A DNA stretch of 64,000 nucleotides from Halobaculum sp. XH14 (GTDB lineage: Archaea; Halobacteriota; Halobacteria; Halobacteriales; Haloferacaceae): contig NZ_CP134949.1 of the NCBI RefSeq assembly GCF_032116555.1, positions 3,162,001 through 3,226,000 on the forward strand, read 5' to 3'. A program made the position numbers and the translations under genes. The notes under the pieces were generated by a model. The model was not told the DNA's origin. It ran no database searches and worked only from the letters and a program-made list of their open reading frames with translations. Shown one piece after another: positions 1-64,000 of this stretch (positions are counted from its first letter, which is position 1; the number at the start of each line of letters is the position of its first letter).

Positions 1-19
1 GGGGGTGGTCAGCGGGAAC

Positions 20-67
20 GTAAAGCGATGGTGTGGAAAGCTCGCTTTACAGTAAAGGGAACTTTAC
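20..67. promoter_or_regulatory. Clustered CTTTAC/GTAAAG operator-like repeats
   Basis: Four copies of one hexamer lie within 48 bp: GTAAAG at 20-25, CTTTAC at 45-50, GTAAAG at 52-57 and CTTTAC at 62-67. The middle two form the 13-bp palindrome CTTTACAGTAAAG. The stretch is much more AT-rich than its surroundings. It could be the promoter or operator of a gene beyond the left edge, and the HTH regulator at 228-602 is an obvious candidate binder, but that is inference. No gene is called between 1 and 227. Confidence 0.45.
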
Positions 68-227
68 ATCGGATGATAAATCTGCCGCTCGACGCCGCGC
101 TCCACCGACCGCCACCCGCCCGTCGTCGACCCGTCCCACGGCCGGACGGCAGCCCTCGTTCGATCCGACCGGAACCCGCCGGAGAACGAGCCGTTCGTCG
201 ATGTTGCTCCTCACCCACCGTCGTCGG

Positions 228-602
228 CTACGCCTCGTCGCCGAAGCCGTCGATGCGGTCGTGGACGGTGTCGGACCACTCGTCGAGCGCCGCGTGGAGC
301 ATCTCCTTGGCCTCACCCAGCGGGGTCGCCGTGTACTGGTAGACGTAGCCGCCGGGGTCGAGCAGCCGGCGCTCGCGCTCGGCGAGGTTCTTCTCGAGGA
401 GGGTCGTCAGCGACCGGTTCACGTTCGAGCGGTCCCGATCGAGCACCTCGGCGAGCTCCTCGACGGTGCTGCCCGGGTGGTCCCGCAGCGTGAGATACGT
501 CCGGCTCTCGTGTTCCTGGATCCCGAAGACGCAGGCCATCACGTGCTGGAACGTCGGCTCCTCGGTGTGGATGAGGTCCTCCATGTCGGGTGCGTCGCTC
601 AT
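228..602 (-). CDS. Winged-helix (TrmB/MarR-like) transcriptional regulator
   Basis: A 124-residue protein with one HTH: residues about 44-75 (STVEELAEVLDRDRSNVNRS) read as a recognition helix plus wing, the layout of haloarchaeal TrmB/MarR-type regulators that act on DNA as dimers. The N-terminal region (FQHVMACVFGIQEHESRTYL) resembles the helix preceding such domains. It is a single-domain protein without a sugar-binding TrmB C-terminus. The ATG at 602 directly precedes the conserved-looking sequence. It is a stand-alone gene, and its ligand and targets cannot be read from the sequence. The palindromic repeats at 20-67, beyond its 3' end, are possible targets. Confidence 0.8.
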   Translation of the reverse strand: MSDAPDMEDLIHTEEPTFQHVMACVFGIQEHESRTYLTLRDHPGSTVEELAEVLDRDRSNVNRSLTTLLEKNLAERERRLLDPGGYVYQYTATPLGEAKEMLHAALDEWSDTVHDRIDGFGDEA

Positions 603-706
603 CGGACCGGGCTACGGACGTGGCGCGGTTAAACCCCGACCATGGGGCAGTTCTGCCGGGTGACCTGCCGGAGAATCCGTCTGATAACCCGGCCGACGAG
701 GTCCGC

Positions 707-943
707 TCACTCCGCCTTCGCGTAGCCCATCTTCTCGATACACGCCCGCATCTCCGACTCGTCGGGGTGTTTGTGCAGCCGCGTCGGCGTGTCGCAGTAG
801 AACGTCTCGCCGTCGTGGCGGAGCGTGAGTTCCCGCTCGTCGCCGAACAGGTCCGCGGTGACGACGACGCGCCGCCCCGACCGCATCGCCTCGATGAGCT
901 CGTCGGCGGTCAGTTCACCGGCGTCGACGCGCAGCGGTGGCAT
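707..943 (-). CDS. Small conserved haloarchaeal protein of unknown function
   Basis: A 78-residue soluble acidic protein. Residues 1-20 (MPPLRVDAGELTADELIEAM) look like a short strand and helix, followed by a basic turn (RSGRRVVV) and a beta-rich middle. It has two cysteines (in FYCDTP and MRACIEK) and a C-terminal helix. There are no membrane segments and no recognised catalytic motif. It stands alone between the HTH gene, which is co-oriented and downstream, and the divergent VOC gene. Composition and codon use match the neighbours, so I take it as real without a function. Confidence 0.65.
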   Translation of the reverse strand: MPPLRVDAGELTADELIEAMRSGRRVVVTADLFGDERELTLRHDGETFYCDTPTRLHKHPDESEMRACIEKMGYAKAE

Positions 944-1002
944 CGACTAGGCGTGCGTGGCCCGCCGCCATGTTTCTTGCTCCCCGCCTCGAACGTCGGT
1001 CC

Positions 1003-1404
1003 ATGAACGCGCGCACCATCGACCACGCCACGCTCCACGTGCCGACCGACGGGCTCGAGGATGCCCGGGCGTTCTACGGCGACGCGCTCGGCTTCGACCT
1101 GGCGGGCGTCGAGCGCTTCGAGGCCGGGGAAACTCCATTCTTCGACGTCAGATTGACCCCCGAACACCTGCTCCACCTCTGGCCGACCGAGGAGTTCGCG
1201 GAACCGGACGGGACGGGCTACGACCACCTCGCGCTGGTCGTCGAGGAGGGAATCGAGGCGATCACGGCCGAACTGAACGCCGCCGGCGTCGAGATCGAAC
1301 GCCGGCTGGAGAACCCGGTGGGCGCGACCGGCCGCGCGCCGGCGGTGTACGTCCGGGACCCGTTCGGCTATCGGGTGGAGCTGAAGGAGCCGGTGGAGGG
1401 GTAG
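1003..1404 (+). CDS. VOC (glyoxalase/dioxygenase fold) family protein
   Basis: A 133-residue single-domain protein with paired beta-alpha-beta-beta-beta modules of the vicinal oxygen chelate superfamily. Visible hallmarks are the opening TIDHATLHVP with a metal-ligand-type His, ALGFDLAGVERFE, HLLHLWP, the second-module start GYDHLALVVE, and the end YVRDPFGYRVELKEP with the typical late Glu. The ATG at 1003 is chosen because homology-like sequence begins at once, whereas the open frame upstream reads as non-coding. VOC proteins range from glyoxalase I to fosfomycin-type enzymes and ring-cleaving dioxygenases, so the substrate is unknown. Confidence 0.85.
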   Translation: MNARTIDHATLHVPTDGLEDARAFYGDALGFDLAGVERFEAGETPFFDVRLTPEHLLHLWPTEEFAEPDGTGYDHLALVVEEGIEAITAELNAAGVEIERRLENPVGATGRAPAVYVRDPFGYRVELKEPVEG

Positions 1405-1493
1405 CGGGAAGGGAGTCGGGTCGCCGGAACGGCCTCAGTCGGTTGTCGACTTCTTCGAAACCGACGACGAAGGTATCGGCCGCCGGAGCGGCC

Positions 1494-2210
1494 TCAGTTC
1501 GTCGTCGATTTCGACCGCCCCTCGCTGGCGTCCTCGACCGTCTCCGCGGGGGGCTCGACGCCCTCCGCCGCCTCGGCGGTGTCCATCACCTTCTCGGTGT
1601 CGACGTGCCAGCGGCTGATCTCGTCCTCGTAGTCGGCGAGCCGTTCGGACACCTCCGCCTTCAGGTCGTCGTCGTTGACGTTCACCTCGAAGACGAACGC
1701 GGGGCCCTCCTCCTCGCCGCGGTTGGTCTTCTGGATGTTCGCCGAGACGAGATCGTTGTCGAAGTAGTACGGCGCGAGCTGGGTCATCACCTTCCGGTAG
1801 ACGGTGTCCTCGACCTTTCGGACGGCCTTCCTGCTCGCGGAGTCGGCCGCGCGTGCGACGTGGTCGATGGAGTCCTTCCAGGAGTCGAGCGCGCCCTCGC
1901 TGTCGCCGTTCTCGACCTTCTCGTAGGACTCCGAGAGCTTCTCGCCCGCGGTCTGGAGGTCGTCCTCGGCGGACTTGCCAGCCTTCTCTCCCTCGCCCTC
2001 GTCGACGCTGGCCTGCTCTGCGGTCTTCTCGCTCACGTCCTCGCCGAGTCGCTCGTGGACCTTCGGCCGCCACTCGTTCCACTCGGCGAACGGGTCCGAG
2101 GACGACTCGCGGATGCCCGCCTCGCGGAGGGCCCGGGTGATGCGCTCGCCGTGTTCGACGACGTCCCCCCAGTCCCCGCGGACCTTGAAGCCGGAGATGC
2201 TCTCCTCCAT
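1494..2210 (-). CDS. Conserved haloarchaeal acidic helical protein, unknown function
   Basis: A 238-residue, highly acidic soluble protein. The N-terminal half (about 1-60) contains SGFKVRGDWGDVVEHGERI and an alpha-helical block. Residues about 60-100 are a Glu/Lys/Ser-rich linker. Residues about 115-205 look like a folded domain (VYRKVMTQLAPYYFDNDLVS, then FVFEVNVNDDDLKAEVSERL), and the C-terminus is disordered. It resembles uncharacterised proteins restricted to halophilic archaea. There is no catalytic motif or membrane segment. It is monocistronic, converging on the VOC gene. The ATG at 2210 starts the folded-looking N-terminus directly. Confidence 0.75.
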   Translation of the reverse strand: MEESISGFKVRGDWGDVVEHGERITRALREAGIRESSSDPFAEWNEWRPKVHERLGEDVSEKTAEQASVDEGEGEKAGKSAEDDLQTAGEKLSESYEKVENGDSEGALDSWKDSIDHVARAADSASRKAVRKVEDTVYRKVMTQLAPYYFDNDLVSANIQKTNRGEEEGPAFVFEVNVNDDDLKAEVSERLADYEDEISRWHVDTEKVMDTAEAAEGVEPPAETVEDASEGRSKSTTN

Positions 2211-2325
2211 TGCTGCGTGGGCGGGCTACGCCCGCGAGAGGGATAAGCGTCCCTGCGTCGTCACACGGCTGTCAGACGGCGAGCACGTTCGGCGTCCGGC
2301 TCCCCGGCCGGTCGCCGACGAGCGG

Positions 2326-2517
2326 CTACCGGTCCCTGCGGCCCGTCAGCCGCGACGCGAGGCCGTCGAGACGCGACCGGACCCCGTCCGGGTCGACCGC
2401 GTCCTCGGCCGCGTACGGGTCCCGCGTGGCGCGCTCGGCGTCGTCGCGCCCCTCCTCGGTCTCGTCGGTGACGGTGCTCGTGAGATACACCGTGGATTCC
2501 ATCCCGCGCGTTCCCAT
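2326..2517 (-). CDS. Small acidic protein, unknown
   Basis: A 63-residue open frame beginning MGTRGMESTVYLTST, acidic in the middle and ending in a basic tail (LDGLASRLTGRRDR). A TATA-like stretch on the minus strand near 2550 (GATTTATGAC) would place a leaderless start close to 2517. An ATG five codons downstream (2502) is an alternative. The N-terminal MESTVYLTSTV could form a beta strand. No family is recognised. It lies in a 370-bp gap between larger genes that would otherwise be empty. Confidence 0.45.
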   Translation of the reverse strand: MGTRGMESTVYLTSTVTDETEEGRDDAERATRDPYAAEDAVDPDGVRSRLDGLASRLTGRRDR

Positions 2518-2587
2518 GGTGTTCGTTGGCAAGTGGGTCGATATCGGTCATAAATCTTCGGTCCCCCGGGGGCGGCCGTCGTCGCGG

Positions 2588-4039
2588 TCAGTCGTCCCCG
2601 ACGGCGACGGGTCCCTCGGCGGCGGAGGGGCGCGGCGTGGCCCCGCGGCCGAGCAGCGCCGTGACGAGGAGGACGAGCGGCGAGAGGAACGCGAAGAAGT
2701 AGTAGGGCGCGTACGAGAGCGTGCTCACGCCGAACACGCCGGCCATGTAGACCCCGCCCGCGTGCCACGGGATCAGCGCGCCGGTCGGCGTCCCGGCCGA
2801 TTCGATCGCGCGCGAGAGGTCCTCGCCGTCCAGCCCGTACTCATCGTAGAGGTTCCGGAGCGTCATCCCGGGGACGACGATGCTCAGGTACTGCTGGGCG
2901 GAGAACACGTTCACCGCGATGGCCGACGCGCCGGTGCCGATGACGAGCCCCGTGGTGCCCCGCACGGCGCGTGCGAGGTGGTGGGCCAGCACCGCCAGCA
3001 CGCCGGTCCGTTCGAGCAGGCCGCCCAGCGAGAGCGCGGCGACGACGACCGAGACCGTCCAGGCCGACCCGGAGAGGCCGCCGGTGACGAGCAGGTCGTT
3101 CACGAGCGCGACTCCGGTCTCGGGAGCGGTGCCCGAGAGGAACGTCTCCCAGGCGACCGTGAACGGCGCGCCCTGGACCAGCGTGGTCGTGACCGTCCCG
3201 GCGAGCGCGCCGGCGACGAGGGTCGGGAGCGCCGGGACGCCGTACAGCGCGAGGCCGAACGTGACCACGAGCGGCAGGAAGACGAGCGCCGAGACCGCGT
3301 ACGTTTCCGCGAGCGCGCCCTGGATCTCCGCGACGCTGCCGGCGGCGACGGCCTCGCCCGCCCGGAGCCCGAGGACCGCATAGAGGACGAGCGAGAGGCC
3401 GAACGCGACGACGGTGCCGTTCCGCATCGCGCGGATGTGATCGTACAGGTCCGTGTCCGTCACCGCGGCCGCGAGGTTCGTCGTGTCCGAGAGGGGCGAC
3501 TGCTTGTCGCCGGCGTACGCGCCGCTGAGGATCGCGCCCGCGGTCATCGGCGCCGGGACGGCGAGCCCCGAGCCGATGCCGACGAACGCGACCCCGAGCG
3601 TCCCGGCGGTGGTCCACGAGGAGCCGATGGAGAACGCGACGGCAAAGGAGAGCACCGCGGTCACGGGGAGGAACACCCCGGGGCCGAGCACCGAGAGCCC
3701 GTAGTACATCAGGCCGGGGATGGTCCCCGCGCTCACCCACGTCGAGATGAGCGCGTAGATGACGAAGAGGATGAGGATCGCCTGCAGCCCCATCAGCAGG
3801 CTGTCGGCGATGCCCTCGTAGAGGTCCTCCCACGGGAAGCCGAGCCAGTACCTGCCGACGAGGCCGGCGAGGACGATGCTCCACAGCAGCGGGCCGTGGG
3901 GCGCGAGCTTCAGGTAGCCCGAACCCACGCCGAGGAAGACGATCACGCCGAGCACTGGCACGAGCGCCTGTCCGAGGCTCGGCCGCACGTCGGGCGCGAT
4001 GTCGTCGTACGTTCGGGGTTCGACGGTGAGCGATGGCAC
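2588..4039 (-). CDS. nhaC: NhaC-family Na+/H+ antiporter
   Basis: About 483 residues with 11-12 hydrophobic segments. Family features include LVPVLGVIVFLGVGSGYLKL near the N-terminus, SIGSSWTTAGTLGVAF, the conserved polar loop GAYAGDKQSPLSDTTNLAAA typical of NhaC and related carriers, and GTPTGALIPWHAGG near the C-terminus. Such proteins exchange cytoplasmic Na+ for H+ at the membrane, apt for a salt-in halophile, though some relatives exchange organic acids. A GTG start at 4039 gives normal family length; the long frame upstream of it is a low-complexity artefact. An AT-rich block at 4081-4090 is a plausible minus-strand TATA box. Confidence 0.85.
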   Translation of the reverse strand: MPSLTVEPRTYDDIAPDVRPSLGQALVPVLGVIVFLGVGSGYLKLAPHGPLLWSIVLAGLVGRYWLGFPWEDLYEGIADSLLMGLQAILILFVIYALISTWVSAGTIPGLMYYGLSVLGPGVFLPVTAVLSFAVAFSIGSSWTTAGTLGVAFVGIGSGLAVPAPMTAGAILSGAYAGDKQSPLSDTTNLAAAVTDTDLYDHIRAMRNGTVVAFGLSLVLYAVLGLRAGEAVAAGSVAEIQGALAETYAVSALVFLPLVVTFGLALYGVPALPTLVAGALAGTVTTTLVQGAPFTVAWETFLSGTAPETGVALVNDLLVTGGLSGSAWTVSVVVAALSLGGLLERTGVLAVLAHHLARAVRGTTGLVIGTGASAIAVNVFSAQQYLSIVVPGMTLRNLYDEYGLDGEDLSRAIESAGTPTGALIPWHAGGVYMAGVFGVSTLSYAPYYFFAFLSPLVLLVTALLGRGATPRPSAAEGPVAVGDD

Positions 4040-4218
4040 GTGTACGCCCCAATAATAACCTGAAAGAATTGAGTGTGTCGTGTTTATTCTTACAAAGCAT
4101 GATGCCTGGTAGCGCCCGCCGTGCGTCTCGTGATCGTGGATCGCCCCGCTGCCGGCGACCGTCCGGGGGCGACGGCGGAGCGTACCGTTATTGTAGCCCG
4201 TCCGCCTAGGGGGCGGTA

Positions 4219-4461
4219 ATGAGGATCGAGTTCGACCGCGACACCTGCGTCGGGATGTTCCAGTGCGTCGCGGAGTGGGACGCCTTCGAGAAGAACGTGG
4301 ACGACGGGAAGGCGGACCTGCGGGGCGCGGAGGAGATCGAGGCGGACGTGTTCTCGCTGGAGGTCCCCGACGACGCGGAACTGGACGCGAAGTTCGCGGC
4401 ACGGACGTGTCCCGTCGACGCGATTCGGCTCTACGACGACGACGGCGAGCAGGTGATCTGA
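4219..4461 (+). CDS. Single-cluster ferredoxin
   Basis: An 80-residue acidic ferredoxin. The motif DTCVGMFQC supplies C10 and C16, and ARTCPVDAI supplies C64. This is the spacing of small monocluster ferredoxins in which the second ligand position of a [4Fe-4S] site is not Cys (here Gly12), as in [3Fe-4S] or labile [4Fe-4S] proteins. It probably acts as a soluble electron carrier, and the partner enzyme is not adjacent. A TATA-like GTTATTGTA sits around 4189, about 30 nt upstream, which fits a leaderless transcript. It is divergent from nhaC with a shared intergenic region. Confidence 0.85.
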   Translation: MRIEFDRDTCVGMFQCVAEWDAFEKNVDDGKADLRGAEEIEADVFSLEVPDDAELDAKFAARTCPVDAIRLYDDDGEQVI

Positions 4462-4568
4462 GTTCTTGGGTCGTCGGGTGCGTCGGTGGTGGGGAACTCG
4501 GTTGGGACCACCTCCAGAGCCCCCGCACCGCTCTACTCTGACGTTGGTTTGGTGGTGACGACGTTCCG

Positions 4569-4775
4569 GAAAGCCCCCGCGGCTATCGACTCGGTGGGGC
4601 CGCCGTCGTTCGAAGATCGAAGGTTTTCGTGACGCTGTCGGATTCCGGCGGAATCCGGCCGTCGACGGGAGATCGGCGGGTTCCCGTACTGACGAACGGC
4701 GCTCGCGCCGTTCGAACCACGCTCCTCGGCTCACTCACGTCGCTCGTTCGCTCGCGGTGCTTGACGGTCCGCGAC
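4569..4775 (+). repeat. Dispersed structured element, copy A (5' part only)
   Basis: The gap 4462-4948 has no gene. It carries GAAAGCCCCCGCGGC at 4569-4583, then GTTCGAAGATCGAAGG and TTTTCGTGA at 4608-4632. A perfect 9-bp hairpin follows (GAACGGCGC at 4694-4702, GCGCCGTTC at 4705-4713), then GAACCACGCTCCTC and a pyrimidine-rich run ending CGGTGCTTGACGGTCCGC. These blocks recur in the same order in copy B at 14052. Unlike B it lacks the terminal CCCCTTTCAGTCCCACCC module, so it looks truncated at the 3' end. Confidence 0.7.
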
Positions 4776-4948
4776 GGTGAACGATTCCACAGAGAACGAA
4801 GCGACGACAACCGAACCGACCCCGGAGCCGGCAGCCACGGGGACTCTCCAGGCCATCACCGCAAACCCCTCCCACGAGTACCCACGCTCGAACACCCCAG
4901 CCGATCACGGGGGAACCGTTAAGAGGAATCTCACCGTCACACCGACCG

Positions 4949-5065
4949 ATGACGGAGCCCCAGAACTGCCACATCCCGGAGTGGGCGGCGCTCATGGACG
5001 TCTCCGTCCCGGAGAGCGCGTGCGAGGAGCGGACGCTCGGCTCCCGCCCGCGGGACGAGGCCTGA
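4949..5065 (+). CDS. Micro-ORF of 38 residues, unknown
   Basis: A 38-codon ATG-to-TGA frame, too short for usual gene calling, encoding MTEPQNCHIPEWAALMDVSV followed by PESACEERTLGSRPRDEA. The first half looks like a compact helix with Trp, and there are two cysteines (C7 and C24). GTTAAGAGG at about 4918-4926 sits roughly 27 nt upstream as a possible TATA box. It lies between element copy A and hef, in the direction of hef. Composition is protein-like, but with no homology check it remains tentative. Confidence 0.4.
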   Translation: MTEPQNCHIPEWAALMDVSVPESACEERTLGSRPRDEA

Positions 5066-5129
5066 CGCCCGGTTTCAGTTCCGCCCCGGTTCACGAACGT
5101 TTACCCGCGATGGCGGCCAAGCACCCCTG

Positions 5130-7709
5130 ATGGCGGAGGCCGCCGACCCCGAGTACGTCGACCACGCCCTCCTGAACCCCGGGTTCATCGAGCGGCGGCG
5201 ATACCAGGTCCAGCTCGCAGAGACCGCGAAACGCGCCGACACGCTCGTCTGCCTGCCCACCGGGCTCGGCAAGACGACCGTCTCGCTGCTCGTGACCGCC
5301 GACCGGCTCTCCTCGGTCGGCGGCAAGGCGCTGCTGCTCGCGCCGACGAAGCCGCTCGTCCAGCAGCACACGGAGTTCTACCGCGAGGCGCTCTCGATCC
5401 CGGACGACGAGATCGTCACGTTCACCGGCGACGTGAAACCGGACGACCGCGCGGCGCTGTGGGACGACGCGCGCGTCGTGATCGCCACCCCGCAGGTCGT
5501 CGAGAACGACCTCGTCGGCAACCGCGTCTCGCTCGCGGACGTGACCCACGTCACCTTCGACGAGTGCCACCGCACGACCGGCGACTACGCGTACGTCTAC
5601 ATCGCCGAGCGCTACCACGCCGACGCGAGCGACCCGCTCGTGACGGGGATGTCCGCCTCACCGGGCGGCGACGAGGAGGAGATCCTGATCGTCTGTGAGA
5701 ACCTCGGGCTCGACGAGGTGGAGGTGATGACCGAGTCCGACGCGGACGTCGCCGAGTACACCCACGACACCGACGTCCAGTGGGAGAAGATCGAACTCCC
5801 CGAGTCGATCATCGAGATCCGCGACGCGCTGAACGAGGTGATCAGCGACCGACTGGAGACGCTCAAGTCGCTCGGCGTCTCGAACACGAGCCAGCCCGAC
5901 GTCTCGCAGAAACAGCTCAACAAGATGCGCGCACAGCTCCAGCGCATGATGGACGGCGGGAACTCGGACGCGTACAAGGGGATGTCCGTCCACGCCGAGG
6001 TGATGAAGCTCCGGCGTGCGGTCGAACTCGTCGAGACCCAGAGCGTCGAGGCGCTCCGGCGCTACTTCGAGCGCCAGCGCAACGCCGCCCGCTCGTCGGG
6101 CGCGTCGAAGGCGAGCCAGCGCCTCGTCGCCGAACCGGAGGTGCGGGAGGCGATGCGGAAGGCCGAGTCCTACGACGACCTCCACCCGAAGTTCCGCCGG
6201 ACGCGCGTGCTGCTCGCCCAGACGCTCGGCATCGGCGGCGGCGAGCGCGTCATCGTGTTCACGGAGTCCCGGGACACCGCCGAGGCGCTGACCGAGTTCC
6301 TCTCCGAGTCGTTCGACACCCGCCGGTTCGTCGGCCAGGGCGACAAGGAAGGCAGCGATGGGATGACGCAGAAACAACAGGGGGAGACGCTCGACGCCTT
6401 CCGCGCGGGCGAGTTCGAGGTGCTCGTCTCCACCTCCGTCGCCGAGGAGGGGCTCGACGTGCCCGAGGTCGACCTCGTGCTGTTCTTCGAACCCGTCCCC
6501 ACGGCCATCCGCTCCATCCAGCGGAAGGGCCGGACCGGCCGGCAGGACGAGGGCGCGGTCGTCGTGCTGATGGCCGAGGACACCCGCGACGAGGCGTACT
6601 TCTGGATCAGTCGACGGAAGGAGAAGCAGATGGAGGAGGAGCTCCGGTCGCTGAAGGGCGTCGCCGCGGACGTGGAGGCGGAACTGGGCGGGGACGGCCA
6701 GGCCGCGCTCTCCTCGTTCGAGGGCAACGGGGCCGGTGGCGACACGAATGGCGACAGCGGCGACGCGGCCGGCGACGTGGAGGGCGACGACGGCGACGAC
6801 GCCGATGCCGGTTCCAACGCGACGGCCGCGAACGACGGCACCGCGGCGGCGTCGACCGGGTCGGGGTCCCAGCCGGGCCTGACTGATTTCGACGCCGAAA
6901 CCGACGACGGCGCGGGCGACGGGGCGTCGAACGACGGGGCGGCGGGCTCCGATGCGGCTGCTGACGACGACGGCGGCGACGCGGACGGAGCCGACACCGA
7001 CGACGAGGGTGACGGGGACGGCGTCGTCGCGGCCGCCGGAACGAGCGACGACGTCGAGGGGACCGAGATCGTCATCGACCAGCGCGAACTCGACTCGACC
7101 ATCGCCCGCGACCTCTCCACGCGCGAGGGGATCACCACCCGGCTGGAGACGCTCGACGTGGGCGACTACGTGCTCTCGGACCGCGTCGCCGTCGAGCGCA
7201 AGTCGGTCGCCGACTTCCTCGACACGCTCGTCGGCGGCGACCGCTCGATGTTCGAGCAGGTCCGGGACACGGCGCGGGCGTACGCCCGGCCGGTCGTCAT
7301 CGTCGAGGGCGAGGACCTCTACGGCGAGCGGAACGTCCACCCGAACGCGGTCCGTGGCGCGCTCTCCTCGCTCGCCATCGACTTCGACGCGTCGGTGCTC
7401 CGGACCGAGGACGAGGCCGACACGACGGAACTGCTGGAGGTCATCGCGCGGCGCGAGCAGGAGACGAACGACCGCGAGGTGTCCGCCCACGGCGAGAAGG
7501 CGGCGAAGACGCTCGCCGAACAACAGGAGTACGTCGTCAGTTCGATCGCGGACATCGGCCCGGTGACCTCGCGGGCGCTGCTCGACCACTTCGGCACGGT
7601 CGAGGCGGTGATGACCGCGCGCGAGGACGACCTGCTGGAGGTGTCGGGCGTCGGCGAGGTGACGGCCGAACGCATCCGGGAGGTCGTCGGCGAGGAGTAT
7701 CCGGAGTAG
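5130..7709 (+). CDS. hef: Hef: SF2 helicase fused to XPF-family nuclease
   Basis: An 859-residue protein for repair of stalled forks and branched DNA. The N-terminal SF2 helicase has Walker A PTGLGKT (43-49, K48), motif II DECH (144-147), the helicase C-terminal domain with VSTSVAEEGLDVPEVD, and QRKGRTGRQ as motif VI. Residues about 530-640 are an acidic disordered linker containing QPGLTDFD (Q581), a PCNA-binding-like motif. The XPF nuclease domain has VERKSVADF (E689, R690, K691, D695), followed by tandem HhH (IADIGPVTSRALLDHFG). The ATG at 5130 lies about 30 nt after GTTTACC, suggesting a leaderless start. Hef is the archaeal FANCM/XPF-like enzyme. Complete and intact. Confidence 0.96.
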   Translation: MAEAADPEYVDHALLNPGFIERRRYQVQLAETAKRADTLVCLPTGLGKTTVSLLVTADRLSSVGGKALLLAPTKPLVQQHTEFYREALSIPDDEIVTFTGDVKPDDRAALWDDARVVIATPQVVENDLVGNRVSLADVTHVTFDECHRTTGDYAYVYIAERYHADASDPLVTGMSASPGGDEEEILIVCENLGLDEVEVMTESDADVAEYTHDTDVQWEKIELPESIIEIRDALNEVISDRLETLKSLGVSNTSQPDVSQKQLNKMRAQLQRMMDGGNSDAYKGMSVHAEVMKLRRAVELVETQSVEALRRYFERQRNAARSSGASKASQRLVAEPEVREAMRKAESYDDLHPKFRRTRVLLAQTLGIGGGERVIVFTESRDTAEALTEFLSESFDTRRFVGQGDKEGSDGMTQKQQGETLDAFRAGEFEVLVSTSVAEEGLDVPEVDLVLFFEPVPTAIRSIQRKGRTGRQDEGAVVVLMAEDTRDEAYFWISRRKEKQMEEELRSLKGVAADVEAELGGDGQAALSSFEGNGAGGDTNGDSGDAAGDVEGDDGDDADAGSNATAANDGTAAASTGSGSQPGLTDFDAETDDGAGDGASNDGAAGSDAAADDDGGDADGADTDDEGDGDGVVAAAGTSDDVEGTEIVIDQRELDSTIARDLSTREGITTRLETLDVGDYVLSDRVAVERKSVADFLDTLVGGDRSMFEQVRDTARAYARPVVIVEGEDLYGERNVHPNAVRGALSSLAIDFDASVLRTEDEADTTELLEVIARREQETNDREVSAHGEKAAKTLAEQQEYVVSSIADIGPVTSRALLDHFGTVEAVMTAREDDLLEVSGVGEVTAERIREVVGEEYPE

Positions 7710-7815
7710 TTGGATCGCGAGGGGCGACCGACAGGTGGTCGACGCGGCGCGCGGGACACGCGAGGATCCCGGACCGACCGGTGGGTTTACTGTCCGCTCG
7801 TGCGCAGTCGCTCCC

Positions 7816-8151
7816 ATGTCCCCTCCACGCGCCGACGACGGCGACCACTCCCCGCCCGGCCCCGACGCGGACCGTCCCGTCGGGACGGACGGCGGCGACG
7901 CGGGCCCCGGGTTCGACGAGGCAGCGCTCTATCTCGTCGTCCGCGAGGCGGTCGAGGACGCCATCCTCGGCGTGCTGGGAACGCTGCTGCTCGTCGGCGT
8001 CGCGTTCGTCCTGATCTGGGCCGGCGTCGTGAGCGCGATGTCGGCCGGGGCCCCCGTCGGATACGCCGTCGGCGGGGCGATCGCCCTCCTGGGGTTCTAC
8101 ATCGCCGCCGCGACGCTCGAAGTGATTCCGCCGGTCCGGGACTGGTTCTGA
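7816..8151 (+). CDS. Small membrane protein with disordered N-terminus
   Basis: 111 residues. The first about 38 are Pro/Asp/Gly-rich and disordered, followed by FDEAALYLVVREAVEDAI and two transmembrane helices: about 53-75 (LGVLGTLLLVGVAFVLIWAG) and about 82-104 (GYAVGGAIALLGFYIAAATL). The end is PPVRDWF. The ATG at 7816 is preceded by GTTTAC near 7785 at leaderless spacing. It resembles uncharacterised haloarchaeal two-helix proteins. It converges with trkH, with a 12-bp gap between stop codons, so it is probably a separate transcript. Confidence 0.7.
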   Translation: MSPPRADDGDHSPPGPDADRPVGTDGGDAGPGFDEAALYLVVREAVEDAILGVLGTLLLVGVAFVLIWAGVVSAMSAGAPVGYAVGGAIALLGFYIAAATLEVIPPVRDWF

Positions 8152-8163
8152 ACGGGTTCGTGG

Positions 8164-9708
8164 TCACTGCCGCCAGTAGGAGGGCGAGAGGACGATCAGC
8201 ACCGAGAGGATCTCCAGCCGACCGATCCACATGAGCCCGACCATGTAGAGCTTCGAGAGCGTCGAAAACGGGAGGAAGCTGTTCATCGGTCCGACGATCC
8301 CGACGCCGGGGCCGATGTTCCCGAGGGTGGCGATGGCCGCGCTCACCGCCTCGATGGCCGAGAGGTCGAGCCCGACCCGGAGCGAGTCGAGGAACAGCAC
8401 GACGGCCGAGACGGCGAAGATCAGGAGGAACGCGAGGACGAGGATGAACACGCCCCTGACGCTTCCATCATCGACCGGCTCCCCCTGGAAGCGGATCGGC
8501 CGCACGGCCTCGGGGTGGATCGTCACGAACAGCTCCCGCGTGATCGCCTTCCGGACGACGACCCAGCGGACGATCTTGATCGAGCCGGCCGCCGAGCCTG
8601 CGGAGCCGCCGAGGAACATCGCCAGCAGGAGCACGACCTGGGCGGACTCGTGCCACGTGTTGAAGTCCATGCTCGCGTACCCGGTCGTCGTCACGATGGC
8701 GACCGCCTGGAAGACGGCCTGGCGCAGCGAGTGCTCGAACTCGCCCGGGATCGTCGGGACGTTCGCGGGCGACTCGGCGAGCCCGAGCCCGGTGAACAGC
8801 AGGACGGCGAGCAGCCCCCCGACGCCGGCCATGGTGAGAAGGTACGACCGGAACTCCTCGTTTTCGATCAGCCGTCGCGGCTTCCCCACCGACGCGTACC
8901 AGAACAGCGCGAAGTTCGTCCCGGCGACGACCATGAACACGAGGACCGCCCACTGTACGGCGGGTGAAAACGCCTCGACGCTCCGCGCCTGCGGGGAGAA
9001 GCCGCCGGTCGGCATCGTGGTCAGCGCGTGCGCGACGGCGTTGTAGAAGTCCATGTTCGGCGCCGCCCCGAGCTCCGAGAGCCCGTAGTAGACGAGCACG
9101 GCGGCGGCGGTGAGCCCGGCGTAGATGAGCCAGAGCGCCCGGGCGGTGTCGCGGATCCGGGGCGTGAGTTTCTCCAGGGAGACCCCCGGAGCCTCCTCGT
9201 TGACGACCTGCGCGCCGCCGACGGAGAGCTCCGGCAGGATGGCGACCATGAGCACCAGGATGCCCATCCCGCCGAGCCACTGGGTGAGCTGTCGCCACAT
9301 GAGGATCGAGCGCGAGTGCCGTTCGAACGAGATCTCCCCGAGCACGGTCGCGCCCGTCGTCGTGAACCCGCTCATGCTCTCGAACAGCGCGTTCACCGGG
9401 TGTGCGACCGTCCCCTCCCCGGCGATCAGGTACGGGAGCGTCCCCACCGCCGGGACGGCGAGCCACGTCAGCGCGACCAGCAGGAACGCCTCGCGGTGGC
9501 CGAGTTCGCCACCCGTCCGGAGCCGTTCGAGCGCGGTACCCAGCCCCGCCATGACGAGACTGGTCGCCAGGAACGGGACGGGGTTCTCGCCGTAGTAGAG
9601 CGCGACGGCCAGGGGGAACAGCGGCGCGAGCGAGAGCAGCTTCAGGATCGAGCCGACGAACCCGAGGGACGTTCCGTAGTCGACGTACGCTCGGGAGTCG
9701 GCGGCCAT
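8164..9708 (-). CDS. trkH: TrkH-family potassium uptake channel subunit
   Basis: A 514-residue integral membrane protein with the fourfold pore-loop architecture of Trk/Ktr channels. Pore loop 1 is ESMSGFTTTGATVL, loop 2 is around ALTTMPTGGFSP, loop 3 is VAIVTTTGYASMDF, and loop 4 is around ATLGNIGPGVG; each carries the central Gly of the selectivity filter. KCK/TrkA-type regulatory partners, which normally bind NAD(H) in the cytoplasm, are not next to it. K+ uptake balances external salt in haloarchaea. The ATG at 9708 gives full family length. Confidence 0.92.
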   Translation of the reverse strand: MAADSRAYVDYGTSLGFVGSILKLLSLAPLFPLAVALYYGENPVPFLATSLVMAGLGTALERLRTGGELGHREAFLLVALTWLAVPAVGTLPYLIAGEGTVAHPVNALFESMSGFTTTGATVLGEISFERHSRSILMWRQLTQWLGGMGILVLMVAILPELSVGGAQVVNEEAPGVSLEKLTPRIRDTARALWLIYAGLTAAAVLVYYGLSELGAAPNMDFYNAVAHALTTMPTGGFSPQARSVEAFSPAVQWAVLVFMVVAGTNFALFWYASVGKPRRLIENEEFRSYLLTMAGVGGLLAVLLFTGLGLAESPANVPTIPGEFEHSLRQAVFQAVAIVTTTGYASMDFNTWHESAQVVLLLAMFLGGSAGSAAGSIKIVRWVVVRKAITRELFVTIHPEAVRPIRFQGEPVDDGSVRGVFILVLAFLLIFAVSAVVLFLDSLRVGLDLSAIEAVSAAIATLGNIGPGVGIVGPMNSFLPFSTLSKLYMVGLMWIGRLEILSVLIVLSPSYWRQ

Positions 9709-9829
9709 GCACGGCCGTTTGGCTGGTCACGTGAAATGCTCGGGGGATTCGCGCCGACGGCCATTCGCCCACCCCACCTCGACCGTCCACTCGAGCGGAC
9801 GGCTCCGACGGGCGGGCCCGATTCGCGTC

Positions 9830-10183
9830 TCAGAGCCGTCCCAGGTGCGTCTCGCCGAACCCCGACTCCTCCTTCAGCCCGTAGCCGGCCGCCCGGTCGA
9901 TGCCGATGTGGCCGGCCCACACCGCCCCGCCCCACGCCAGCGGTTCGACGCCCGTGAGCAGGAAGCCGGCGAGGAGGACCAGCGGCCAGACGTACACGTG
10001 AGCGACGTTGTAGGTACGCGCGCCGACCACGGGGCCGGCGAGGTAGCCGACCATCGAGAGGTCGGGCGCGAGCGCCAGCACGGCGAGCACCCAGAGCGGG
10101 CCGTCGAGCACGACGAGGTAGCCCGCGAGCGCGGCGAGCGCGATCGCCAGTCCCTCGACGCGGAGGTAGGTTCGGCTCTCCAT
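9830..10183 (-). CDS. DUF4260-type four-helix membrane protein
   Basis: 117 residues with about four hydrophobic helices: EGLAIALAALAGYLVVLDG, WVLAVLALAPDLSMVGYLAG, VWPLVLLAGFLLTGVEPLAW, and a final helix containing HIGIDRAAGYGLK. The motifs APDLSMVGYL and HIGIDRAAGYGLK match the conserved signature of the uncharacterised DUF4260 family in bacteria and haloarchaea. The function is unknown. The ATG at 10183 begins MESRTYLRVEG, the usual family start. It is monocistronic and co-oriented with trkH. Confidence 0.8.
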   Translation of the reverse strand: MESRTYLRVEGLAIALAALAGYLVVLDGPLWVLAVLALAPDLSMVGYLAGPVVGARTYNVAHVYVWPLVLLAGFLLTGVEPLAWGGAVWAGHIGIDRAAGYGLKEESGFGETHLGRL

Positions 10184-10279
10184 CGGTCGTCGAAACGACG
10201 CGGAGCGGGATGAACTAGAGGGGAGTTCCGGAATCGCGTCAGGGTGGTGGCCGAGGGGACGGTCCGAGGGGGTCCGCGA

Positions 10280-11086
10280 TCAGCGGCGCAGGGCCGACAG
10301 CGCCTCGGCCGCCTCGCGGGCTGCGGCGAGGTGGTCACGCGCGGCCCGGGGGTCCTCCGTCTCGGCCCCGGCGGTCGCGTGACGGGCGAGTGCCGCGACG
10401 AGCGCCTCGCGCGCCTCGCCGAGGCCGCCGGTCGTCCCGGGCGCGTCAGGGTTCGAAACCGCCGGCGGCGACGCCGCCGTCCGGTCCTCGGACCGGGCCG
10501 CTCCGCCCGCGTTCGAAGGCGGCGAACGGGCGTCGGCGTCCGTCCGCGCCTGCGAGGGCGCCGTGGGTCGCCCGCCGGTCGCGTTCCCTGGCGCCGTCGA
10601 GTCGTCGGCCACGTTCGGCGGGACCGAGTCGTCGTCGGACGGGTCGCTGTGCGTCTCGCTGGACGGTGCCGCTGTCGTATCCGTCGATTCTGCGGCCGGT
10701 TCGGTCGGTTCCGTGGTCGCGGCGGCGGCTCGTTCGCCCCGCGATTCGGCGTCCGCGTCCGGTTTCGCGGCGTTCTCGCCGGCCGGTACCCCGTCGTCCT
10801 CCCGACAGGTGGCACAGAACTCCTGGCCATTCTGGCGGAACAGCGGGTCGCCGCAGGCGTCACAGTGCCTGTTGGTCATCGTCGCGCCCTTGAGCAGGAG
10901 TTCGCTCATCCGGCGCGTCGACTCGCGCTTCCGCTCGTCCCGCGCGAACTTCTCGCGGAGCTTCTCGCGTTCGGCCTCCTTGTCGAACCCCGAGTCGTCC
11001 GCGGAGTCGGCCGGTCCGGACCCGGACGGGTCACCGCTGTCGTGCGGTTCACCGGCGTCCCCAGCGTTCGTGTCGCTGTCGCTCAT
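10280..11086 (-). CDS. Zinc-ribbon protein of the ZNRD2/Sjogren autoantigen p27-like family
   Basis: 268 residues. After a charged N-terminus comes a helix (FDKEAEREKLREKFARDERK), then RRMSELLLKGATMTNRHCDAC and a four-cysteine ribbon: C75, C78, C91, C94 (CDACGDPLF and EFCATC). This is the small ribbon of the archaeal and eukaryotic autoantigen p27 family. Residues about 100-220 are low complexity (Ala, Asp, Glu, Ser, Thr), and the C-terminus is an Ala-rich helix (LGEAREALVAALARHA). The cellular role is unknown in archaea. The long disordered middle makes it longer than family members reduced to the ribbon. Confidence 0.82.
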   Translation of the reverse strand: MSDSDTNAGDAGEPHDSGDPSGSGPADSADDSGFDKEAEREKLREKFARDERKRESTRRMSELLLKGATMTNRHCDACGDPLFRQNGQEFCATCREDDGVPAGENAAKPDADAESRGERAAAATTEPTEPAAESTDTTAAPSSETHSDPSDDDSVPPNVADDSTAPGNATGGRPTAPSQARTDADARSPPSNAGGAARSEDRTAASPPAVSNPDAPGTTGGLGEAREALVAALARHATAGAETEDPRAARDHLAAAREAAEALSALRR

Positions 11087-11131
11087 GGCTGGGTGATGGG
11101 CGGGGGCGGCGAAAAAGTCAGCGGCCCGTCC

Positions 11132-11592
11132 CTACAGGTCCCGAAGCGCCGGGAACGTCGCGCCGACCACCGCACCGTAGACGACGTGACCGACGAGGCT
11201 CATCGGGTTGAAGTTCGGGAGCGGCGGGTTCGCCGGGGACCCGACCGCAGAGAGCCACACCGGCATCACCAGGGCCGCGAGCAGGATCCAGAGAACCACG
11301 CCGTACCCGATTCCCAGCGCGGTCGAGCGCCCCGTCGACCTGACGTCCGTCCCCGGGCGAGCGCCGCGAAGCCGACGCCGAGTATCGCCGAATGGGCCAT
11401 GTGGGCCACCCACCCCGCGAGGCCGCCCGAGAGCCCGTACATCGAGGGAATCGCCACCTCGATGACGGGCGTCATCATGACCGACAGCAGCACGTCCATG
11501 ACCGCGCCGCCGGCGAGTCCCGCGAGGACGCCGCCGCGCCACTCCGTGTTCTCCGTCGACACGCCAGTCTGTGTGCTGGTATCTGTTGCCAT
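11132..11592 (-). pseudogene. Frameshifted four-helix membrane protein gene
   Basis: Two overlapping frames together encode one protein. The first, from ATG 11592, reads MATDTSTQTGVS, then GVLAGLAGGAVMDVLLSVMM, then GLAGWVAHMAHSAILGVGFA, and loses sense after ALARGRTSG. The second frame picks up at about STALGIGYGVVLWILLAALV and ends GHVVYGAVVGATFPALRDL at 11132. The 461-nt span is not divisible by 3, so one indel lies at about 11335-11395, next to the run CCCCGGG. The complete product would resemble haloarchaeal proteins of about 155 residues with four membrane segments and unknown function. It is either a real pseudogene or a base-call error. Confidence 0.7.
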
Positions 11593-11738
11593 GCGTGTTT
11601 CACGTCTTTGTCGGCATATATTACCGTGACTCGGCCACGCACGCCGCACGCACGGAGGCCGTAGCGTTTTATAGGACCTGCCGCTGGTGGGCCGGAGAAC
11701 ACCCGAGCGTTGAAATCCGATGCCACGCTACTACGACC

Positions 11739-13964
11739 GTGTCGACCACCGACGACCACCTGCGCTTCTTCCCGTACGAGGAGCCGTACCCGAACCAGCG
11801 GGAGGCCATGGATCGGGTCGGCAACGCGCTCGCGCGGGGCCAGGACGTGCTCCTCGAGGGCGCACCCGGCACCGGGAAGACGCTCTCTGCGCTGGTGCCG
11901 GCTCTCTCGCACGCGCGCGAGCACGACCGCACGGTCGTCATCACCACGAACGTCCACCAGCAGATGCGCCAGTTCGTCGAGGACGCCAGGGCCATCAACG
12001 AGACCGAGCCCATCCGCGCGTCGGTGTTCAAGGGGAAGGCCTCGATGTGTCACATCGACGTGGACTACCAGGAGTGCCAGACGCTCCGGGACACCACCCG
12101 GTCGCTCGTGGAGGACCGGCAGGACAGGGAGCAACTGGAACGGCGACTCGACGACCTCACCGACGAGATGCGGGACGGCGGGGGCGGAACGGGCGGCGGA
12201 GGCGGTATGGGTGGCGACGGGGGAACGGGCGGCGCCTCCGCCGGCTCCGCCGCGGAGGCCCGGCAGGCGGTCGCGGACGAACTGGAGCGGCTGGAGACGG
12301 AGATCGAGGACGCGACGAACGTCTGCGAGCACTACCTGAACAACCTCACCGCGGACACCGACGAGTTCTTCTCGTGGCTGTTCCGGGACGTTCGCCGGCC
12401 GGGGGAGGTGTACGAGTACGCCGAACAGCAGGGTCTCTGCGGGTACGAACTCCTGAAGGAGGGGATGGAGGACGTCGAACTCGTCGTCTGCAACTACCAC
12501 CACCTGCTCGACCCCCAGATCAGAGAACAGTTCTTCCGCTGGCTGGACCGCGAGCCCGAGGACGTGATCACCGTGTTCGACGAGGCCCACAACGTCGAGA
12601 GCGCCGCGCGGGACCACGCGAGCGAGGCGCTCACCGAGAACACGCTCGAGTCGGCGCTCTCGGAGCTCGAGGAGACCGACGACTCGCGCGCCGAGCCCGC
12701 CGGGAACGTGATCCGGGCGTTCACGGACGCGCTCCGGGCGACCTACGACGAGAACCTCGGGTTCGGGGAGCGCGAGCGCGTCGGCGAGAACTGGGAGGAC
12801 GTCTCCGTGGCGAACGAGGACCGCCGGGACGACCTCACGCTCGCGTTCCTCGACCGCTACGAGGGCCAGGGCATCCGGGCGGAGTGTGACCTCGCGCTCC
12901 AGCTCGGCAAGCGGCTCGACGAGGAGTACGAGGACGCCTACCGCGACGGCGAGACCACGAGCCGGCGGGAGTGTCACCTACTTTCGGCGGCGTCGTTCGT
13001 CTCGGCGTGGATGGACGGCGGCGGCGAACTCGGCCAGCACCCGATGGTGTCGGTGCGCCGTGACGCCGGCACCGACGAGGTGTACGGCCGGGCTGAGCTG
13101 TACACCTGCATCCCGCGGGAGGTGACGGCGGCGCTGTTCGACGACGTGTACGCGTCGGTGCTGATGTCGGCGACGCTGCGCCCGTTCGACGTGACCCAGG
13201 ACGTGCTGGGCCTGGACTCGCCCGCGACGCTGGCGTACGAACTGGCCTACCCCGAGGAGAACCGCCGGACGTACTCGGTGTCGACCCCGGCGCTGTTCTC
13301 CTCCGAACGGGACGAACCGGACACCCAGGAGACGGTGGCCTCGACGCTCTCGGACGCCATCAGGTTCACGCCGGGCAACAGCCTGCTGTTCTTCCCGTCG
13401 TACTCGGAGGCCGAGCGCTACCACGAACTGCTCTCGGACAACCCCGACCTCGGGACGCTGCTGCTCGACGGCTCTGATCGGGACGAGGAGGACCTCCGGA
13501 CGAGGCTCGTGGAGAGCGACGACGCGGCGCTGTTCACCTCGCTGTGGGGGACGCTCGCGGAGGGCGTCAGCTTCGACGGCGACGCGGCCCGGACGGTCGC
13601 GGTCGTCGGCGTCCCGTACCCGCACCTCTCCGAGCGGATGGAGGCGGTCCAGGACGCCTACGACCGCGTGTTCGCCGAGCGCTCCCGGGACGCCGGCTGG
13701 GAGTACGCGGTCGAGATCCCCACGGTCCGGAAGACCCGGCAGGCGCTCGGGCGCGTCATCCGGTCGCCCGAGGACTTCGGGGTTCGGCTGCTGCTCGACA
13801 AGCGCTACACGAGCGCCGACATGGGGAAGTACTCCGTGCGCGGGACGTTCCCGCCCGAGGAGCGCGAGGAGCTGATCGATATTCTCCCGGGGAAGCTGAA
13901 GTTCGCGATGTTGAACTTCTACACGGATCACGACGCGTACTCGGGGTCGCCGCCGGAGCCGTAG
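11739..13964 (+). CDS. Rad3/XPD-like Fe-S DNA helicase
   Basis: 741 residues, SF2 XPD/DinG class. Walker A is EGAPGTGKT (41-48, K47) and motif II is DEAH (281-284). A Fe-S domain lies between them with four candidate ligands: C104, C113, C196 and C234. Motif VI-type QALGRVIRSPED lies near the C-terminus. These enzymes unwind DNA 5' to 3' in repair. A Gly-rich loop (about 147-167) lies inside the Fe-S domain. The GTG start at 11739 is chosen because family sequence (HLRFFPYEEPYPNQREAM) follows at once and TTTTATAGG sits about 70 nt upstream. Confidence 0.9.
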   Translation: MSTTDDHLRFFPYEEPYPNQREAMDRVGNALARGQDVLLEGAPGTGKTLSALVPALSHAREHDRTVVITTNVHQQMRQFVEDARAINETEPIRASVFKGKASMCHIDVDYQECQTLRDTTRSLVEDRQDREQLERRLDDLTDEMRDGGGGTGGGGGMGGDGGTGGASAGSAAEARQAVADELERLETEIEDATNVCEHYLNNLTADTDEFFSWLFRDVRRPGEVYEYAEQQGLCGYELLKEGMEDVELVVCNYHHLLDPQIREQFFRWLDREPEDVITVFDEAHNVESAARDHASEALTENTLESALSELEETDDSRAEPAGNVIRAFTDALRATYDENLGFGERERVGENWEDVSVANEDRRDDLTLAFLDRYEGQGIRAECDLALQLGKRLDEEYEDAYRDGETTSRRECHLLSAASFVSAWMDGGGELGQHPMVSVRRDAGTDEVYGRAELYTCIPREVTAALFDDVYASVLMSATLRPFDVTQDVLGLDSPATLAYELAYPEENRRTYSVSTPALFSSERDEPDTQETVASTLSDAIRFTPGNSLLFFPSYSEAERYHELLSDNPDLGTLLLDGSDRDEEDLRTRLVESDDAALFTSLWGTLAEGVSFDGDAARTVAVVGVPYPHLSERMEAVQDAYDRVFAERSRDAGWEYAVEIPTVRKTRQALGRVIRSPEDFGVRLLLDKRYTSADMGKYSVRGTFPPEEREELIDILPGKLKFAMLNFYTDHDAYSGSPPEP

Positions 13965-14051
13965 TGAGGGTGTTCTGACTGGTTCGCTCGCGCTGGAAAG
14001 CTTCTCAGCGCTCGGTTCGTTTGATGGTTCGGTCGGTGCTTCGACTGCCTC

Positions 14052-14350
14052 GAAAGCCCCGCGGTGCTCGGCTCGGTGCGGCCGCTGTCGTTCGAAAACC
14101 GAAGATTTTCGTGATGACGAAAGGCGCGAGCGCCTTTCGAACCACGCTCCTCAGGCACTCGCTTCGCTCGTGCCTTGCGGTGCTTGTCGGTCCGCGCCTG
14201 CGCCGAGCACCGCGGCCCCTTTCAGTCCCACCCACCGCACCGCCACCGCGCCTCGCCCTCCCCAGCCTCCTGCGATGCTCGCTCCCTTCGGTCGCTGCGT
14301 TTCTCGTCCCTCGCACGAGCGGCCGCGCTTCGCTTGGCCGCCGCGCGCCG
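14052..14350 (+). repeat. Dispersed structured element, copy B (complete)
   Basis: This copy fills part of the gene-free stretch 13965-14644. GAAAGCCCC is at 14052-14060. A 14-nt arm CCGCGGTGCTCGGC (14059-14072) is perfectly complementary to GCCGAGCACCGCGG (14202-14215). CCCCTTTCAGTCCCACCC follows immediately at 14216-14233. The 129-nt loop holds GTTCGAAAACCGAAG plus TTTTCGTGA (14090-14114), a 9-bp hairpin (14119-14138) and a 6-bp hairpin (14153-14175). A 3' tail to about 14350 ends in the hairpin GCGGCC/GGCCGC (14320-14341). Confidence 0.8.
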
Positions 14351-14414
14351 ACCGGCTGATTCCCAGCGTACACACCCGGAATCGAGGCTTCGACGTTCGG
14401 CCAGTGAACCGACA

Positions 14415-14541
14415 GGGCGGGACTGAAAGGGGCCGGACGCTCGAACCCTCCCGGACGACGCAAGCACCGCAGGCGAGCGACCGAAGGGAGCGAGACGAGG
14501 AGCACAACGAGGCCCGGAGGGTCGAGGGCCCGGGGGCTTTC
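14415..14541 (-). repeat. Dispersed structured element, copy H (inverted relative to B)
   Basis: On the minus strand this reads GAAAGCCCCC (14541-14532), an imperfect arm GGGCCCTCGACCCTCC, then a loop with GTGCTCCTCGTCTCGCTCCC and CTGCGGTGCTTG. The returning arm GGAGGGTTCGAG is followed by CCCCTTTCAGTCCCGCCC (14432-14415). It has the same order of blocks as copies B and D. It faces copy B tail to tail, so 14052-14541 is a 490-bp composite inverted pair between the Rad3-like gene and the DHH gene. Confidence 0.75.
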
Positions 14542-14610
14542 GAGGACTGCGTCATCTCATCACCCACCGCTCGAACCCTGATAACCGATCACCCCGATGA
14601 GAGGCGAGCG

Positions 14611-14616
14611 TTTAAA
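14611..14616 (+). promoter_or_regulatory. TATA box of the DHH phosphoesterase gene
   Basis: TTTAAA preceded by purine-rich GAGGCGAGCG lies 29 nt before the A of the ATG at 14645, the spacing of a haloarchaeal leaderless promoter. It is the only AT-rich hexamer in the region after the inverted element pair ends. Confidence 0.55.
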
Positions 14617-14644
14617 CCCGATAGCGACCCACCCCCGAACACGA

Positions 14645-16105
14645 ATGGCGAGCGCCGACGCGACCACCGACCCGGGCGAGTTCCCGGTTCCCGCCCTCCG
14701 CGACCGCGCGGTCGCCTGCGCCGAGCGCCTCCGGGCGGCCGACCGGGTGCTGCTCTGCTCGCACATCGACGCCGACGGCCTCACCAGCGCCGCCGTGGCC
14801 TCGCGCGCGCTCGAACGGGCCGGCATCCGCTTCGAGACGATGTTCTCGAAACAGCTCGACGCCGCGGAGGTCGCGAGCATCGCCGCGACCGACTACGACA
14901 CCGTCCTGTTCACCGACTTCGGCAGCGGCCAGCTGGACGTCATCGCCGACCACGAGGCGTCGGGCGAGTTCACGCCGATCATCGCCGACCACCACCAGCC
15001 CGCCGAGGCGGAGACGGAGTACCACCTGAACCCGCTGCTGGAGGGCATCGACGGCGCGTCCGAACTGTCGGGCGCGGGCGCGGCGTACGTGCTCTCGCGG
15101 GCGCTCGAACCGCGAGACGGAGCCACGGACAACCGCGACCTCGCGGCGCTCGCGGTCGTCGGCGCGGTCGGCGACATGCAGGACTCCGAGGGGGGGCTCC
15201 ACGGCGCGAACGAGGCGGTCGTCGCCGACGGCGTCGCCGCGGGCGCGCTGGCCGAGGAGACCGACCTGGCGCTGTACGGCAGGCAGACCCGGCCGCTGCC
15301 GAAGCTGCTCGAGTACGCCAGCGAGGCGCGCATCCCGGGCATCTCGAACGACGAGGCCGGTGCCGTCGAGTTCCTCTCGGGACTCGACCTGGACCTGAAG
15401 GCCGACGGCGACTGGCGGCGGTGGGTCGACCTGACCGGCGAGGAGCGGCAGGCGGTCGTCTCGGGGCTCATCCGCCGCGCGGTCGCCTCCGGCGTTCCCT
15501 CCGAGCGCGTCGACTCGCTCGTCGGCACCACCTACGTGCTCGCCGACGAGGAACCCGGGACCGAACTCCGCGACGTGAGCGAGTTCTCCACGCTGCTCAA
15601 CGCGACCGCTCGGTACGAGCGGGCCGATGTCGGACTGGCCGTCTGTCTCGGCGACCGAGACGGCGCGCTCGAACGCGCCCGGACGCTGCTCCGGAACCAC
15701 CGCCGGAACCTCTCCGAGGGGCTCCAGTGGGTCACCAACGAGGGCGTCGAGCGCGAGGAGCACCTCCAGTGGTTCGACGCCGGGACGCGCATCCGCGAGA
15801 CCATCGTCGGCATCGTCGCGGGGATGGCGGTCGGCGCGGACGGCGTCTCGCGGGGGAGGCCCATCGTCGCGTTCGCGGAGAAGAGCGCGGAGGAAGTGAA
15901 AGTGTCCGCGCGCGGGAGCGGCCACCTCGTCCGGGATGGGCTGGACCTCTCGGCGGTGATGCGCGAGGCGTCACGATCGGTCGGCGGCGACGGCGGCGGC
16001 CACGACGTCGCGGCCGGGGCGACCATCCCGGCCGGGGAGCGGGAGCCGTTCCTCGCGGAAGCCGACCGGCTCGTCGGCGAGCAGTTGTCCGGGGAGGAGC
16101 CGTGA
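14645..16105 (+). CDS. DHH/RecJ-like phosphoesterase
   Basis: 486 residues of the DHH superfamily. The metal-binding N-terminal domain has LLCSHIDADG (H40, D42, D44), LFTDFGSGQ (D91) and the signature ADHHQP (D115, H116, H117). The C-terminal DHHA1 domain is around GGGHDVAAGATIP. Archaeal members are RecJ-like nucleases; some are bound to GINS (GAN) and others degrade short RNA or DNA oligonucleotides. Which paralog this is cannot be fixed, since haloarchaea carry several. The ATG at 14645 is supported by TTTAAA at leaderless spacing. The gene stands alone. Confidence 0.87.
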   Translation: MASADATTDPGEFPVPALRDRAVACAERLRAADRVLLCSHIDADGLTSAAVASRALERAGIRFETMFSKQLDAAEVASIAATDYDTVLFTDFGSGQLDVIADHEASGEFTPIIADHHQPAEAETEYHLNPLLEGIDGASELSGAGAAYVLSRALEPRDGATDNRDLAALAVVGAVGDMQDSEGGLHGANEAVVADGVAAGALAEETDLALYGRQTRPLPKLLEYASEARIPGISNDEAGAVEFLSGLDLDLKADGDWRRWVDLTGEERQAVVSGLIRRAVASGVPSERVDSLVGTTYVLADEEPGTELRDVSEFSTLLNATARYERADVGLAVCLGDRDGALERARTLLRNHRRNLSEGLQWVTNEGVEREEHLQWFDAGTRIRETIVGIVAGMAVGADGVSRGRPIVAFAEKSAEEVKVSARGSGHLVRDGLDLSAVMREASRSVGGDGGGHDVAAGATIPAGEREPFLAEADRLVGEQLSGEEP

Positions 16106-16135
16106 TTTCGGATCCGAACGTTTCGGACGTGGGAC

Positions 16136-16714
16136 TCAGGCCGACTCGGAGATCGACTTCGAGGAACCGATATCGCGGAACAGCATTCGGTAGTCGTCCG
16201 GGGAGAACGCGGTGGCGATGTCGTCCAGATCCCCCTGCAGGGACTCGATCCGGGAGAGGAGTTCGTCGTACTCAGAACTCGATCGGAGCTCGGCCGGGGT
16301 CCGTTCGGCCTCGAGGACGGCACGCTTCGTGACGAGCGCGGCGGTGCGGCGGAGCTTCGCGTCGTAGTTCGATCGGGTGTCGAGTCGCTCGATCGCCGTG
16401 ACGATGTCGTCGCGGGTCGCCGGCTTCACGAGATAGAGGTCGAACCCCATCTCGACGATGTCGACGTCGGGCTCGACTGCGGTGACCATCGCCACCCGGC
16501 AGTCGAGCTCTCGGGCACGCAGTTCCGCGAGCACCTCCGCCCCGGAGATGTCGGGGAGCCGGCGGTCGAGCAGCACGGCGTCGACCTGCTCGTCGGCGCG
16601 CTCCAGAGCCTCCTCGCCGGTGTTCGCGACCGTGATGTCGTACGTTCCCTCGAGGTATCCGCGATACAGCTCCGCGACCTCCGGTTCGTCCTCGACGATC
16701 AGGACGCTCCGCAT
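16136..16714 (-). CDS. HalX-domain response regulator
   Basis: 192 residues. Receiver domain 1-115 has the acidic pocket VEDE (E8, D9), phospho-acceptor D50 in LLDRRLP, and K97 in YLVKPAT. Residues about 115-185 form the HalX-type helical output domain (YDAKLRRTAALVTKRAVLEA, then EYDELLSRIESLQGDLDDI) common in haloarchaeal response regulators. It has no DNA-binding HTH. No histidine kinase is adjacent. ATG 16714 is preceded by an in-frame GTG at 16717. It is divergent from the KaiC-like gene with 160 bp between starts. Confidence 0.85.
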   Translation of the reverse strand: MRSVLIVEDEPEVAELYRGYLEGTYDITVANTGEEALERADEQVDAVLLDRRLPDISGAEVLAELRARELDCRVAMVTAVEPDVDIVEMGFDLYLVKPATRDDIVTAIERLDTRSNYDAKLRRTAALVTKRAVLEAERTPAELRSSSEYDELLSRIESLQGDLDDIATAFSPDDYRMLFRDIGSSKSISESA

Positions 16715-16842
16715 CACCGACGCTCCCCCCCTTCGCGCGCGTCCCCGTCGGTCATACAGCCCCAGCGGACGTGTTCCTGCATAAAACTATCGCACGTCCT
16801 GAACGTTGGCCCGATCCGTCCGTGGCGCTCGCGGCGCAACCG

Positions 16843-16853
16843 TTTTTATTTAT
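16843..16853 (+). promoter_or_regulatory. TATA box of the KaiC-like gene
   Basis: TTTTTATTTAT lies about 25-33 nt before the ATG at 16877, in otherwise GC-rich DNA. The spacing predicts a leaderless or near-leaderless transcript. It is among the strongest AT-rich boxes in the window. Confidence 0.6.
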
Positions 16854-16876
16854 GAGACCGGCGTCACATCCGGAAC

Positions 16877-17608
16877 ATGGTCGATACGGTCAAGACGGGG
16901 ATCGAGGGACTCGACTCCATCCTCAACGGCGGGCTAGTGAAGGACGCGACGGTCCTCGTCAGCGGCAACCCCGGGACGGGGAAGTCGCTGTTCGGCATCC
17001 AGTATCTCTACGACGGCGTCAGGGAGGAGGGGGAACGCGGCATCTACATCTCCTTCGAGGAGAACGAGGACGACATCCGCCAGGCGGCCGAGTCCATCGG
17101 CTTCGAGGAGTGGGGCGACCTGGTCGAGTCGGGCGACATCAAAGTGTACGACAAGAGCACGATGCTCCGTGAGGGCGATTTCAGCGCGGCGATCGACACG
17201 CTGCTCGAGGACTTCGCCAACGCGAACTACGACCGGCTCGTCCTCGACTCGCTGACGATGTTCGAGCTGTTCTTCGAGGACGAGAAGGAGAAGCGCACCT
17301 ACCTGCTGAAGTTCTCTGACATCCTTAAGGAGAACGGGCTCACCTCGCTGCTCATCAACGAGCAGGGCGCCGTGTTTCCGGAGACGGAGATCGGGCTCGA
17401 GAACTTCCTCACCGACGGCAACATCTACTTCATCCAGACGCCCACGGATTCGGGCGTCAACCGATACGTCTGGGTCGCGAAGATGCGGAAACAGGACATC
17501 GACACCGACATCTTCCCGATGGAGATCGACACCGGCGGGATCAAGGTGTACGAGCGTGCGGGCGGCTTCTCGATGATGGGGCGCGAGGGTCCGGAAGCGG
17601 GATTCTAA
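16877..17608 (+). CDS. KaiC-like RecA-superfamily ATPase next to the archaellum locus
   Basis: 243 residues, one KaiC/RadA-type domain. Walker A is GNPGTGKS (30-37, K36), the Walker B-like strand is YDRLVLDSLTMF, and tandem acidic residues in YISFEENEDD fit the catalytic Glu position. It is half the length of cyanobacterial KaiC and lacks a second domain. Single-domain KaiC-like proteins of haloarchaea (CirA group) have been linked to control of motility and cell shape; the placement 700 bp upstream of the archaellins fits, but identity is inferred. The TATA box is strong. No obvious phospho-acceptor pair can be assigned. Confidence 0.85.
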   Translation: MVDTVKTGIEGLDSILNGGLVKDATVLVSGNPGTGKSLFGIQYLYDGVREEGERGIYISFEENEDDIRQAAESIGFEEWGDLVESGDIKVYDKSTMLREGDFSAAIDTLLEDFANANYDRLVLDSLTMFELFFEDEKEKRTYLLKFSDILKENGLTSLLINEQGAVFPETEIGLENFLTDGNIYFIQTPTDSGVNRYVWVAKMRKQDIDTDIFPMEIDTGGIKVYERAGGFSMMGREGPEAGF

Positions 17609-17669
17609 GGGGCGAGTGGCGGCTCGGGTCGCGTTCCCGCCGTAGCTGTCGGCGGCAGGGAAGCGCCGG

Positions 17670-18014
17670 TTACTGACTGTCGGTCATCGTCCGCCAGACC
17701 TGATCGAGCTTGTTCTTGACCTCCGATCGCTCCTCCAGTTCCACCGAGAGCCCGTCGCGGAACGTCACGTTCACGCCGTCGACGCTCCGCCGGTACACCT
17801 TGATCCGACGGTGTTCGTCCGAGAGCGGCCGGTCGTGAAGCTCCAGCAGTTCCGTCTCCTCGAGCTCGTTGATCCGGCGGTAACACGTCGCGATGGGCAC
17901 CTCCAGCACCTCGGAGAGCTCCTGTGCCGACATCGGCTCCCCCGCCGCGTCGAGAATTTCGGGATTGTACTTGTTCCCGAGCGCCTCGATGATCTCCTCG
18001 TCGTCCCCAGCCAT
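17670..18014 (-). CDS. ArsR-like winged-helix regulator beside the archaellins
   Basis: 114 residues. The winged HTH at about 10-70 has the helix-turn-helix MSAQELSEVLEVPIATCYRR and a wing HDRPLSDEHRRIKVYRRSVD. Residues 78-110 form strands and a coiled helix (SVELEERSEVKNKLDQVW) likely for dimerisation. It is transcribed away from arlA1, and its start lies 288 bp from the archaellin ATG, so the shared intergenic region could hold its own target sites. The minus-strand TATA-like GCTTATCAC lies about 30 nt upstream. Its role in archaellin control is inference from position. Confidence 0.8.
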   Translation of the reverse strand: MAGDDEEIIEALGNKYNPEILDAAGEPMSAQELSEVLEVPIATCYRRINELEETELLELHDRPLSDEHRRIKVYRRSVDGVNVTFRDGLSVELEERSEVKNKLDQVWRTMTDSQ

Positions 18015-18186
18015 TCAGTATCGCGGTTGATTCTCACCGTGATAAGCCTACCGCCACTGAGACGGCGACGCCGTGCGGATAGTAGGACCACGCTACCGCT
18101 CGTATCAGCGCTGAAACTGAAGCGGTTTTAGCGGTAACAGCAGCCTACTCGACGATTTACGGCGCGTTGACGGGAAAGCTAACCAA

Positions 18187-18220
18187 TTATCTGTCCTGAA
18201 AACCGGCGGGGCAGGTTTAA
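18187..18220 (+). promoter_or_regulatory. Motility promoter block, arlA1 copy
   Basis: TTATCTGTCCTGAAAACCGG followed by CGGGGCAGGTTTAA. The 34-bp block matches the one before arlCE (22835-22868) at about 28 of 34 positions with no gap, and its 3' half resembles the one before cheY. TTTAA is the TATA box. The start codon at 18302 is 82 nt further on, so arlA1 should have a leader of roughly 55-60 nt, unlike arlCE. Confidence 0.65.
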
Positions 18221-18301
18221 TAGGAAATTCCGATTCGCTGGGAGCAGAGCCCGCGTGATGACGCACCGAGCCGAGCCGGGACCAGGGTAAGCAAACAACA
18301 C

Positions 18302-18898
18302 ATGTTCGAAGCAATCACGGACGAGGAAGAGCGCGGTCAGGTTGGTATCGGGACGCTCATCGTGTTCATCGCGATGGTGCTGGTCGCCGCGATCGCGGCC
18401 GGCGTCCTGATCAACACCGCGGGCTTCCTCCAGTCGACAGCACAGGAGACGGGCGAACAGTCGAGCAGTCAGGTATCCGACCGCGTCCAGGAAGTCGTCA
18501 CGACCGGTGGTGACATCGATGGAAGCGCGGGGACGCTCGGCAAAGTGAACGTGACCGTAACGCTGGCGCCCGGTGCCGGCGAGGTCGACCTCGAGAACGT
18601 CACGGCGACGTGGGTCGGCCCGCAGGGAACCTACACGCTGGTCAACGAAACGGTCGCTGATGCCGGCGAGGCGAACTTCTCGACGGACGTCGTGAAGGAC
18701 TCGGACGACTCCGCGCCCGTCCTCAACGACGCGGACGACCGCCTCCAGCTGGTGTTCGTTCCCGGTGACTTCTCGGGTGGCCCCCTCGCCGAGGGCGACG
18801 AAGTGACGCTGAAGCTCAACACCAAGTCGGGCGCGACGACGACCATCCGGTTCGCCGTCCCCGACTCGCTCGGTAACAAGAACGCCGTGGAGCTGTAA
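18302..18898 (+). CDS. arlA1: Archaellin A1 (major archaellum filament subunit)
   Basis: 198 residues. The class III signal peptide [12 protein letters not shown] precedes the hydrophobic helix [20 protein letters not shown]; processing by the prepilin peptidase would cut after G12. The mature helix forms the filament core and the beta-rich remainder (from about 60) is surface exposed, with N-glycosylation sequons NVT, NET and NFS. Exported by ArlI/ArlJ. It is followed 3 bp later by arlA2, whose first 141 nt are identical at an exact 600-bp offset. An upstream motility promoter block lies at 18187-18220. Confidence 0.96.
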
Positions 18899-18901
18899 CC
18901 C

Positions 18902-19510
18902 ATGTTCGAAGCAATCACGGACGAGGAAGAGCGCGGTCAGGTTGGTATCGGGACGCTCATCGTGTTCATCGCGATGGTGCTGGTCGCCGCGATCGCGGCC
19001 GGCGTCCTGATCAACACCGCGGGCTTCCTCCAGTCGACAGCGCAGGAAACGGGCGAACAGTCAGCCAGCCAGGTCTCCGACCGCGTCCAGGAGGTCGTCA
19101 CGACCGGTAACGTGACCGTGGACAATGGCAGCGAAGTCATCGACTACGTGAACGTGACGGTGACGCTGGCACCGGGTGCCGGCGAGGTCGACCTCGAGAA
19201 CACCACGGCGACGTGGGTCGGGCCGAAAGGCACCTACACGCTCACGAACGCCTCCGTGGACACCGGAGACGGTGACTTCACGACCGACATCGTGAAGGAC
19301 TCGGACGACTCCGCACCCGTCCTCAACGACCCGGACGACCGGGTCCTGATGGTGTTCGAACTCAGCGCCAGCGGCAACGCGGACAAGCCGGACTACCTCC
19401 AGGAAGGTGACGAGGTGACGCTGAAGCTCAACACCAAGTCGGGCGCGACGACGACCATCCGGTTCGCCGTCCCCGACTCGCTCGGCAACAAGCAGGCAGT
19501 CGAGCTGTAA
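18902..19510 (+). CDS. arlA2: Archaellin A2 (second filament subunit)
   Basis: 202 residues with the same signal peptide and core helix as ArlA1. The N-terminal coding sequence (18901-19041) is nucleotide-identical to 18301-18441. The variable middle (about residues 65-160) differs, with an inserted [15 protein letters not shown] segment. The last about 40 codons are again almost identical ([20 protein letters not shown]). Sequons include NVT, NGS, NTT and NAS. Co-transcription with arlA1 is likely, since only 3 bp separate them and no promoter is visible. Haloarchaeal paralogous archaellins can serve as structural subunits or as stabilisers of filament form. Confidence 0.95.
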
Positions 19511-19525
19511 CGGCCCGGAACACAC

Positions 19526-19531
19526 CTTTTT
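19526..19531 (+). terminator. Possible T-run terminator after arlA2
   Basis: CTTTTT follows the arlA2 stop by about 16 nt. Short T-runs terminate archaeal RNA polymerase, so it may end the archaellin transcript. It also lies about 26-30 nt before the next start at 19557, so it could instead be that gene's TATA region. The two readings are not exclusive. Confidence 0.3.
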
Positions 19532-19556
19532 GAGCAGCCACACAGTACCCCTACCC

Positions 19557-20399
19557 ATGAGCGACGACCACGCCGCCCCGGCGCTCGACCCGGACGACCT
19601 CGACATCAGCAGGAGCGAGTACGTCCGGGAGCTGGGCGAGGACCGGTACGTGGTCTCGGCGGGCGGCGGACCGCCGCGCGCTCCACGGTCCGGAGAGCCC
19701 GACGAGCAGCGAGACGCGACCGAAGACCGGACTCCGGAACGCTCGGGGGAGCAGCGGACCCGGTCGGTCGCCGAGGAAGCCGAGGCGAGAGTCGACGTCG
19801 CACCGAGTGATCCCAAGCAGGGAGGCGGAAACGAACCCGGTAATCGGCCCGAATCCGGGTCGGCGCGCTCGGAACCCGGGGGGACCGGCGGTGCTACTGA
19901 CGCCGATGCCGGCTCCCCGACGAGCCCGCCGAAGCGGGCAGCCGAGCCACGGCGCGGCGTGAAACGCGGCGCGCCGACCGGTCGAAACGCCGGCAGCGAG
20001 ACTGACCCGGCGCCCGGAACCGGGACAAAGACCGGGGGCGACGTCGACGCCGCGGCGGTCGGCCGCTGGCTCGCCGAGTCGCTTTCCGACACCGAGTACG
20101 CGTACGGGTTCGACGCGACGGTGACGATGAACGACGAGGCCACGCGCCACCGGATGGTGTCGAACGACGTCTCGGCGGTGTTCGAGACGCTCGCGCTCTG
20201 GTTCGCACGGTCGGCCGGCGGCGACGACATGCCGCCCGAACGCGCGCTGGCGATCCTGCTCGCCGAGATGGAGGCCGAGGTCACACTCCCGACGGTGGCG
20301 CTCGAGGACGCCGTCGCCCGGCACGGGCTCTCGGCCGAGGACAGCATCGGCGACCTGCTCGCGGCCGCCGAGCGAGAGAACGGCCTCACGCTGGAGTAA
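19557..20399 (+). CDS. Archaellum-cluster protein, unknown function
   Basis: 280 residues in three parts. The N-terminus is LDPDDLDISRSEYVRELGED followed by RYVVS, a short motif seen in haloarchaeal motility-cluster proteins. Residues about 42-165 are disordered and charged (Gly/Pro/Glu/Arg). A folded C-terminal domain from about 167 (AAVGRWLAESLSDTEYAYGF to the end) has helices LALWFARSAGGDD and RALAILLAEMEAEVTL. There is no enzymatic motif or membrane segment. Position between the archaellins and cheY suggests a regulatory or adaptor role in motility. The ATG at 19557 is chosen over an in-frame upstream TTG. Confidence 0.75.
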   Translation: MSDDHAAPALDPDDLDISRSEYVRELGEDRYVVSAGGGPPRAPRSGEPDEQRDATEDRTPERSGEQRTRSVAEEAEARVDVAPSDPKQGGGNEPGNRPESGSARSEPGGTGGATDADAGSPTSPPKRAAEPRRGVKRGAPTGRNAGSETDPAPGTGTKTGGDVDAAAVGRWLAESLSDTEYAYGFDATVTMNDEATRHRMVSNDVSAVFETLALWFARSAGGDDMPPERALAILLAEMEAEVTLPTVALEDAVARHGLSAEDSIGDLLAAAERENGLTLE

Positions 20400-20428
20400 C
20401 GCCCGCGGTCAGCCGCTCGTTTTCACCG

Positions 20429-20453
20429 CTGATAGCCGGGGGAGAGCGTTTAT
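20429..20453 (+). promoter_or_regulatory. Motility promoter block, cheY copy
   Basis: CTGATAGCCGGGGGAGAGCG followed by TTTAT. CTGATAGCCG and GGGGAGAG are shared exactly with the arlCE block, and the CTG-to-TTTA spacing is 20 nt in both. TTTAT lies 26-30 nt before the cheY ATG at 20479. The 5' TTATCTGTC part found at arlA1 and arlCE is absent here. Confidence 0.6.
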
Positions 20454-20478
20454 GCTCGTCCATCGACCCCGTTTCGCT

Positions 20479-20841
20479 ATGTCGACAAGCGTGCTCATCG
20501 CCGACGACTCGGAGTTCATGCGGAACCTCCTCCGGGAGATTCTCGAAGGGGAGTTCGAGATCGTCGGCGAGGCCGAAAACGGGGTCGAAGCCGTGGACAT
20601 GTACGGGGACCAGGACCCCGACCTCGTCATGATGGACATCGTGATGCCGATCCGTAACGGGATCGAGGCGACCGAAGAGATCACGGACTCCGACCCGGGC
20701 GCCCGGATCATCATGTGTACGAGCGTCGGGCAGGAGGAGAAGATGAAGGCCGCGGTGAAGGCCGGCGCGGAGGGGTACATCACGAAGCCGTTCCAGAAGC
20801 CGAACGTGCTCGAAGCGATCAACGACGTCGTGCCCGCGTAG
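20479..20841 (+). CDS. cheY: CheY chemotaxis response regulator
   Basis: 120-residue single receiver domain with the acidic pocket D9/D10, phospho-acceptor D53 (MMDIVMP), switch residues T81/S82 (MCTSVGQ) and K103 (YITKPF). Phosphorylated by CheA, it would bind the archaellum motor through an adaptor (CheF or ArlCE) to change swimming direction. ATG 20479 follows TTTAT at leaderless spacing; an in-frame ATG at 20452 would put the TATA box inside the gene and is rejected. The stop is 2 bp before cheC, so cheY-cheC-cheD form an operon. No cheA, cheB or cheR lies here. Confidence 0.95.
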   Translation: MSTSVLIADDSEFMRNLLREILEGEFEIVGEAENGVEAVDMYGDQDPDLVMMDIVMPIRNGIEATEEITDSDPGARIIMCTSVGQEEKMKAAVKAGAEGYITKPFQKPNVLEAINDVVPA

Positions 20842-20843
20842 GG

Positions 20844-22070
20844 ATGTACGTCGACATCCAGTCGCTGGGGACGTTCAGCAGGCTCGCCCGCGACGGGGCC
20901 GACCGGGCCGCCGACTCGCTCTCACAGCTCACCGGCGCGAACGTGTACGTCGACGTGACCGACGTGACGCTGATGGCGGCGGGCGACCTGCGCGAGGCGT
21001 TCACCGGCCAGGAGTTCGTCGGCGTCGAGGTCGGACTGATGGGCGGAATCGCGGGCCAGACCGTCATGGCGTTCGAACGCGAGGCGGCGACGGAACTCGT
21101 CTCGCGGCTCATGCCCGGCGGGAGCGACGACCCCGAGTTCGTCCGCAGCGGCGTCACCGAGGCAGGCAACATCATGACCTCCGGGTTCATCGACGGGTGG
21201 GCCGACCACCTCGGCGTCGCCATCGACATGACGCCGCCGTCGTACGTCCGCGAGTCGGGCATCGACGTGCTGCCCGACGGGGCGTTCGACGACGAGCGCG
21301 CCGGGGTGTTCCTGTTCGAGTCCCAGGTGTCCTCGATGGACGCCGACCTGGACCTGACCATCTTCATGCTCCCCGAGTACTCCGGGTTCACGGACATGCT
21401 CGGCCACGAGGACGGGGGGTCGGCCGCGGCCGGCGACGCCGTTCCGGTCGACAAGCTCCCGACGTTCAATCGGATGACCAAGCGCGGGGCCGCGAGCGCC
21501 GCGGAGAAGGTGACGATGATGACCGGCACCGAGACCGACGTGGACGTCTCGCGGCTCCGGTTCGTTCCCGTCGGGGACGTGCCCTCGGAAGTGGGCGACG
21601 AGACGGTCGCCGGGACCGTGTTCGAGCTCCACGGCGAGCCGAGCGGCTACCTCGCAATCCTGTTCGACGAGGAGTCCGCCGAGGAGGTCGCCGGGTCGAT
21701 GATTCCCACCGAGACCGACCCCGGCATCGGCGAGATGGAACGCGGGGCGCTCCGCGAGCTCGGCAACATCATGACCTCCGGGTTCATCGACGGCTGGGCG
21801 AACGTGCTCGGCACGAGCATCGAGCACACGCCGCCCGAGTTCGTCCACGACATGGGTTCTGCCGTGATGAGCCCGCTGGTGAGCAAACTCGGCCGGACCC
21901 AGGAGCACGCGTTCATCATCGACTCGACCGTCAGAACTCCCGACGGCGGCGTCCGCTGTGACATCTACGCGCTCCCCAACCAGCGCGAACTCGCGGCGGC
22001 GCTCGACCGCATCGACGCCGCGGTCGCGGACGGCGGCCGCGACGTGCCGGAGTTCGATGGGGCACGCTGA
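20844..22070 (+). CDS. cheC: Double-domain CheC-type CheY-P phosphatase
   Basis: 408 residues comprising two CheC-like halves. The first has TEAGNIMTSGFIDGW with active-site pair E106/N109 and a downstream MTPPSY; the second has RELGNIMTSGFIDGW with E305/N308 and HTPPEF. The E-x2-N pair plus Pro is the CheC/FliY dephosphorylation motif, and both copies are intact. Half-spacing of about 199 residues indicates an internal duplication. It would lower CheY-P in the cytoplasm, and activity may be raised by CheD. It overlaps cheD by 14 bp. Confidence 0.9.
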   Translation: MYVDIQSLGTFSRLARDGADRAADSLSQLTGANVYVDVTDVTLMAAGDLREAFTGQEFVGVEVGLMGGIAGQTVMAFEREAATELVSRLMPGGSDDPEFVRSGVTEAGNIMTSGFIDGWADHLGVAIDMTPPSYVRESGIDVLPDGAFDDERAGVFLFESQVSSMDADLDLTIFMLPEYSGFTDMLGHEDGGSAAAGDAVPVDKLPTFNRMTKRGAASAAEKVTMMTGTETDVDVSRLRFVPVGDVPSEVGDETVAGTVFELHGEPSGYLAILFDEESAEEVAGSMIPTETDPGIGEMERGALRELGNIMTSGFIDGWANVLGTSIEHTPPEFVHDMGSAVMSPLVSKLGRTQEHAFIIDSTVRTPDGGVRCDIYALPNQRELAAALDRIDAAVADGGRDVPEFDGAR

Positions 22071-22605
22071 CGCGCCATCCGTGCCGGACGGCCGGGGTGG
22101 TGAGTCCGCGGGCCGCCCGTTCGGGGACCTCCCCCGGCGGAAGGTCGGCCTCTCAGACTCGGCGGTCGCGACCGACGGAACCGTCCTGTTGACGAGCGGG
22201 CTGGGATCGTGTCTCGGCGTCGGGCTCTACCATCCACCCGCGGGAACGGGCGGGCTGTTGCACGCGATGCTTCCGGAGGCAGAGAGCCATCCCGGAATCG
22301 CACAGAAGTTCGTCGTCGAGGGGATCGACGCGCTGGTGGCGGAGCTGGCCGAGCGCGGAGCCGCGCCGAGCGGCCTCCGGGCAAAACTCGCGGGCGCGGC
22401 CGAGATGCTCGAACTCGACGTGAGCGGCGACGGGCAGTCCGTGGGCGCACGGAACGTGGCGGCCGCCGAGCGCGCGCTCGCGCGTCACGACGTTCCCATC
22501 GTCGCCGCCGACACCGGCGGCAATCGCGGGCGGTCGCTCCGGTTCGACACCGCAGAGGGGCGGCTCCACGTCGTCTACGCCGGCGGCGAGAGCGCCGTCC
22601 TGTGA
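22057..22605 (+). CDS. cheD: CheD receptor glutamine deamidase
   Basis: 182 residues. The catalytic Cys lies in TSGLGSCLGVGLYHP (C52) and the catalytic His in LLHAMLPEAE (H69), the CheD pair; the following Thr-type position falls in the AGAAEML region. CheD deamidates glutamines of chemoreceptors (Htr proteins) and binds CheC. ATG 22057 overlaps the end of cheC in a different frame, which marks translational coupling. The N-terminal about 25 residues are disordered and probably dispensable. Full length for the family. Confidence 0.92.
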   Translation: MGHADAPSVPDGRGGESAGRPFGDLPRRKVGLSDSAVATDGTVLLTSGLGSCLGVGLYHPPAGTGGLLHAMLPEAESHPGIAQKFVVEGIDALVAELAERGAAPSGLRAKLAGAAEMLELDVSGDGQSVGARNVAAAERALARHDVPIVAADTGGNRGRSLRFDTAEGRLHVVYAGGESAVL

Positions 22606-22834
22606 CCGGCGTCGCGCGAGTCCGTCGTCTCGGAGGAACCGCTCTGAACCAGCGGCGCGGCGACGCGAAATCGGTGGCGGATTCGACGGGACCGTCGGGA
22701 GCGCCCGAGACCGATGAGACCGACACGAGCTCGACGGGCTGTGGACGGGCCGGCGTGGGAGCCGACCGGCTCCGTGGATCGACCGACCGTGAGCAACCCC
22801 TGCAGGACCCGGCCAACCGCGCTCGAGCCGACTG

Positions 22835-22868
22835 TTATCTGTCCTGATAGCCGACGGGGAGAGTTTAA
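22835..22868 (+). promoter_or_regulatory. Motility promoter block, arlCE copy
   Basis: TTATCTGTCCTGATAGCCGA followed by CGGGGAGAGTTTAA. It is a gap-free match to the arlA1 block, and TTTAA at 22864-22868 lies about 28 nt before the arlCE ATG, so this one should be leaderless. It sits at the end of the 290-bp gap 22606-22895, which otherwise shows no feature. Confidence 0.65.
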
Positions 22869-22895
22869 GGGTAGTCCGCGGGAGAAATCGCAGTA

Positions 22896-24245
22896 ATGGG
22901 TCTCCTCACCGCATTGTCGGGAGCAGGAGCCGGCTTCGCCGGGGTCGAACTGGGGCTGCTCGCCTCGTTCGGCCTCGTCGGCGCGAGCCTGCTCGATCGC
23001 TTCCGCGACGACGATGAGCCGACCGAGGACGCAGAGGACGATGACCCGTTGCTGGACGACGGCGGCGCCTTCGGTGGCGACGCGGACGGTGACGGCGACG
23101 ACCTCGGCGACCTCGGTGGAATGGACGACTGGGACGACGACGACCCCTTCGGGGGTGACGAGGAGGAGGACGCCACGGCCGAGCTGGAAAAGCGGCTCGA
23201 GGACCTCGAAAACGAGGTCGCCAGCCTCTCCTCGACGGTCAACACCGTCCGTTCCGAGAACGAGGAAATCTCCGGGCAGGTCGACGACATGGGCGAGGAC
23301 GTGCGGAGCCTGCTCGACATCTACGAGATGGTCACGCGCGGGATCAACCCGTTCGTCGACGACGTCCAGACCGGCGGCATGTCCGGCGACGAACTGGGCG
23401 GGGAGGGGTCGTTCGGCCTCTTCGACGACGACGCGGACGAGGAGGACCCGGAGGCCGAGGAACTCGACGAGGACCTCGCCAACGCGGAAGCGGAGGGGTT
23501 CTTCGACGAGGAACTCGTGGACGGCGAGGAGGACGAGGACGACGAGGATCTGGACGAACTGGACGACGAAGAAGACGACGAAGACGACGACCTTGACAAC
23601 GAAACCATGGCCAGCGACAACGGCGGCGGCAAGAGCTTCAGTGAACTGAAAGACGAATACGAGTCCGGCGACGCGGAGTGGGCCGGCGGGGAGGAGGCGG
23701 AGGCCCCGATCGACGGGGCCGACGACGCCGGGGACGAGTTCCCGCTCGACGAGATGGACGAGGACCCCGTCGAGGACGCCCTCGACGAGGAGCCCGCGTC
23801 GACGGCGGCACCGACGGACCCGACGCCCGCCGAGAACGGCGATGGCGGCTTCGAGTTCGTCGAGGACGGCGACCTCTCCGAGGGGCCACAGAAGCCGTAT
23901 CTCACCAGCCTGCCCGGCGACTACGTGGGCGACCTGATGGTGATGGAGTGGCTGGAGTTCCTCGTCGAGGAGTCGAGCACCACCGACGCGGTGCGCGCCG
24001 TGAACTACTACGAGCGCGTCGACTGGGTGGACGCCGAGGTGGCGAACCAGTTGAAGTCGTTCCTCTCGGGCTTTGGCGACATCGACCGGAACCTGATGGA
24101 CCGGCCCGGCACGTCGGAGCTCGATCTGGACCACCACACCCAGAGCCTCAAGTACATCATGCAGCTGACGAACGCGACGGCCGAGTCGGTCGTCATCGAC
24201 CGCTGGCCGCAGCTCTCGGGGGGCCTCCATGGGCCTCAGCGTTAG
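22896..24245 (+). CDS. arlCE: ArlCE archaellum motor-switch protein (fused ArlC and ArlD/E)
   Basis: 449 residues. The hydrophobic start LTALSGAGAGFAGVELGLLA may anchor it to the membrane. A coiled coil lies at about 90-140 (ELEKRLEDLENEVASLSSTV), then very acidic linkers with Asp/Glu runs, and a C-terminal ArlD/E domain at about 330-445 (YLTSLPGDYVGDLMVMEWLE, then LKYIMQLTNATAESVVIDRW). In haloarchaea ArlC and ArlE are fused and link the motor to CheY through CheF. It overlaps arlF by 17 bp. It has its own motility promoter block. Confidence 0.93.
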   Translation: MGLLTALSGAGAGFAGVELGLLASFGLVGASLLDRFRDDDEPTEDAEDDDPLLDDGGAFGGDADGDGDDLGDLGGMDDWDDDDPFGGDEEEDATAELEKRLEDLENEVASLSSTVNTVRSENEEISGQVDDMGEDVRSLLDIYEMVTRGINPFVDDVQTGGMSGDELGGEGSFGLFDDDADEEDPEAEELDEDLANAEAEGFFDEELVDGEEDEDDEDLDELDDEEDDEDDDLDNETMASDNGGGKSFSELKDEYESGDAEWAGGEEAEAPIDGADDAGDEFPLDEMDEDPVEDALDEEPASTAAPTDPTPAENGDGGFEFVEDGDLSEGPQKPYLTSLPGDYVGDLMVMEWLEFLVEESSTTDAVRAVNYYERVDWVDAEVANQLKSFLSGFGDIDRNLMDRPGTSELDLDHHTQSLKYIMQLTNATAESVVIDRWPQLSGGLHGPQR

Positions 24246-24663
24246 CGCCTCGACGGCCGTCGTCTTCCTCGGCCTGTTCATCGCTGCGGGGACGTTCTAC
24301 CCCGCGGTGGCGAACGGGGCCGAACTCGTCACCGACGCACAGCACGCAGCGAACGACCGCGCGCTCGACCAGCAGAATACGGACATCACCGTGACCAACG
24401 CCACCTACGACGACGCCGCCGACACGCTCGTCGTCAACGCGACGAACGACGGCTCGACGGCACTGGACGTCGACGAGGTCGACCTCCTCGCCGACAACGC
24501 GTACCGCTCGACGAACGTGAGCGTCGAGGGAGACGACGCGACCGGCGTCTGGCTCCCCGGCGAAACCGCGAGCTTCGAGGCCGACCTGACGCCGGCGCCG
24601 AACCGGACCACGGTCGTCGTGGACCACGGCGTTCGGGTCAGCACGACCGTGGAGGTGATCTAG
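24229..24663 (+). CDS. arlF: ArlF archaellum stator-type protein
   Basis: 144 residues. The N-terminal membrane helix is STAVVFLGLFIAAGTFYPAV. It is followed by a pseudoperiplasmic beta-sandwich from about 45 (TDITVTNATYDDAADTLVVN to VSTTVEVI) rich in N-glycosylation sequons. ArlF binds the S-layer and with ArlG acts as the stator-like anchor of the motor. It starts inside the end of arlCE and ends directly before arlG, so translation is coupled. Confidence 0.93.
   Translation: MGLSVSASTAVVFLGLFIAAGTFYPAVANGAELVTDAQHAANDRALDQQNTDITVTNATYDDAADTLVVNATNDGSTALDVDEVDLLADNAYRSTNVSVEGDDATGVWLPGETASFEADLTPAPNRTTVVVDHGVRVSTTVEVI
24651..24660 (+). promoter_or_regulatory. Strong Shine-Dalgarno before arlG
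   Basis: GGAGGTGATC ends 3 nt before the arlG ATG at 24664 and is fully complementary to the 3' end expected of archaeal 16S rRNA. It lies within the last codons of arlF. Most genes here appear leaderless, so an internal operon gene with a perfect site suggests efficient re-initiation. Confidence 0.6.
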
Positions 24664-25116
24664 ATGGCGAGCGGTGGCGTCGCGGAGATGGTGCTGTTCA
24701 TCGCCGCGCTGCTCGTCGCGGCCTCCGTCGCCGGGACCCTGACCAGCGAGGTCACCAGGCTCGGTGACGCCGTCAGCGCGCGCTCGCTCGACGTCGCACA
24801 GGACGTGCGCACGGACATGGAGATCGTTTCGGACCCGGCCGCGGGGGTGTACAACGCCTCGGGGAACGGCAACGTGACGCTGTACGTCCGGAACACGGGA
24901 TCCTCGACGCTCAGGGCGGACGCCTCCACGTTCGACGTGCTGCTCGACGGGCAGTACCGGACGAACGTGACGGTCTCGCCCGTCGAGGGTGGAACGAGCT
25001 GGGTCGAAGGGGAGGTCGTGGAGGTGTCCGTCCACGCGCCGGACCTCCCGGCCGGTGACCACCGGGTGAAGCTGGTGGTCAACGCGGACGAGGAGGTGTT
25101 GCAGTTCCGCACATGA
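24664..25116 (+). CDS. arlG: ArlG archaellum stator-type protein
   Basis: 150 residues with the same plan as ArlF: N-terminal helix EMVLFIAALLVAASVAGTLT, then a beta-sandwich domain (NVTLYVRNTGSSTLRADAST, then VEVSVHAPDLPAGDHRVKLV). It pairs with ArlF to cap a filament on the outer side of the membrane. It carries several sequons (NAS, NVT). ATG 24664 follows a strong ribosome site, and the stop overlaps the ATG of arlH (ATGA), so the genes are coupled. Confidence 0.92.
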   Translation: MASGGVAEMVLFIAALLVAASVAGTLTSEVTRLGDAVSARSLDVAQDVRTDMEIVSDPAAGVYNASGNGNVTLYVRNTGSSTLRADASTFDVLLDGQYRTNVTVSPVEGGTSWVEGEVVEVSVHAPDLPAGDHRVKLVVNADEEVLQFRT

Positions 25117-25874
25117 GCCGGAACAGCCCACGGGACAACCTCCTGTCCATCGGTCTGCCCGAGCGCGATCAGCTCAACAAGGAGCTCGGCGGCGGCATCC
25201 CGCGCGGGAGCATCGTCCTCATGGAGGGCGACTACGGCGCGGGCAAGTCCGCGCTCTCCCAGCGGTTCAGCTACGGCCTCGTCGACGAGGGCGCGAGCGT
25301 CACCCTGCTCTCGACGGAGCTGACCGTCTCCGGGTTCATCGACCAGATGTACTCGCTGGAGTACGACGTGACGAAGCCGCTGCTCAACGAGGAGCTGCTG
25401 TTCCTCGCTGCCGACTTCGACTCGGGCGGGGCGTTCTCCGACGACGACGGCGACCGGAAGGAGCTGCTGAAGCGGCTGATGGAGGCCGAGACGATGTGGA
25501 ACTCCGACGTCGTCATCCTCGACACGTTCGACTCCATCCTCCGGAACGACCCCACCTTCGAGGCGCTCGTCCGGAACAACGAGGAGCGACAGGCCGCCCT
25601 CGAGATCATCTCCTTCTTCCGGGACATGATCTCCAACGGGAAGGTCATCGTTCTCACGGTCGACCCCTCGGCGGTCGGCGAGGAGGCGATCGGCCCGTTC
25701 CGCTCGATCGCCGACGTCTTCCTCGAACTCCAGATGATCGAGGTCGGCAGCGACGTGCGGCGGAACATCTCGGTGAAACGCTTCGCCGGCATGGGTAGCC
25801 AGGTCGGCGACACCATCGGCTTCTCCGTGCGCTCGGGCACGGGGATCGTCATCGAATCGAGGAGCGTCGCGTGA
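25113..25874 (+). CDS. arlH: ArlH archaellum KaiC-like ATPase
   Basis: 253 residues with a RecA-like fold. Walker A is GDYGAGKS (39-46), strand 2 is ASVTLLSTELTVSGFIDQ, Walker B-type is SDVVILDTFDSIL, followed by RNISVKRFAGMG. ArlH binds ATP, probably without strong hydrolysis, and docks on ArlI in the motor ring. It is closely similar in plan to the KaiC-like protein at 16877. A 70-bp gap to arlI, unlike the overlaps before it, shows no TATA box. Confidence 0.94.
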   Translation: MSRNSPRDNLLSIGLPERDQLNKELGGGIPRGSIVLMEGDYGAGKSALSQRFSYGLVDEGASVTLLSTELTVSGFIDQMYSLEYDVTKPLLNEELLFLAADFDSGGAFSDDDGDRKELLKRLMEAETMWNSDVVILDTFDSILRNDPTFEALVRNNEERQAALEIISFFRDMISNGKVIVLTVDPSAVGEEAIGPFRSIADVFLELQMIEVGSDVRRNISVKRFAGMGSQVGDTIGFSVRSGTGIVIESRSVA

Positions 25875-25944
25875 TGACGGGGACGGACGCGCACCCGGCC
25901 GTCAGCGGGTCCCGACCCAACAGCCGACCGGCGAGGTGTAACGC

Positions 25945-27615
25945 ATGACCGACCAGGGGATGGCGAAGCCGTCGAGCGAGCTGAAACAGCTCGCGATGAA
26001 GCGCCCGCACCTCCGGGAGCATCTCCAGAAGTTCAAGCAGATCACCGGCGAGTTCCCCCTGTTCGTCGACGAGATCGACGGCGAGCACGAGGCCCGCCGG
26101 CCGAACGTGCTCTACCCGGTCGGCGGCCCCATCTTCTGTCACGTCTACGGCGACTTCGGACAGGACACGAAGTACTACGCCGTCGAGCCGACGCTCTCCT
26201 CTGCCGAGGAGCAGGTGCTCGGCACCGTGAAGGGGAAGCTGCTGAACAAGAGCGGGCACCACGAGGCCCCCGACCAGGAGACGGGTTACGACGACCTCAT
26301 CGAGGAACTGCTCGAGGACGTCACCGTCATCGCCGAGGAGCAGGACGAGTACGGCCCGCTCTCGAAGGTGATGAACTTCGGCCGGACCGAGGTGTCGAAA
26401 CAGACCTACGAGAACATCCGCTACCGGCTGAACCGCGACATCGTGGGCTTTGGCCCGCTCGAACCCGTGATGCGCGACCCGGAGAACGAGGACATCCACG
26501 TCATCGGCCCGAAGGAGTGTCACGTCGACCACGGCGTGTTCGGGATGCTGGAGACGACCGTCGACTTCGGGACGCCGACCGAGTTCGACAACTGGCTGCG
26601 CAACATGGGCGAGCGGATGGGCGACCCCGTCTCCGACTCGAACCCCATCGTCGACTCGACGCTGCCGGACGGGTCGCGTATCAACATCATCTACTCCGAC
26701 GACGTCTCGATCAAGGGCTCCTCGCTCACCATCCGTCAGGGCGAGGAGACGCCGCTCTCGATCAACCAGATCACCAACTGGGGGACGCTCAGCCCCGAAC
26801 TGGCCGCGTACCTCTGGCTCTGTCTCGAGAACGAGCAGACGGTGTTCGTGGTCGGGGAGACGGCCTCGGGGAAGACGACGACGCTGAACTCCATCCTCTC
26901 GTACATCCCGCGGGACTCGAAGATCTACACCGCGGAGGACACCGCCGAGGTCGTCCCGCCCCACAGCACCTGGCAGCAGCTGCTCACCCGTGAGGGAGAC
27001 GGCGGCGAGGCGAACGACGTGGACATGTTCGACCTCGTCGCGGCCGCGCTGCGTTCCCGCCCCGACTACATCATCGTCGGCGAGGTGCGTGGCGCCGAGG
27101 GTCGCATGGCGTTCCAGGCGGCCCAGACCGGCCACCCGGTCATGCTGACGTTCCACGCGAGCGACATCGTCTCGATGATCCAGCGGTTCACCTCCGACCC
27201 CATCAACGTGCCCGAGACGTTCATGGACAACGCCGACGTGGCGCTGTTCCAGAACCGGGTGAAGCAGGGCGACAAGGTGCTCCGTCGGGTCACCTCGGTC
27301 CAGGAGATCGAGGGGTACTCCAAGGAGATGGACGGGGTCGTCACCCGCGAGGTGTTCAACTGGGACCCCGTCGAGGACGAGATCGTCTTCCGCGGGATGA
27401 ACAACTCCTACGTGCTGGAAGAACAGATCGCAACCCTGCTGGGATACGCGGACACCCGCGACATCTACGACGACCTCTCGTTCCGCGCGGACCTGGTCGA
27501 CCGGATGATCCAGGAGGGGATCCTCGGCTACCACGAGGTGAACGAGGCCATCACGTCGTTCCAGCGCGACGGCGTCGACGGGCTCCCCTTCGACATGCAC
27601 CGTTCAGTGAGGTAA
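25945..27615 (+). CDS. arlI: ArlI archaellum assembly and rotation ATPase
   Basis: 556 residues, type II/IV secretion ATPase superfamily. The N-terminal domain is at about 1-290. Walker A is GETASGKTT (304-312, K310), the Asp box is YTAEDTAEVVPPH, Walker B is around SRPDYIIVGEVRGAEG, and the His box is GHPVMLTFHASD. The hexameric ATPase powers both archaellin secretion and filament rotation. GAGGTGTAACGC just before ATG 25945 is a ribosome site. Its stop lies 1 bp before arlJ. Confidence 0.96.
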   Translation: MTDQGMAKPSSELKQLAMKRPHLREHLQKFKQITGEFPLFVDEIDGEHEARRPNVLYPVGGPIFCHVYGDFGQDTKYYAVEPTLSSAEEQVLGTVKGKLLNKSGHHEAPDQETGYDDLIEELLEDVTVIAEEQDEYGPLSKVMNFGRTEVSKQTYENIRYRLNRDIVGFGPLEPVMRDPENEDIHVIGPKECHVDHGVFGMLETTVDFGTPTEFDNWLRNMGERMGDPVSDSNPIVDSTLPDGSRINIIYSDDVSIKGSSLTIRQGEETPLSINQITNWGTLSPELAAYLWLCLENEQTVFVVGETASGKTTTLNSILSYIPRDSKIYTAEDTAEVVPPHSTWQQLLTREGDGGEANDVDMFDLVAAALRSRPDYIIVGEVRGAEGRMAFQAAQTGHPVMLTFHASDIVSMIQRFTSDPINVPETFMDNADVALFQNRVKQGDKVLRRVTSVQEIEGYSKEMDGVVTREVFNWDPVEDEIVFRGMNNSYVLEEQIATLLGYADTRDIYDDLSFRADLVDRMIQEGILGYHEVNEAITSFQRDGVDGLPFDMHRSVR

Positions 27616-27616
27616 G

Positions 27617-29368
27617 ATGAGCACCGGCACCGGCAGCGGGAACTCGGACCTGTTCCCCGAATCGCTCTCGGAACTCGTTTCCGAGCTGCTGGACGCCTAC
27701 GACGAGCTGGACATGCCCAAGCGGCAGTACGTGGGCTACGTCCTGCTGCCCGCGCTGGGCTTTTTCCTGCTCACGCTCGCCGGGGCCGTCCTGTTGCCGT
27801 TCCCGCTGTCGGTTCGTCTCCCGGTTCCCATGCTGGGCCTGCTCGTGTTCGGGTCCGCGGTCGCGTACCCGAAGCTGTACCTCAACGCCCGGAAGGTCGC
27901 CATCGAGAACCAGCTCCACCTCGTGATGACCCACATGACCGTGCTGTCGACGACGAACATCGACCGGATGGAGGTGTTCCGCACGCTCGCGGCAGAAGAG
28001 GAGTACGGCGCCGCCGCGGACGAACTGGGACGCATCGTTCACCTGGTCGACACGTGGAACCAGTCGCTCGACGACGCGCTCCGTCGCCGGGCCATGGAGG
28101 TTCCATCCGACGCCTTCTCGGACTTCTTCGACCGGCTCGGCTACACGATCGGCGCGGGCCAGTCCATCGAGGAGTTCCTGCTCTCGGAACAGGACGCGGT
28201 CATCCAGAACTACATCACGGTGTACGAGGGCGCGCTGGGGAACCTGGAGGTCATGAAGGACCTCTACATGTCGATGATCCTCTCGATGACGTTCGCGCTG
28301 GTGTTCGCCATCGTGCTCCCGATCCTGACCGGCGACAACCCGACGCTCACCGTCTCGGCGGTCATTGTCATGTTCATGCTGGTCCAGCTCGGCTTCTACG
28401 TCATGATCCGGGCGATGTCGCCCCACGACCCGGTGTGGTTCCACTCCGAGCAGGGCGCGCCGACCGACCTCCGGCTCTGGGGAAGCCTCGTCATCGGCGT
28501 CGGGCTCACGTTCGTGTTCGTGAGCGTCGTCGGCGCGGGGCTGTTCGGCTACGGTCCGGGGCTGCCGGGGATGCTGTTCTTCCTCGACGAGACGCCGCTT
28601 CCGCTGTACATCTGCGTGCCGATCACCCCGATGGCGATCACCGGCGTCATGCTCCGCATCGAGGAGCGCAAGATCAGCGAGCGCGACGACGAGTTCCCGT
28701 CATTCGTCCGCGCGCTGGGTGCGGCGGAGTCGGCCAAGCAGTCGACGACCGGCGACGTGTTGCGGACGCTCCACGAGAAGGACTTCGGCTCGCTCACCCC
28801 GGCCATCGTCCGGCTCTACCGCCGGCTCAACATCCGGATCGATCCCTCCCAGTCGTGGCACACGTTCGCCGCCGACACGCGGTCGTACCTCATCCAGAAG
28901 TTCTCGGACATGTACCTCGAGGGGCGCGAGATGGGCGGACAGCCCAAGATGCTCGGCGAGCTCATCTCCTCGAACATGAACACGGTGATGCAGCTGCGCG
29001 AGCAGCGCAGACAGGCGACCGTGACGATGATCGGCCTGCTGTACGGCATCACCGCGGCCTCGTCGTTCGCGTTCTTCATCGGCCTCCAGGTCGTCGACAT
29101 CCTCGCGGACCTCTCCGAGCAGTTCAGCGTCCAGGACGCCGGCGGCATCGGGCAGATCATCTACCCCGGCGTGTACGACATCCCGCTCATCCAGTTCCTC
29201 CTGCTGATCGTCATCCTGTTCAACGCCGTCCTCTCGTCGGTGATGATCCGGACCATCGACGGCGGCAACAAGGCGAACGCCTACCTCCACTTCGTCCTGA
29301 TGACGTGGCTGGGCTGTGGCGTCGCCATCTTCACCCAGCGGATGGTGACCCAGATCCTGACGATCTGA
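27617..29368 (+). CDS. arlJ: ArlJ archaellum membrane platform protein
   Basis: 583 residues. Nine or so hydrophobic segments include YVLLPALGFFLLTLAGAVLL, LSMTFALVFAIVLPILTGDN, VIGVGLTFVFVSVVGAGLFG and LIQFLLLIVILFNAVLSSVM. Two cytoplasmic TadC/GspF-like domains are present (HLVMTHMTVLSTTNIDRMEV and EFPSFVRALGAAESAKQSTT). ArlJ is the sole polytopic platform on which ArlI acts. It starts 1 bp after arlI and ends the operon; the next gene converges. Confidence 0.95.
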   Translation: MSTGTGSGNSDLFPESLSELVSELLDAYDELDMPKRQYVGYVLLPALGFFLLTLAGAVLLPFPLSVRLPVPMLGLLVFGSAVAYPKLYLNARKVAIENQLHLVMTHMTVLSTTNIDRMEVFRTLAAEEEYGAAADELGRIVHLVDTWNQSLDDALRRRAMEVPSDAFSDFFDRLGYTIGAGQSIEEFLLSEQDAVIQNYITVYEGALGNLEVMKDLYMSMILSMTFALVFAIVLPILTGDNPTLTVSAVIVMFMLVQLGFYVMIRAMSPHDPVWFHSEQGAPTDLRLWGSLVIGVGLTFVFVSVVGAGLFGYGPGLPGMLFFLDETPLPLYICVPITPMAITGVMLRIEERKISERDDEFPSFVRALGAAESAKQSTTGDVLRTLHEKDFGSLTPAIVRLYRRLNIRIDPSQSWHTFAADTRSYLIQKFSDMYLEGREMGGQPKMLGELISSNMNTVMQLREQRRQATVTMIGLLYGITAASSFAFFIGLQVVDILADLSEQFSVQDAGGIGQIIYPGVYDIPLIQFLLLIVILFNAVLSSVMIRTIDGGNKANAYLHFVLMTWLGCGVAIFTQRMVTQILTI

Positions 29369-29387
29369 GCGGCGTCCCGGGGAGCCC

Positions 29388-29708
29388 CTACACCACCTGC
29401 GAGAGCGTCAGGACGAGAAACACCGCGCCGAGCACCAGCGCCCCGTACAGCAGCCGTCGGAACCGCGTCGCCGCGGGGACCTCCCCCCGGAGGTCCGGGC
29501 GCGTGGCGTAGACGTAGCGGTGGTAGGCTGCCGCGGCGATGACGAGGAAGACGACCGCTGAAACCACCAGTCCGGTCGCCACCGGGAGCCCGAACACCGC
29601 CCGCAGGTAGATCGGTCCCGACGAGAAGACGACGAGGAACGCCGCGGAGGCGACGACGAGGAACGGGACGGGATCGACCGGGTCGCCCGCGCGGTTCCGG
29701 AGCGGCAT
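29388..29708 (-). CDS. Small three-helix membrane protein
   Basis: 106 residues from ATG 29708, with an upstream GTG at 29723 as the alternative. Predicted helices: VPFLVVASAAFLVVFSSGPI, LVVSAVVFLVIAAAAYHRYV and LLYGALVLGAVFLVLTLSQV. A short basic loop (TRPDLRGEVPAATRFRR) separates helices 2 and 3. No family is recognised. It converges with arlJ, with 19 bp between stops. Confidence 0.65.
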   Translation of the reverse strand: MPLRNRAGDPVDPVPFLVVASAAFLVVFSSGPIYLRAVFGLPVATGLVVSAVVFLVIAAAAYHRYVYATRPDLRGEVPAATRFRRLLYGALVLGAVFLVLTLSQVV

Positions 29709-29813
29709 GGTCGACCAACGCACGCCTCGCCAAAGGAGGTTTGGACGGGCCGACGCATGGAGCGCGGACCGACGGATTCGGTTCGTGCTTCCTGACCGTC
29801 GTGCCCGGGCGAC

Positions 29814-30407
29814 TCAGCCGCCGACGAACAGCAGCACGGCCGTCATCGCCACGCCGGCGGCCGGCGGGATGGTGAGGTTGTCGTCGATGACGTAGCCGCG
29901 GACGACCGGCTTCAGCCCGTCCGCGGCCGTCGCGCCGAGCGCGCCCGCGGCCGCGACGGCGACGCCGACGGTCGGCGGGCGCGAGGGGGCCGTGAACGGC
30001 ACCGCGAGCGCGAAACAGACGAGGAACATGACGCCGAGCACGCCGAGTTCCTTCGCCGTCGTCGCGTCGTTCGAGCCGAGATAGCCCGACACTGGGTCGC
30101 CGATCGAGAGCATCAACATCGCCGGAACGGCGACCTCCGGGGCGAACGCGAACGCGGCGACCGCCATCCCGACCATGTAGAGCGCGTAGCCGGCGACGTT
30201 GTCGGCCTCGTACTCGCGGGTGAGCCGGTCGTAGACGGCGTGGTCGAGCCCGACGACGAGCCGGAGGAACTCCAGGACGAAGACGACGACGACGAGCCCG
30301 ACGAGGAACAGTCGCAACTCCGTCCACGTCGCCAGCCCGAGCACGTACAGCAGCGGGATCCCCGTCCCGGAGACGTGTACCCCCCGCCGCCCGAGTTCGC
30401 TCGTCAT
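29814..30407 (-). CDS. Dolichol kinase / phosphatidate cytidylyltransferase-like membrane enzyme
   Basis: 197 residues, about six membrane segments. Motifs typical of the CTP-dependent polyprenol kinase group (SEC59-like): RRGVHVSGTGIPLLYVLG at the start, SIGDPVSGYLGSNDATTAKE as the conserved Asp-containing loop, and DNLTIPPAAG at the end. The predicted reaction is phosphorylation of dolichol or a similar isoprenoid alcohol at the membrane, supplying lipid carriers for N-glycosylation. The substrate is inferred from family. It lies downstream of glyS in the same direction, 15 bp away, so it may be co-transcribed. Confidence 0.75.
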   Translation of the reverse strand: MTSELGRRGVHVSGTGIPLLYVLGLATWTELRLFLVGLVVVVFVLEFLRLVVGLDHAVYDRLTREYEADNVAGYALYMVGMAVAAFAFAPEVAVPAMLMLSIGDPVSGYLGSNDATTAKELGVLGVMFLVCFALAVPFTAPSRPPTVGVAVAAAGALGATAADGLKPVVRGYVIDDNLTIPPAAGVAMTAVLLFVGG

Positions 30408-30422
30408 CGATTCCGCCCCATC

Positions 30423-32219
30423 TCAGGCGGTCTCGACGTCGGTCTCGACCGCCCCGTAGGCCGACGTCAGGTCCTCGAACGCCCGGTCGGACTCGGGGTC
30501 GAGCAGCGTCTCCAGTTCCGCCGCCGCGTCGGCGACCGGCACGCGCACCTGGGCGGCCGTGTCGCGCTCGCGGAGCGTGACGGTGTCAGGCCCGTCGCCC
30601 TCCAGGCCGTCGCGGTCGACAGTGACACAGAAGGGGGTGCCGACCTCGTCCTGCCGGCGGTAGCGCCGACCGATCGAGCCCGAGTCGTCGTGTTCGACCG
30701 CCAGGCCCGCCGCGCGCAGGTCGGCGGTCACCTCGTCGGCGAGTTCGAGCAGACCGTCGTCGTTCGAGACGAGCGGGAACACGGCGGCGTCCGTCGGCGC
30801 GAGTTCCGGGTCGAGCGCGAGGTACGTGCGCTCCTCGCCGTCGACGGTGTCCTCGCGGTAGGCGTGCTCGACGAGCGTGTACAGCACGCGGTCGATGCCG
30901 AACGAAGGTTCGACGACGTGTGGCGTGACGTGCTCGCCGTTCTCCGTGACCTCCTCGACCGAGAAGTTCGCGAGGTCGGTCGGCACCGACACCTCGTCGC
31001 CGTCGAGGTCGACGGTCACCTCGTCGGCCTCGAACGCGTCCGGGTCCCGCTCCGCGAGCCGTTCCAGGGCGTCGGCGACGTCGCCGGCCCGACCGCCGAA
31101 CTCGGGCCCGAGCGTCGCCATGTCGGGGGCGACGGTCGCGCGCTCGACGGTCTTCGGCTCGTCGTACTGTTTGAACACGGTGAACGACTCGCCGGAGTGC
31201 TCGGCGTGTTTCGAGAGGTCGTAGTCGCCACGGTAGGCGAAGCCGGTGATCTCGACCCAGTCGCCCGACACCTCCGACTCGGCGTCCCAGCAGTCGGCCG
31301 CGTAGTGGGCCAGTTCGCCGGGGAGGTGCTGGCGGAACCGGAACCGGTCCATGTCGACGCCCACGCGCTCGTACCAGGTCTGGGCGATGCCGAGGTAGTA
31401 GCCGACCCAGTCGGAGCCGACGACGCCCTCCGCGACCGCCTCGTCGACGGTCGTCTCGTACGGCTCGCCGTCCTCCGCGTCCTGTTCCGTGGCGGGGTAC
31501 AGCGTCACCTCGACGTCCGCGACCTCCTCGAGTGGCGGCTCGTCCGACTCGGGGTCGATGAACGTCTCGAGTTCGGCCTGGGTGAACTCCCGGACGCGGA
31601 TGATGCCCCGCCGGGGGCTGATCTCGTTCCGGTAGGCCGGGCCGATCTGGGTGACGCCGAACGGGAGGCGGTTCCGGGCGTACTCCTTCAGCCGGGGGAA
31701 CTCCACGAAGATGCCCTGCGCGGTCTCGGGCCGGAGGTAGCCGGGCTGGCCCGAGCCGGGGCCGATGCTCGTCTCGAACATGAGGTTGAACTCGTCGATC
31801 GGTTCGCCGGCGAGCGTGGCGCCGCAGTTCGGGCACTCGACGTCGTGTTCGCCGAGCAGTTCGCCCACGCGCTCGGGCCCGAGCGCCTCGGCGTCCTCGA
31901 TGTCGGTCGCGCCCTCGACGAGGTGGTCGGCGCGGTGGGAGACGCCACACTCGGGACACTCGACGAGCATGTCGTCGAAGCCGTCGAGGTGGCCCGACGC
32001 CTCGAAGACGGCCTCGGGCATCACGGTCGGGGCCTCGATCTCGTGGTTGCCCTGCTTCACGGTGAAGCGGTCCCGCCAGGCCGATTCGAGGTTGTCCTTC
32101 AGCGCCGCGCCCTTGGGGCCGTAGGTGTAGAAGCCGGCGACGCCGCCGTACGCGCCGTTCGCGCCGAAGAAGAACCCCCGGCGCTTCGCGAGTTCCATGA
32201 CGTCCGCCTGGCGTGCCAT
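30423..32219 (-). CDS. glyS: Glycyl-tRNA synthetase
   Basis: 598 residues, class II alpha2-type synthetase. The start MARQADVMELAKRRGFFFGA includes the family opening. Zinc-type cysteines are C88, C91, C129 and C132 (ECPECG and ECPNCG). Motif 2 is QIGPAYRNEISPRRGIIRVR, and motif 3 with EPSFGIDRVLYTL. The anticodon-binding domain follows (LALDPELAPTDAAVFPLVSN). It charges tRNA-Gly with glycine in the cytoplasm. The ATG overlaps the stop of the upstream CBS gene by a 4-bp ATGA, so the two are translationally coupled. Confidence 0.97.
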   Translation of the reverse strand: MARQADVMELAKRRGFFFGANGAYGGVAGFYTYGPKGAALKDNLESAWRDRFTVKQGNHEIEAPTVMPEAVFEASGHLDGFDDMLVECPECGVSHRADHLVEGATDIEDAEALGPERVGELLGEHDVECPNCGATLAGEPIDEFNLMFETSIGPGSGQPGYLRPETAQGIFVEFPRLKEYARNRLPFGVTQIGPAYRNEISPRRGIIRVREFTQAELETFIDPESDEPPLEEVADVEVTLYPATEQDAEDGEPYETTVDEAVAEGVVGSDWVGYYLGIAQTWYERVGVDMDRFRFRQHLPGELAHYAADCWDAESEVSGDWVEITGFAYRGDYDLSKHAEHSGESFTVFKQYDEPKTVERATVAPDMATLGPEFGGRAGDVADALERLAERDPDAFEADEVTVDLDGDEVSVPTDLANFSVEEVTENGEHVTPHVVEPSFGIDRVLYTLVEHAYREDTVDGEERTYLALDPELAPTDAAVFPLVSNDDGLLELADEVTADLRAAGLAVEHDDSGSIGRRYRRQDEVGTPFCVTVDRDGLEGDGPDTVTLRERDTAAQVRVPVADAAAELETLLDPESDRAFEDLTSAYGAVETDVETA

Positions 32220-33076
32220 CAGAGCGCCTCCAGGAGGTGGACGTCCCGCACGATGCCCGCGAGGTCGCCGCCGGTCACCAGCGGGAGCTGTTCGATGTCG
32301 TTCGAGATCATCTCCTGGGCGGCCTCCTGGACCGACCGCGTCTGCGAGACGGTGAGCACGTCCGCGGTCATGAACTCGGTGACCGCTCCGGCGGGGATCT
32401 CGACGTTCCGGGTCGGGATGTACGCGCTGCCGACGGCCTTGATGCCCTCCCACTTCCAGTCGTCGTCCTCGTCGGCGATGGAGTCGCCGGTGTCGTCGGC
32501 ACCCTCGACGACCCGGGCGACCTCCAGGATGTCGACCTCGGTGAGCATGCCGTCCATCTCGCCCTCGTCGTCGAGCGCGATGGCGTACGGGACGTTGGCG
32601 AAGTAGAGTTCCCGCTCGGCGACCGGGAGCGGCGCGCCGCTGTAGACGGTGTTGACGTCGTCGCCGGCGGCGTCGCCGCAGGACGCCTCCGTCTCGGCGT
32701 CGCCGTGGGCGATGGCGTGGACGACGTCCGTGACGGTGACGATGCCCGCGAGCGCGTCGCCGTCGTTCTCCTCGACGACCGGGAGCCGGCGGATCCGCGA
32801 GCCGACCATCAGCTGTGCGGCGTCCCGGAGGTTCGTCGTCGGGGTCACCGTCGGGACGTCCCGCATGAGCAGCGCCAGCTGGTCCTCGTCGGGGCGCTCG
32901 ATGAGGTCGTCACGCGAGACGAGCCCGCGGTACGTCTCGCCGGCGTCCGACTCCTTCACGACCGGGACCGACGAGAAGCGGTGTTCCTGCAGGTACTCCA
33001 GCGCGTCGTCGCGGGTGCCAGGGAGCGAGACGGTGACCAACTCCGCCCGCGGCGTCATCGCGTCGGCTACGTTCAT
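32219..33076 (-). CDS. Four-CBS-domain protein coupled to glyS
   Basis: 285 residues made of two Bateman pairs. CBS1 is NVADAMTPRAELVTVSLPGT with HRFSSVPVVKE; CBS2 is LMRDVPTVTPTTNLRDAAQL with RIRRLPVVEE; CBS3 is divergent (SGAPLPVAERELYFANVPYA); CBS4 is FMTADVLTVSQTRSVQEAAQ with DIEQLPLVTGGDLAGIV. Such pairs bind adenine nucleotides (ATP, AMP, SAM) and regulate other proteins; the ligand is unknown. The stop overlaps glyS, suggesting one transcript and possibly a nucleotide-sensing link to glycine charging (inference). ATG 33076 lies about 30 nt after a minus-strand TTTACA. Confidence 0.85.
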   Translation of the reverse strand: MNVADAMTPRAELVTVSLPGTRDDALEYLQEHRFSSVPVVKESDAGETYRGLVSRDDLIERPDEDQLALLMRDVPTVTPTTNLRDAAQLMVGSRIRRLPVVEENDGDALAGIVTVTDVVHAIAHGDAETEASCGDAAGDDVNTVYSGAPLPVAERELYFANVPYAIALDDEGEMDGMLTEVDILEVARVVEGADDTGDSIADEDDDWKWEGIKAVGSAYIPTRNVEIPAGAVTEFMTADVLTVSQTRSVQEAAQEMISNDIEQLPLVTGGDLAGIVRDVHLLEAL

Positions 33077-33208
33077 ACCACGGGTGTACCGCCCCATACT
33101 CTTGTAAACTGCGAAGGTGTGTTCCGCGGTGTTGTGGTGTGGGGCGTCGGTGTGGATCCACGTGGTTGTCGTCCGCGGTGTTGTCTCGGGCGTGCTGACG
33201 ACCGTCTC

Positions 33209-33236
33209 GAAAGCACCCGCGGCTGTCGACGCAGCC
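33209..33236 (+). repeat. Dispersed element fragment, copy G
   Basis: GAAAGCACCCGCGG at 33209-33222 matches the first module with one change and has the same GACGACCG-type lead-in. It is followed by the hairpin CGGCTG/CAGCCG. There is no CCCCTTTCAG module. It lies in the 262-bp gap between the divergent CBS and priL genes, which is otherwise GT-rich and without a clear feature. Confidence 0.5.
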
Positions 33237-33338
33237 GAAACCGACGAACTGAACGAGAGCCGAACCAGTACCGAAACCGACCACACATGAGCGAGACCGT
33301 CGCGCTTAACCCACCCCGCTCGCAACCCCGCATCCAGC

Positions 33339-34448
33339 ATGGACCCGCGCAACGCCCGCTACCCGTTCTTTGCGACCGCCCGCGAGGCGGTCAGTGCGGC
33401 GGGCGTGGACCTGGCGACGCTCGTCGCCGAGCGCGACCCGGCAGTCGAGCGCGGCCGCGAACGGGTCGAGCGCGCGCTGGTCGAGGGCACCACCGAGTCC
33501 GAGTCGCCCCGCGACTGGGAGGCCCGCGAGGAACTGCTCTCGTATCCGCTCGCGCGCATCCTCGTCTCGCTGCTCGACTCGCCCGCGGCGGTGGAAAAGT
33601 ACGCCGAGGCTGAGGCCCGGACCGCCCACGAGCGGTTCACCACTGATCTCGCACACGACGGGCCGCCCGACCCCTCCCGGACCGACCTGGACGCGCTCCT
33701 CCGGGAGTTCGACCTGGCCGACCGCACGCGCCCCGAGGACCCGCCCGCCGGCGCGCCCGATCCGCAGTGGTACCACCTCGGCGTCGGCGCGTACCTCGGC
33801 TACGTCGACCCGCGCTGGGGCGACGACTGGCGGCTGGTGAACCGCGAACTCGCCGACGGCGAGGTCCGGGTCCCCCGCGACGGACTGTTTCGCGTGCTCC
33901 GGGAGGCGGTCCGCGAGCGCGTCGCCGAAGGGCTGCCGTTCGAAGGCGTGAGCGACGAACTGGCCGACGAACTCGAGGCCGAGATCGCCGACCTCCGGGA
34001 CCTGCTCGCCGACCGCGCCGCCACCGCCGACCTCGACGTGGTCGCGCCCGAGCACTTCCCGCCGTGCCTCTCCCGCCTGCTCGACCGAGCAAGAAACGGC
34101 GAGGGCGACGAGTTCGACCCCCAGGAGCGGTTCGCGCTGCTCTCGTTTCTCGCCGGCCTCAACCTGGACGTCGAGGGCGTCGTGACGCTCACCGAGGGCG
34201 GATTCTCCCCCGAGGACGTCGCCGACGAGTTCGCGTCCCTCCGCGACGAGTCGGGGGCGCAGTACCCGCCGCCCTCCTGCGAGACGCTCGGCGCGTACGG
34301 GATCTGCGACGACGAGGACGACCACCGGCGCGTCGCGCCCCACCCGCTGGAGTTCTACGCCCGGCGGCTCCGCGAGGCCGACGAGGTGATCGACTGGCGC
34401 GACCGGCGGCGGACGGACGACTCGGTCGCGGAGTCGAAGGGGAACTGA
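33339..34448 (+). CDS. priL: DNA primase large subunit PriL
   Basis: 369 residues. The N-terminal domain opens with RNARYPFFATAREAV; the C-terminal Fe-S domain carries C243 (HFPPCLSRLL), C314 (PPSCETLG) and C323 (GICDDE), followed by APHPLEFYARRL. PriL is the regulatory subunit of archaeal primase, supporting primer initiation by PriS, which is not in the window. The usual [4Fe-4S] site has four Cys; the fourth would fall in DDEDDHRRVAPHP, where only His is present. ATG 33339 begins the conserved sequence directly. Confidence 0.9.
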   Translation: MDPRNARYPFFATAREAVSAAGVDLATLVAERDPAVERGRERVERALVEGTTESESPRDWEAREELLSYPLARILVSLLDSPAAVEKYAEAEARTAHERFTTDLAHDGPPDPSRTDLDALLREFDLADRTRPEDPPAGAPDPQWYHLGVGAYLGYVDPRWGDDWRLVNRELADGEVRVPRDGLFRVLREAVRERVAEGLPFEGVSDELADELEAEIADLRDLLADRAATADLDVVAPEHFPPCLSRLLDRARNGEGDEFDPQERFALLSFLAGLNLDVEGVVTLTEGGFSPEDVADEFASLRDESGAQYPPPSCETLGAYGICDDEDDHRRVAPHPLEFYARRLREADEVIDWRDRRRTDDSVAESKGN

Positions 34449-34555
34449 CGCCCGCGTCCCCGTTCGGCCCCGGCGGTCCGCGAGCAGGATGCTCGGAGGC
34501 GAACGAACCGTGACGCCGTGCGGTCGGGAGGAGTCGAACCGGGCGTTCGCGGTCG

Positions 34556-34759
34556 CTAGGAGCGGTCGAGGAACAGGCCGACGAGTCCCATCAGCACGAC
34601 GAACAGCGCGACGATGCCGACGAGGGCGTACCCGCCCGTCTCGTTGAGGTGGTGGTTGCTGGTGAACTGGCTCCCCACCGTGACGACGAGCGCGATGAAC
34701 ACGCCGACAGCGCCGACGGATACGGCGATCTTCCGGCGCATCTCCGCGTCGATTTCCAT
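34556..34759 (-). CDS. Two-helix small membrane protein
   Basis: 67 residues: a cytoplasmic MEIDAEMRRKI, helix KIAVSVGAVGVFIALVVTVG, polar loop SQFTSNHHLNETGG with a sequon, and helix YALVGIVALFVVLMGLVGLF, ending LDRS. ATG 34759 is chosen because the upstream nine codons read as non-coding. It is a haloarchaeal-type small membrane protein with no assigned function. It converges with priL. The gap 34760-35010 upstream shows only a TATA-like TTTAGG near 34973 that would serve the next gene. Confidence 0.7.
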   Translation of the reverse strand: MEIDAEMRRKIAVSVGAVGVFIALVVTVGSQFTSNHHLNETGGYALVGIVALFVVLMGLVGLFLDRS

Positions 34760-35010
34760 GCGCCGGCCTTCCCCGGCACCCGGCAAAAGGGCTTCGAAGC
34801 GGCCCCGTACCCGCCGTCGGTTCCGGTCCGGACGCCCGGTCGATGCGCTCCCCCTCGGGCTTTCCCGCCATCGACCGTTCGTACCGACCTGCCGTTCACC
34901 GCCCCGCTCGACCCCCGCCGATGCTCCCGTCTCGCCCGAGTATCAGCGCCGAGACTGCACCCGAAACGAGGGTTTAGGTCCGTCGAGCGCGTAGTTCGTC
35001 CCGATACGGG

Positions 35011-35670
35011 ATGACGCACTCAGTACACACATCCGCGTCCACAGCCCGTCACACCCTCCCCGACGACGGCCTCACCGGCCGCGCCGGGCGGGCCCGCCGC
35101 GAACCGATGGCGGTCCGGGCGCTCAGGGACGACACCTACCTCGTGGACACCGAGCACGACAGCTACGTCGTCGACCTCGACGGCCGTTCCTGTACGTGCC
35201 CGGACTACCGGCTCCGCGGGGCCCGCTGCAAGCACCTCCGCCGCGTCGCGATGGAGGTCAACGAGGGGCTCGTCCCCCCGCCGGGCAAACGCGACGGCGT
35301 CTGTGCGGTCTGTGGCGAGTCCGTCTTCGTCCCCGTCGACCGGGGGAGCTACCTCTGTCCCGCCCACAGCCCCGAACGCGGCGAGTTCGTGCGTGATCGC
35401 GAGACCCGGAGCCTGCTGCTCGTCACGCGCGTCACCAGCGAGCGGGCGGACGAGCGCGAGACGGAGGACGGGACCGTCGTCGCCGACTACGGCTCGAACG
35501 CGGAGTACGGCGGTCACGAACCGGTGATCGAGGCCGTGTACGTCGGCCGCGCGGTCACCGAGAACGGTCGGATGAACGTCGCGGGCCTGAGGCGCTACTC
35601 GTTTCCCGCCTCGCGGCTCGCTCGGGTCCCGGCGGCGTTGAGGCCGAACCTGGCGGTCGTCGGGGTCTGA
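35011..35670 (+). CDS. SWIM zinc finger protein with second zinc ribbon
   Basis: 219 residues. The SWIM motif at 61-75 is CTCPDYRLRGARCKH (C61, C63, C73, H75), preceded by TYLVDTEHDSYVVDLDG. A second Cys/His site follows at VCAVCGES (C98, C101) and YLCPAH (C116, H119). The C-terminal 100 residues are a beta-rich domain without a known motif. SWIM domains bind nucleic acids or proteins and in archaea sometimes partner RadA paralogs; no such partner is adjacent. Start ATG 35011 gives 34 disordered residues; ATG at codon 33 (MAVRALRDD) is a plausible alternative. Confidence 0.82.
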   Translation: MTHSVHTSASTARHTLPDDGLTGRAGRARREPMAVRALRDDTYLVDTEHDSYVVDLDGRSCTCPDYRLRGARCKHLRRVAMEVNEGLVPPPGKRDGVCAVCGESVFVPVDRGSYLCPAHSPERGEFVRDRETRSLLLVTRVTSERADERETEDGTVVADYGSNAEYGGHEPVIEAVYVGRAVTENGRMNVAGLRRYSFPASRLARVPAALRPNLAVVGV

Positions 35671-35737
35671 GCGACGGCAACCGGGTCGTGTTCGGGTCCA
35701 CTCGGGGCGCCGATCCGGGGCCCTCGATACGGACCGA

Positions 35738-36229
35738 CTACTCCAGCATCGCCTCGGCCTCGTCCATCGAGAGGACGCCCTGCTCGACGGCGTTGAGCAC
35801 CTCGGCCACCGAGCGGTCGCTGCCGGACGCCTCGCCGGCGGCCTTCAGGTCCGCGATGGACTCCCCGTCCTCGACCGCGGTCTCCTTCTTGACGCGGTAG
35901 TTGCCCCCGTCGGTCGTGTGGAGGTCGCTCGGGTGGAAGAACGCCCAGTCCTCGCGGTCGAAGCGGACGCCGACCTTGGGTGCCGCGCCGAAGTTCCGCG
36001 CGAAGTAGATGAGCGCCTCGACCTCCTCGCCGGTCAGGTAGATCGGGTCGCCCGAGGAGGACTTCGCCTCGACGGCGTAGAAGACGTCGCCGTCGCCCGC
36101 GAGCACGTCCGGCAGTTCGCGGTCGGTGGAGGAGCCGCTGGCGGGCGCGCGCATCACCGCGAAGCCGGCCTCGTCCAGCCGGTTGACGAGTTCTCGCTCG
36201 CGGCGGTCGCCCTTCGGGTTACCCGGCAT
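35738..36229 (-). CDS. hjc: Holliday junction resolvase Hjc
   Basis: 163 residues. The Hjc nuclease fold has [13 protein letters not shown] with the first catalytic Glu, [14 protein letters not shown] with D41, and [10 protein letters not shown] with E54 and K56, the metal-dependent E...D...ExK site. It cuts four-way junctions during recombination. The C-terminal about 40 residues ([20 protein letters not shown] and on) extend beyond the roughly 120-residue core and end in helical [20 protein letters not shown] 36229 is chosen because [10 protein letters not shown] is the family opening; the longer frame upstream is not protein-like. Confidence 0.93.
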
Positions 36230-36397
36230 TGCTGGTGAAACTCGGAGAAGGGCGCGGATAAAGGGGACGGAAGCGGGGCGGAAGTGAACGACCGGCGACG
36301 AGTGGCCGCCCCGCGCCCCGGTCACGCCACGCGCCGGTCCTCACCCGCCTTGTATTGGCAGGCCCGCTCCTTTCCCATCGCTTCCCGTAGCGTGGAC

Positions 36398-36622
36398 GTG
36401 AGCAACGAACCAATCGACCTGGCGGGGACGGGCTCGAACACGCTGACCAGACTCAACCTCGCGTCGATCCTCGTCCAGGCGGGCAACGCGCTCCGAAAGG
36501 GGAACAGGAAGCAGGCGGCGCTGCTGTTCGGGGCGGCGACCATCGCGCCGCGGTACGGGGCGGCGTCGCACCTCCTCCAGGGCGGCATCACGCTGAACAA
36601 CCTCAGAAAGCGGCTGACGTAA
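36398..36622 (+). CDS. Small conserved haloarchaeal protein, unknown
   Basis: 74 residues from a GTG at 36398; another GTG lies two codons upstream. Sequence features: TGSNTLTRLNLASILVQAGN and RKGNRKQAALLFGAATIAPR, a basic amphipathic protein with two likely helices and no strong membrane segment. Unlike most of its neighbours it is basic. It is divergent from hjc with a 168-bp gap and convergent with gvpO. No function is recognised. Confidence 0.6.
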   Translation: MSNEPIDLAGTGSNTLTRLNLASILVQAGNALRKGNRKQAALLFGAATIAPRYGAASHLLQGGITLNNLRKRLT

Positions 36623-36676
36623 GCGCCCGCAGCCGGGTGTTTTTCGCCGAGTTCGTACGGTCGAGGGGCCGGTCGG

Positions 36677-37183
36677 CTACCCGTCGTCGATGTCGGAGCC
36701 GCGGCGGTAGCGCTCGCGGAGCCGATAGCCGTCGACTGCGCCGTCCTGGTCCAGCCTGATGGCGTACCGGCCCAGCAGGTCCTCGGTGTCGGGGATGGCG
36801 TTCCGCTCGACGGCCTCGATCACGACCAGCCAGCCCTCGTCGTCCCGCCGCTCGATCTCGATGATCCTGTCGAGCGGGGCGCCGACGACGTCGGACGTGA
36901 TGGCCTCGACGTGGACCCGCACGTCCATCAGACCCGAGACGTCGCCGTCACCCGCCCCGGTCCGGACGCTCGACTGGCCGCCGCTCCCGTCGCCGCCGTC
37001 GGTCGCCTGCACCTCGGCCTCGCGGTCGGCGTTCGCGGCGTCGTCGCCGCCCTCGGCGTCGTCGACGGTCTCGTCCTCCGGGCCGTGCTGGTAGCAGAAG
37101 CCGTCCTCGCCGGCCGGGCGCGTGCAGCGCTCGCCGTCCTCGGTGAGCGCGCGACACTGCGTCGTGTCCTGTTTGGTTGCCAT
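36677..37183 (-). CDS. gvpO: Gas vesicle protein GvpO with N-terminal Cys/His motif
   Basis: 168 residues. Residues 1-35 hold C10, C20, C30 and H33 (CRALTEDGERC and GFCYQH), spaced like a small zinc site. An acidic linker runs from about 36 to 80. The GvpO domain from about 83 (VRVHVEAITSDVVGAPLDRI, then IIEIERRDDEGWLVVIEAVE, then RYAIRLDQDGAVDGYRLRER) matches the haloarchaeal family. GvpO is among the proteins essential for vesicle formation, proposed to help assembly. It lies 53 bp downstream of gvpA, likely the same transcript. Confidence 0.9.
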   Translation of the reverse strand: MATKQDTTQCRALTEDGERCTRPAGEDGFCYQHGPEDETVDDAEGGDDAANADREAEVQATDGGDGSGGQSSVRTGAGDGDVSGLMDVRVHVEAITSDVVGAPLDRIIEIERRDDEGWLVVIEAVERNAIPDTEDLLGRYAIRLDQDGAVDGYRLRERYRRGSDIDDG

Positions 37184-37236
37184 TGGTGGGTGGGTCAGGT
37201 CGCCGATCGGTCAGTCGGTCGAAACGCGGGCGGCCG

Positions 37237-37494
37237 TCAGGAGCCCGAGCCGGTGACCTCGAGCTCGCGGAGGTCCTCCAGTTCCCCGGAGTCCTCCGCG
37301 CGTTCTATCTTCGCCATCTCACCCGCGTACTGGAGGAAGGTGTCGACGGAGGCCGCGACGACGCGTGCCTCGACGGTCAGTAGCTCGATACCGACGACGG
37401 ACACGCGCGCCCAGATGTCGATAACGATCCCTTTGTCGAGCACACGGTCGAGAACGTCAGCGAGACTCGACGTGTTCGCTCCGGTTTCTACCAT
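37237..37494 (-). CDS. gvpA: Major gas vesicle structural protein GvpA
   Basis: 85 residues. The core [40 protein letters not shown] and [14 protein letters not shown] is the canonical GvpA helix-hairpin-helix that forms the ribbed gas-permeable shell. The tail ([20 protein letters not shown]) is slightly longer and acidic. Only one gvpA is present. The minus-strand TATA-like CCTAAACG at 37531-37538 is the likely promoter, and a CCCCGATTCGGGG palindrome lies in the leader. It is divergent from gvpF. Confidence 0.97.
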
Positions 37495-37530
37495 GGGGGC
37501 CTTCCCCGATTCGGGGGAGACGTGAATAGG

Positions 37531-37538
37531 CGTTTAGG
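37531..37538 (-). promoter_or_regulatory. TATA box for gvpA
   Basis: Minus-strand CCTAAACG about 37 nt before the gvpA ATG. The 235-bp divergent region 37495-37729 also has CTTTACT at 37587-37593, a possible plus-strand box for the gvpF operon with a long leader. I do not see the GvpE-type activation sequence known from other haloarchaea, in line with the absence of gvpE. Confidence 0.45.
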
Positions 37539-37729
37539 CCAGTTGTCACTCGGGAAGTTACCAGACGGCGACGCGACCGCCCGACCACTTTACTGTCTTC
37601 CCGCACAAGATTGCGAGCGAACAGTCGGCCGGACCGAGCGCCCGGAACCGGTCCGGCGAACCGCTGCGGACGGTGCGACCCGGCGTCGCTGGGCCGCGGC
37701 CCCGACGCACGCCACCACCTCGCCACACC

Positions 37730-38359
37730 ATGTCGAGTGATCACCTGTACCTGTACGGCGTCACCGACGCGACCGACCTCCGGTTCGAGACCGACGCGGT
37801 CGCGGGCGCCCCGGAAGTACGAACCGTCTCCCACGGCCCGCTGTCGGGCATCGTCTCGGACATCGACACCACCGACCCCGAGCGCACCGACGAGGACGTG
37901 GAGCGTCACGACGAGGTGCTCCGGGACGTACTCACCGGCGACGGCGACCGCACGGTGGTTCCGATGCGCTACGGGATGGCCTTCAAGAGCGGCCGGACGC
38001 TGAAGAACCTCCTCAGGGAGGCGCGTCCGGTACTCCGTCGGTCGCTCCGGGAGGTCGAGGGCACGGTCGAACTCGGGGTGAAGGTGCTCGCGGACGCGGA
38101 GGGCGAGGCCGACCGCGAGGCGGTCCGCGAGGCGGCCGGGCGGTTCGACGACGCGAGCGAGAGGCGCGACGACGACGAGCTGTTCAGCGACCGCCTCGTG
38201 GTGAACCGCTCGTACCTCGTCGACCGCGACGACGTCCCGGCGTTCGACGACGCGGTCGAGGCGTTCCGCGGGGCGTTCGGCGACGACGTCGTCGTCCAGT
38301 ACAGCGGCCCCTGGGCACCGTACAGCTTCGTCGACGTCCACATCGGGGTGGACCGATGA
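37730..38359 (+). CDS. gvpF: Gas vesicle protein GvpF
   Basis: 209 residues, GvpF/GvpL family. The start is HLYLYGVTDATDLRFETDAV, the conserved core is VPMRYGMAFKSGRTLKNLLR, and the end is QYSGPWAPYSFVDVHI, the family signature. GvpF is the accessory protein shown to bind GvpA in haloarchaea, acting early in shell assembly. It is first gene of the rightward operon. ATG 37730 gives the usual family start. It overlaps gvpG by 4 bp (ATGA). Confidence 0.94.
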   Translation: MSSDHLYLYGVTDATDLRFETDAVAGAPEVRTVSHGPLSGIVSDIDTTDPERTDEDVERHDEVLRDVLTGDGDRTVVPMRYGMAFKSGRTLKNLLREARPVLRRSLREVEGTVELGVKVLADAEGEADREAVREAAGRFDDASERRDDDELFSDRLVVNRSYLVDRDDVPAFDDAVEAFRGAFGDDVVVQYSGPWAPYSFVDVHIGVDR

Positions 38360-38613
38360 CGTTCCTGCTCGACGACCTCCTGTTGAAGCCGTTCGTGACG
38401 GTGCTGGACGTGCTGCAGACGATGGCCGTCGAGGAACTGTACGACGTCGAGGCCATCCGGAACGACCTGAAGGAGAACCAGTTGCTGTACGAACTCGGCG
38501 AGCGCCCCGAGTCGGAGTACGAGCGCCGCAAGGCGGAGCTGGAGGCCGACCTCGACACCGCCGAGGCGGCCCGCGAACAGTACGCGAACAAGCAACTGGA
38601 GGTGCGCTCATGA
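38356..38613 (+). CDS. gvpG: Gas vesicle protein GvpG
   Basis: 85 residues, mostly helical: FLLDDLLLKPFVTVLDVLQT and DVEAIRNDLKENQLLYELGE, then a charged coiled coil ending EQYANKQLEVRS. It matches GvpG, a minor essential assembly protein. It overlaps gvpF and gvpH by ATGA-type junctions, so it is translationally coupled on both sides. Confidence 0.92.
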   Translation: MTFLLDDLLLKPFVTVLDVLQTMAVEELYDVEAIRNDLKENQLLYELGERPESEYERRKAELEADLDTAEAAREQYANKQLEVRS

Positions 38614-39317
38614 GCGAGGACGACCCCGAGGACCGCCACGAAGTCGAGGACAGCCCCGACGACCGGCCGGACGACTCCGGCGACCGGCGTGATGGCGAGG
38701 ACGCGTCGGACCACCCCGGCGACCGATCCGAGGACCGGCACGACGCCGAGGGAGACGCGGCCGACGACGGACCCGACGACCCCGGGGAGACGTGGGACGG
38801 CGAGCACCCGCCGCCGAACGAGGACCCGGACGTCCCCGTCGACCCGGTCGATGCCGTCGGCCCGGTCGACGCGCCGGAGTCGGACCGGGACGGCCCGAAG
38901 TCGCTCGGCGACCGCCTCCACGAGTTCGCCGTCGACCTGCTCGACGGCGGAACGACCTCCGGCGAGCGTCGCGGCGGCCGGATCTCGTACGGCTACTCGG
39001 CCCGCACCGGCCCCGACCGACCGAGCGGCCCGGCCACACCCCACCGCAGAAGCCGGCCGAGTCGCGGGTCGACCGGGCCGTCGGGGACGGACGCCCACGC
39101 GAGCGCCGTACGCGACGGGGACGACCTGCTCGTCACCGTCGACCTGCCGGGCGTCGCGCCCGAGGACCTCACCTGCGGCGTCGACCCGGACCGGGACGAA
39201 CTCGTCGTCGGCGCGGACGGGCAGGTGCTCTCCCGCGTGCCGCTGGAGGGTGCCGACCACGTCGTCGCCGCCTCGCTGAACAACCACGTCCTCACCGTCC
39301 ACCTCACCGACCAATGA
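38610..39317 (+). CDS. gvpH: Gas vesicle protein GvpH (Hsp20-like fold)
   Basis: 235 residues. About 1-95 is an extremely acidic, repetitive disordered tail (Asp-Asp-Arg-type repeats). SLGDRLHEFAVDLLDGGTTS follows. The C-terminal about 75 residues (DDLLVTVDLPGVAPEDLTCG to LNNHVLTVHLTDQ) form the alpha-crystallin-like beta-sandwich known for GvpH. GvpH is thought to act as a chaperone for other Gvp proteins and is not essential. GGAGGTGCG lies before its ATG. It overlaps gvpI by 4 bp. Confidence 0.88.
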   Translation: MSEDDPEDRHEVEDSPDDRPDDSGDRRDGEDASDHPGDRSEDRHDAEGDAADDGPDDPGETWDGEHPPPNEDPDVPVDPVDAVGPVDAPESDRDGPKSLGDRLHEFAVDLLDGGTTSGERRGGRISYGYSARTGPDRPSGPATPHRRSRPSRGSTGPSGTDAHASAVRDGDDLLVTVDLPGVAPEDLTCGVDPDRDELVVGADGQVLSRVPLEGADHVVAASLNNHVLTVHLTDQ

Positions 39318-40210
39318 CCACCACCACAACCACCGATCTCGAATCACGCCTGGCTGACCTCGACGACCTGGCACAGCGGGAACTGGACAGGCTGGACGAG
39401 CACCTCGCCGAGGTCGACGACCTGCTGTCGTGGCTCCGGGAGGAACTCCCGGAGGAGGAGGGCGGCGCGGTCGGCGAACTCCGGGAGCTGATCGAGGCCG
39501 TCGACGAGTTCGAGGACGTCGTCTCGACGGCCGACCCGGAGACGCTCGCGGCAGCGATCGAGACCGACGAGGTGGATGTCGACGACGTCCGGGCGATGCT
39601 CGATCCGGACGGGGACATCTCCGTCCGCGACCTGCTGGCGGTGCTCGATCTCGAAGGGCTCTGGGAGGCGACCGACGTTCGTGACCTCTGGGGGGAGATC
39701 CGCGAGTTCCAGGACGAGGCCGACGACGTCGACGTCCTCGGGGACGACGCAGACGCCGGGGACGAAGATGAGGGACTACCGGGCGTGGAGGCCGAGGACG
39801 ATCTCGGCATGGAGGACGTCCCCGACGGGATGGCGGACGACCTCTCCGAGAAGCGGGTTCAATCCACCGTGATGGACGGCGTCGAGTCGTTCCGGGAGTC
39901 GCTCCTGGCGGCACGGACCGAACTGGAGGACCTGCGGGCGGAGAACCGGGCGCGGATGGCCGACCGCCGCGAGACGGTCCACTCCCGGAACCCCACCGCC
40001 GCCTCGACCATGCCCGCCGCCCGGCCGAGCCACCGGGCGGCCGGTCGCTACTCGACGGTTCCCAGGGAGACGAAGTACTCGACAGCGCCGAACAAGCGCC
40101 GCCTCTACGGCAGACGACTCGAGGAGGCGGCGGCCGAACGGGACGACGCCGGCGACGACGACCGACCGGAGGGGAGCGATGACCGAACGGAGGGTAGCGA
40201 CGATGAGTGA
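39314..40210 (+). CDS. gvpI: Enlarged GvpI-position protein
   Basis: 298 residues between gvpH and gvpJ, the place of gvpI. The N-terminal half is acidic and helical (LESRLADLDDLAQRELDRLD, then AVGELRELIEAVDEFEDVVS), with an EF-like acidic stretch DPDGDISVRDLLAVLDLEGL. The C-terminal 100 residues are basic (VESFRESLLAARTELEDLRA, then STVPRETKYSTAPNKRRLYG), the character expected of GvpI. Known GvpI proteins are about half this length, so I read it as GvpI with an added N-terminal domain. The assignment is by position and C-terminal chemistry, not by a certain motif. Confidence 0.65.
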   Translation: MTTTTTTDLESRLADLDDLAQRELDRLDEHLAEVDDLLSWLREELPEEEGGAVGELRELIEAVDEFEDVVSTADPETLAAAIETDEVDVDDVRAMLDPDGDISVRDLLAVLDLEGLWEATDVRDLWGEIREFQDEADDVDVLGDDADAGDEDEGLPGVEAEDDLGMEDVPDGMADDLSEKRVQSTVMDGVESFRESLLAARTELEDLRAENRARMADRRETVHSRNPTAASTMPAARPSHRAAGRYSTVPRETKYSTAPNKRRLYGRRLEEAAAERDDAGDDDRPEGSDDRTEGSDDE

Positions 40211-40637
40211 GACGCGCCCGACCCGGAGCAGGGACGGCCTCGCCGAGACGCTGGAACTCGTCCTCGACAAGGGACTCGTCATCAACGCCGACGTCGTCGT
40301 CAGCGTCGGCGACACGGAACTGCTCTCGGTCGAACTCCGCGCCGCGCTCGCCTCGTTCGAGACGGCCGCCGAGTACGGCCTCCGGTTCCCCGCCGGCACC
40401 GACACCGACCGGGTCGCCGCGGCCGCCGACGTGCCGCCAGTCCGCGACCGCCCCGAGGGCCAGACGCGGCTCTCGGACCTCGAGGACCTGCGAATCGAGG
40501 ACGATCCGGATGCCGGCGTAAGGAGCGAGGGCGGCGATCCGGACGACGGAGACGAGGCGGCCGACCAGGAAGCCACCGACGAGACCGACCCCGACGCCGA
40601 ACCCGAGGGGGTGCCGGAGGCCGATGACCAGGATTGA
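40203..40637 (+). CDS. gvpJ: Gas vesicle protein GvpJ
   Basis: 144 residues. The GvpA-like domain at 10-60 is GLAETLELVLDKGLVINADV followed by VVSVGDTELLSVELRAALAS, homologous to the shell protein. The acidic C-terminal half is longer than in GvpA. GvpJ is an essential minor shell-type protein. ATG 40203 overlaps the last codons of gvpI. It overlaps gvpK by 14 bp. Confidence 0.92.
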   Translation: MSETRPTRSRDGLAETLELVLDKGLVINADVVVSVGDTELLSVELRAALASFETAAEYGLRFPAGTDTDRVAAAADVPPVRDRPEGQTRLSDLEDLRIEDDPDAGVRSEGGDPDDGDEAADQEATDETDPDAEPEGVPEADDQD

Positions 40638-40956
40638 CGTCGACGGCGAGGACGGCGACGACGCCTCGGGCGTCACGGCGCTCGTCGTGACGGTCGTGGA
40701 ACTCCTCGTCGAGGCGCTCCAGCGGGAGGCGCTCCGCCGGATGGAGCGGGGCGACCTGACCGACGAGGAAGTCGAGCGCGTCGGCGCGCAACTCGCCGCC
40801 ATCGAGGCGGAACTGGACGACATGAAGGAGACACAGGGCATCGAGGGGGAGGTCGAGAGGCTCAGGGGGGACCTCGACTCGCTCGTCGGCGACGCGGTCC
40901 GGTCGCTCGACCGGGAGGAGGGAAGCCGAACGCCGGACGCGAGGGGCGATGACTGA
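40624..40956 (+). CDS. gvpK: Gas vesicle protein GvpK
   Basis: 110 residues, helical: TALVVTVVELLVEALQREAL, RRMERGDLTDEEVERVGAQL and AAIEAELDDMKETQGIEGEV. The LVEALQREALRRM segment is the GvpK signature. Essential for vesicle formation in haloarchaea. It starts inside gvpJ and overlaps gvpL by 8 bp. Confidence 0.92.
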   Translation: MTRIDVDGEDGDDASGVTALVVTVVELLVEALQREALRRMERGDLTDEEVERVGAQLAAIEAELDDMKETQGIEGEVERLRGDLDSLVGDAVRSLDREEGSRTPDARGDD

Positions 40957-41776
40957 GGTCGGCTTCGCGGAGGGGCGGTACCTCTACTGCGTCGTCGACG
41001 CGAGCGGTCCCGGCGCCGAACGCGACGGCGAGCGCGCCGACAGGGAGGGCGTCGACGCCGCGCGCGAGTTCTCCCCCGAGGGAATCGAGGGCGGCGAGCC
41101 GTACGTCGTCGGGTCGGACGGCGTCGGCGCGGTCGTCCAGCCCCGGGGCGAGCCGTTCGACAGCGACGACCTCCGGCGGGTGAAGCGGTGGCTGCTCGCC
41201 CACCAGCGCGTCGTCGACGCCGCGGGGCAGGCGTTCGGCACGCCGCTCCCGTTCCGGTTCGACACCATCCACGAGGGCGACGACGACGCGGTCCGGGAGT
41301 GGCTCCGGTCCGAGCGCGACGCGCTCCGGGCCAACCTCGACGCGTTCGCCGGGAAGTGGGAGTACCGCGTGACGCTCACCGTCGACGGCGAGTTCGACCC
41401 CGACGACGAGGAACTGTCCGATCTGCGGGCCCGCATCGACGCGGCGGGCGAGGGCGAGGCGTTCCTGCTGGAAAAGCAGTACGAGCGCCGACTGACCGAC
41501 CTCGAACGCGAGCGCGACGATCGACTGGCGGCCGACCTCCGGGAGCGACTGGCGCCGCTTGTCGCCGACGTCGAACCGGTCGAGTCGGGCGGCGTGCTGG
41601 ACGAGGGACCGGCCGGAAATCGGGTGACTGGACTCGCGCTGCTGGCCCAGAGGGAGCAGGAGTCTGCCATCGGCTCGGAACTGGACGAGGTGGTCGCGGA
41701 CCCGGACCTCGACGTGGAGTTCACCGGGCCGTGGCCGCCGTACTCGTTCGCGCCGGAACTGGGGGGGTCCGGGTGA
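40949..41776 (+). CDS. gvpL: Gas vesicle protein GvpL
   Basis: 275 residues, GvpF/GvpL family. The start is EGRYLYCVVDASGPGAERDG, the conserved middle is HQRVVDAAGQAFGTPLPFRF, a coiled coil lies at EKQYERRLTDLERERDDRLA, and the end is FTGPWPPYSFAPEL. It parallels GvpF in plan but has a longer linker. In Halobacterium, GvpL contacts several other accessory proteins, suggesting a scaffold role. It is coupled to gvpM by GTGA. Confidence 0.93.
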   Translation: MTEVGFAEGRYLYCVVDASGPGAERDGERADREGVDAAREFSPEGIEGGEPYVVGSDGVGAVVQPRGEPFDSDDLRRVKRWLLAHQRVVDAAGQAFGTPLPFRFDTIHEGDDDAVREWLRSERDALRANLDAFAGKWEYRVTLTVDGEFDPDDEELSDLRARIDAAGEGEAFLLEKQYERRLTDLERERDDRLAADLRERLAPLVADVEPVESGGVLDEGPAGNRVTGLALLAQREQESAIGSELDEVVADPDLDVEFTGPWPPYSFAPELGGSG

Positions 41777-42168
41777 AGCCGACGAAAGAGGAGGGCGCGG
41801 TGACGGACCTGCTCGACGTGCTGCTCGAGGAGGGCGTCGTCCTCCAGGCCGACGTCGTCGTCTCCGTCGCGGACGTGCCGCTGGTCGGCGTGAACCTCCG
41901 CGCGGCGGTCGCCGGGATGGCGACGATGACCGAGCACGGCTTCTTCGAGGAGTGGGACCGGGAGGTCCGCGGGCGGGCGGAGTCGGATCGAGCGGAGATG
42001 CGATCGGCCGGAAGCCCCGACCCCGCGAATGCCCCGGAAACGGCCGAGACTCCCCGGAGCGTGAGCCCCCGAGTCGCGGACTACGGCGGCCAGTCCGCCG
42101 ACGGCGACGGATCCGCCCCGGACGACCCGGACGCGGCCGATTCGGCCGACGGGGACCGGGACGCCTGA
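41773..42168 (+). CDS. gvpM: Gas vesicle protein GvpM
   Basis: 131 residues from a GTG overlapping the gvpL stop. The GvpA-like domain is VTDLLDVLLEEGVVLQADVV, then SVADVPLVGVNLRAAVAGMA. The acidic C-terminal tail of about 60 residues is longer than usual for GvpM (about 84 residues in Halobacterium). It is an essential minor protein and the last gene of the operon. An alternative GTG nine codons downstream (VTDLL) is possible, but the overlap favours 41773. Confidence 0.9.
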   Translation: MKPTKEEGAVTDLLDVLLEEGVVLQADVVVSVADVPLVGVNLRAAVAGMATMTEHGFFEEWDREVRGRAESDRAEMRSAGSPDPANAPETAETPRSVSPRVADYGGQSADGDGSAPDDPDAADSADGDRDA

Positions 42169-42220
42169 GGCGAGCTCACGTATCGAAACCCTTAGTGTCG
42201 GACTGTTCGAACCCGCGACC

Positions 42221-42487
42221 ATGCAGAAACTCATCGTCCGCGGCGACCCCGGCATCCGGACGGATGCCATCATCAACTACGGGGGCGAGGAGCAGGTGGT
42301 GTTCTCCTGCCAGCGACAGGGCGACTGGCACGGCCCCGACGAGCCCCAGCTCTGGTGTACGATCGGCACCGAGGCCGAGCGCGAGGCGTTCGAGAAGCGC
42401 GAGTACGTCCCCCACTGGCTCGACGTCGACGCCATCGACGCGGAGGCGCTCGACGTGGTGAAATCGAAGGGCGACCTCGCGGTCTGA
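42221..42487 (+). CDS. Conserved haloarchaeal small protein (HAH_0734-like)
   Basis: 88 residues: MQKLIVRGDPGIRTDAIINY, GGEEQVVFSCQRQGDWHGPD, EPQLWCTIGTEAEREAFEKR, then EYVPHWLDVDAIDAEALDVV. It is compact, probably beta-rich, with two cysteines, and closely resembles a family of small proteins conserved in haloarchaea without a function. ATG 42221 is the family start. A TATA-like stretch is weak. It stands 52 bp after gvpM and is probably independent of it. Confidence 0.8.
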   Translation: MQKLIVRGDPGIRTDAIINYGGEEQVVFSCQRQGDWHGPDEPQLWCTIGTEAEREAFEKREYVPHWLDVDAIDAEALDVVKSKGDLAV

Positions 42488-42660
42488 GTCGGGTTCCCTT
42501 TTCGGTCGTCTCGTCGTCCTCGAGTTGCGCCGCTCGCCGTGATGGCGGGTCGTAGCGAACGTCACGGCGAGCGTCGGCGTCGATCCGGTAACTCGGTCGG
42601 TCTCGTGGTGGCCCTGGCCGTCGGCTCTTCCGGTAGTTCTCCTGTCGTGGCGACCGCCTC

Positions 42661-42890
42661 GAAAGCCCCCGCGGCCCCGTTCAGTCCCACCCACCGTACC
42701 GCAACTGCACAGCACCGCGCCTCTCCCTCCCTTACCTCGGAGCGAGCTCCTCGGACCTCACCCTCGCTCCGCTCGCGTGAGCAGCCTCCTGCGCTCCTCG
42801 GCTCGCTCACTGCGTTCGCGAGCCTCTGGTGCTCGTCCCTCGCGCGATTCGGCCGCCCACGAGGGGCGGCCGCCGCGCGCCGCGTGGTCG
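42661..42890 (+). repeat. Dispersed element, copy C (fused modules plus tail)
   Basis: The gap 42488-42974 holds GAAAGCCCCCGCGG directly joined to CCCCGTTCAGTCCCACCC (42661-42692), with no arms or loop between. A long pyrimidine-rich tail follows, with CCTCGGAGCGAGCTCCTCGG and TCGCTCCGCTCGCGTGAGC, and ends in a perfect 8-bp hairpin CGGCCGCC (42850-42857) / GGCGGCCG (42865-42872). This tail matches those of copies B and E. A TATA-like CTATTTATC at 42945-42953 serves the next gene. Confidence 0.75.
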
Positions 42891-42944
42891 GGTCGACTTC
42901 GCCCCCGGAGCCGAGTGTGAAACCTCGCTTTGTCCCAACGGGGG

Positions 42945-42953
42945 CTATTTATC
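42945..42953 (+). promoter_or_regulatory. TATA box of the membrane protein gene at 42975
   Basis: CTATTTATC lies 22-30 nt before the ATG at 42975 and is the only AT-rich run after repeat copy C. Leaderless spacing. Confidence 0.5.
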
Positions 42954-42974
42954 GGAGGCCTCGGAGGTGCGCGT

Positions 42975-43829
42975 ATGGTCGAACTGAACTCGGAGACCCT
43001 CTTCAACGGCGCGGCGGCCGCGGTGGCCACCGTCGCCGCGCTCATGTTCATCGTCAACGTCCAGTTCCCCTACTCGCCCGCGACGAAGATCGCGCTCGTG
43101 CTGGTGTTTCTCGCGGGCATCTTCCTCATCACCCAGCGCACGAGCGACTACCAGCTGACCGTCCTCGGCTACGGCGTCATCGTCGCCTCGGGGCTCGCGC
43201 TGTTCTTCGAGGTGATCGGGCTGTTCAGCGCCGGCACCACGCCCACCGTCTTCGGCCTGCTCGTCATCGCTGGCCTGCTGTTCGCGCTCCGCACCCGCCT
43301 CGACGAGGACAGCCGATTCGTGTCCGCAAGGCAGGCGCGGTACCTGCTCGCCGCGGTCGCAGTGTTCGCGGCGCTCGTGCTCGTCGTCGACGTCGTCAGC
43401 GGCGGGCTCGTCTACGAGCTCCAGCCCGAGAGCGAGGTGGAGATCGCCGGCCAGCAGGAGTACCGCGGCGAGAGCCGGATCGGCTCCCTCGTCGTGTCGA
43501 ACCCGACGCCGCTCCCCGAGCGCGTCGAGACGCCGCGCTACGAGGCGTGTGCGGCCGGCAACTGGAGCGCGTACGACCCGCCGTCGCCCGAGGGCGAACC
43601 CGAGCGCGAGGCCAGCCTCCACGCGAACGTCCAGAGCGGCTACGACGAACACGTGCTCCCGTTCGGGGCGGAGCGGTACCCGATCACCGTCTACGTCAAC
43701 GGCGCGAACGTCGAGGGCGAGTCGTTCCGGATCGAGACGACCGAGGAGTGCCCCGACGACGGGAGCGGAACGCCGTACATCGCGCTGTTCGAGGTCCCCG
43801 AGGACCGGTCGTACGCCTACGCCGTCTGA
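42975..43829 (+). CDS. Membrane protein with C-terminal extracytoplasmic domain
   Basis: 284 residues. Four or five helices lie in the first 135 residues (NGAAAAVATVAALMFIVNVQ, TKIALVLVFLAGIFLITQRT, GYGVIVASGLALFFEVIGLF, TVFGLLVIAGLLFALRTRLD, LLAAVAVFAALVLVVDVVSG). A beta-rich domain from about 145 (GESRIGSLVVSNPTPLPERV to EVPEDRSYAYAV) contains Cys and a NWSAYDP sequon, so it probably faces outside. No family is recognised. It converges with the DUF2298 gene, and a surface role is inferred. Confidence 0.75.
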   Translation: MVELNSETLFNGAAAAVATVAALMFIVNVQFPYSPATKIALVLVFLAGIFLITQRTSDYQLTVLGYGVIVASGLALFFEVIGLFSAGTTPTVFGLLVIAGLLFALRTRLDEDSRFVSARQARYLLAAVAVFAALVLVVDVVSGGLVYELQPESEVEIAGQQEYRGESRIGSLVVSNPTPLPERVETPRYEACAAGNWSAYDPPSPEGEPEREASLHANVQSGYDEHVLPFGAERYPITVYVNGANVEGESFRIETTEECPDDGSGTPYIALFEVPEDRSYAYAV

Positions 43830-43874
43830 GCCGTCGGGCGACCGCCTCTTCTCGCCCGCTGACGCCCCCGGATG

Positions 43875-46247
43875 CTACGCGGGCAACTCGTCCCGGTTCA
43901 CGCGATACAGCGTCACCGTCGGCGTCTCCACGACCGGCTCGACGCCGGCGATGGCGTCGAAGTTCACCGTGTCGTCGTACCGGATCTCCTCGCCGGGGCC
44001 GACCCAGACGTACTCGACGTCGTACGCGTTCAGCACCGCGACCGTCTCCTCTTCCATCGTGTAGGCGTCGTCGACGTCGCGCACGCGGTCGAAGTACGCC
44101 TCCGGCCCGCGGTAGCCGACCTCGTGGTGCCAGCCCGCGACGGTCTGAACGCCGGTGAGGCTCGCGGCCGGACTCGCCTCCCACTGGTACATCCCCGGCC
44201 CGTGGCCGTACCGGTTCGCCGCGCCCGGATACACCCCCGTCGCGGGGGCCGAGAGGATGGTCGGCTGACCGTCCGTCTCGTCGAGGTACTCGATGGCCGG
44301 GGCCTCGCCGGGGTGGTGCGTCTCGACGAACTGGGTCCCGTCGAGCGTCGGGCCGCCCGCCGGCCCCCCGCCGCCGACGTGGCCCGGCAGCGCGAACGCC
44401 GCGTACGCCCCGGTCGTCACGACCAGCGCGGCGACGGCGAGCGACGACGCCGTCCGCCGGGATCCCGGGCTCGGCCAGAGCGTGGCCCCCGCCCGGCGGA
44501 CCGGCGCGAGGAAGCTCGCCAGCACGACGCCCATCGCGGTCGCCCAGAGCGGCCAGACCTGCGCGTACGTCTTGAACACAGTGTTCATCCGGCCCGGCCC
44601 GGCCTGCTCGTTCAGGTACACCACCTCGACGAGCAGGACCAGCCCCGCGCCGGCGACGACGAGCACCGTCTCGAACCCGGCGCGCTCGGTCCGCAGCGCG
44701 ACCCACGCGGTCGCCATCAGCGGGACCAGCAGCGCGACGGCCGGGAACCCGACGGACAGCGCGACCGCGGCGAACCCCGCCACGACGACGAGCAGTTCGA
44801 CGGGTCGTTCGCGGCCGACGCGGCCGAACAGGGACGCGCCGAACGCGGCGAGGAACGCGCCGTGGACCGCGATCAGCCCCGCGAGCCCGGAGCGCATGTC
44901 GGGAGTGAGCAGCTCGACGGTCCTGGTTCCGCCGCCGGTGGCGAAGACGCCGAGCAGGAACGGCGCGGCGACGACGGCCGCGAGCAGCCCCGCGCCGGCG
45001 ACGAGGACGGCCGCGACGACCGGGCGGGCGAGTTCGGCAGCGAGCCGCGAGTCGCCGGTCGCCTCGTCGAGTCGCTCCCGCGCGACCCCGGGGAGCATCG
45101 TTCGCGGCGCGAGCGGCGCGAACGTGAGGCCGAGCCACGCGAGGCCGAACACGCTCGGGAAGCTCCAGGTGTTGACGACCGCCTGGAAGCCGCCGATCAC
45201 GGGGAGTGCGCCGAACAGCAGGAGTCCGCGGCGTCGCGTGACGTCCGTCACGCTTCCCCCGTCGGTCGCGCTCCCGGCGGCGGCTCCGGTCCCGGAGCCG
45301 GCGCGATAGAGCGCGAACGCGACCGCCGCGGCCAGCAGCAGGAACGGCGTGTCGGTCATGTGCGCGTGCAGGTCGCCGTTGAGCCACGCGAACAGCGGGA
45401 ACTCGTTGATGGTGCCCGGGATGACCCGGCTGGCGGTCCAGTAGGAGAACTCCCGCGCGGCCTCGTGGGTCGGGTCGAACCCGAACGTCGCGCCGAGCCG
45501 GACCCTGAGGTCGGCCGGGACGTATTGGAAGAGGACCCAGCCGGCCGTCACGAGGTTCGCCGCGACGCCGACGAAGAACGCGGCGAGCGCGCCGGCGCGA
45601 CGACGGCCCAGCCCGCGGCGCGCGGCGACGTTGCCGGCGAGGTCGAACGCCGCAGTGACGAGCATGGCGAAAAAGCCCGCGAGCCCGAGGTTGTACGCGA
45701 AGTCCGCGGACGTGCCGGTGAGCATGGCGAGCAGCGCGGTCAGCAGGTGGCCGCCGTAGTAGTAGCGCACCGGCTCCCCGGCGAACCACATGTCGCGGGG
45801 CGGGAGCACGTCCGCGAGCAGTAGCGAGTTCAGCAGTCCGAAGTCGAGGAACTTCTCGCCCCCGAGCGGGTCGACGGCCGGGTCGAACCCGCGGATGACG
45901 ACCACGAGCGCGAACGCCGCGAGGAAGACGAGCGCGGTGTCGCGGACCGCGGCGCGGTTCACCGACGCCGCCGGCTCGAACTCGCCCCGACGGAGCGCCT
46001 CGCGGTCCAGGCCGGCGAGCGCCGAGAGCGCGACGAGGACGACGAGCGAGGCGACGAGCGCCGGGAGGCCGAACGCGAGGTGGCCGACCCAGAAGGAGAC
46101 GACGCCGAGCACGAGCAGCGAGACGGGGAGGGCGAACCCGGCACCCCGGGAGGCCGACTCGGGGAACAGCCGGGCGGCGAGCGGGAGGCCGAGGGCGGCG
46201 AGTGCCGCGTAGGCGAGGAGCCACGCGGCGAGCAGACCGTATTCCAT
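43875..46247 (-). CDS. DUF2298 polytopic membrane protein
   Basis: 790 residues with 16 or more hydrophobic segments. Signature motifs are GGEKFLDFGLLNSLLLADVL, MWFAGEPVRYYYGGHLLTAL, NEFPLFAWLNGDLHAHMTDT and LNEQAGPGRMNTVFKTYAQVW, with a soluble C-terminus (VLNAYDVEYVWVGPGEEIRY). This is the DUF2298 family of archaea and Chloroflexi, resembling GT-C-type lipid-linked sugar transferases with acidic residues facing outside. The reaction is unproven. ATG 46247 starts the first helix. It is divergent from the GT2 gene, suggesting a shared glycan locus. Confidence 0.82.
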   Translation of the reverse strand: MEYGLLAAWLLAYAALAALGLPLAARLFPESASRGAGFALPVSLLVLGVVSFWVGHLAFGLPALVASLVVLVALSALAGLDREALRRGEFEPAASVNRAAVRDTALVFLAAFALVVVIRGFDPAVDPLGGEKFLDFGLLNSLLLADVLPPRDMWFAGEPVRYYYGGHLLTALLAMLTGTSADFAYNLGLAGFFAMLVTAAFDLAGNVAARRGLGRRRAGALAAFFVGVAANLVTAGWVLFQYVPADLRVRLGATFGFDPTHEAAREFSYWTASRVIPGTINEFPLFAWLNGDLHAHMTDTPFLLLAAAVAFALYRAGSGTGAAAGSATDGGSVTDVTRRRGLLLFGALPVIGGFQAVVNTWSFPSVFGLAWLGLTFAPLAPRTMLPGVARERLDEATGDSRLAAELARPVVAAVLVAGAGLLAAVVAAPFLLGVFATGGGTRTVELLTPDMRSGLAGLIAVHGAFLAAFGASLFGRVGRERPVELLVVVAGFAAVALSVGFPAVALLVPLMATAWVALRTERAGFETVLVVAGAGLVLLVEVVYLNEQAGPGRMNTVFKTYAQVWPLWATAMGVVLASFLAPVRRAGATLWPSPGSRRTASSLAVAALVVTTGAYAAFALPGHVGGGGPAGGPTLDGTQFVETHHPGEAPAIEYLDETDGQPTILSAPATGVYPGAANRYGHGPGMYQWEASPAASLTGVQTVAGWHHEVGYRGPEAYFDRVRDVDDAYTMEEETVAVLNAYDVEYVWVGPGEEIRYDDTVNFDAIAGVEPVVETPTVTLYRVNRDELPA

Positions 46248-46386
46248 TTGGTACCATGGTCGCCCGCCCGACCAAGTTCCTTTTGGACCGCGGCCGCCGG
46301 TCGGGCCGCCGCCGGATTCGTTCGGAGAGCCCCGACCGCACGCCCGTTCCGCACGGCTTTTACCCACCCCGCGGATACGGGAGCGC

Positions 46387-47178
46387 ATGCCGACAGTCGG
46401 CGTCGTCGTCCCCGCGTACGACCCCGAACCGGAGCGGCTCCGCGGCTACCTCCGGGACCTCCGTGCCGTGCTCGACCCCGCGGAGCTCCGGGTCGAACTC
46501 GACGCGCCCGCCCCCGGTCAGCCCGCCTCGCTGGACCTCCCGGACGGGGTCGAGTGTGCCGTCTCCTCGCGCCGCCGCGGCAAGGGCGCGGCCGTCACCG
46601 CGGGGTTCGAGGCGCTCTCGACGGACGTCCTCGCGTTCGCCGACGCCGACGGCGCGACGCCGGCCGACTCGCTGGACGACGTGGTCTCGACGGTACTCGA
46701 GGGCGAGACGGACCTCGCGGTCGGCTCGCGTCGCCACCCGAACGCCGACGTACGCTCCCACCAGACGTTCGCGCGGCGCTTCCTCGGCGACGGCTACGCC
46801 TGGGTCGCGCGCCGCCTGCTCGAGGCCGACCTGTACGACTACCAGTGTGGCGCGAAGGCGACGACGGCCGACGCCTGGGACGCCGTCCGGGGCCACCTGT
46901 ACGAGCCGGGGTTCGCCTGGGACATCGAACTCGTCGCGGTCGCGGCGGCCCTGGAGTTCGGCATCACCGAGGTGCCGGTCACGTGGGAGGATCAGCCGGG
47001 CTCGACCGTCTCGCCCGTCAGGGACACCCTCGACATGGGTCGGGGGCTGCTCGTGGCCCGCCACCGCGCGCGGCTGATCCGGAACGACAGGCTGCACCGG
47101 CTGTTCGACCGCGAGGACGCGACCGCGCTCGTGGAGGGGCCCGACGAGGACCCGGAGCCGGGGAGCGACCCGCGATGA
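46387..47178 (+). CDS. GT2-family glycosyltransferase (dolichyl-phosphate sugar synthase-like)
   Basis: 263 residues, GT-A fold. The opening is VGVVVPAYDPEPERLRGYLR, then RRRGKGAAVTAGFEAL, the metal-binding DADGATPAD (D86, D88), and QCGAKATTADAWDAVR and FAWDIELVAVAAALEFGITE, typical of polyprenyl-phosphate mannose or glucose synthases. It would transfer a sugar from a nucleotide donor to a dolichol-type lipid. A TATA-like GCTTTTACC lies about 27 nt upstream. The ATG of the GtrA gene overlaps its stop, so they act together. Confidence 0.88.
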   Translation: MPTVGVVVPAYDPEPERLRGYLRDLRAVLDPAELRVELDAPAPGQPASLDLPDGVECAVSSRRRGKGAAVTAGFEALSTDVLAFADADGATPADSLDDVVSTVLEGETDLAVGSRRHPNADVRSHQTFARRFLGDGYAWVARRLLEADLYDYQCGAKATTADAWDAVRGHLYEPGFAWDIELVAVAAALEFGITEVPVTWEDQPGSTVSPVRDTLDMGRGLLVARHRARLIRNDRLHRLFDREDATALVEGPDEDPEPGSDPR

Positions 47179-47699
47179 CGGACGGCTCCGACGGCGACGG
47201 CCCGGGCGAGACGGGCGCGAGCGCCCGGACCGCCTCCGCCGGCCGCCTACGGGGTGACGGGGCGCTCGCCACGCTCGCCTCGGGGACGCGAATCGGCCAG
47301 TTCGTCTCCGTCGGCGTCGCCGGCGCGACGGTGGAGACGCTCATCGTCGCGCTGCTCACGGCGGGGCTGGCGGCGCCGCCACTCGCCGCGAAGGCGGTCG
47401 GCGCGGAGACGTCCATCTCGCTCATGTTCCTGCTGAACGACCGGTTCACGTTCGGCGAGGAGGGCGGGGCGGGGCTGGCGGCCGCGGGTCGCCGCTGGGC
47501 CCGCTCGCACCTCGTCAGGCTCGGCGGGCTGGCGGTCGCGTTCGCGGTGCTCTGGCTGCTGACCGCGCGGACCGACGTGCGGCTGGTGATCGCCGGCGCG
47601 GACTTCTGGCCGACCGTCGCCAACCTCATCGGCATCGGGGTCGGGATGGTGCTGAACTACGTCGCCGAGAGCGTGTTCACCTGGCGCGTGCTGGAGTGA
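47175..47699 (+). CDS. GtrA-family membrane protein
   Basis: 174 residues. The disordered start is followed by four helices: IGQFVSVGVAGATVETLIVA, AVGAETSISLMFLLNDRFTF, HLVRLGGLAVAFAVLWLLTA and TVANLIGIGVGMVLNYVAES, ending VFTWRVLE. The order and the motif LNDRFTFGE match GtrA/DPMS-like proteins that flip or handle polyprenyl-phosphate-linked sugars. Translational coupling with the GT2 gene supports a joint role. Confidence 0.87.
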   Translation: MTDGSDGDGPGETGASARTASAGRLRGDGALATLASGTRIGQFVSVGVAGATVETLIVALLTAGLAAPPLAAKAVGAETSISLMFLLNDRFTFGEEGGAGLAAAGRRWARSHLVRLGGLAVAFAVLWLLTARTDVRLVIAGADFWPTVANLIGIGVGMVLNYVAESVFTWRVLE

Positions 47700-47774
47700 G
47701 CGTGGCTGAGAGTGGCATACGGCGGCGGATTTGGAAACACAACCCTTACAAGCGGCCACCGTGTTCAATCCGAT

Positions 47775-47849
47775 AGCGGGATGGGATAGCCAGGAGATTC
47801 CGCCGGGCTCATAACCCGGAGATCGGTAGTTCAAATCTACCTCCCGCTA
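47775..47849 (+). tRNA. Initiator tRNA-Met (anticodon CAT)
   Basis: Acceptor stem AGCGGGA/TCCCGCT with discriminator A; anticodon stem CCGGG/CCCGG with loop CTCATAA, anticodon CAT; T-arm GGTAG-TTCAAAT-CTACC. The A1-U72 pair and the GGG/CCC run at the base of the anticodon stem are initiator hallmarks. No intron. CCA is not encoded. It would serve translation initiation. The last 20 nt are repeated downstream at 47969. Confidence 0.95.
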
Positions 47850-48037
47850 TGATTTCCGGCACACGATACGAACGGCGAGCGGAGCGAGCCGTGCGCCGGA
47901 GTGTACGTCCGAGGTAGATTTGAAGAGGACGAGGCGCGCGCAGCGTCAGCGAGCACGTCTCGGCGTGGTTCAAATCTACCTCCCGCTACTTCTCCGCGAC
48001 GTTCACGGCGAACGACGAGCGAAGCGAGTCGTGCGCC
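47829..48037 (+). repeat. Duplicated tRNA 3' end with covarying hairpins
   Basis: The tRNA 3' end at 47829-47849 recurs exactly at 47968-47988 (21 nt), and 14 nt of it also occur inverted (GAGGTAGATTTGAA, 47911-47924). After each direct copy, about 20-25 nt on, comes a hairpin: ACGGC/GCCGT around GAGCGGAGCGA, and ACGAC/GTCGT around GAGCGAAGCGA, both followed by GTGCGCCGG. The unit of about 70 bp is thus repeated at a 139-bp offset. The rest of 47850-48148 holds another GC-rich hairpin near 48079-48118 and no gene. Confidence 0.8.
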
Positions 48038-48148
48038 GGCCCGCGACCGCGTTTCGAGGCGACGCCCCGACGCCATCGACCGCGAACGTCGAGCACAGCG
48101 AGACGCGAGCGGTCGAGTCGCGCGGGAGGGCTCACGAACGGTTCGAAC

Positions 48149-49462
48149 TCACAGCAGGTCCAGCAGCGGCACCGCGAGGCCGACGACCCAGGCCGCCGCC
48201 CCGAGCAACCGAACGTGTCGGCCCGTCGTCCCGCCGCGGGCGGTGCCGGCGGCGATCAGCCCGAGCGCGGCGAGCAACCAGCCCCGGTGGAACACCAGCC
48301 TGACGGGGATGACGGCGACGCCCATCGTGGCGAAGCTCAGGACGAACGCGATGCCGGTCCCGACGCCGACGAGGGTGAACGCCGTCGCGGGGTCACAGCC
48401 GCGGGTGAACCGGCGGCGGGAGGCGACGAGCGGCATCCCGAGGGCCAGCACCGGGTAGAGTGCGGCCGCGATGAGTTTCGGGTGGAGCCACGGGACCGTC
48501 GTCTCCAGCGCGATGCCGCCCGTTCGAACCCCGAGCACCAGTCCCGCGAGCAGCCCCGCCAGCAGGATGCCGCCGCGCCGGTCGGCCGCTCCGCGGGCGA
48601 GTCGTCGTCCCGTGAGCGTCACCGACAGCCGGCGGTCGGACGAGACGATGCCGAGCAGTCCGGCCGCGGCGGTCGAGGCGAGCGCGCCGGCCAGTCCGCG
48701 GGAGCCGAGCAGGGCCGCGGCGAGGTGGACGACCGAGAGCCAGCCGTCGCTCCGGCCGCCCCGGATGCCGTAGTACTCCCGGTCGACGTCCTCGACGTAC
48801 GGCTCCCCGATGAAGTCGGCCTCCACCCGCCGCGCCGGTTCGTGCGTCCGGGGCACGGTGTGGCGGAGCCGGAACCAGTCCCAGTAGTCCGCGTGGACCT
48901 GCAGCGCCGTCCAGTCGTCCTCGGGCGACGCGTACGCCCGGACGTGGTATCTGGAGCCCAGATACGGGCCGTCCCTGAGCTGGTAGCTCTCCCGGACCCA
49001 CCGTCCGCCGGGGTCGTCGGGCGAGGAGTCGACGTAGGAGTACCTGACCGCGCCGTGGGCGTCCGTCCACTCCAGCCCGTCGTCCGTCACCGCGACCGAG
49101 CGGCTCGCGTTCCCGGCCCCGGCGTCGTCGGCGCTCGTGCCGACAGCGTCGCTCGTCCCGTTCCCGGTCCGCATCGGTTCGAACGAAAGGCTTCCGCGGT
49201 GCTCCAGCACGTCCCGGACGACGTCCGTGTCGCCGTGGACGACGAGGTTGATGGCGAGCGTCCGCCCCGTGACTGACTGCCGCCGGCTGGTGTAGGGCCA
49301 GAGGGAACTGTCGTCGCCGGCCGGATGGATGAGTCGGTCCGCCCCGACCCGCTCGGGTCCGGCAGGGTCACTCGCCGCCGGCCCGAACGCGACCGAGAGC
49401 CCCGCCAGTACGACCGGGAGCAACAGCAGCGTGACCGCGACCGTCCGCCGCCGCGAGACCAT
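48149..49462 (-). CDS. Membrane protein with exported domain, paralog of 49760-51355
   Basis: 437 residues. An uncleaved or signal-like helix (TVAVTLLLLPVVLAGLSVAF) precedes an extracytoplasmic domain (about 30-245) with SLWPYTSRRQSVTGRTLAIN, YASPEDDWTALQVHADYWDW, FRLRHTVP and DREYYGIRGG. Five or six C-terminal helices follow (GGILLAGLLAGLVLGVRTGG, KLIAAALYPVLALGMPLVAS). The family is unknown; the next gene upstream is its paralog. Both are minus strand and separated by 297 bp. Confidence 0.8.
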   Translation of the reverse strand: MVSRRRTVAVTLLLLPVVLAGLSVAFGPAASDPAGPERVGADRLIHPAGDDSSLWPYTSRRQSVTGRTLAINLVVHGDTDVVRDVLEHRGSLSFEPMRTGNGTSDAVGTSADDAGAGNASRSVAVTDDGLEWTDAHGAVRYSYVDSSPDDPGGRWVRESYQLRDGPYLGSRYHVRAYASPEDDWTALQVHADYWDWFRLRHTVPRTHEPARRVEADFIGEPYVEDVDREYYGIRGGRSDGWLSVVHLAAALLGSRGLAGALASTAAAGLLGIVSSDRRLSVTLTGRRLARGAADRRGGILLAGLLAGLVLGVRTGGIALETTVPWLHPKLIAAALYPVLALGMPLVASRRRFTRGCDPATAFTLVGVGTGIAFVLSFATMGVAVIPVRLVFHRGWLLAALGLIAAGTARGGTTGRHVRLLGAAAWVVGLAVPLLDLL

Positions 49463-49471
49463 TCGAGCGAC

Positions 49472-49759
49472 TTACTCGGTACCTAGTAAATAAATCGTTC
49501 CACTGGCGAAACGGCCGGGTAGGTGAAACTTACGGGCTGACGAGCGGTTTTCGGTCGCGGACTGTCCGGCCGCCGTCGCGTTCTCGGCCTCGAACGAGTC
49601 CAGCCACTCGCCGGGGACCGCGAGGAGCACACGGGCGCTCGACTGCTCGCGGAACCGACCCGGACGGGTCGCCTTCAGGGCCGACCAGCCGCCGGACCCG
49701 GAGCGTGGTAATCCAGTACTACCTGGCCGATCCTGCGGGAGTTCCGACAGTCGCCGCCC
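49472..49759 (-). other. Cryptic 95-codon open frame without a standard start
   Basis: Between the paralogs, the frame immediately after the TGA of the upstream gene stays open for 95 codons to a TAA at 49472. The translation is protein-like: DRPGSTGLPRSGSGGWSALK, ATRPGRFREQSSARVLLAVP, GEWLDSFEAENATAAGQS. Third positions are G/C-rich like real genes here. It has no ATG or TTG and only an internal GTG, so I do not call it a CDS. It is in frame with the preceding stop codon, which may be chance. A remnant or a dispersed conserved sequence is possible. Confidence 0.4.
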
Positions 49760-51355
49760 TCACAGCAGGCTGACCAGCGGCAGCACGAGGCCGACGACCC
49801 ACGCGCCGATTCCGAGCAGTCGGAGGTATCGCCCCGACGGGCCGCCCTGCGCCGTGCCCGCGGCGACGAGGCCGAGGGCGACGAGGAGCCCGCTCCGGTG
49901 GAGGACGAGACCGATCGGGACCGTGGAGACGCCGATCACGCCGAAGTCGAGGACGAAGGCGGCGCCGACCCCGACGGCGACGAAGCCGAACGCCGCGCTC
50001 GGGTCGATGTCGCTCGTGAACCCGTTCATCGAGGCGACCGTCGGCATCCCGAGCGCGAGTACGGGGTACAGCGCCGCGACGATGAGCTTCGGGTGGAGTC
50101 CCGGGAACGTCGTCTCGACGGCGATACCGCCGAGGCGGACCCCGAGGACGAGGGCGGCCAGCAGCCCCGCGAGCAGGATGCCGCCGCGCTGCCGGTACGC
50201 GTCCCGCCGGAGCCACCGATACGTCCGTTCGGCCGCCGTTCGCGTGTCGGTCGAGAACGCGCCGAGCAGGCCGAGCGCGGCCAGCGCGGCGACGCCGCGG
50301 AGCGACGAGAAGACGGGCACCGTCGGGGCGAGTTCGACTTCGGAGAGCCAGCCGTCGCTGCCGCCGCCCTCGATGCCGTAGTACTCCCGGCTCACGTCAC
50401 CGACGTACGGCTTCCCGATGAAGTTGGACTCGACGGTTCTGACCGGTCCCCGGGTGGCGGGCACGGTGTGGCGGAGCCGGAACCAGTCCCAGTAGTCCGC
50501 GTGGACCTGCAGCGCCGTCCAGTCGTCCTCGGGCGACGCGTACGCCCGGACGTGGAGGCGCGACCCGAGGTAGGGGCCGTCCCTGAGCTGGTAGCTCTCC
50601 TCGACCCAGCGCCCCCTGCCGTCGCTCAGGTTCGTGTCGATGAACGTGTACCGGACCGCGCCGTGAGCGCCGGTCCACTCGAACCCGGTCGGCCTGATCT
50701 CGACGACCTGGCTCTCGTTGTTCGTCCCGTTGGCGACCGATCGATCGGCCGTGGCGGACTCGTTCGGAGTCAGCGTGGCGTTGGGCGTGAGCGTCGCGTT
50801 CGGAGTGGAAATCACGCTCAGAGTGGCAGTCGCGTTCGCAGTGGCAGTCGGGGTCGCAGTGGCCGTCGCGTTCGAGTCGGCCGGCGGCCCCGGCGTCCCT
50901 GCCGTCCCCGCCGCTCCGTCGGCTCCCGTTCCGGTTTCGTCGTCGGTGCCGTCGGCCGATTCGGTTCCGTTCACCGATGCGGTATCGGCGGCTGTCGTGC
51001 CGTTCGCGGGGCCGTCACCGCCGAGGAACGTACCGTTCCGGCTCGCGTTCTCACCCTCGTACTCCACCGGCTGGAAGTCGAGGTCCCCCCGCTTGGTCAG
51101 CGCGTGCCGGACGTTCTCCTCCGAGCCGTGGACGATGATGTTGATGGCGAGCGTCCGACCGGCGACGGACCGCCCGCTGCTGGTGTAGGGCCACAGCGCG
51201 CTCCCGTCGTCGGTCGGTCGGATGAGCCGTTCCTGGGCGACCTGATCGGCGTCGCCGGCGGCTCCGGTCCCCGACTCGAACGCGCCCGAGAGCCCCCACA
51301 TGGCGGCCGTGAGGAGCAGGAGCGTGACCGCGAGCGCGCGCCGACGAGAGACCAT
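49760..51355 (-). CDS. Membrane protein with sequon-rich exported domain, paralog of 48149-49462
   Basis: 531 residues. It has the same plan as its paralog: signal-like helix (ALAVTLLLLTAAMWGLSGAF), exported domain with ALWPYTSSGRSVAGRTLAIN, YASPEDDWTALQVHADYWDW and SREYYGIEGG, then C-terminal helices. It is about 95 residues longer owing to an insert at about 105-215 of Asn-Ala-Thr and Asn-Gly-Thr repeats (SVISTPNATLTPNATLTPNE), giving many N-glycosylation sequons. It is probably a glycosylated surface protein. ATG 51355 gives the start MVSRRRALAVTL shared with the paralog. Confidence 0.8.
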   Translation of the reverse strand: MVSRRRALAVTLLLLTAAMWGLSGAFESGTGAAGDADQVAQERLIRPTDDGSALWPYTSSGRSVAGRTLAINIIVHGSEENVRHALTKRGDLDFQPVEYEGENASRNGTFLGGDGPANGTTAADTASVNGTESADGTDDETGTGADGAAGTAGTPGPPADSNATATATPTATANATATLSVISTPNATLTPNATLTPNESATADRSVANGTNNESQVVEIRPTGFEWTGAHGAVRYTFIDTNLSDGRGRWVEESYQLRDGPYLGSRLHVRAYASPEDDWTALQVHADYWDWFRLRHTVPATRGPVRTVESNFIGKPYVGDVSREYYGIEGGGSDGWLSEVELAPTVPVFSSLRGVAALAALGLLGAFSTDTRTAAERTYRWLRRDAYRQRGGILLAGLLAALVLGVRLGGIAVETTFPGLHPKLIVAALYPVLALGMPTVASMNGFTSDIDPSAAFGFVAVGVGAAFVLDFGVIGVSTVPIGLVLHRSGLLVALGLVAAGTAQGGPSGRYLRLLGIGAWVVGLVLPLVSLL

Positions 51356-51420
51356 CCGTTCCGTCCAGAGACGGGCCGCTCGGGTATAAGCTGTCTGCCG
51401 GATGGCGCGCTGCCGTCGCT

Positions 51421-51849
51421 TCAGGAGCCGGTGAAGTCGATGCGGCCCCCGGAGTCGCCGTCCCGCTCGACGCCGCTCCCGCCGATGTGCTCGAAGCGGT
51501 ACGCCTCGTCGGTCAGCACCACCGAGCCGTCCTCGACGCCGACCTCGACCGTCTCCAGCATCGCCCCCTCGCAAGGGCCGAAATCACAGATGCCGGTGTC
51601 AAGCTGGAACGTCGCGCCGTGTTTCTGACAGACGACTTCCCCGTTTCTGACCAGTCCGCCGTCGCCCGAGTCGAGGCGGACGTCGGTCCAGTGCTGGCAG
51701 ACGTTCCGGAACGCGACCACCGTGCCGTCCGAGAGCCGCGTGAGGAACGCCTCCTCGAGGGCTCCGTCCGCGTCGCTGACGGTGAACAGCAGCGTCGTGT
51801 CCCCGGGCACGTCTTCGAGGGCGGCGATGCGGGCGGGTTCGTCGCTCAC
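51421..51849 (-). CDS. Rieske-type [2Fe-2S] ferredoxin
   Basis: 142 residues. The Rieske cluster ligands are C51/H53 (VCQHWTD) and C74/H77 (VCQKHGATF), flanked by TGICDFGPCEGAMLETVEVG. It lacks a membrane anchor, so it resembles soluble Rieske ferredoxins of oxygenase systems. The partner is unknown. The first 45 residues are the beta domain (TLLFTVSDADGALEEAFLTR). The upstream side (higher coordinates) holds repeat copy D. Confidence 0.88.
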   Translation of the reverse strand: MSDEPARIAALEDVPGDTTLLFTVSDADGALEEAFLTRLSDGTVVAFRNVCQHWTDVRLDSGDGGLVRNGEVVCQKHGATFQLDTGICDFGPCEGAMLETVEVGVEDGSVVLTDEAYRFEHIGGSGVERDGDSGGRIDFTGS

Positions 51850-51950
51850 TGCTTCGTCTCAGACGGCGGGGGGTCGTGGTTCGTTCGGTTTCGATTCGTC
51901 CGTTGGACCGGATGCTCTGTTCTTCCAGCGGCTGACGGGTACGGGACCGC

Positions 51951-52069
51951 GAAAGCCCCCGCGTCGCTGCGGTCGCGCGGCCGGCTGCGCTCCTCGGCTC
52001 GCTGCGCTCGCCTGCGGTGCTTGACCGCCCGTGCTTCCCGCAGCGACGCGGCCCCTTTCAGTCCCACCC
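51951..52069 (+). repeat. Dispersed structured element, copy D
   Basis: The gap 51850-52186 contains GAAAGCCCCC (51951-51960), arm CGCGTCGCTGCGG (51960-51972), a 65-nt loop with GCTCCTCGGCTCGCTGCGC and CTGCGGTGCTTG, a perfectly complementary arm CCGCAGCGACGCG (52038-52050), then CCCCTTTCAGTCCCACCC (52052-52069). The arm sequence differs from copy B but pairs perfectly. The tail seen in B, C and E is missing. The rest of the gap up to pabC shows nothing. Confidence 0.8.
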
Positions 52070-52186
52070 CGTTGACCGGTCGGGCGAGCGCGTTCGCGGG
52101 CGTTCGGACGCGTACCGGGGAACGCGGCAGTCGTTGTCGGGCGAGAGGCTGGCGAGTGTCGCCGGGTGGCAGTCGAGCAGTCGTCG

Positions 52187-53155
52187 TCAGTCGTCGGTGG
52201 GGTCCATGTCGCTGTCGGGGCCGTGGGCGTCGTCGACCGCGTCGTCCGGTTCGTCGCCGTAGCACTCCCGCTCAACGCGGTCGGCGTACAGTCGTGAGAG
52301 CAGGTTCGTCACGGGACCGCCGCCGATCTCCACGCCGTCGACCGACTCGACCGGGCGAATCTCGCGGACCGAGGAGGTGAGGAACGCCTCGTCGGCCGCG
52401 CGCACGTCGTCCGGGACGTAGCTCCCCTCCTCCACCGGGAACCCCTCCTCGCGGGCGACGTCGAGGACCTCGGCGCGGGTGATGCCGGGCAGGACCGGGC
52501 CGTCGAGCGACGGGGTGCGGATGGCGTCGTCGGCGACGAAGAACAGGTTCGCCATGGCGCACTCGGCGACGGTCCCGTCGGCGTCGAGCATGAGGGCGAC
52601 GTCGGCGTCGGTGACGCGCGTCTCGACCTGCGCGAGGACGCTGTTCAGGTAGTTGTGCGTCTTCGCGTCGCTCGGGAGCGACCGGTCCGGGACGCGACGG
52701 GTCTTCACCGTCTGGACCGTCGCCGGCTCGTCCCAGCCGGGTTCGCCGCCGCGCTCGGTTCGGCCGCCCCGCGAGAGCGGCCGCACGACCACCACGACCG
52801 TCGGGTCGACCTCGGCGGCCGCGGGCGGGGTGACGCCGGGCGCCCCACCCCGGGTGACCGACAGGCGGACGTACGCCTCCCGGAGGTCGTTCGCGGCGAG
52901 CGTCTCGCGTACTCTGGCTCGAAGGTCGAGCTTCGAGAGGCCGAGTTCGTCGGCGGGCATCCCGAGCGAGTCCAGCGTGTCGAACAGCCGCTCGAGGTGT
53001 GCGTCCCAGCGGAAGACCGTGCCGCCGTAGGCCCGCATCGTCTCGAATCCGGCGTCGCCGTAGCGGAACCCGCGGTCGGACACCGGGACGGTCGCCTCCT
53101 CGGCCGGGACCACCTCGCCGTCGACGTGGTACCGGAGCGAGTCGGCCTCAGTCAT
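52187..53155 (-). CDS. pabC: Aminodeoxychorismate lyase (class IV aminotransferase)
   Basis: 322 residues, fold-type IV PLP enzyme. SDRGFRYGDAGFETMRAYGG opens the family sequence. K165 in SDAKTHNYLNSVLAQ is the PLP lysine, ALMLDADGTVAECAMANLFF follows, and EAFLTSSVREIRPVESVDG is near the end. It would release pyruvate and p-aminobenzoate from aminodeoxychorismate. The operon with pabB and pabA supports this over a branched-chain aminotransferase. The C-terminal about 25 residues are disordered and acidic. It overlaps pabA by 8 bp. Confidence 0.87.
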   Translation of the reverse strand: MTEADSLRYHVDGEVVPAEEATVPVSDRGFRYGDAGFETMRAYGGTVFRWDAHLERLFDTLDSLGMPADELGLSKLDLRARVRETLAANDLREAYVRLSVTRGGAPGVTPPAAAEVDPTVVVVVRPLSRGGRTERGGEPGWDEPATVQTVKTRRVPDRSLPSDAKTHNYLNSVLAQVETRVTDADVALMLDADGTVAECAMANLFFVADDAIRTPSLDGPVLPGITRAEVLDVAREEGFPVEEGSYVPDDVRAADEAFLTSSVREIRPVESVDGVEIGGGPVTNLLSRLYADRVERECYGDEPDDAVDDAHGPDSDMDPTDD

Positions 53156-53882
53156 CGTCGCCCCCGCCGGCTCCCTCGTCGTCGCTGTCCGTCGGTTTCC
53201 TGCGGTCGCTACTCGCCGGTTCCCCGCCGTCGTGCCACATCGGTTCCCCGTCCTCGCACAGGCGGATGAAACTACGCATCATCGCCTTCCCGTCCGCGGT
53301 GAGGATGCTCTCGGGGTGGAACTGCACGCCGACGTGGGGGCGCTCGCGGTGCCGGACGCCCATGACGACTCCCTCCTCGGCCTCGGTCCGCGCGCTCTCG
53401 ACCAGGGACTCCGGAAGGTCGCCGCGTTCGACACAGAGCGAGTGGTAACGCCCGACGTCGACGCGATCCGGCAGGTCGGCGAACACCCCCGTCCCGTCGT
53501 GGGTCACCGTCGAAGGCTTCCCGTGGACGACCTCCGGGGCCCGCACGACGGGCGCGCCGTTCGCGGCACACAGCGCCTGGTGGCCGAGACAGACGCCGAG
53601 CGTCGGGTAGGAGAGCTCGCGGAACACCGGGATCGAGACGCCCGCCTCCGCCGGGGTTCCGGGTCCCGGCGAGACGACGATTCCGTCGGGGTCCAGCTCG
53701 CGGATATCCGCCACGTCGACGCGGTCGTTCCGGCGGACGACGACCGCTCCGGCGTCCTCGACGATTCTGCCGTCCCCGGACTCGCCACACCCCGACCCGC
53801 CGCCAGCGACGAGTTCGCCCACGTACTGCACGAGGTTGTACGCGAACGAGTCGTAGTTGTCGACGACGAGGACCCGGGTCAC
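53148..53882 (-). CDS. pabA: Aminodeoxychorismate synthase component II (glutamine amidotransferase)
   Basis: 244 residues, class I glutamine amidotransferase. The start is [20 protein letters not shown]; the catalytic Cys is C98 (GVCLGHQ); H189 and E191 (FHPESIL) complete the triad. A TrpG-like paralog is equally possible by sequence, but the operon with pabC favours PabA. It has an inserted Gly-rich loop (about 27-40) and a disordered C-terminus. It delivers ammonia to PabB. It overlaps pabB by 4 bp. Confidence 0.87.
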
Positions 53883-55429
53883 CGCTCCACCTCCATCTCG
53901 CCCGCTTCCAGCGCCTCGTCAACGGCGGTGACCAGCGCGCGGGCCTTGTCGAGCGTCTCCTCGTACTCGGCCTCGGGCTTCGAATCGTGGACGATGCCGG
54001 CACCGACCCGGAGGTGGTAGCGGTCGCCGGTCCGCACGAGCGTCCGAATGACGATGTTGCACGTCGCGCGGCCGTCGAAGCCGAACGCGGCCATGGACCC
54101 GGTGTAGGGGCCCCGTCGGGTCCCTTCCAGTTCGTCGATGATCTCCATCGTCCGCGGCTTCGGCGCGCCGGTGATTGTGCCGCCGGGGAACACGGCGGCG
54201 AGGGTGTCAGCGAGCGTGCAGTCGGGTCGCTCGCGCCCCTCGACGAGCGAGACGAGGTGCATCACCTCGGAGTAGCGGTCGACGCGACGATACTCGGCGA
54301 CGTCGACGCTGCCGTAGACGCTCACCTTCCCGAGGTCGTTGCGCTCGAGGTCGACGAGCATCGCGTGCTCGGCGCGCTCCTTCTCGTCGCTCGTGAGTTC
54401 GGCCTCCAGCGCGGCGTCCGCCTCGGCGTCCCCGCCGCGGGGGCGCGTGCCGGCGATCGGTTCGGTTTCGAGTCGCGCGCCGTCGCCGTCCGCGTCGGGG
54501 ATCCGGTCGAGCAGCAGTTCGGGGCTGGCGCTCACAAGATCCACTGCGGGGAACTCCACCAGCCCGGAGTACGGCGCGGGGTTCACCTCGCGTAGCGCGG
54601 CGTAGGCCGCGACGGGGTGGACCGCCGCGGGCGCGGAGAGCCGCTGGCTCACGTTCGCCTGGAACGTGTCGCCGGCCCGGACGTGCTCCTTCACGCGCCG
54701 AACCCGCGCCGCGTACTCGGCCCGGTCGCAGTCGCTCTCGAACGTGACCGCCCCCGTCCCGTCGGCGACGGGGGCGGGCCCGACCGCCGGGTCGCCGTCG
54801 CGGACGCGGTCGGCGAGGTCCGCCGCCGTCCCGAGCGCCCGGTCGTAGACGGCGTCCGGGTCGGCGGCGGCCGGAACCCGCGGACAGGCCGTGATCCGGA
54901 GCGTCGGTTCGTCGTCCCTCGGTTCCGCCCACGACGCGAGCGTGTCGAAAACGGCGACCTGGAGGTGCGGAAGCCCCCGGTCGTCGACCGCCCCGTCGAC
55001 GCCCCCGTCCCGGTCGCCCGGCAGGTCCTCGAGTTCGCGGGCGACGTCGTAGGAGAGCCAGCCGAGCGCGCCGCAGGGGTAGGGCACGTCGCAGTCGCCC
55101 CGGACGAGCGCCTCGCCGTCGAGCAGCCCCTGGAGGGCGGCGAGCGACGGCGACGGGGTCGCGTAGTCGCCGTGACCCGGATGGTCCGGATTCCGGGTGA
55201 CCGCGTCGGGACCGACCGTGAGCCGATCGACCGGGTCGACGCCGAAGGTTCCCCATCCCGACTGGCCGCCCGTCGTCTCGAGGAACACGCCGCCGGGGCC
55301 GTCCCTCGCGCGTCGGTAGGCGTCGAAGGGGTCACCCGCCCGGAGGTGAACCTCGACGGGCACGCGAGCGTCCGGCGGGGCGTCGGCCGCGAGCCGGCGG
55401 TACGTCCCGCGGTCGGTGACCGTCTGCAT
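53879..55429 (-). CDS. pabB: Aminodeoxychorismate synthase component I
   Basis: 516 residues, chorismate-utilising enzyme. The C-terminal domain has [68 protein letters not shown] and GYRVGAGIV-like [20 protein letters not shown]. It converts chorismate with ammonia to aminodeoxychorismate for folate-type cofactors. Anthranilate synthase (TrpE) is the paralog; the operon supports pabB. ATG 55429 begins [13 protein letters not shown]; the frame upstream is not protein-like. Confidence 0.87.
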
Positions 55430-55503
55430 ACTCGTGGCGACGCGGTCGGGGAGGAAAGTGGTTCGCTTCGGATTCGTCCGGGCTCGGCCCCGGAGCGGAC
55501 CGG

Positions 55504-56127
55504 TTACGCGTCGTACTCGGCCGCGCGGTCGATCCACCGCTGGACGCGGGACTCCGAGACCGTCGTGCCTTCGGCGACCTCGGCGGCGTCGGCGGTCGCC
55601 AGGTCGGCGACCGACTCGATGCCGATCTCGGCGAGGCGCTCGGCGTACGCCGGGCCGATTCCCTTGACCTTGTCGACGGGGACGTCCTCGCCGGCCGTCG
55701 CCGCCTCCGCGTCGGTCTCACCGTCGGCTTCCGTCGCCGCGTCGTCCTCATCCGCCTCCTCGACGTCGGTCGTCACGTCCTCGGATTCCGGCCCGGCCGC
55801 CTCCGCGGGCTCCGCCTTCGTGGCGGCGTCCTCGCTCGCCTCCTCCTCGTCGACGATGGATTCCGTGGAGCCGCTCGCGTCCGTCCCGGCCGCCACCGGC
55901 TCGTCGGCCGACCCCTCCTCGGGTTCGGCCTCGTCCGCGGGCTCGTCGGTCACGTCCGCATCCCCCTCTTCGGCCGTCTCGGTGCCCTTGACGGCGTCCT
56001 CCGACGCGGCGTCCGGCCCGGCATCGGCCTCCCGTTCCCGTTCGACGGTCACGGACGCCTCCGCCGTGGACCCGTCGTCCTCGGAGGGCTGCCCGATGCC
56101 AAGCAGGCGTTTGATTTTCCCCAGCAT
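55504..56127 (-). CDS. Helix-hairpin-helix protein with acidic disordered middle
   Basis: 207 residues. The start [12 protein letters not shown] is amphipathic and basic. About 20-150 is extremely acidic and Ala-rich. The C-terminal about 55 residues are a HhH motif: [20 protein letters not shown], then [20 protein letters not shown]. It resembles haloarchaeal proteins with one C-terminal HhH that may bind DNA; function unknown. ATG 56127. It is co-oriented with pabB but 74 bp upstream of it. Confidence 0.75.
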
Positions 56128-56182
56128 GGTCGTATCGTCGGGTGAGACGACGCCACTATTTAAAAATCCAGCGCCGTCGACC

Positions 56183-57025
56183 TCACAGTTCCCGGCGCAG
56201 GGCGGCGTTCATGGCGTCGACCGGGGCGTCCTCGCCGGTCCACCGTTCGAACGCCTCGACGCCCTGGTACAGCAGCATCCAGGCCCCGTCGACCGTCGTC
56301 GCGCCGGCCGCTCGCGCGTCCCGGAGGAGCCGCGTGTCGAGCGGCGCGTACACCGCGTCCAGCACCGCGAGGTCCGCGTGCAGGTGTGCGGCGGGCACCG
56401 GCGTCTCGTCCGACTCCATGCCGACGCTCGTCGCGTTCACGAGCAGGTCGGCTGCCGGGACGCGGTCGACGAGGGTGTCGAGGCCGCCGGCCGTCACGCC
56501 GGTCCCGGCGCCGGATTCCCCCGCCGACTCGCGCTCGGCTCCCGCCTCACGAACGTCGGCCGCGAGCGCCTCCGCCCGGCGCTCGGTCCGGTTGGCGACG
56601 TGGAGCGAGTCGGCCGACCCGGCGAGCGCGAACGCCGCCGCCCGCGCCGCACCGCCCGCGCCGACGACGACCGCCGCGGTTCCCGCGGGGTCGACGCCGT
56701 GGTGTGAGAGCGCGCGGGCGACCCCGGCGACGTCCGTGTTGTGACCCGACGGCGGGTCGGTCGAGAAGTCGACGGTGTTGACCGCGCCGACCCGGGCGGC
56801 GAGCTCGTCCGGCTCCACCGCCGCGAGCGCGTCCCGCTTGAACGGCACCGTGACGTTCAGCCCCGCGACGCCGAGGGCCGCGGCACCCCGAATCGCCGCC
56901 GCCGCGTCGGCCGGTTCGAAGGTGACGTAGCGGGCGTCCAGCCCGAGCGCCTCGAACCCGGCCTCGTGCATCGGCGGCGAGAGCGAGTGCTCGACCGGGT
57001 TCCCGACGAGTCCGTAGACGTCCAT
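56183..57025 (-). CDS. aroE: Shikimate dehydrogenase
   Basis: 280 residues. The substrate-binding start is [20 protein letters not shown]; catalytic K63 lies in [10 protein letters not shown] and D98 in [10 protein letters not shown]. The NADP domain has [16 protein letters not shown] (GAGGAA at 123-128) and [12 protein letters not shown]. The end [20 protein letters not shown] is the family C-terminus. It reduces 3-dehydroshikimate to shikimate with NADPH. It lies next to pabBAC, which uses chorismate from the same pathway, a sensible grouping. ATG 57025 gives full length. Confidence 0.95.
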
Positions 57026-57164
57026 ACCCCGCACTGGCCGCCGGTTCGCATAAACCTCGGCCATCTCCCGTCCGGCCAGCGCCGCCGCGTCGTCCCCTCC
57101 GCCACGTATTCGGTCTGATAATCGGGCGCGACGGTTTTTGTAGCTCTCCGGATTCGTCCGGCGC

Positions 57165-58298
57165 ATGTACGAGGTGCTGGGCGCGGCCGCGCCACTGGAA
57201 CTCAACACGGGCTGGAACTGGCTCGTCGCGGCGGCGTTCCGGGAGTCGACGCTGATGGCCGCCATCGGCGTCGTCCTGCTGTACGTCGGGGCCGAGTCGC
57301 TGGTCAGGGGCGTCTCGAAGCTCTCGGTCCAGCTTGGAATGCGGGCGGCCGTGGCGGGGGTGACGGTCGTCGCGTTCGCCACGACCGCGCCGGAGCTGAT
57401 GATCGGGATACTGAGCGGGCTGGACTACGGCGCGACGCTGGGGCTGGGCGCGATCGTCGGCTCGAACGTGGCGAACATCGGGCTCGTGCTCGGGCTCTCC
57501 GCGCTCGTCCGGCCGATGGACATCACGAGCGAGACGCTCCGCCGACACGTGCCGTTCATGGCGGTCGCGGCGGTGCTGCTGGTCGCGCTCGGCCTCGACG
57601 GGACGCTCGGCCGACCGGACGGGATCGCGTTCCTCGTCGTCCTCGCCGTGTTCACCTACACGCTGTTGAGCGCGACCGACGGCGAGGGCGGCGTCGACGC
57701 CGAGGCGGTCGCCGCCGACGGCGGTTCCGTGGCGGAGCCCGACCCCGCGACCGACGGCGGCACGGTCGGTGAGGACGTCGGCGGGGACGGATCCGCGGAC
57801 GGCGGGGTCCTGGCCGGCGGACGGCTGGGGTCGGACGTGTCGGTCCTCGGGAGGCGGTTCCGGCCGATCGACGTGCTGTTCGTGCTCGTCGGGCTGGCGC
57901 TGCTGCTGGCCGGAGCCCAGCGGCTCATCGAGGGCGGGCGCTCGACGCTGTACTTCCTCGGCGCCGGCGACCGCTTCGTCGGGTTGACCGTGCTGGCGTT
58001 CGGCACGTCGCTCCCGGAACTGGCCGCCTCGCTCGTCTCGGCGTTCCGGGGCGAGGCGGAGTTCAGCGTCGGCAACGTCGTCGGCTCGAACATCTACAAC
58101 GTGCTCGCCGTGCTGGGGCTGCTCGCGGTGCTGACCCCCGTCACGGTGCCGGCCTCGACCGGCTCGTTCGACTTCCCGATGCTGCTCGCGTTCACGGGCG
58201 GCGTCATCGCGCTCATGTTCCGGGGCGCGCGGATCACCCGGGTCGACGGCGCGCTGCTCGTGGCCGGCTACGGCTGTTTCTTCTTCTTCCTCCTGTAG
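57165..58298 (+). CDS. CaCA-superfamily Na+/Ca2+-type exchanger
   Basis: 377 residues, about ten helices with two alpha repeats: [15 protein letters not shown] with [20 protein letters not shown], and [20 protein letters not shown] with [20 protein letters not shown]. Each repeat has the conserved Glu and Asn that bind the cation. A hydrophilic acidic linker (about 165-225) separates the halves. It could exchange Ca2+ for Na+ or H+; which ion cannot be known. GTTTTTGTAG at 57132-57141 is at leaderless spacing. Complete. Confidence 0.88.
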
Positions 58299-58407
58299 AC
58301 GGTCCCCGTTTTCCTGGCGTTTCAGGGTTTTCCGGGAGAGTATGCCGGTTTCGACCCCCCGGTCGAAAGCACAAGAGTAAGGCCGGCGCATCTGCTCTGG
58401 CCGGGTA

Positions 58408-59736
58408 ATGAGTTCACGGCTTCGACACCCGCTGGCGGCGCTGTTCGGCGGGGTGCTGCTGACGCTTCCGTGGGTGTACATCTGGGCGACCGGCGCGGTC
58501 GATGGCCTGTCGACGCTGGGGCGGGTGGGAGTGAGCGGCGTCGCGGTGCTGGGCGCGTCGTTCCTGCTCGCGTGGGGCGCCGAAACCGCGGAGAAGGACG
58601 TGCCGCGCGCGTTCGCCATCGCCGTGCTGGCGGTGCTCGCGGTCGCGCCCGAGTACGCCGTCGACGCGCTGTACGCCTGGCAGGCCGGGCAGGGCGACCC
58701 CGCCGCCGGCAACCTCGCGGTCGCCAACATGACCGGCGCGAACCGCATCCTCATCGGCATCGGCTGGTCCGGCATCGCGCTGTTTTCCATCTACAAGGCC
58801 TACGGCGGAAACGACGATTCCAGCGTGCAGACGACCGACTCGCGGCTGGGCGACTACGTCAGCCTCGACCGCGACATCGCCCTCGAGATCCTCTTCCTGT
58901 TCGCCGCGACCGTCTTCGCCTTCTTCGTCCCGCTCGGTGGCGGCATCGGCGCGGTCGACACGATCGTGCTCGTCGGGCTCTACCTCGCGTACATCCTCGT
59001 CATCGTCCGCGGCGACGTCGAGGAGATCGAGGACCAGGTCGGGGTTCCGGCGTACCTCCAGCGACGGCCGAAGCTGGTCCGGATCCCGTCCGTGCTGGTG
59101 CTGTTCGGCTACTCGGCGTTCCTCATCTTCACGGCGGTCGAGCCGTTCGCGCACGGCCTGGAGAGCCTCGGACTCCAGTACGGCATCCCGGAGTTCTTCA
59201 TGATCCAGTGGATCGCGCCGCTGGCCAGCGAGAGTCCGGAACTCATCGTGACCGCGTATCTCGTGAACAAGGCGCGCTCGACGGCGGCGTTCAACGCGCT
59301 CATCTCCTCGAAGCTGAACCAGTGGACGCTGCTCATCGGGACGCTCGTGGTCGTCTACAGCATCTCGCTCGGCCAGTACGGCGTGCTGGAGTTCGACACG
59401 AAGCAGGCGGCCGAGATCTGGCTCACGGCCGCCCAGAGCTTCTTCGCGCTCGCCATCCTGCTCAACTTCCGCATCTCCGTGCGCGAGGCGCTCGTGTTGC
59501 TGGTCCTGTTCGTCTCGCAGGTCGGCATCGAGTTCGCCATCATCCGGACGTACCCCGAGGCGCTGGCCGAGCAGTACTCGATCTACCTCCTGCTCGCGTA
59601 CACGGTCGTCTACGTCGCCGCGACGCTGCTGCTGCTCGCCCAGCGCCGCGACGAACTGCGCGAACTCGTCACGATCAGCCGGAGCACGATGCGCGAGGCC
59701 TGGCACGGTGCCGGGTCGGGGCACTCGGCTGACTGA
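58408..59736 (+). CDS. Divergent CaCA-like exchanger
   Basis: 442 residues, about eleven helices. Divergent alpha-repeat-like segments are VLAVAPEYAVDALYAWQAGQ with NMTGANRILIGIGWSGIALF, and PLASESPELIVTAYLVNKAR with ALISSKLNQWTLLIGTLVVV. The Glu of each repeat is kept, but the GSN motif is replaced by TGAN and SSKLN. Cation exchanger function is plausible but unproven. It is 109 bp after the other exchanger in the same direction and has its own weak AT-rich stretch, so co-transcription is uncertain. Confidence 0.78.
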   Translation: MSSRLRHPLAALFGGVLLTLPWVYIWATGAVDGLSTLGRVGVSGVAVLGASFLLAWGAETAEKDVPRAFAIAVLAVLAVAPEYAVDALYAWQAGQGDPAAGNLAVANMTGANRILIGIGWSGIALFSIYKAYGGNDDSSVQTTDSRLGDYVSLDRDIALEILFLFAATVFAFFVPLGGGIGAVDTIVLVGLYLAYILVIVRGDVEEIEDQVGVPAYLQRRPKLVRIPSVLVLFGYSAFLIFTAVEPFAHGLESLGLQYGIPEFFMIQWIAPLASESPELIVTAYLVNKARSTAAFNALISSKLNQWTLLIGTLVVVYSISLGQYGVLEFDTKQAAEIWLTAAQSFFALAILLNFRISVREALVLLVLFVSQVGIEFAIIRTYPEALAEQYSIYLLLAYTVVYVAATLLLLAQRRDELRELVTISRSTMREAWHGAGSGHSAD

Positions 59737-59834
59737 AAGATCGGGCTGCGTCGAGGATTTATCGCGGTCGTTCGGCGACGGGAAGCCGATCGTCCGATTC
59801 TGCTGCATCCGTGTGAACTTCGGCGTGGCGTGGG

Positions 59835-60065
59835 GCGGCCGCGCCTCGTGTGCGGCCGACTCGTGCGGGGGATGAGTGAGGGAGCGAGCCGAGCGAGCGA
59901 ATCGGCTGCTCACGCGAGCGATGCGAGGGTGCGTTCCGAGGAGCGTGCTCCGAGGGAAGGGAGGCCCGTGGCTGCCGTTTGTGCGGCGCGGTGGCGGTCG
60001 GGTGGGACCGAACGGGGCCGCGGCGCTCGGGGACGTTCACGAGACGCACTACGTCTCGGGGGCTC
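59835..60065 (-). repeat. Dispersed element, copy E (minus strand)
   Basis: This fills most of the gap 59737-60203. On the minus strand it reads GAGCCCCCGAGACG (a degenerate first module) with a 7-bp hairpin CGAGACG/CGTCTCG, then GCGGCCCCGTTCGGTCCC and ACCC (the second module with two changes, ending at 60000). A tail follows with CTCGGAGCACGCTCCTCGG, CGCTCGCGTGAGCAGCC and GCGGCCG near 59846, matching the tail of copy C. Confidence 0.65.
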
Positions 60066-60203
60066 ACGGGAGCGTTGCCGTGAACGCCGCGCGCCATCCG
60101 GACGGTTCACCCCACGAGACGCAGAGCGGAACGTCGACACCACCACGGAGCAGCCTTCGCCGAAACCGACCTCGTTTTCCACGCCCACTCCAACTACCCG
60201 ACA

Positions 60204-61595
60204 GTGATCGCCGTCGTCGTCTCCCGGGCCGACCGCGCCTCCGAACACGTCGGGGAGCGCCTGCTCGCGCTCGCCGACTGGACCGAACACGAGGACGACG
60301 CCCGCCCCGACGCGAACGGCGGCGGCACCTACCACCGGACGACCGTCGCCGGGACCGGCATCGAACGCCGCGCGTTCGACGACCTCCACATTTACCTCGA
60401 CGATCCGGTTCCCGCCTTCTCCGAGCGCCCCGAGTTCCTCGTCTTCGTCTCGCGACACTCGGGCGACACCGGGCCGCTGCTCACCTGCCACTTCACGGGC
60501 AACTTCGGCGCGGCCGAGTACGGCGGCGCGGACGGCTCGTTCGCCCCGGCCTGTCCGGGCGTCCAGCGCGCGCTCGTCGAGGGGTTCCACGAGCACGCGC
60601 CCGGCGGGTACGACGTCGCCATCGAATGTACCCATCACGGGCCGACCGACGTGTCCGTCCCGTCGCTGTTCGCGGAACTCGGGAGCGACGAGGCCGAGTG
60701 GGACGACCCCGACGGCGCGGCTGCGGTCGCGCGGGCGGTGCTCGACCTCCCCGAGCGCGACGCGACCGAGTCGGTCGGCGACCCCGACGACCCCCGGCAC
60801 CTGGTCGGGTTCGGCGGCGGGCACTACGCGCCGCGGTTCACTCGCGTCGTCGAGGGCACGGAGTGGGGTGTTGGCCACGTCGCCTCCGACTGGCAACTCG
60901 ACGAACTCGGCCCCCCCCAGGAACGTCGGGACGTGCTCGCCGACGCGTTCGCCGCGAGCGGCGCGCGGTTCACGATGCTCGACGGGGAGCACCCCGCACT
61001 GGAACGCGCGCTGGCGGCCCTCGCCGAATCGAGCGACGGACCGGACGTCCGCGTGGTCAGCGAGACGTGGGTGCGCGAGGTCGGGGACCGGCCGCTCGAC
61101 CTCGTCGCGTCCCTCGAAGCCGACCTCCGTTCCGTCGACGAGGGGCTCCGGTTCGGCGCGTCGCGGGCGACCGAGTACGAGGTGCGGGAGTTCCCGGCCG
61201 ACCTGCTCGCCGAAGCGCAGGGCGTCGACGCCGGGGCGACCCGGGCCGCCGTGACCGAGCGGACGGTCGCCTTCGAGACGAACGAGAACGGCACGCGGGC
61301 GGCGGGGAGCGCGGCGTTCCCCTCCCCGGCGACCGGGGACGCCACGGCCGCCCGGGACGGGCTGATCGGGGACCTCGCGTCCGTGCTGGGAGAGAAGTAC
61401 GACGAGGTTACCCGGACGGACGGCGCGGTCGTGGCGCGGGTCGCCGCGTTCGACCCCGCCGCCGCCGCCGAACTGGGCGTGCCCGAGGGACCGAAGTTCG
61501 GCCGCCTCGCCGGTGGATCGGCCGTCGAGGTGGACGGCGAGACGGTCGGGCCCGGCGACGTGACCCGCGAGCGCGAGGAGCGGTTCCCGGTCTGA
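60204..61595 (+). CDS. dtdA: D-aminoacyl-tRNA deacylase (DtdA/GEK1 type)
   Basis: 463 residues. Family motifs: FLVFVSRHSGDTG, LLTCHFTGNFGAAEYGG, DVAIECTHHGPTDVSVPSLF and VGFGGGHYAPRFTRVV. These match the archaeal and plant D-aminoacyl-tRNA deacylase, which removes D-amino acids mischarged on tRNA and may bind zinc. The C-terminal third (from about 300) is an extra domain seen in haloarchaeal members. The GTG start at 60204 (GTGATCGCC) is the sensible one. It precedes ftsZ1, a common haloarchaeal arrangement. Confidence 0.92.
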   Translation: MIAVVVSRADRASEHVGERLLALADWTEHEDDARPDANGGGTYHRTTVAGTGIERRAFDDLHIYLDDPVPAFSERPEFLVFVSRHSGDTGPLLTCHFTGNFGAAEYGGADGSFAPACPGVQRALVEGFHEHAPGGYDVAIECTHHGPTDVSVPSLFAELGSDEAEWDDPDGAAAVARAVLDLPERDATESVGDPDDPRHLVGFGGGHYAPRFTRVVEGTEWGVGHVASDWQLDELGPPQERRDVLADAFAASGARFTMLDGEHPALERALAALAESSDGPDVRVVSETWVREVGDRPLDLVASLEADLRSVDEGLRFGASRATEYEVREFPADLLAEAQGVDAGATRAAVTERTVAFETNENGTRAAGSAAFPSPATGDATAARDGLIGDLASVLGEKYDEVTRTDGAVVARVAAFDPAAAAELGVPEGPKFGRLAGGSAVEVDGETVGPGDVTREREERFPV

Positions 61596-61712
61596 CCGGG
61601 ACCACCGTGCGGACACTCCGTGGCCGCCGAACCGCCCGCCGGCGCGAATCGGCCCGAACGGCCTCTAAAACGTCTGACGCGTGTATGACGAGAGGGGAAG
61701 GATAATAACGCT

Positions 61713-61741
61713 CCATGGGTTACGGCCGTCATAACCTATGG
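61713..61741. promoter_or_regulatory. Quasi-palindrome over the ftsZ1 start, with TATA upstream
   Basis: CCATGGGTTACGG and CCGTCATAACCTATGG form a 29-bp imperfect palindrome (arms CCAT-GGTTA and TAACC-ATGG) that overlaps the ATG at 61738. GATAATAACG at 61701-61710 is the TATA box about 30 nt before that ATG. A dimeric regulator bound here would block transcription initiation. No binder is known from the window. Confidence 0.5.
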
Positions 61742-62910
61742 ACTCCATCGTCGAGGACGCGATCGACGAGGCCGAAGGGGAGGGGCAGTCCGTCGAAGCC
61801 GACGCGCCGGCGTCGACGGACGGGGCCGCCTCGGGTGTCTCCGACTCCGCCGAAAGTACCCCCACCTCGGGGAAGATGACCGACGAACAGCTGGAGGACG
61901 TCCTCCAGGACCTCCAGACGAACATCACCGTCGTCGGCTGTGGCGGCGCGGGCGGCAACACCGTCAACCGGATGGCCGAGGAGGGCATCCACGGCGCGAA
62001 GCTCGTCGCGGCAAACACCGACGTCCAGCACCTCGTGAACATCGAGGCGGACACGAAGATCCTCATCGGCCAGGACAAGACGAAGGGTCGCGGCGCCGGC
62101 TCGCTCCCCCAGGTCGGCGAGGAGGCGGCCATCGAGTCCCAGGAGGAGATCCGCGACTCCATCTCCGGCTCGGACATGGTGTTCGTCACGGCCGGCCTCG
62201 GCGGCGGCACCGGCACCGGCTCGGCACCCGTCGTCGCCAAGGCGGCCCGCGAGATCGGCGCGCTCACCATCGCCATCGTCACGACGCCGTTCACCGCGGA
62301 GGGTGAGGTCCGGCGGACGAACGCCGAGGCGGGGCTCGAACGACTCCGCGACGTCGCGGACACGGTCATCGTCGTCCCGAACGACCGGCTCCTCGACGCG
62401 GTCGGGAAGCTCCCCGTCCGGCAGGCGTTCAAGATCTCCGACGAGGTGCTGATGCGCTCGGTGAAGGGCATCACGGAGCTCATCACCAAGCCCGGCCTCG
62501 TCAATCTCGACTTCGCCGACGTCCGCACCGTGATGGAGAAGGGCGGCGTCGCCATGATCGGCCTCGGCGAGTCCGACTCGGACACGAAGGCCCAGGAGTC
62601 CGTCCAGTCGGCCCTCCGGTCCCCCCTGCTCGACGTCGACATCTCCGGCGCGAACTCCGCGCTCGTCAACGTCACCGGCGGCTCGGACATGAGCATCGAG
62701 GAGGCGGAGGGCGTCGTCGAGGAGATCTACGACCGGATCGATCCCGACGCGCGCATCATCTGGGGGACGTCCATCGACGAGGAACTCGACGGCACGATGC
62801 GGACGATGATCGTCGTCACGGGCGTCGAGTCGCCCCAGATCTACGGGCGCAACGACGCGGCGCAGGCGAAGGCGGAACGGAAGCTCGAGGACATCGACTA
62901 CGTCGAATAG
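61738..62910 (+). CDS. ftsZ1: Cell division protein FtsZ (FtsZ1 type)
   Basis: 390 residues. An acidic N-terminal extension of about 60 residues precedes [20 protein letters not shown]. The GTP signature loop is [12 protein letters not shown] (GGGTGTG at 155-161), the T7 loop is [13 protein letters not shown], and [20 protein letters not shown] is the C-terminal domain. It lies in the dtdA-ftsZ-secE-spt5 neighbourhood typical of the FtsZ1 group that organises assembly of the division ring; FtsZ2 would be encoded elsewhere. The start at 61738 has a TATA box about 30 nt upstream. Confidence 0.95.
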
Positions 62911-63005
62911 TCGTTCGCGCTTTCTGTCCCATTTTCTTCCGTGCTGGTTCCCCCACAGCGGCGGGTGGACTGCCACTGGTAGACTTGGATGCCTGTGACG
63001 ACCGC

Positions 63006-63037
63006 GAAAGCCCCCGCGGCCCCTTTCAGTCCCACCC
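63006..63037 (+). repeat. Dispersed element, copy F (fused modules)
   Basis: In the gap 62911-63439, GAAAGCCCCCGCGG joins directly to CCCCTTTCAGTCCCACCC, as in copy C, with no loop. Further right, on the minus strand from about 63290 to 63200, a tail-like run (CCTCTCCCTCCCCAACCGC, then GCTCGCTGCGATGCTCACC) resembles the tail of copy B, so a second, oppositely oriented fragment may lie here. The remainder (63295-63439) holds an AT-rich CAGATATAGAAG about 30-40 nt before secE. Confidence 0.75.
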
Positions 63038-63439
63038 GTCGGTTGGTCGGCCGAACGTCGCAGGCCTGACTACCGCTCGTGCCGCGGTGGGTAGTCCACC
63101 GGAGCGTTCACCCGGATGGCTGGCGAGTGCGTCGGCAGCAGGGGTGCGGTCGGCGCGTCCTGGCGGTGGGCGCGCGTGACGCGAACCCCCTTGTGGGGTG
63201 AGTCGACGCGCGCGAGGGGTGAGCATCGCAGCGAGCCTGCGAGCGAGAAGCGCAAGCGGTTGGGGAGGGAGAGGCCCTCCTAGGTCAAGCAGTAGTGGTC
63301 TGCTTGTCCACACTGACACTCCGCGTAGCGACTCCCGTGCTCAGTATCAGGACGCAACGAGTTCTAACACCCCCGAACGACCCACGCCGAGGAGGATTGC
63401 AACAGATATAGAAGCCACGGCGCAGTATCCCCGCCAACG

Positions 63440-63613
63440 ATGGACGTCAAGTACGACCTGACCAGCTACGTGCGGGTGCTCAAGCTGGCGAGCACGCCGG
63501 CATGGGGGGAGTTCTCCCAGGTCGCAAAGATCGCCGGCGCGGGCATCTTCCTCGTCGGGTTCCTCGGGTTCGTCATCTTCGCGGTCATGTCCTTCCTCCC
63601 GGGAGGTGTCTGA
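63440..63613 (+). CDS. secE: SecE preprotein translocase subunit (Sec61-gamma homolog)
   Basis: 57 residues. The amphipathic helix VKYDLTSYVRVLKLASTPAW precedes a membrane helix (KIAGAGIFLVGFLGFVIFAV). It is the single-helix SecE/Sec61-gamma of archaea that clamps SecY. It lies directly before spt5, the conserved archaeal order. ATG 63440; a TATA-like GATATAG lies about 38 nt upstream. Its end overlaps the spt5 start. Confidence 0.93.
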   Translation: MDVKYDLTSYVRVLKLASTPAWGEFSQVAKIAGAGIFLVGFLGFVIFAVMSFLPGGV

Positions 63614-64000
63614 GTTGCCGATCTACTCGGTGAAGACGACGGCGAGCCAGGAGCGCACCGTCGCGGACATGATCGCCAGCAAGGAGATGCCGGAGATCCA
63701 CGCCGTGCTCGCGCCCGATCAGCTCACGAGCTACGTGCTCGTCGAGGCCGACGACGACTCGATCATCCGGCGCGTGCTGGAGGAGGTCCCCCACGCCCGC
63801 GGGCTCGTCGAGGGCCCCGACGGCGAGGCGGGCCGCTCGTCGATGTCCGAGGTCGAGCACTTCCTCTCGCCGACGCCGGACGTCGAGGGCATCGCGGAGG
63901 GCGACATCGTCGAACTCATCGCGGGGCCGTTCAAGGGCGAGAAGGCGCAGGTCCAGCGCATCGACGAGGGCAAGGACCAGGTGACCGTCGAACTGTACGA
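63606..64000 (+). CDS. spt5: Transcription elongation factor Spt5 (NusG homolog), partial
   Basis: It is cut by the right edge; about 131 residues are visible. The NGN domain is IYSVKTTASQERTVADMIAS, then LAPDQLTSYVLVEADDDSII; the KOW domain is EGDIVELIAGPFKGEKAQVQ and continues past the edge. Spt5 binds RNA polymerase clamp to aid processivity, together with Spt4. The GTG at 63606 (VSELPIYSVK) is taken as start, overlapping the secE end by 8 bp; TTG at 63615 is the alternative. Confidence 0.93.
   Translation, partial: MSELPIYSVKTTASQERTVADMIASKEMPEIHAVLAPDQLTSYVLVEADDDSIIRRVLEEVPHARGLVEGPDGEAGRSSMSEVEHFLSPTPDVEGIAEGDIVELIAGPFKGEKAQVQRIDEGKDQVTVELY

Follow-up and report, generated by a model that had tools for sequence, protein, structure and literature searches.

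Palindromic repeat units behind tRNA genes of haloarchaea: a possible gene-less element family, seen at a putative initiator tRNA of Halobaculum sp. XH14

A tRNA-Met(CAT) gene of Halobaculum sp. XH14, read as initiator tRNA (tRNA-iMet), is followed by a compact palindromic unit. In our tentative reading, to which we assign a probability of roughly 0.45, this unit is a member of a family of gene-less palindromic elements that would spread among tRNA 3' ends and amplify in tandem. Units of this kind sit behind tRNA genes for at least 15 amino acids, with His in addition in a sample of 44 units. No description of such arrays was found in the searchable part of the open-licence PMC literature, which does not cover subscription papers, nor in passages of PMC8371274, PMC3119063, PMC9897764, PMC7237163, PMC7911831, PMC9668308, and PMC7923331. 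Apparently, the tRNA-bound repeat element is widespread and undescribed; a repeat family of this type would affect the reading of integration-site scars, tRNA gene fragments, and draft assemblies in haloarchaea.

The window, that is, the whole stretch of 64 kb analyzed here, belongs to a haloarchaeal genome of 3.68 Mb (G000). The following features were located at the tRNA-iMet locus:

47775..47849, + strand: tRNA-Met(CAT), read as tRNA-iMet, anchor of the array (ARAGORN; Rfam RF00005, 60.5 bits)
47830..47849, + strand: first direct copy, tRNA nt 54-73, from T-loop to discriminator base (repeat comparison; nucleotide numbering by reading)
47855..47900, + strand: hairpin 1, outer stem TCCGGC/GCCGGA, inner stem ACGGC-GAGCGGAGCGA-GCCGT (repeat comparison, folding)
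47911..47924, + strand: inverted copy of tRNA nt 54-67, GAGGTAGATTTGAA (100% complementary to both direct copies)
47925..47968, + strand: core hairpin with GGCGTGG end, joined to TTC at the G53/T54 boundary (sequence, family comparison)
47969..47988, + strand: second direct copy, tRNA nt 54-73, 20/20 identical (repeat comparison)
48009..48039, + strand: second hairpin 1-like repeat, ACGAC-GAGCGAAGCGA-GTCGT (90% identity, spacing 140)
48076..48116, + strand: third, diverged hairpin of the hairpin-1 kind (74% direct repeat; arms 80% complementary)

The initiator identity rests on reading and is suggested by the A1-U72 pair together with three G-C pairs of the anticodon stem. An earlier note on this DNA had reported a duplication of the tRNA 3' end, an inverted copy of 14 nt between the direct copies, and a compensatory change in the hairpin behind each copy; all three observations were reproduced. 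The 21 nt at 47829-47849 (GTTCAAATCTACCTCCCGCTA) recur at 47968-47988 with a spacing of 139, and over 24 nt the repeat shows one mismatch. The inverted arm at 47911-47924 is 100% complementary over its 14 nt to 47830-47843 and also pairs perfectly with 47969-47982; the unit therefore consists of two abutting palindromes. The inner hairpins at 47872-47892 and 48012-48032 lie inside a 31-nt repeat (90%, spacing 140), and their stems change from ACGGC/GCCGT to ACGAC/GTCGT. The hairpin 1-like repeat at 48009..48039 is probably the start of a second, decayed unit. A third, weaker copy of the repeat (74%), absent from the earlier note, was found at 48083-48113. RNA folding of 47829-47990 gave a z value of -2.4 (3 of 200 shuffles were as good), the complement one of -1.7 (13/200). 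The window's own core is without the NNAG of the family pattern. Additionally, GAGCGNAGCGA, which allows two G.A pairs and a GNA loop, occurs five times in the 64-kb window, with 0.66 occurrences expected; three of these are located away from the tRNA.

Copies behind the tRNA genes of G000 were determined at an ungapped score of ≥12 within 400 nt. The tRNA's own 3' end was found again downstream of seven of the 43 genes (iMet, Lys-TTT, Lys-CTT, Ser-GGA, Glu-TTC, Leu-TAG, and Gly-TCC) and upstream of none (0/43). A direct or inverted copy was present downstream of 10/43 genes, either kind upstream of 0/43, and 33/43 had neither copy at score 12. As a control, each gene was also tested with the 3' end of another tRNA picked at random, and the threshold was reached downstream in 1/43 cases.

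The order was surveyed with the core pattern GATTYGAANNAG-N15..45-CGTGGTTCRAATC. It was present in 277 of 392 genomes and in 79 of 95 genera; these genome counts, like those that follow, are lower bounds because the window's diverged unit matches neither this nor a stricter core pattern. The reversed control gave none among the matches listed in this survey. In a sample of the phylum, 60 of 392 genomes carried the core pattern, all within the window's own order (81 genomes), as compared to 0 of the 311 genomes from other orders. The stricter core pattern, applied to a collection of 84,980 species, yielded 44 matches in 43 stretches, all of them haloarchaeal by title. Both patterns fix the T-loop arms, and arm pairing in pattern-selected sets is therefore no evidence. 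The unit samples used below (44, 32, and 51 units) overlap in part (locus L176 equals L277, L164 equals L203), and close species as well as both units of one locus were counted, so that the counts are not independent events.

Single genomes can carry several units. G247 showed 11 matches to the core pattern; tRNA-Lys(CTT) with a common core and hairpin 1 occurs at two sites on one chromosome (L255 and L261 in G206), and tRNA-Val(CAC) with a matching unit is present on both the chromosome and a large plasmid of Natronorubrum bangense (L146, L148). Two Natronorubrum plasmid records were also returned by blastn, and a phage record from human faeces was disregarded at an E of 0.3. Viral contigs searched with two patterns gave 0 matches, and no vehicle was seen. 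A known RNA family was considered as the identity of the unit and rejected, since among eight sources searched against Rfam the gathering score was reached only by tRNA; four other, unrelated families listed up to E 0.5 stayed below their own gathering scores.

Linkage of the units to tRNA genes was found in all three samples. ARAGORN called an upstream tRNA on the same strand in 41 of the 44 named matches, two more were recognized by eye (an intron-bearing tRNA at L132 and a tRNA end at the contig edge at L165), and the last one (L147) had only a T-arm-like copy. The second sample comprised 32 units in 30 loci, 31 of them behind a tRNA. The exception, L170 (G266:C2, near 1492023), is located at a tRNA-Val and has its core inverted between inverted T-loop arms; it is the only recognized inverted core among 127 unit records (44 + 32 + 51, some counted twice, L147 being without known orientation). 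Apparently, the core of a unit can flip. The third sample contained 51 units in seven genomes, and 49 had a tRNA within 450 nt upstream; the exceptions were a further unit with a tRNA-Ser copy (19/20) and a unit with a 20/20 copy at an intron-bearing tRNA, judged tRNA-Trp by eye. In the 40 kb upstream of L170 and of L273, no same-strand tRNA was called; an opposite-strand tRNA and an intron-bearing tRNA, respectively, explain this. The orientation of the units is nearly always tRNA-sense. Absence was also seen: about a dozen of 30 iMet loci showed no unit by eye.

Furthermore, the copies match the tRNA behind which they are located. The patterns fix the first 8 nt of the 20-nt copy and leave nt 62-73 free; over these 12 positions, copies in the 41 named units were identical to their own tRNA at 10.9/12 as compared to 5.3/12 for tRNAs for other amino acids, and the own tRNA was the best match in 39/41 (17 isoacceptors). 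Identity of the copy was at least 17/20 in 74 of the 80 units with a called tRNA in the 32- and 51-unit samples. The remaining six fell below 17/20, one of them at 11, and the best match to any other tRNA end reached at most 17/20. The boundary between element and tRNA lies at G53/T54 on one side (part-fixed by the pattern) and at about nt 73 on the other, by reading. A match of the inverted arm to its own tRNA beyond the T-loop was weak across loci (2.4 vs 2.0 of 6); arms as long as those at iMet and Lys are thus not general.

The structure of the core hairpin was analyzed in 134 distinct units among the matches listed. Among the 57 cores of type A, the first four positions of the inner stem were paired in 54, 55, 55, and 57 cores, with several pair types each, as compared to shuffled means of 27, 27, 46, and 28. 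The 65 type B cores contain two tandem G.A juxtapositions (57/65 and 62/65), and 12/134 cores belong to neither type; here, too, the counts apply to the matches listed. Among these same matches, the tRNA-sense strand folded better in 127/134 cores with RNA parameters and in 132/134 with DNA parameters, a predicted strand bias which suggests that selection acts on the folded sense strand, either as RNA or as single-stranded DNA. The ratio of A.C to G.U was 12:0 at stem positions 1, 2, 5, and 6 of type B, whereas positions 1-7 of type A showed the opposite balance, 9 G.U vs 1 A.C (both among the matches listed); these opposite balances give no decision between RNA and DNA. The core edges NNAG...CGTGG recur over many genera and tRNAs.

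The number of units varies between loci. At the tRNA-Lys(TTT) loci read in one genus (39 genomes searched), 0-4 exact downstream copies of nt 54-73 were found, and up to six when ≤5 mismatches were allowed. G123 carries four identical 111-bp units in tandem and G104 tandem units of 3 x 122. In G015, the tRNA-Lys abuts the hairpin and flank which are found after the second copy in Halorubrum distributum (L164, identical to L203). The difference between the two is exactly one unit, by insertion or by repeat-mediated deletion; G015 is not a bare site, because hairpin 1 is kept in both and the inverted arm is present in G015. Between adjacent units, the farther copy was the worse one in 6 pairs and the better one in 3, with no difference in 13, so that ordered growth from the tRNA end is a weak proposition.

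Cores are shared within genomes. The core alignment score per position was 0.205 within a genome across tRNAs vs 0.055 between genomes and tRNAs (0/500 permutations), a difference to which genome composition may contribute in part. When cores at a given tRNA were compared between genomes, the score was 0.099 (43/500 permutations), which leaves room for vertical inheritance. This test comprised 69 units with five multi-unit genomes; L170, L176, any unit lacking a tRNA within 450 nt, and cores identical to one another at a single tRNA had been dropped, and the 44 named units remained outside. In G154, Leu, Arg, Lys, and a second Leu tRNA are followed by near-identical cores, and the copies match their respective tRNAs at 17-20/20. 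From core sharing within a genome together with tRNA-fitted copies, it seems that the cores travel and the 20-nt copies stay local.

The reading that we prefer, a mobile family of gene-less palindromic elements, would account for a recurrent order of nt 54-73 copy, hairpin, inverted T-loop arm, core hairpin ending in CGTGG, and next nt 54-73 copy. Units would move from tRNA gene to tRNA gene within a genome, and insertion would duplicate about 20 bp of the target tRNA and leave the tRNA intact. The mobilizer would most likely be an integrase or a similar enzyme provided from elsewhere that recognizes the folded tRNA-sense strand, and recombination between the 20-bp copies might then lengthen or shorten tandem runs. 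If the units are mobile, the question is which process duplicates nt 54-73 in nearly any tRNA. A more specific version, an integron-like gene-less system, appears quite doubtful to us: a recombinase acting on the folded tRNA-sense strand of the core would insert hairpin cassettes of about 100 bp, the first 20 bases of which would rebuild the tRNA 3' end, resulting in genome-specific arrays behind many tRNA genes. Features invoked for it are the outer arms, the spacer, the inner stem, the variable tip, and the junction at G53/T54.

The units could also be palindromic satellites without a dedicated enzyme, arising by slippage, unequal recombination between the 20-bp copies, template switching in hairpins, and core transfer by TTCRAATC microhomology. 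Template switching that keeps arms and stems complementary is known as quasi-palindrome correction. Identical tandem units with 20-bp repeats are readily accommodated in this way, as are the long arms with perfect pairing at certain loci (iMet, 14 nt; tRNA-Lys, 19 nt), the one core inverted between its inverted arms, and hairpins of G000 and G001 that differ in a compensatory manner by reading. However, identical core edges over many genera and tRNAs argue against it, the non-complementary tandem G.A juxtapositions of type B would not be kept by template switching, and just one core is inverted in the overlapping samples; we regard satellites as somewhat unlikely. Alternatively, the units may serve a host RNA function: they would be transcribed as tRNA trailers whose hairpins act in tRNA 3' maturation by protecting, timing, or regulating it, and the inverted arm could open the T-stem until a second copy neutralizes the arm. 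Near-constant tRNA-sense orientation, better folding of the sense strand, and covarying stems are consistent with such a role. Modeling of 56 pre-tRNAs also points to it: the mean predicted T-stem probability is 0.72 for the tRNA alone (12/56 below 0.5) and drops to 0.19 with a trailer ending at the inverted arm. Inclusion of the 8-nt T-loop copy gives 0.45, with 19 pre-tRNAs brought back above 0.5 and 27 not, and inclusion of all 20 nt of the copy gives 0.65. An RNA device of this kind would be an unusual tRNA trailer, combining an arm able to open the T-stem with a protecting copy. Against it stand the 33/43 tRNA genes of G000 with neither copy, the unit-free iMet loci, loci such as G015 which end in the inverted arm without a second copy, and the A.C excess in type B, which is not favored by RNA pairing, although type A is opposite; moreover, the fold effect follows from geometry alone. 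An RNA function is unlikely in our view.

The earlier note had also suggested that the duplication could be the scar of a lost element, which would have borne an integrase. Here, tRNA 3' ends are indeed integrase sites, according to the part of PMC8371274 consulted, and the tRNA is restored by a direct copy of its 3' end within the unit. In G000, a stretch of about 9.5 kb separates tRNA-Val(CAC) from a unit (L110; G000:C1:2344800-2364700); at its unit-side end, it has a tyrosine integrase divided between two frames (P0001, P0002; Pfam). This stretch further contains a DDE transposase and a citrate transporter-like gene and looks like a decayed integrated element. However, a separate partial tRNA 3' end (12/13 nt) precedes hairpin 1 by reading; the element, the only integrase element seen at such a tRNA, thus appears to have inserted itself between the tRNA and a unit that was already present with its arms. 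The suspicion, derived from L062, that the unit is the attachment arm of this integrase element was dropped on the same ground. An integrase similar to P0001/P0002, the only type searched, was found near 0/44 units in stretches of up to 8 kb. The build is compact with short spacers, it recurs behind many tRNA types in many genera, and related genomes have the tandem copies without an integrated element. The scar is largely refuted and very improbable.

Among known systems, the E. coli tyrV/rttR repeats are the closest analogue, in arrangement. The E. coli tyrV/tyrT trailer repeats (rttR RNA, tpr) are known from one tRNA locus. Like the haloarchaeal units, they are in tandem directly behind a tRNA, each with a copy of the tRNA 3' end, and these copies begin inside the T-loop by reading; the tyrV stretch of E. 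coli K-12 contains three 203-nt copies at a spacing of 178 bp. In contrast to the haloarchaeal units, they have a longer unit, an annotated ncRNA, and a small ORF, and the units had no match to an rttR-type RNA family in Rfam (8 sources).

The ends of IS605-type elements fold strand-specifically as single strands. Of the mobile repeats of haloarchaea, SMR-A and PATE elements are the nearest, as far as the text available of PMC3119063 goes. SMR-A of Haloquadratum walsbyi is a gene-less repeat of about 110 bp with inverted repeats, its mobilization being called "enigmatic" by the authors; the targets are near-terminal palindromes of IS605-type elements and PATEs, without target duplication (PMC3119063, in part). 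The units differ in that they are sited at tRNA genes and have copies of about 20 nt. For PATEs and IS200-IS605 ends, the same partial source describes gene-less elements with near-terminal palindromes and reports no target duplications (PMC3119063). A derivative of PATEs would be expected to have a Y1 (HUH) transposase available in its genome; a search for the Y1 family gave 0 matches in G000 and matched 260/392 genomes, G247 with its 11 pattern matches not being among them. A Y1/IS605 transposase was thus rejected as the present mobilizer, on the 0 matches in G000; such an enzyme may have acted in the past or come from outside. At four Y1 loci, CGTGGTTC was absent, and one lone left-edge match was obtained, in L201.

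In integrons, the junction of attC recombination is G^TT, and the R-box consensus is RYYYAAC/GTTRRRY. The unit arms GATTYGAA/TTCRAATC (by pattern) misfit GTTRRRY, since the base after GTT is C. Likeness to attC sites and CALIN arrays as presented in the sections seen of PMC9668308 and PMC7923331 lies in the imperfect hairpin, paired outer arms, unpaired spacer, inner stem, variable tip, and arrays. Unlike in integrons, no gene cassettes were seen and the arms are tRNA T-loops; the main text of PMC9668308 contains no words beginning with "Halo". The units resemble att sites of archaeal tyrosine integrases in that a direct copy of the tRNA 3' part leaves the tRNA intact (PMC8371274, in part). 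They differ in having no integrase found (P0001/P0002 type, 44 units) and no cargo, and in carrying an additional inverted arm as well as hairpins that recur.

Two 90-bp direct repeats at a tRNA-Arg of Hfx. gibbonsii were called a likely misassembly in the passage seen of PMC7911831; they could be units of the haloarchaeal tRNA-bound kind. In the window, downstream of the iMet array, the ORFs 48149-49462 (-) and 49760-51574 (-), for neither of which a Pfam match was obtained, are neighbors with products that look alike by reading and are possibly tandem paralogues.
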